Source of the DNA: CBDUXZ01 sp965371325 [NCBI: uncultured bacterium]
Lineage (GTDB): Bacteria > JAUYMQ01
DNA: 10,037 nucleotides
Assembly (NCBI GenBank): GCA_965371325.1
Contig: CBDUXZ010000036.1
Coordinates: forward strand, 1-10,037
Direction of reading: 5' to 3'
The notes beneath the pieces are model-generated. The model worked only from the letters and a program-made list of their open reading frames with translations. It ran no database searches and was not told where the DNA came from. Position numbers and translations under genes: made by a program. This document shows positions 1 through 10,037 of this stretch, in pieces (position 1 is the first letter of the stretch; every line of letters starts with the position of its first letter).

Positions 1-887
1 GGCCGCCCGTGCTGAACCACACCGATCTCGGCGGCGTTCACTTTACCGGCTCGACGTATGTGTTCTCGACAATCTGGCTGACGATCGGCTCCGACATCCG
101 GAAGTATCAGTCCTATCCCCGCATCGTGGGTGAGACCGGCGGGAAGGACTTCATCTTCGCCCACCAATCGGCCGACCTGGATGTGCTCACGACAGCCCTC
201 GTCCGCGGATCCTTCGAGTACCAGGGCCAGAAGTGCTCGGCCTCCAGCCGGGCCTACATTCCGGATACCCTTTGGCCGGAGCTGAAGGAGCGGATGCTTG
301 ACGAGATCGCCACGATCCGCGTCGGTGACGTCTGCGACTTCGGGAACTTTATGAACGCCGTAATCGACGAGAGTGCTTTCAAGACGATTGTGGATTACAT
401 CGAGTTCGCGAAGAGCAATCCCGACATGAACATTCTTTGCGGAGGCGCCTATGACGACAGCGAAGGTTACTTCATCCAGCCGACCGTCGTCGAGAGCCGG
501 GACCCGCGTTCAAAACTCATGTGCGAGGAGATCTTCGGGCCGGTGCTGACGATCCACGTCTACCCGGAAGACCGATTCAAGGAGACGATGGCGCTTTGCG
601 ACACGACCAGTCCATACGCGCTGACGGGTGCGATCTTTGCGCGTGACCGTTTCGCGATTGTCGAGGCCACCCGGGAGTTGCGAAACGCCGCCGGCAACTT
701 CTACATCAATGACAAACCGACCGGGGCGGTCGTGGGCCAGCAGCCCTTTGGTGGCTCGCGCGCTTCCGGAACCAACGACAAAGCCGGGACCTGGCTCAAC
801 CTCGAGCGCTGGGTCTCCCCGCGTACGATCAAAGAGACCTACCTTCCTGCGATCAACTACCGTTACCCCTTCATGGGAGAGGAATAA
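1..887 (+). CDS. 1-pyrroline-5-carboxylate dehydrogenase, C-terminal part (5' end outside the window)
   Basis: This enzyme oxidises L-glutamate gamma-semialdehyde (from proline via P5C) to glutamate with NAD+, the second step of proline catabolism. The reading frame is open from base 3, so the N-terminal part lies left of the window. About 294 residues of a family usually near 540 are visible. They contain the FTGS stretch, the general-base glutamate in GETGGKD (Glu codon 132-134), the catalytic cysteine in GQKCSA (Cys codon 234-236), EEIFGPVLT, and the late PFGGSRASGTNDKAG motif that closes the active site. The wording YPRIVGETGGKDFIFAH and the C-terminal SPRTIKETYLP match the ALDH4 (mitochondrial-type P5CDH) branch rather than a generic aldehyde dehydrogenase. 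It ends in TAA. The next gene is 214 bp downstream and appears to be a separate unit. I see no proline dehydrogenase domain in the visible part, so fusion to PutA cannot be judged. Confidence 0.93.
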   Translation, partial: PPVLNHTDLGGVHFTGSTYVFSTIWLTIGSDIRKYQSYPRIVGETGGKDFIFAHQSADLDVLTTALVRGSFEYQGQKCSASSRAYIPDTLWPELKERMLDEIATIRVGDVCDFGNFMNAVIDESAFKTIVDYIEFAKSNPDMNILCGGAYDDSEGYFIQPTVVESRDPRSKLMCEEIFGPVLTIHVYPEDRFKETMALCDTTSPYALTGAIFARDRFAIVEATRELRNAAGNFYINDKPTGAVVGQQPFGGSRASGTNDKAGTWLNLERWVSPRTIKETYLPAINYRYPFMGEE

Positions 888-1035
888 GGCCCTCGACGGG
901 GTCACCCATGAGAAGCCCCCGGTCAATAGCAAAAACGAAGGTCTCCCTATAGAACTCTAATTAACTGGAATTATTGGGGTTTTCGCCGCCTCGGCCCTTG
1001 TGCGTCTGATCAATGAACATTCGTGATATTTTGTA

Positions 1036-1069
1036 CTTGACAAGATTACATAAAATGTAGTTCTGTAAC
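1036..1069. promoter_or_regulatory. Candidate operator/promoter of the TetR-diiron oxygenase unit
   Basis: The 214 bases between the P5CDH stop and the TetR start hold no gene. They are clearly more AT-rich than the surroundings between about 940 and 1080. Within them lie CTTG-A-CAAG (1036-1044, perfect), TACAT-AAA-ATGTA (1047-1059, perfect) and a wider pair TTACA (1046-1050) / TGTAA (1064-1068). A -35-like TTGACA (1037-1042) and a -10-like TAAAAT (1051-1056) are present but only 8 bp apart, so they cannot belong to the same sigma-70 promoter. TAAAAT could serve as -10 with a poor -35 upstream. Short palindromes just upstream of a TetR gene are the usual place for autoregulation; that this is the operator is inference. 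Confidence 0.4.
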
Positions 1070-1088
1070 GCCATCGTTTTCTGCGGAA

Positions 1089-1095
1089 GGGAGGA
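1089..1095 (+). promoter_or_regulatory. Ribosome binding site deciding a TTG start for the TetR gene
   Basis: GGGAGGA lies 6 bases before the TTG at 1102. No ATG or GTG in this frame is equally well placed before the helix-turn-helix region, so this site supports the rare TTG start. Confidence 0.65.
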
Positions 1096-1101
1096 AACCG
1101 C

Positions 1102-1722
1102 TTGAACGATAAACAAGCGATCCAAGCTGTGAAAAACGGAAGAACCGGGGGCGGCGAGGGGGAGACCCGCGAGGCGCTTCTCGAGGCGGCGTTTCACTGC
1201 GCCGTGCGCTTCGGGTGGCAACGCGTTCGCATGAGCGACGTGGCCGCCCGCGCGAAAGTGTCCCGTCAGACGCTCTACCGGCACTTCCGAACCAAGGACG
1301 GTCTGGCCCAGGCGCTCGCCCTCCGCGAGCAGGATGCATTCCTCGAAGGCTTTCGACAGGCCTTCGAGGCGCACGACGATCTTTACGAAGCCGTCGTTGC
1401 TGTGGTGACCTGGTCTCTCAAGCACGCCGAATCGCATCCGTTGCTCAGCCAGGCCATCGAGGAGCCCGCCAGCGGACTCCTCCCCTTCGTGACAACCAGG
1501 TCCGCGCCCCTGATGATCCGAAATTGCCTTCTCGGCGCCGAACTCCTCGTTGCTATGAATCCGAGCATCGATCCCGAGACCGTGGCGTTGCTCACCGATG
1601 TCATCACGCGCGAGATGTTCAGTCATACCATTGCCCCCACCGAGCCCATCGACGTGGTTGCCGCGCGGCTCGGTACGCTCGCCGTCAGGGTGGTTGACGG
1701 CGGAAAGGAGCACACCCCGTGA
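1102..1722 (+). CDS. TetR family transcriptional regulator
   Basis: A 206-residue cytoplasmic DNA-binding repressor of usual TetR length. Residues about 22-68 form the TetR N-terminal domain: the opening helix ETREALLEAAFHCAVRFGW, then the helix-turn-helix MSDVAARAKVSRQTLYRHF (about 44-62) and the following KDGLAQAL. The rest (about 70-200) is the variable ligand-binding and dimerisation domain, from which the ligand cannot be read. The start is TTG, chosen because of the strong Shine-Dalgarno site just upstream; the first 20 residues are a flexible Gly/Lys-rich tail. Its TGA stop overlaps the GTG start of the diiron oxygenase gene by four bases (GTGA), so the two are almost certainly co-transcribed and translationally coupled. 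The likely job is control of itself and the oxygenase through the palindromes upstream. Confidence 0.92.
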   Translation: MNDKQAIQAVKNGRTGGGEGETREALLEAAFHCAVRFGWQRVRMSDVAARAKVSRQTLYRHFRTKDGLAQALALREQDAFLEGFRQAFEAHDDLYEAVVAVVTWSLKHAESHPLLSQAIEEPASGLLPFVTTRSAPLMIRNCLLGAELLVAMNPSIDPETVALLTDVITREMFSHTIAPTEPIDVVAARLGTLAVRVVDGGKEHTP

Positions 1723-2804
1723 GTACCGTTCGCCGCTACACCCTCCCCGTCGAGCAAACGCAGTGGCAGATCCCGGGCCAGCTCGAGACGACGTTCAACT
1801 GGGAATACAATGATATGCGGGAAAACCTTCTCACCCTTTACGAGAAGGGGAAGGAGCGTCAGTGGAACGCCTCGAACCGCATCGACTGGTCCCTCGATAT
1901 CGATCCCGAAAATCCCATCCAGATTCCCGATCACTACATCGCCATCTACGACACGCCCTACTGGCAAAAGATGACCGATAAAGAGAAGGTCAAGGCGCGC
2001 CATCACTTCCAGTCGTGGCAGTTCTCACAGTTTCTTCACGGAGAGCAGGGCGCGCTCATCTGCACGGCCAAGATCGTCCAGGCGGTACCCGATACCGACT
2101 CGAAGTTCTATGCCGCCACGCAGGTGATCGACGAAGCGCGGCACGTGGAAGCCTACAGCCGCTACCTCCACGACAAGCTCGAGCTGGCCTACCCGATCAC
2201 CCCCACCCTCAAGAACCTGCTGAACGACGTCATCACCGACTCTCGCTGGGACATTACCTATCTCGGGATGCAGATTCTCATCGAGGGTCTCGCCCTCGCA
2301 GCCTTCGGGCTCATCCGGGATCTCGCCCAGAACCCCCTGGCAAGCTCTCTTAACGCCTACGTCATGCAGGACGAGTCGCGTCACGTGGCCTTCGGCCGCA
2401 TGTCGCTCGCGGATTACTACCCGCAGCTCAGCGATCATGAGCGCAAGCAGCGGGAGGAGTTCGTGGTGGAGGCGAGCTACCTCATGCGCGACCGCTTCCA
2501 GAGCGAGGAGGTCTGGGAGCAGCTCGGGCTGCCCGTGAAGGAGTGCGTGGAGTATCTCGACAAGTCCGACATCATGCGCCAGTACCGCAAGATGCTCTTC
2601 ACCCGCATCGTGCCGAACATCAAGCACATCGGTCTCTGGGGCCCGACGGTCCAGAAGGCCTACGCGGACATGGGCGTTATCGACTTCTGTGACCTCGACG
2701 TCGAGGGATTGATGGAGCAGGACGATCAGTACGCCATCAACCTGGACGCCCAGCGTGCAGAGGTCGCGACAACCATCGAAGCCGGCAGGGCCGTGAGCGC
2801 CTGA
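1719..2804 (+). CDS. Ferritin-like diiron oxygenase (AurF/R2-like superfamily)
   Basis: A 361-residue, mostly helical soluble protein with a full carboxylate-bridged diiron ligand set: Glu109 (in HGEQGAL), Glu139 and His142 (DEARHVEAY, the first ExxH), Glu189 (IEGLALAAF), Glu219 and His222 (DESRHVAFG, the second ExxH). This pattern is shared by ribonucleotide reductase R2, R2-like oxidases and AurF-type N-oxygenases. The N-terminal WNASNRIDWSLDID stretch resembles the entry region of AurF-like proteins, so an O2-activating oxygenase or N-oxygenase is my best reading; the substrate is unknown. There are no signal peptide or membrane segments. The GTG start overlaps the TetR stop and is preceded by GGAAAGGAG (1702-1710) at 8 bases. 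An intrinsic terminator follows 22 bp after the stop. Pairing with a private TetR regulator suggests an inducible oxidation of a lipid or xenobiotic; this is inference. An iron-storage ferritin is unlikely given the length and ligand layout. Confidence 0.85.
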   Translation: MSTVRRYTLPVEQTQWQIPGQLETTFNWEYNDMRENLLTLYEKGKERQWNASNRIDWSLDIDPENPIQIPDHYIAIYDTPYWQKMTDKEKVKARHHFQSWQFSQFLHGEQGALICTAKIVQAVPDTDSKFYAATQVIDEARHVEAYSRYLHDKLELAYPITPTLKNLLNDVITDSRWDITYLGMQILIEGLALAAFGLIRDLAQNPLASSLNAYVMQDESRHVAFGRMSLADYYPQLSDHERKQREEFVVEASYLMRDRFQSEEVWEQLGLPVKECVEYLDKSDIMRQYRKMLFTRIVPNIKHIGLWGPTVQKAYADMGVIDFCDLDVEGLMEQDDQYAINLDAQRAEVATTIEAGRAVSA

Positions 2805-2826
2805 TCGGATCTTCATCTAGAATGAG

Positions 2827-2854
2827 GGGCCGGCTTTTCAGCCGGCCCTTTTTT
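2827..2854 (+). terminator. Rho-independent terminator after the diiron oxygenase gene
   Basis: A perfect 9-bp GC-rich stem (2827-2835 with 2840-2848, arms GGGCCGGCT and AGCCGGCCC) with a 4-base loop TTTC is followed at once by six T residues (2849-2854). It ends the TetR-oxygenase unit, and it lies only 17 bases upstream of the hydrolase start. Confidence 0.92.
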
Positions 2855-2871
2855 CTGACGTGAGGAGAGAA

Positions 2872-3678
2872 ATGCCAAAGATCAAAGTGAGTGATGTCTC
2901 GCTGAACTACGAAATGATGGGGGAGGGCTCAACGGTTCTGCTCGTAACCGGGATCGGCGCCGACTCCCTCGCCTGGGCGATGAACGTTCCGACCCTCATG
3001 GGCAAGCACAAGATCGTCACCGTTGATAACCGCGACGTCGGGCTCTCCGACAAATCCACGACCTCCTACACGATGGAGCAGATGGCCGACGACACCATCG
3101 GTCTCCTGAAGGAGCTCGATCTCGGGCCGGTTCATCTCGTGGGACAATCAATGGGCGGGATGATCTGCCAGCAAGTGGCGCTGAAGGCGCCCGAGCTGCT
3201 CCGCTCGCTCGCCCTCGTGACCACCATTTCGCGCGTTCCACCGGCGTCGCGGCTTCTTCTCAACCACTGGACGCGCGTCATCGAGAAACTCGGCATGGAG
3301 GGGTTCGCCGACTTCGTGATCATCATGACTTTCGCCGGGCAGTACATCGAGAACAACTGGGACGGCCTTCAGGTTTTCAGGGAGATGATGCTGGCCCACC
3401 TGGCCCAGAATCCCGTCACGGCCGATTCTTTCCGGCGGCAGGGGGAAGCCGTGATGGGACATGACGTCCTCGACCGCCTGGGCGAAATTCGCCTTCCCAC
3501 GCTCGTCATGGGCGGGGGCGAAGATATCCTCGTCCCGCTCCGCTTCTCCGAGCAGATTGTGGCCGCGGTTCCCGGCGCCGAGCTACTGGTGCTGAAGGAG
3601 TGCGGGCACGGCATGAACGTGGAAGACCCCGGGAAGTTCAACGACGCGCTGCTGGGCTGGTTCGCGCGGAACGAGTAA
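2872..3678 (+). CDS. Alpha/beta hydrolase
   Basis: A 268-residue alpha/beta-hydrolase-fold protein of ordinary length. The triad is visible: nucleophile Ser93 in GQSMGGM, acid Asp218 in GGGEDILVP, and His246 in CGHGMNVEDP. TGIGADSLAW (26-35) sits at the oxyanion-loop position and VDNRDVGLSDKS (51-62) is the usual NxRGxGxS-type block with Asp in place of the first Gly. A cap region runs about 120-190. No signal peptide or membrane helix is seen, so it is probably cytoplasmic. I chose ATG 2872 because AGGAG (2863-2867) precedes it and the family pattern begins MPKIKVSDVSLNYE; a GTG at 2860 would add four residues and overlap the ribosome binding site. Relatives include esterases, lactonases and C-C bond hydrolases; the substrate cannot be read. 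It may act on products of the neighbouring oxygenase, but the terminator between them makes joint expression uncertain. Confidence 0.9.
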   Translation: MPKIKVSDVSLNYEMMGEGSTVLLVTGIGADSLAWAMNVPTLMGKHKIVTVDNRDVGLSDKSTTSYTMEQMADDTIGLLKELDLGPVHLVGQSMGGMICQQVALKAPELLRSLALVTTISRVPPASRLLLNHWTRVIEKLGMEGFADFVIIMTFAGQYIENNWDGLQVFREMMLAHLAQNPVTADSFRRQGEAVMGHDVLDRLGEIRLPTLVMGGGEDILVPLRFSEQIVAAVPGAELLVLKECGHGMNVEDPGKFNDALLGWFARNE

Positions 3679-3680
3679 TT

Positions 3681-3713
3681 GGGTCAGGCATGACTTATTG
3701 ACTGATGCCACCC
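3681..3713. repeat. REP-like hairpin, left copy of the inverted repeat
   Basis: The 23 bases at 3681-3703 (beginning GGGTCAGGC and ending TTATTGACT) match the reverse complement of 5080-5102 at 22 of 23 positions. The copy starts two bases after the hydrolase stop. It also folds locally: GGCAT (3687-3691) pairs with ATGCC (3705-3709), and GGGT (3681-3684) with ACCC (3710-3713), leaving a two-base bulge, which is the usual look of a REP element. It may also act as a 3' mRNA hairpin for the hydrolase. Confidence 0.75.
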
Positions 3714-3744
3714 CTTGGGTGACGAGGGCGCACGGAATTGCTTC

Positions 3745-3790
3745 GGCGGCCCTGCGGTCCGCCTCGCAACGACATTCGCCGTCGTTGCGA
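3745..3790. other. Two tandem hairpins between converging genes
   Basis: GGCGG (3745-3749) pairs with CCGCC (3759-3763), with a further CC/GG pair inside. Directly next to it, TCGCAACGAC (3764-3773) pairs perfectly with GTCGTTGCGA (3781-3790) around a 7-base loop. They lie between the ends of the hydrolase (+) and NnrS (-) genes. Neither has a T run on either strand, so they are not classical intrinsic terminators, but they could protect 3' ends or slow converging transcription. Confidence 0.5.
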
Positions 3791-3829
3791 AGAGAAGAGC
3801 GGCGAGACCATCCCCCGGGCGGCGCCCCA

Positions 3830-5011
3830 TCAACCTGACTGACCATCGACGCGCGGGCGGGAAAGAATGGGCCAGTAGAGGACCGCGTAGAGCGCGAAGG
3901 CCGCCGCCCAGAGCGCACCCCCGATCATGAGCAGCTCTGTGAGGAGATCCGCCGGACCCATGGCGGCCAGAAGGCGTGCCAGGGCGCCCGCGTGGACGAG
4001 CACATAGCACCAAACGGCGCCGCGTGGAAGGATCAGCGGGCGGCCGGTGTGCCCCAGTCCGACGCGCGTTACGACGGCGAGGATCATCGCCCCCATGGCC
4101 CCGGCGGTGAGGGCGTGGAGCCCGGCTGTCGGCGGAACCGGCGCGCCGAGATCGCCGGCGCCCACAAGCAGCAGGCCCGCGGCCACCCAGGCCATGCCGG
4201 CGTGAAGCGACCAGACCAGGGGATCGCGGCGTACGGTCCAGCCTCGCCAGCCGAGCAGGCGAATGCCGGCTGCGACGCCTGCCGTTACGGCCAGAGTGCC
4301 GCTCCACGCACTGCGCGGCAAGATCAGGTCGGTGAGGGCGAACAGAACGACGGTCCCCACCACTGCGCGCTCCAGCCACGGATAGGACCGGACCGAAAGC
4401 GCGCTGCCCAGCCGGCCCAGCGCGTTCGTTGTGAAGGCGGGTGTGATCCGCCCGCCCACGGCGATGATCAAGAGGACCACGCCGTCGACGCCCAGGCGAA
4501 GCGCCCTCCCCGCGGTTCCGGGAGAGGCGAGCCCGACGGCCTCCGCGTGCACCGCGATATTCGCAAGCGCAAGGACCCCAACCATCACGACGATGCCGTA
4601 GTTTCGATGCTGTCCGGAGCCCCGGAGCGTTCTCGCAAGCACTATCGCCAACGCCGGCAGAAAAAGTGCATCGATGGCGCCGACGAGCCACGGGGGGAGC
4701 GCCCCCGCAGCTAGGAACGCCAGCCGACCCGCCGTCCAGAGCGCGAAGAGCGTTGCAAGCGGTCCCCCCGCGAGCGCCGGCCGGCCCGTCCAGACGGGCA
4801 CGGCCGTCAGCAGGAAACCGGCAATCGCCGCGGCAACGACGCCGAAGATCATCTCGTGGCCGTGCCACCACATCGGCGAGAGCCATCGGGCCGGCGGAAG
4901 ACCCCCGAGCCAGACGGCCGTCCACACCACCACGACGGCGGCGCCGTAGATTCCGACCCCGAGAAAGAAGGGCCTGAAGCCGCGGTTCCAGAGTGCAATG
5001 GGATCGGACAT
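3830..5011 (-). CDS. nnrS: NnrS family heme-copper membrane protein
   Basis: A 393-residue inner-membrane protein with about twelve hydrophobic segments, the normal NnrS size. Family blocks are all present: LWNRGFRPFFLG at the N-terminus (7-18), PMWWHGHEMIFG (46-57, His50 and His52), FLLTAVPVWTG (66-76), GGRITPAFTTNAL (186-198), SLHAGMAWVAAGLL (268-281), LHALTAGAMGAMILAVVTR (298-316) and VGLGHTGRPL (317-326). NnrS proteins carry heme and copper and help cells withstand nitric oxide and other nitrosative stress; the exact mechanism is unsettled. The ATG at 5011 fits the family N-terminus. It has no Shine-Dalgarno sequence: the bases before it belong to a repeat copy that includes the first codons. 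No nitrite, NO or other denitrification gene is nearby. The gene, on the - strand, is bracketed by the inverted repeats at 3681-3703 and 5080-5102, which suggests it may have moved as a unit. Confidence 0.92.
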   Translation of the reverse strand: MSDPIALWNRGFRPFFLGVGIYGAAVVVVWTAVWLGGLPPARWLSPMWWHGHEMIFGVVAAAIAGFLLTAVPVWTGRPALAGGPLATLFALWTAGRLAFLAAGALPPWLVGAIDALFLPALAIVLARTLRGSGQHRNYGIVVMVGVLALANIAVHAEAVGLASPGTAGRALRLGVDGVVLLIIAVGGRITPAFTTNALGRLGSALSVRSYPWLERAVVGTVVLFALTDLILPRSAWSGTLAVTAGVAAGIRLLGWRGWTVRRDPLVWSLHAGMAWVAAGLLLVGAGDLGAPVPPTAGLHALTAGAMGAMILAVVTRVGLGHTGRPLILPRGAVWCYVLVHAGALARLLAAMGPADLLTELLMIGGALWAAAFALYAVLYWPILSRPRVDGQSG

Positions 5012-5102
5012 GACTTATTGGCTTTCGCGGAGCGCTTCGGATCAGCACGGGAGCATCTGGCGCGGGATGAGGCCCAACAAGTCAATAAGTCAAGCCTGAC
5101 CC
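5000..5102. repeat. REPIN-like palindrome including the right copy of the inverted repeat
   Basis: One arm (5078-5102, - strand sense) begins GGGTCAGGC and continues TTGACTTATTGACTT. The other (5000-5024, + strand sense) begins GGGATCGGAC and continues ATGACTTATTGGCTT. With one inserted base they match at 20 of 24 positions and face each other across about 53 bases, the layout of a REPIN (two REP sequences in inverted orientation). The 12-base core CATGACTTATTG at 5009-5020 is identical to 3689-3700. The element covers the first codons of NnrS and ends one base before the stop of the ACP-GNAT gene. I recall GGGTCAGG..TTGACTT-like repeats accompanying REP-associated tyrosine transposases (RAYTs), but no such gene is in this window. 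Confidence 0.7.
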
Positions 5103-5103
5103 T

Positions 5104-6483
5104 TCAGGGCCGGTCCTGGTCCGCGTCGCCCTTCGTGACGAACCAGTTGGCCGCGTCGCTGAAAAGCGCCGGGTCGAGATCATCGCGGTTCGGATGCACA
5201 AAGAACGTCATCGGCGATTCGCGCAGAATGAAACCGTATTTTCGTAGGTGTTTCTCGGCGGTCGGGCTCATGACGACACACCAGATCTGCTGAACCCCCC
5301 GCGCCTGAAGCACGTCTACCGAGGCCGCAACGAGGTAGCGCCAGGCCTCGTCGTCCTCCGCGTCGGCAAGCGTGTCGACGATGTAGGCCACGTAGGGTTT
5401 GCGCTTCATGATCCGCAGTACCGCGTACCCCGCCACCTCGCCCTTCTCTTCATCCCCGCCGCCTGCGCCCTTACCTGTCCGCTCGGCGACGAGCCGCAGG
5501 TATTCCACGCCGGGCTGTGACGCGAACTTCCAGTGGAGGTAACGCCGGTCGCGGCGCACGATGACCCGGTAGCCTCCCTTCACGCGCTCCCAGAAATCAT
5601 CGAAGCGGGCGTCGAAGCGATCAATCGCGCGGATGCGGAGATCGCCCCCGGCCACGCTTGGCGTGCGGAGGATCAGCGAGAACGCCGCGTTCGCGACGGA
5701 CGTGAGAACTTTTCTGGCCGCGGGATTCGACACCCGTTTACGAACGATCGCGTCGGCGTCGAGCAGCTTCATGTAGGAGTGGAGGTGCCCGTCCCCCGGG
5801 CGCAGCCAGCCGAGGGACGTGAAGAGCGCCTCGGCGTCGGGCGTGGTCCCCAGAACGAGGCTCACGTCACTCTCCCGCGTCCACCTTTCCACCAGCCGCA
5901 CCCCCGCTCCCTTCGATCGCGCCTCGGGCGCCGAAACCAGCCCCGCGCTCCAGCTTGCGCGAAGCGATCTGCCGTTGGCCTCGAGCACCACGGGAATCGT
6001 TCCCAGGTGCCCCGCGATCTTCCCCTCGTGCCGGAAGAGATAAACCGGTGATCGGCCGGGTGTGACGTTCGGGTTGTGTTCGTACTGCCAGGCCCAGTGC
6101 TCGGGCGAGTGGACGAGGGTGATTTCCCTCGATACGCGATCGGCGAAACGGAAGAGCGCATCACGATCCGCGGGAACGAGCGGCGTGACCGGGTCACGGG
6201 TCGCGGGTGTTTCGGCCGAAGGCCCGCCGGCCTCCGCGGATCCGGAAGCTGCGGCGGGCCCGTCTCCGGCGCCGAGAAGGGTGGCAAAGTCGCCGACGCA
6301 TCCGACGGAGAGCACGTCGTCCATGGTGAGCGGCACGCCGAAGACACGCTCGAGCTCGGAGACGAGCGAGAGATGCGCCAGGGAGTCCCACCCCGGCACG
6401 GACTCCGGCGTGGCCTCAGGCGTGACTGCCCCGGGCGAGACGCCGAGCACGGAGACGAAAACGTCGACGATGCGTTTGTCCAT
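5104..6483 (-). CDS. Acyl carrier protein fused to a GNAT acyltransferase module
   Basis: A 459-residue cytoplasmic fusion. Residues 1-72 are an acyl carrier protein with the phosphopantetheine site Ser34 in PGWDSLAHLSLVSELERVFG. A Gly/Ala/Ser/Pro-rich linker (about 73-100) joins it to a long GNAT region. The first GNAT half has the cofactor-binding motif A, APEARSKGAGVRLVERW (185-201), and NTP-free TTPDAEALFTSLGW; the second half (about 285-430) begins RRYLHWKF and contains GEVAGYAVLRI and ends TAEKHLRKYGF. Such GNATs often acylate amino sugars in polysaccharide clusters. The ATG follows a weak GGAAG site, 17 bp after the FkbH stop. I infer that the carrier domain receives an acyl group made by FkbH and presents it in cis to the GNAT. 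A plain acetyltransferase with a vestigial carrier is the alternative. The TGA is followed one base later by the repeat copy at 5080-5102. Confidence 0.87.
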   Translation of the reverse strand: MDKRIVDVFVSVLGVSPGAVTPEATPESVPGWDSLAHLSLVSELERVFGVPLTMDDVLSVGCVGDFATLLGAGDGPAAASGSAEAGGPSAETPATRDPVTPLVPADRDALFRFADRVSREITLVHSPEHWAWQYEHNPNVTPGRSPVYLFRHEGKIAGHLGTIPVVLEANGRSLRASWSAGLVSAPEARSKGAGVRLVERWTRESDVSLVLGTTPDAEALFTSLGWLRPGDGHLHSYMKLLDADAIVRKRVSNPAARKVLTSVANAAFSLILRTPSVAGGDLRIRAIDRFDARFDDFWERVKGGYRVIVRRDRRYLHWKFASQPGVEYLRLVAERTGKGAGGGDEEKGEVAGYAVLRIMKRKPYVAYIVDTLADAEDDEAWRYLVAASVDVLQARGVQQIWCVVMSPTAEKHLRKYGFILRESPMTFFVHPNRDDLDPALFSDAANWFVTKGDADQDRP

Positions 6484-6501
6484 GTCAGGCCGGCTTCCGA
6501 C

Positions 6502-8214
6502 TCAGCGGGCGCGCGCGATGGCGACGTGGGAGGGCGGCGCGGGATCGTGGTGGGCCAGGTCAAGCGTGTAGCGCGTCTCATCATCGCTCTCGCCCGCGGT
6601 TTCAAAACCGGCGTCGAGCCAGAAACGCTCGCACAGGGCGTTCTTCGCCGTCGGGCGCCTGGATGCCTCCACGCGTGTGACGCCCGCGGCTTTCAGATCG
6701 GCGAGCAGCGCCGAGACGAATGCATGCTCGATCTTTTTCCCGATGACGCGGCAGCTCAAGAGAAACGTGTTGAACGTCGCGCGGTCCCCCTCGCGCTCAA
6801 TGATCGCCAGGCCTGTCCACCCCTCGTCGCCAAAGCGGTCCGTGACCCGAAGCCCCTGAAGAATGGCGCTTCCACCGGCGATCATGTCATCGAGATCCGC
6901 CTCCGTGTAGCGGCGCGTGGTGAGGTTGAACTGGTTCGTGCGCTGGGTGAGCTGGGCGAAGCGTGGGAGGGTGATCTTGTCGGGCGCCGCGATGCTCGCC
7001 TGTATCCCGAGGCTTTGAAGAAACTCTTCCTCCGTTGCGATCTTCGTGCGCGCTGACTTGCGTGCCCGTTCCTGGGCCATCATGCGTCCCCGGGAGCGAT
7101 CTTCCTCCGTCAGCGAGAGGGTATCGAACGCCGTTATGCGCGAAAGCCCTCGCTCATAGAGGGCTGGATCGCGCGGAACCTCCACCGTCATGACTTCGGG
7201 CAGGAGCGCGCGCATGCGTTCACGCTCAGTCGGATTATCGTCCCAGAACACGAACGAATCGAGACCGAGGCGAAGCTCCTTCGCGATCTCGCGCATGTTC
7301 TGCGTCTTGTCGTTCCAGTTGATGCGCATCGCCGCGAAATGATCGGGTTGGAGAACCATTTCGGGATGCGACTGGAGCACCTCGATGGCGTCATCGGGGT
7401 TGTTCGCGCTGTTGATTGCGAGAAGGATCCCCCGCCGGTGCAGCCCCAGAAGCCGTCGCTGGAAGGCCGTGAAGGCGTTGCCAGGCGCCGCGTCGCCGAG
7501 CTTTATGCCTGAAATCCCGTCCTCGCCCACGATCCCGCCCCACAGGGTGTTGTCGAGATCGAGCACGAGCACCTTTCGCACCCCTCCCGTGAGCGCCCGG
7601 ATAAACCCCATGGTCTCCCGCGCAAGATCCGTCAGTGCCGGACGTGATACGTCCATGCGCGCCAGAAAAACCATCTTCGGATCGGTCCAGACATCCTTTC
7701 CGATCCGGCCGGCGAGGGCTTCCACGTCCACCACGTATGCGCCTCTGAGCTTGCGGCAGGCGGCCGCCAGCTCTTCGTTGGCGGCGGCGATCATCGCTCG
7801 CTCGCCGAACGTGTCTCGCACGTCGTGTAGGCCCAATACCGGGGAGGAGGGGATCACGAAGTTGTGTATGAGGAGAATCCCGCTGCCGCGGGCGGCGCTC
7901 TCCGCCAGAGACGCTATTTCGCCGACCGTTCGGGAGACCTCGGCCCTTCGCGACTCTTCAGAGAGTTCCCAGAAGCGTTGCAGCAGCTGCCCGAAGAGCG
8001 GCGCGGGCGAGAGCGCGAGGATGGTCACGTCGGGCTCGAAGGCGCGCAGCTCGCTATCGGGATTGAGAATCTGCTGCGCGTAGGTGCCGAAGGGAGCGAT
8101 CAGAATCTCGCTGGTAAAATCCTGCGTCTCGAGCTCCTTCGCAAGAATCTCCTTCAGCGGATCGAGCGTGTAGTTCGAAAGGATCGCTATCCTGAGGGCG
8201 GTCTTCTTGCTCAC
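6502..8214 (-). CDS. FkbH-like HAD-IIIC family protein
   Basis: A 570-residue cytoplasmic protein of the long FkbH type. Residues about 1-200 are the N-terminal domain of long FkbH proteins (SGNH-like; ILSNYTLDPL, LLIHNF). Residues about 213-340 are the HAD core: motif I VLDLDNTLWGG with Asp219 and Asp221, motif II Ser269 in AINSANNPDD, motif III Lys303 in NDKTQN, and motif IV Asp325-Asp326 in WDDNPTERER. The C-terminal 410-550 is GNAT-like, opened by LTQRTNQFNLTTRRY. Studied FkbH enzymes take D-1,3-bisphosphoglycerate, dephosphorylate it and transfer the glyceryl group to a carrier protein. The carrier here is likely the ACP domain encoded just downstream. The GTG start overlaps the deacetylase stop by four bases and is preceded by GGGGAGAGGG (8221-8230). 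Motif II reads NSANN where I expect CSKNN in classical FkbH, so the loaded substrate may differ. Confidence 0.93.
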   Translation of the reverse strand: MSKKTALRIAILSNYTLDPLKEILAKELETQDFTSEILIAPFGTYAQQILNPDSELRAFEPDVTILALSPAPLFGQLLQRFWELSEESRRAEVSRTVGEIASLAESAARGSGILLIHNFVIPSSPVLGLHDVRDTFGERAMIAAANEELAAACRKLRGAYVVDVEALAGRIGKDVWTDPKMVFLARMDVSRPALTDLARETMGFIRALTGGVRKVLVLDLDNTLWGGIVGEDGISGIKLGDAAPGNAFTAFQRRLLGLHRRGILLAINSANNPDDAIEVLQSHPEMVLQPDHFAAMRINWNDKTQNMREIAKELRLGLDSFVFWDDNPTERERMRALLPEVMTVEVPRDPALYERGLSRITAFDTLSLTEEDRSRGRMMAQERARKSARTKIATEEEFLQSLGIQASIAAPDKITLPRFAQLTQRTNQFNLTTRRYTEADLDDMIAGGSAILQGLRVTDRFGDEGWTGLAIIEREGDRATFNTFLLSCRVIGKKIEHAFVSALLADLKAAGVTRVEASRRPTAKNALCERFWLDAGFETAGESDDETRYTLDLAHHDPAPPSHVAIARAR

Positions 8215-9254
8215 GGGGCACCCTCTCCCCGAAATTTTTCCGGCCAGGCGCGGCGTATCTCACCCTCAAACGTCGACACCTCGCGCCAGGTGAAGGCGGG
8301 TGACTCCGAGATGCGCCGGATGTGATCCTGGTATACGCGCGCGTGTGTGAAGAGCTCCCCCTCGTGTGAGGGGAGCAGGGCAAAAAGCGGCCGGCCGGGC
8401 GCGTGCGCGGCGATCTCTGCGTAGGAGGTACGAAGCCTGTAGGGATGATCCACAGGGTAGAAGATCGACTGCACCTCGAGAAGCGTCGAGGTTGGGGGAA
8501 GCAGGAACGGCTCTCCCCGCGGCGGTATGTCCGTTTCTTCCAGATAACGAGCGCCGAAGGAGTTTGTGTGACGCCGCCGGATGGAGCAGTCGACCGTGAT
8601 CCCGCGGGCCGCGAGCATCGATGCGATTTGGGAGTCCATGTGCCACCAGCCTGCCGTGAAAGTTCGCGGGTGAATACCCACCCGCGCGAGCCAGGCCAGC
8701 TCGCGATCCATTTGCGCTTGCGCCAGATCGTGACGGGGGTTCAGATGGCTCACGGGGATCATCCACGTGCGTTGGCTGCCATCCGACGGACCAGGATAGG
8801 CGCCGTCTCGCCCGAAATGCTCGCGGTAAGCCTTCCGCGCGCGCTCTTCATCCCGGGTGATCTCGAAGTAGTGCCCGTGGTAGCCAGCCTCGGCGTGCTC
8901 GAGCAGCCGCGCGATGCGCGCGGCGAAAGCGTCGCCGTCGATACCGGTGCGCTCCATCTGGACCTGCACCTTGGGGCACTCCGGGGTCAGCAGGCAGAGC
9001 GTGGGGCGCACGCCCGTCGCGCGGTGGAAGGCCGTGACGAAATCCAGGAGGCGATCAAAGCTTGGCGTCTCGGCCACGCGTTCTGTATGAAAGACGAAAT
9101 TGATACGCACCGGCTCCGCCCGCGCGGTGTCGCGTTCCGGCAGGAGACGGTCGAGGAGCGCGTCGCGGAGGTAGCCGGCCCATCGACGAGCCCCCCGCGC
9201 CCTTGCTCCGGTTCCAACCTCGCCCCGAGAGGGGAAAGGCGCGCTGTCCGCCAA
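8211..9254 (-). CDS. Divergent NodB-like polysaccharide deacetylase homologue
   Basis: A 347-residue protein if started at TTG 9254. The recognisable features, numbered from that start, are an INFVFHTE strand at 51-58 (first barrel strand, where classical enzymes carry a TFDD-type motif), a His-rich YHGHYFE (125-131), HPRTFTAGWWHMDSQIASML (195-214) with the aromatic motif that follows the barrel arginine, and LLPSHEGEL (293-301) as the late His motif. This suggests a carbohydrate esterase-4-like fold that removes acetyl groups from a sugar, but the TFDDGP signature is missing, so activity is uncertain. The frame is open back to a GTG at 9374. I prefer TTG 9254 because it has a strong ribosome binding site, while the extra 40 residues look like translated leader and overlap a hairpin-rich repeat. 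No secretion signal is obvious from either start. It couples to FkbH by a GTGA overlap, so it belongs to the same sugar-modifying operon. Confidence 0.75.
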   Translation of the reverse strand: MADSAPFPSRGEVGTGARARGARRWAGYLRDALLDRLLPERDTARAEPVRINFVFHTERVAETPSFDRLLDFVTAFHRATGVRPTLCLLTPECPKVQVQMERTGIDGDAFAARIARLLEHAEAGYHGHYFEITRDEERARKAYREHFGRDGAYPGPSDGSQRTWMIPVSHLNPRHDLAQAQMDRELAWLARVGIHPRTFTAGWWHMDSQIASMLAARGITVDCSIRRRHTNSFGARYLEETDIPPRGEPFLLPPTSTLLEVQSIFYPVDHPYRLRTSYAEIAAHAPGRPLFALLPSHEGELFTHARVYQDHIRRISESPAFTWREVSTFEGEIRRAWPEKFRGEGAP

Positions 9255-9259
9255 TCCGT

Positions 9260-9270
9260 CCTCCTCCCCC
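9260..9270 (-). promoter_or_regulatory. Strong ribosome binding site favouring TTG 9254 for the deacetylase homologue
   Basis: On the - strand GGGGGAGGAGG lies five bases before a TTG in the deacetylase frame. The upstream in-frame GTG at 9374 has no comparable site. This is the main reason for the shorter gene model. Confidence 0.6.
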
Positions 9271-9379
9271 GTTTTCGAAAAAGTCCTTCCAGAACGTCTG
9301 GTTACGGCTCCCCTTAGGTAGCACAGCGACCCCTCGCGTGCAACGGAAGAAAGCCGAAGAAAGGGACAGTCCACCTTTC

Positions 9380-9404
9380 AATAAGGGGGACTTTCCCACT
9401 TATT
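9380..9404. repeat. Hairpin at the end of the methyltransferase gene
   Basis: AATAAGGGGG (9380-9389) pairs with CCCACTTATT (9395-9404) around the loop ACTTT, with a single G-A mismatch. The methyltransferase TAA stop (9402-9400) lies inside the stem. Immediately beside it is a second short mirror, AAAGG/CCTTT, around GACAGTC (about 9359-9378). There is no clean T run on the - strand, so read-through into the deacetylase gene is plausible. The 145 bases between the methyltransferase stop and TTG 9254 hold no convincing gene. A short CCAGA/TCTGG hairpin lies at 9289-9301, and I see no good sigma-70 promoter. Confidence 0.5.
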
Positions 9405-10037
9405 TTCTTGGTGCCTTGAACGGTCCGGCGGGTTTGATTTCCCCGCGGGCCGCGAAGGCGTGGAGCGTGTTCGAGACGTAGACGCGCCCTCCCGTCGCCT
9501 TGCAGATTGCGCGGGCCAGGCTCACGTAAACGCCCTTCGCGGCGGCGAGCTTCGCGCTCCGGCTCCCGGCGACCGACGCGATCGGCTGCAGCACGTTGAA
9601 GGTGACATCCTTGAATTCCGACCTGGTCAGCAACTTCGAGAGCGTCTCGCGTGAGAACTGGACGAGATGGTGCTTTGCCTCGAGCAGATGCTTGCGGGGT
9701 TTCCGGAATCGCGTAACGCGCCCGACAGCGCGTTTCAGGTGCGCGTAGGGGAGGTGGAAGTCGATGTTGGGCGTCTGGACGAACAGCACGCCGCTTTCAT
9801 CCAGCAGGCGCGCGGCCTTCGAAAGGATGGGGCCCGGGTCGGCCAGGTGCTCGATAACGTCCCAGAGCGTGATGACCCGGAACATGCCCTCGCGGAAAGC
9901 GACATTCTCAAGCCGTCCGAGCGCTACCCGATGCAGGCCGAGTTTCTCTCGGGCGAAGTTCACCGCGTGGGGCGACAGCTCGAGGCCGTTCGCTTCCCAC
10001 CCGCGCTCCGCCGCGCGCTTCAGGAAGAAACCCTTGC
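9400..10037 (-). CDS. Class I SAM-dependent methyltransferase (5' end outside the window)
   Basis: The C-terminal 211 or so residues of a methyltransferase; the frame is open to the right edge, so the true start is beyond the window and the GTG at 9963 is internal. Visible from the edge are KGFFLKRAAERGWEANGLEL (end of the glycine-rich motif I, then the acidic Glu that would bind the SAM ribose), SPHAVNFAREKLGL, and the hallmark VITLWDVIEHLADPGPIL followed by ARLLDESGVLFVQTPN. This is the Methyltransf_11/23-type fold used on sugars, lipids, quinones and other small molecules; the acceptor cannot be read. The C-terminal part has a KPRKHLLEAKHHLVQFSRETL stretch common in polysaccharide-cluster methyltransferases. 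It is transcribed in the same direction as the deacetylase-FkbH-ACP-GNAT genes downstream, separated by a hairpin and about 145 bp, so it may be the first visible gene of the same cluster. Confidence 0.9.
   Translation of the reverse strand, partial: KGFFLKRAAERGWEANGLELSPHAVNFAREKLGLHRVALGRLENVAFREGMFRVITLWDVIEHLADPGPILSKAARLLDESGVLFVQTPNIDFHLPYAHLKRAVGRVTRFRKPRKHLLEAKHHLVQFSRETLSKLLTRSEFKDVTFNVLQPIASVAGSRSAKLAAAKGVYVSLARAICKATGGRVYVSNTLHAFAARGEIKPAGPFKAPRK

Follow-up and report, generated by a model that had tools for sequence, protein, structure and literature searches.

Excerpts of published work describe several related bacterial systems. For the O-antigen of Flavobacterium psychrophilum, a dedicated acyl carrier protein (ACP; wfpD) is predicted to be the acyl donor for the 4-amine of a UDP-sugar. 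However, that group is 3,5-dihydroxyhexanoyl, supplied by a FAS-like set; the acyltransferase (wfpG) is PglD-like; and the excerpts mention neither a fusion nor FkbH (PMC6519341). N-glyceroyl amino sugars are reported from the glycans of Neisseria (PglB2/GATDH; PMC6959607) and Pragia fontium (a D-glyceroyl amino sugar; PMC10609480). A distinct C-terminal domain of PglB2 is proposed to add the glyceroyl group, and the term "acyl carrier" is absent from the text of that paper (PMC6959607); no genes for the P. fontium sugar are seen in the excerpts of its report. In Campylobacter jejuni, an FkbH gene lies in the locus for a glycan that bears a methylated glyceric acyl group: dimethylglyceric acid (DMGA) is found on pseudaminic acid, and the flagellar glycosylation locus contains cj1302, which has an fkbH domain (PMC3068675, PMC7099621). 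DMGA sugars were not seen in strain 12664, which has cj1302 as a pseudogene, nor in strain 12661, though the excerpts do not say that the latter lacks cj1302; the genetic link of DMGA in print is to cj1295 (PMC3068675, PMC7099621).

In the suomilide/varlaxin non-ribosomal peptide synthetase (NRPS), FkbH is proposed to charge a carrier with glycerate, which is then methylated and sulfated while bound; this FkbH works within an assembly line, whereas our locus has a GNAT and no assembly line (PMC10143770). The tetronate and methoxymalonate pathways also use FkbH and a stand-alone ACP, starting from 1,3-bisphosphoglycerate, but their product enters polyketides with the help of extra dehydrogenases or a FabH-like enzyme, which were not found in our unit (PMC7489565, PMC3679948). 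Dedicated ACPs are likewise described in the flagellin glycosylation islands of enterobacteria and Aeromonas, which also include LuxE/LuxC. The loaders named in the excerpts are, however, AMP or CoA ligases and LuxE (PMC4875605, PMC7874193), and the name FkbH is absent from PMC4875605.

Since both N-acylation from a carrier and N-glyceroyl sugars have been published before, the chemistry proposed for our locus is familiar in kind; what differs is its built-in form, with the carrier fused to the acyltransferase. No published ACP-GNAT fusion with FkbH was found among the literature matches listed, which are mostly titles and starts of abstracts, with subscription journals largely outside them; a literature search aimed at fusions of this type gave no matches. 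The suomilide/varlaxin amide is formed by a condensation domain, and rfbK/rfbL of V. cholerae are a precedent. We take the C-terminal domain of Neisseria PglB2 to be an ATP-grasp domain, and acp genes presumably lie near cj1302 in C. jejuni.

A four-gene unit with a fused carrier

The window, a 10,037-nt stretch of DNA, had been described in a preliminary way as containing an FkbH gene next to an ACP-GNAT fusion, with no polyketide synthase. Both observations are confirmed (Table 1), with no ketosynthase among the nine window proteins scanned. The two-protein route proposed at that time was too narrow, as FkbH and the fusion are the final two of four genes in a unit with the order methyltransferase, P0003, FkbH, ACP-GNAT. 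The P0003 gene runs 4 nt into the start of FkbH at its 3' end. Neither in the window nor in the MAG contigs examined does the unit have a glycosyltransferase or nucleotide-sugar gene as a neighbour.

Table 1. Coordinates of the unit and of selected features in the window.
Feature	Position	Strand	Basis
ACP-GNAT fusion P0001, 459 aa	5104..6483	minus	ORF, profile matches, fused L001 ortholog
FkbH P0002, HAD-IIIC family, 570 aa	6502..8214	minus	profile matches, motifs
P0003, unknown family, up to 387 aa	8211..9374	minus	homologue after GNAT gene in polysaccharide locus
SAM-dependent methyltransferase P0004, 5' end past window edge	9400..10035	minus	profile match, longer L001 ortholog
Ser34 codon, expected phosphopantetheine site	6382..6384	minus	computed from start at 6483
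FkbH stop to ACP-GNAT start, 18-nt gap	6484..6501	minus	

The unit recurs, equally fused, at locus L001 of G001, a Deltaproteobacteria MAG, at 72–78% identity; the genes, their order and the fusion are thus directly observed in two assemblies. ACP-GNAT is 77–78% identical across residues 1–448, where the L001 contig ends, and the methyltransferase ortholog is longer there (317 aa). Since the ORF is fused alike in this independent assembly, misassembly of the window does not explain the fusion. Genes downstream of the unit differ between the window and L001, and L012 has one SDR past the unit. By sequence comparison with L001, the unit is judged to be under purifying selection (dN/dS 0.14 for ACP-GNAT, 0.20 for FkbH, and 0.17 for both P0003 and the methyltransferase).

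P0001 consists of an ACP (residues about 1–72), a variable linker (about 73–103) and a GNAT-like region (104–459). The ACP matches PF00550 over residues 4–70 (E 8.1e-7, 29.7 bits, cut-off 20.8), and the previously indicated site at Ser34 holds, with GWDSL beginning at residue 31. Within the acyltransferase part, about 350 aa long, Pfam matches span only about 129–226. PF00583 scores 21.4 bits against a whole-protein cut-off of 20.7, with no single stretch passing alone, while PF13527 (23.9 bits, cut-off 25) and PF13508 (16.6 bits, cut-off 27) fall short; the GNAT assignment is therefore near the Pfam cut-offs in P0001, and it is below them in L014. The GNAT motif A noted earlier was found at 186–194, where PEARSKGAG begins at 186 and contains the loop R189-x-x-G192-x-G194. 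This R/QxxGxG/A loop reads RSKGAG (189–194) in P0001 and RSRGAG in L001, and is altered or shortened in the relatives L014, L013, L002 and L003. The C-terminus of P0001 ends ANWFVTKGDADQDRP. The best solved match of the GNAT family profile is aminoglycoside 2'-N-acetyltransferase (1m44, E 0.0018). Enzymes with protein acceptors are also matched, namely N-alpha-acetyltransferase 30 (E 0.0059) and N-myristoyltransferases (E about 0.02).

FkbH is assigned by NCBIfam TIGR01686 (E 2.7e-87, 292.9 bits, cut-off 146.65) and Pfam FkbH_N (31.2 bits, cut-off 27). It contains the HAD motif DLDNTLWGG from residue 219 and LSCRV from residue 486, which includes Cys488; SCRV is also present in the FkbH of L001, L014, L017 and L022. 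The conserved FkbH cysteine is reportedly the glyceryl acceptor, according to work on OzmB. From knowledge of the family, we assume that the C-terminal part of P0002 is GNAT-like as well.

The true start of P0003 is probably near residue 58, because the earlier part fails to align in L001. P0003 has no Pfam match, including to NodB or Polysacc_deac, and no PDB match. The idea of a NodB deacetylase was prompted by eye from motifs; hhalign against NodB gave a probability of 0.1 with very thin profiles, and the AlphaFold model (mean pLDDT 37.6) is too poor to use. Its one homologue on a plasmid lies in a polysaccharide locus, immediately behind a GNAT gene whose product has no detectable likeness to P0001.

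Probable pairing of FkbH with the fused ACP

The fused ACP was scored against other carriers from FkbH loci with and without a ketosynthase. After L001, the best six scores all belong to FkbH-linked carriers from ketosynthase-free loci, while the S. meliloti carriers of L032 and L058 scored low. The pattern WDSLxH at the ACP serine, a motif chosen post hoc and counted over non-independent rows, is found in 7 of 12 ketosynthase-free FkbH loci and in 0 of 8 ketosynthase loci. This likeness to several ketosynthase-free, FkbH-linked carriers supports FkbH as the loader.

A second line of evidence comes from G001, a MAG of unstated completeness that contains one FkbH and two PF00550 domains, one beside a FabF-size ketosynthase and the other in the fusion. 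Adjacency and elimination therefore pair FkbH with the fused ACP. Use of this carrier by a polyketide or NRPS assembly line had been named as evidence against the preliminary description; no NRPS condensation domain was found in G001 (completeness not stated). There are four ketosynthase matches in this MAG: two are short, one lies next to the ACP outside the fusion, and one belongs to a type I-like frame of 1012 aa on another contig, 3 kb long. A broader survey of the phylum around G001 returned G001 alone.

An FkbH tree was built from 21 of 24 rows, as L025, L027 and L031 did not match the motif pattern. The window sequence pairs with L001 (100/99) within a set of eight (96/95), which also includes the ketosynthase rows L055 and L056; the second set, of 13, has the remaining five ketosynthase rows as a weakly supported group (86/87). 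Because ketosynthase rows fall in both sets, the tree does not cleanly separate the contexts. Overall, adjacency, elimination and ACP likeness support FkbH as the predicted loader of glyceryl onto the fused ACP.

The same parts in other architectures

A genome-contig scan with six short peptide patterns from P0001, which detects close relatives, returned three loci, with the fusion only in L001. In plasmids, tblastn of P0001 matched 12 records, all Azospirillum, none covering 80% of P0001, and a DNA-level search with the FkbH and ACP-GNAT pair matched seven records over 1–2% of the query; a search of phages with P0001 gave no matches. The parts are, however, directly seen in other combinations. 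In G002 (Terriglobia), an unfused order is found: a NeuB-type gene (PF03102), MaoC-SDR, FkbH, ACP, GNAT and deacetylase, with the GNAT sharing the P0001 tail pattern W-x-x-T-K-x-D-x-D-Q-D-R-P. G003 (Thiohalocapsa) has FkbH, ACP and AAC(3), also unfused. An AAC(3)-like domain is fused to FkbH on two plasmids, of Maritalea and Rahnella, and the Maritalea fusion lies between pseB and a NeuB-type gene. An N-acyltransferase as the partner of FkbH thus recurs across several architectures. Set side by side, the designs are a separate ACP, an AAC(3)-FkbH fusion and an ACP-GNAT fusion. Two of the 12 matched Azospirillum plasmids were examined and carry a P0001-type GNAT and an ACP with an AMP ligase, which suggests that the loader of ACP-GNAT systems can be swapped.

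The unit itself has no adjoining glycan gene, whereas its relatives L014, L024 and L048 have a dedicated ACP and acyltransferase in a glycan locus. G001 encodes PseB, PseC, PseG and two NeuB homologues, on a contig other than that of the unit, and thus probably makes amino-sugar intermediates; a PseH-like protein scores under its cut-off.

Proposed function and alternatives

In our reading, which we hold at a little better than even confidence, the unit is a carrier-dependent N-acylation cassette that passes FkbH-loaded glyceryl from the ACP to an amine, probably that of an amino sugar on the cell surface. We infer the catalytic steps, the acyl group, the acceptor and the transfer in cis as follows. 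FkbH would take D-glyceryl from 1,3-bisphosphoglycerate, remove the phosphate, and put the glyceryl on the phosphopantetheine arm at Ser34 of the fused ACP. The methyltransferase may O-methylate the carrier-bound glyceryl or modify the acceptor, which P0003 may prepare. The linker would then let the loaded ACP swing across to the GNAT-like half of the fusion, and this half would hand the C3 acyl group to the amine, most likely on a surface-glycan amino sugar. With a mean pLDDT of 46.1, the AlphaFold model of P0001 is too poor to use and gives no support for Ser34 reaching the GNAT active site. More tentatively, and with slightly less than even confidence, P0001 may be self-contained: with the carrier built into the N-acyltransferase, the activated C3 acid, drawn directly from a glycolytic intermediate, would never leave the enzyme, and neither CoA nor an assembly line would be needed. 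Among several designs for decorating surface sugars with glyceryl, possibly methylated, this would be the most compact.

MBOAT O-acyltransferases lie beside FkbH and ACP in 3 of the 19 plasmid FkbH loci examined, and GNATs of this family also occur on contigs with no PF00550 match (C221 of G002, C36 of G003). These contexts could fit a scheme in which FkbH loads the fused ACP, the GNAT uses acetyl-CoA or is inactive, and glyceryl-ACP serves a transferase elsewhere, perhaps an O-acyltransferase. We consider this unlikely, since no other acyltransferase is present among the window proteins scanned or in the L001 unit, the fusion is retained in both assemblies, and motif A is intact in P0001 and L001. 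Transfer to an amine of a protein, peptide or lipid instead of a sugar seems quite unlikely. The profile matches to N-terminal acetyltransferases and N-myristoyltransferases, and the lack of an adjoining sugar gene in the window, would agree with it, but relatives of the GNAT, FkbH and P0003 outside the unit are often found in polysaccharide or nonulosonic acid loci.

Both remaining alternatives lead towards polyketides. Polyketide loading modules can have a GNAT beside an ACP, as with the GNAT loading domains of CurA and GphF, and the family profile faintly matches GphF (E 0.088). The GNAT half might accordingly load the ACP in cis from acyl-CoA, with FkbH supplying a second unit. This is very unlikely given that FkbH is already a loader, the unit has no ketosynthase to use a starter, N-acetyltransferases are better profile matches and the relatives lie in glycan loci. 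Supply of methoxymalonyl-ACP or a tetronate unit to a polyketide synthase encoded at another locus of the genome is highly improbable, even though FkbH, methyltransferase and ACP resemble a methoxymalonate set, ketosynthase genes occur in 8 of the 19 plasmid FkbH loci, and G001 has the type I-like frame on its short contig. The two dehydrogenases of methoxymalonate synthesis are absent from the unit in both the window and L001, and no FabH-like enzyme of the tetronate type is present among the window proteins scanned or the L001 ORFs. In addition, the serine site of the fused ACP is unlike those of the eight ketosynthase loci, and G001 lacks condensation domains.

If the proposed N-acylation cassette is correct, glycolysis would feed straight into the decoration of surface glycans by way of a carrier in cis, and FkbH would gain a general role beyond polyketides. 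It would also offer a two-enzyme system for making N-glyceroyl amines. The combination of FkbH, ACP and N-acyltransferase would likewise provide a testable gene rule by which glyceroyl groups could be predicted in glycans that have no known genes yet.

The four-gene unit and its conservation

The genes for the ACP-GNAT fusion (P0001, 459 residues), FkbH (P0002), a protein of unknown family (P0003) and a SAM-dependent methyltransferase lie together on the minus strand, with a 4-nt overlap between P0003 and FkbH and an 18-nt gap between FkbH and the fusion. An NnrS gene is next on this strand after the fusion. The plus strand encodes an aldehyde dehydrogenase, a TetR regulator, an AurF-like oxygenase and an alpha/beta hydrolase; the last three are consecutive (1102-3678) and possibly form a small operon unrelated to the FkbH/ACP-GNAT unit.

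Coordinates of the four-gene unit and of related features at compared loci
Feature	Location	Strand	Remark
Methyltransferase	window 10035-9400	minus	first in transcription order; 5' end outside the window
P0003, unknown family	window 9374-8211	minus	second in transcription order
FkbH (P0002)	window 8214-6502	minus	third in transcription order
ACP-GNAT fusion (P0001)	window 6483-5104	minus	fourth in transcription order
AAC(3)-like N-acyltransferase domain (PF02522) fused to FkbH	L027:8194-10653; L033:8158-10671		Maritalea; Rahnella
MaoC-SDR fusion	L014:5801-7009; L027:10703-12172; L028:11820-13268; L059:8668-10062		beside FkbH
GNATs of the P0001 family	L002:8309-9442; L002:11008-12114; L003:6120-7211		without two motif A glycine-loop residues

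FkbH scores 292.9 bits against TIGR01686 (cut-off 146.65) and can be aligned to the solved structure of BF1531 (3slr, E 3.5e-47). The ACP part of P0001 scores 29.7 bits against PF00550. The GNAT part is the weaker assignment, with 21.4 bits against PF00583 (cut-off 20.7) as a whole-protein score, all single stretches being below threshold, and 23.9 bits against PF13527 (cut-off 25). The profile scores and gene coordinates confirm that FkbH adjoins the fusion, and the ACP serine (Ser34) and GNAT motif A were located where the preliminary description had placed them.

A pattern-based scan for P0001 in a collection of 84,980 species genomes returned three loci, one of which (L001, in the Deltaproteobacteria MAG G001) contains the same four genes, with identities to the window of 77% (methyltransferase), 72% (P0003), 72% (FkbH) and 77-78% (fusion). 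L001 stops at fusion residue 448; a separate G001 contig (C100) carries residues 403-459 at one end, 79% identical, and would most simply continue L001. Downstream on that strand of C100 are a protein without Pfam match and an SDR, differing from the NnrS of the window, and the gene upstream of the L001 methyltransferase is on the opposite strand. Between the window and L001, dN/dS is 0.14-0.20 across the four genes (dS 0.8-1.1) and, inside the fusion, 0.23 for the ACP, 0.16 for the N-terminal and 0.09 for the C-terminal part of the GNAT. The linker is shorter in L001 and the least conserved part, at 58% identity across its 24 aligned codons, yet its dN/dS (0.23) equals that of the ACP. The four-gene unit is real and under selection.

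Probable loading of the fused carrier

FkbH was detected in 107 plasmid records (tblastn) and in none of 14 control genomes. Nineteen plasmid loci were examined, from 60 listed of the 107, as a non-random choice with unequal stretch lengths and incomplete PLSDB tables. Eight include a ketosynthase gene within the region examined (L029, L031, L050, L053-L057), ten have no annotated ketosynthase (L025-L028, L030, L032, L033, L049, L058, L059), and L060 is without annotation. MBOAT O-acyltransferases adjoin FkbH and an ACP in three alphaproteobacterial plasmids (L025, L032, L049), which suggests that the same loader is also used for O-acylation.

G001, a MAG of unstated completeness, encodes one FkbH and two PF00550 domains, one adjoining a FabF-size ketosynthase and the other in the ACP-GNAT fusion. 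The preliminary description envisaged no PKS or NRPS assembly line using this carrier. A domain search of G001 found no condensation domains, in agreement with that view. Of four ketosynthase matches, one lies on a 3-kb contig within a frame of 1012 aa that is presumably type I or PfaA-like and would count against it; the others are the FabF-size protein beside the ACP and two short partial matches. Since FkbH adjoins the fusion and the other G001 carrier is beside a ketosynthase, the fused ACP is the likely partner of FkbH, which likely loads it.

The fused ACP was scored against 20 other ACPs, besides itself and that of L001, leaving out the fused carriers of L026, L027, L033 and L059. The six top scorers are all FkbH-linked carriers from ketosynthase-free loci (L030, 116; L049, 108; L014, 98; L022, 95; L028 and L025, 88); two further carriers of this class are lower (L032, 73; L058, 35). 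The 8 FkbH-linked carriers from ketosynthase loci lie between 47 and 80, compared with 74 and 58 for FAS-type ACPs and 43 and 43 for AMP-ligase ACPs. The serine site is WDSLxH in both the window and L001, and elsewhere in 7 of 12 FkbH loci without a ketosynthase versus 0 of 8 with one (one-sided Fisher ~0.01 by hand calculation, for a motif picked post hoc in related rows). The 12 exclude the L017 ACP (WDSV, away from its FkbH), and for L058 the stand-alone ACP was used rather than the FkbH-fused one.

Similar parts in other arrangements

In a Terriglobia MAG, one contig (L014; G002 C218) carries a NeuB-type gene, a MaoC-SDR fusion, FkbH, a separate 85-aa ACP, a GNAT and a polysaccharide deacetylase. 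This GNAT is 21% identical to P0001 overall, falls under both Pfam cut-offs and has an altered glycine loop; the two proteins share the tail W-x-x-T-K-x-D-x-D-Q-D-R-P. Given their missing loop residues, the P0001-family GNATs of L002 and L003 may lack activity or bind a different donor. In Thiohalocapsa (L022; G003 C74), FkbH and an ACP are found with an AAC(3)-type N-acetyltransferase (PF02522, 3.9e-33) and a VOC protein. The Maritalea AAC(3)-FkbH gene is flanked by pseB and an N-acetylneuraminate synthase family (NeuB-type) gene. Rahnella also has such a fusion; the FkbH part of Erwinia L059, compared by itself, is near-identical. The recurring MaoC-SDR fusion, whose end is ACP-like in L027 and L059, may modify the carrier-bound acyl group. 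In two Azospirillum records examined of 12 matched (A. thermophilum and A. ramasamyi), a GNAT 26-28% identical to P0001 (residues 104-455) shares a polysaccharide locus with a deacetylase, an ACP and an AMP ligase. This locus (L024:5607-13062, L048:5478-13062) also contains asnB and nadE, and its ACP differs from the other carriers in having IDS at the serine site. These arrangements indicate that an ACP, a variable loader and a variable N-acyltransferase recur jointly.

The acceptor and the proposed transfer reaction

No gene adjoining the four-gene unit identifies the acceptor. The best solved match of the GNAT family profile is an aminoglycoside 2'-N-acetyltransferase (E 0.0018), which would hint at an amino sugar. 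Counting against it, the profile also matches 4my0, a GNAT of unstated function (E 0.0023), and enzymes that act on proteins: N-alpha-acetyltransferase 30 at E 0.0059 and, at E about 0.02, N-myristoyltransferases. Neither Pfam nor NCBIfam gives a match to P0003 up to E 0.1; its motifs FHxE, HGH and GWWxM, retained in three aligned members (two close, one at 26%), may bind metal. Its single plasmid homologue, 22% identical to it across 65% of the query (E 7e-6), comes directly after a GNAT gene amid nucleotide-sugar genes, a further hint of an amino sugar; that GNAT has no detectable likeness to P0001. Another hint comes from a pseudaminic-type cluster in G001 (L045, contig C394), with PseB, PseC and PseG above cut-offs, two NeuB homologues and a carbamoyltransferase. 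As G001 has a separate PseH-like protein (75.3 bits, under the cut-off of 93.1), the fusion need not serve as its PseH. A sugar acceptor would be plausible.

In published work, methylated glycerate loaded by FkbH is described for NRPS products (PMC10143770), and N-glyceroyl sugars are known from Neisseria (PMC6959607) and Pragia (PMC10609480). Excerpts on C. jejuni describe pseudaminic acid bearing dimethylglyceric acid and a flagellar glycosylation locus containing an fkbH-domain gene, cj1302; the sugar was not seen in strain 12664, where cj1302 is a pseudogene, nor in strain 12661, not reported there to lack cj1302 (PMC3068675, PMC7099621). N-acylation from a carrier is also predicted in F. 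psychrophilum, whose dedicated ACP and acyltransferase would act on a UDP-amino sugar (PMC6519341).

The best explanation, which we somewhat favour, is that the GNAT half hands the acyl group on to an amine; transfer in cis within the fusion would be plausible. Of the two-protein cassette originally proposed, the gene pair stands and loading of the ACP by FkbH is likely, and the two proteins are now seen as part of a four-gene unit. Among the literature matches listed, none describes an ACP-GNAT fusion with FkbH, and a search directed at such fusions gave no papers. The system is new as a compact form, with the carrier inside the acyltransferase, and its proposed chemistry is of a kind already known.
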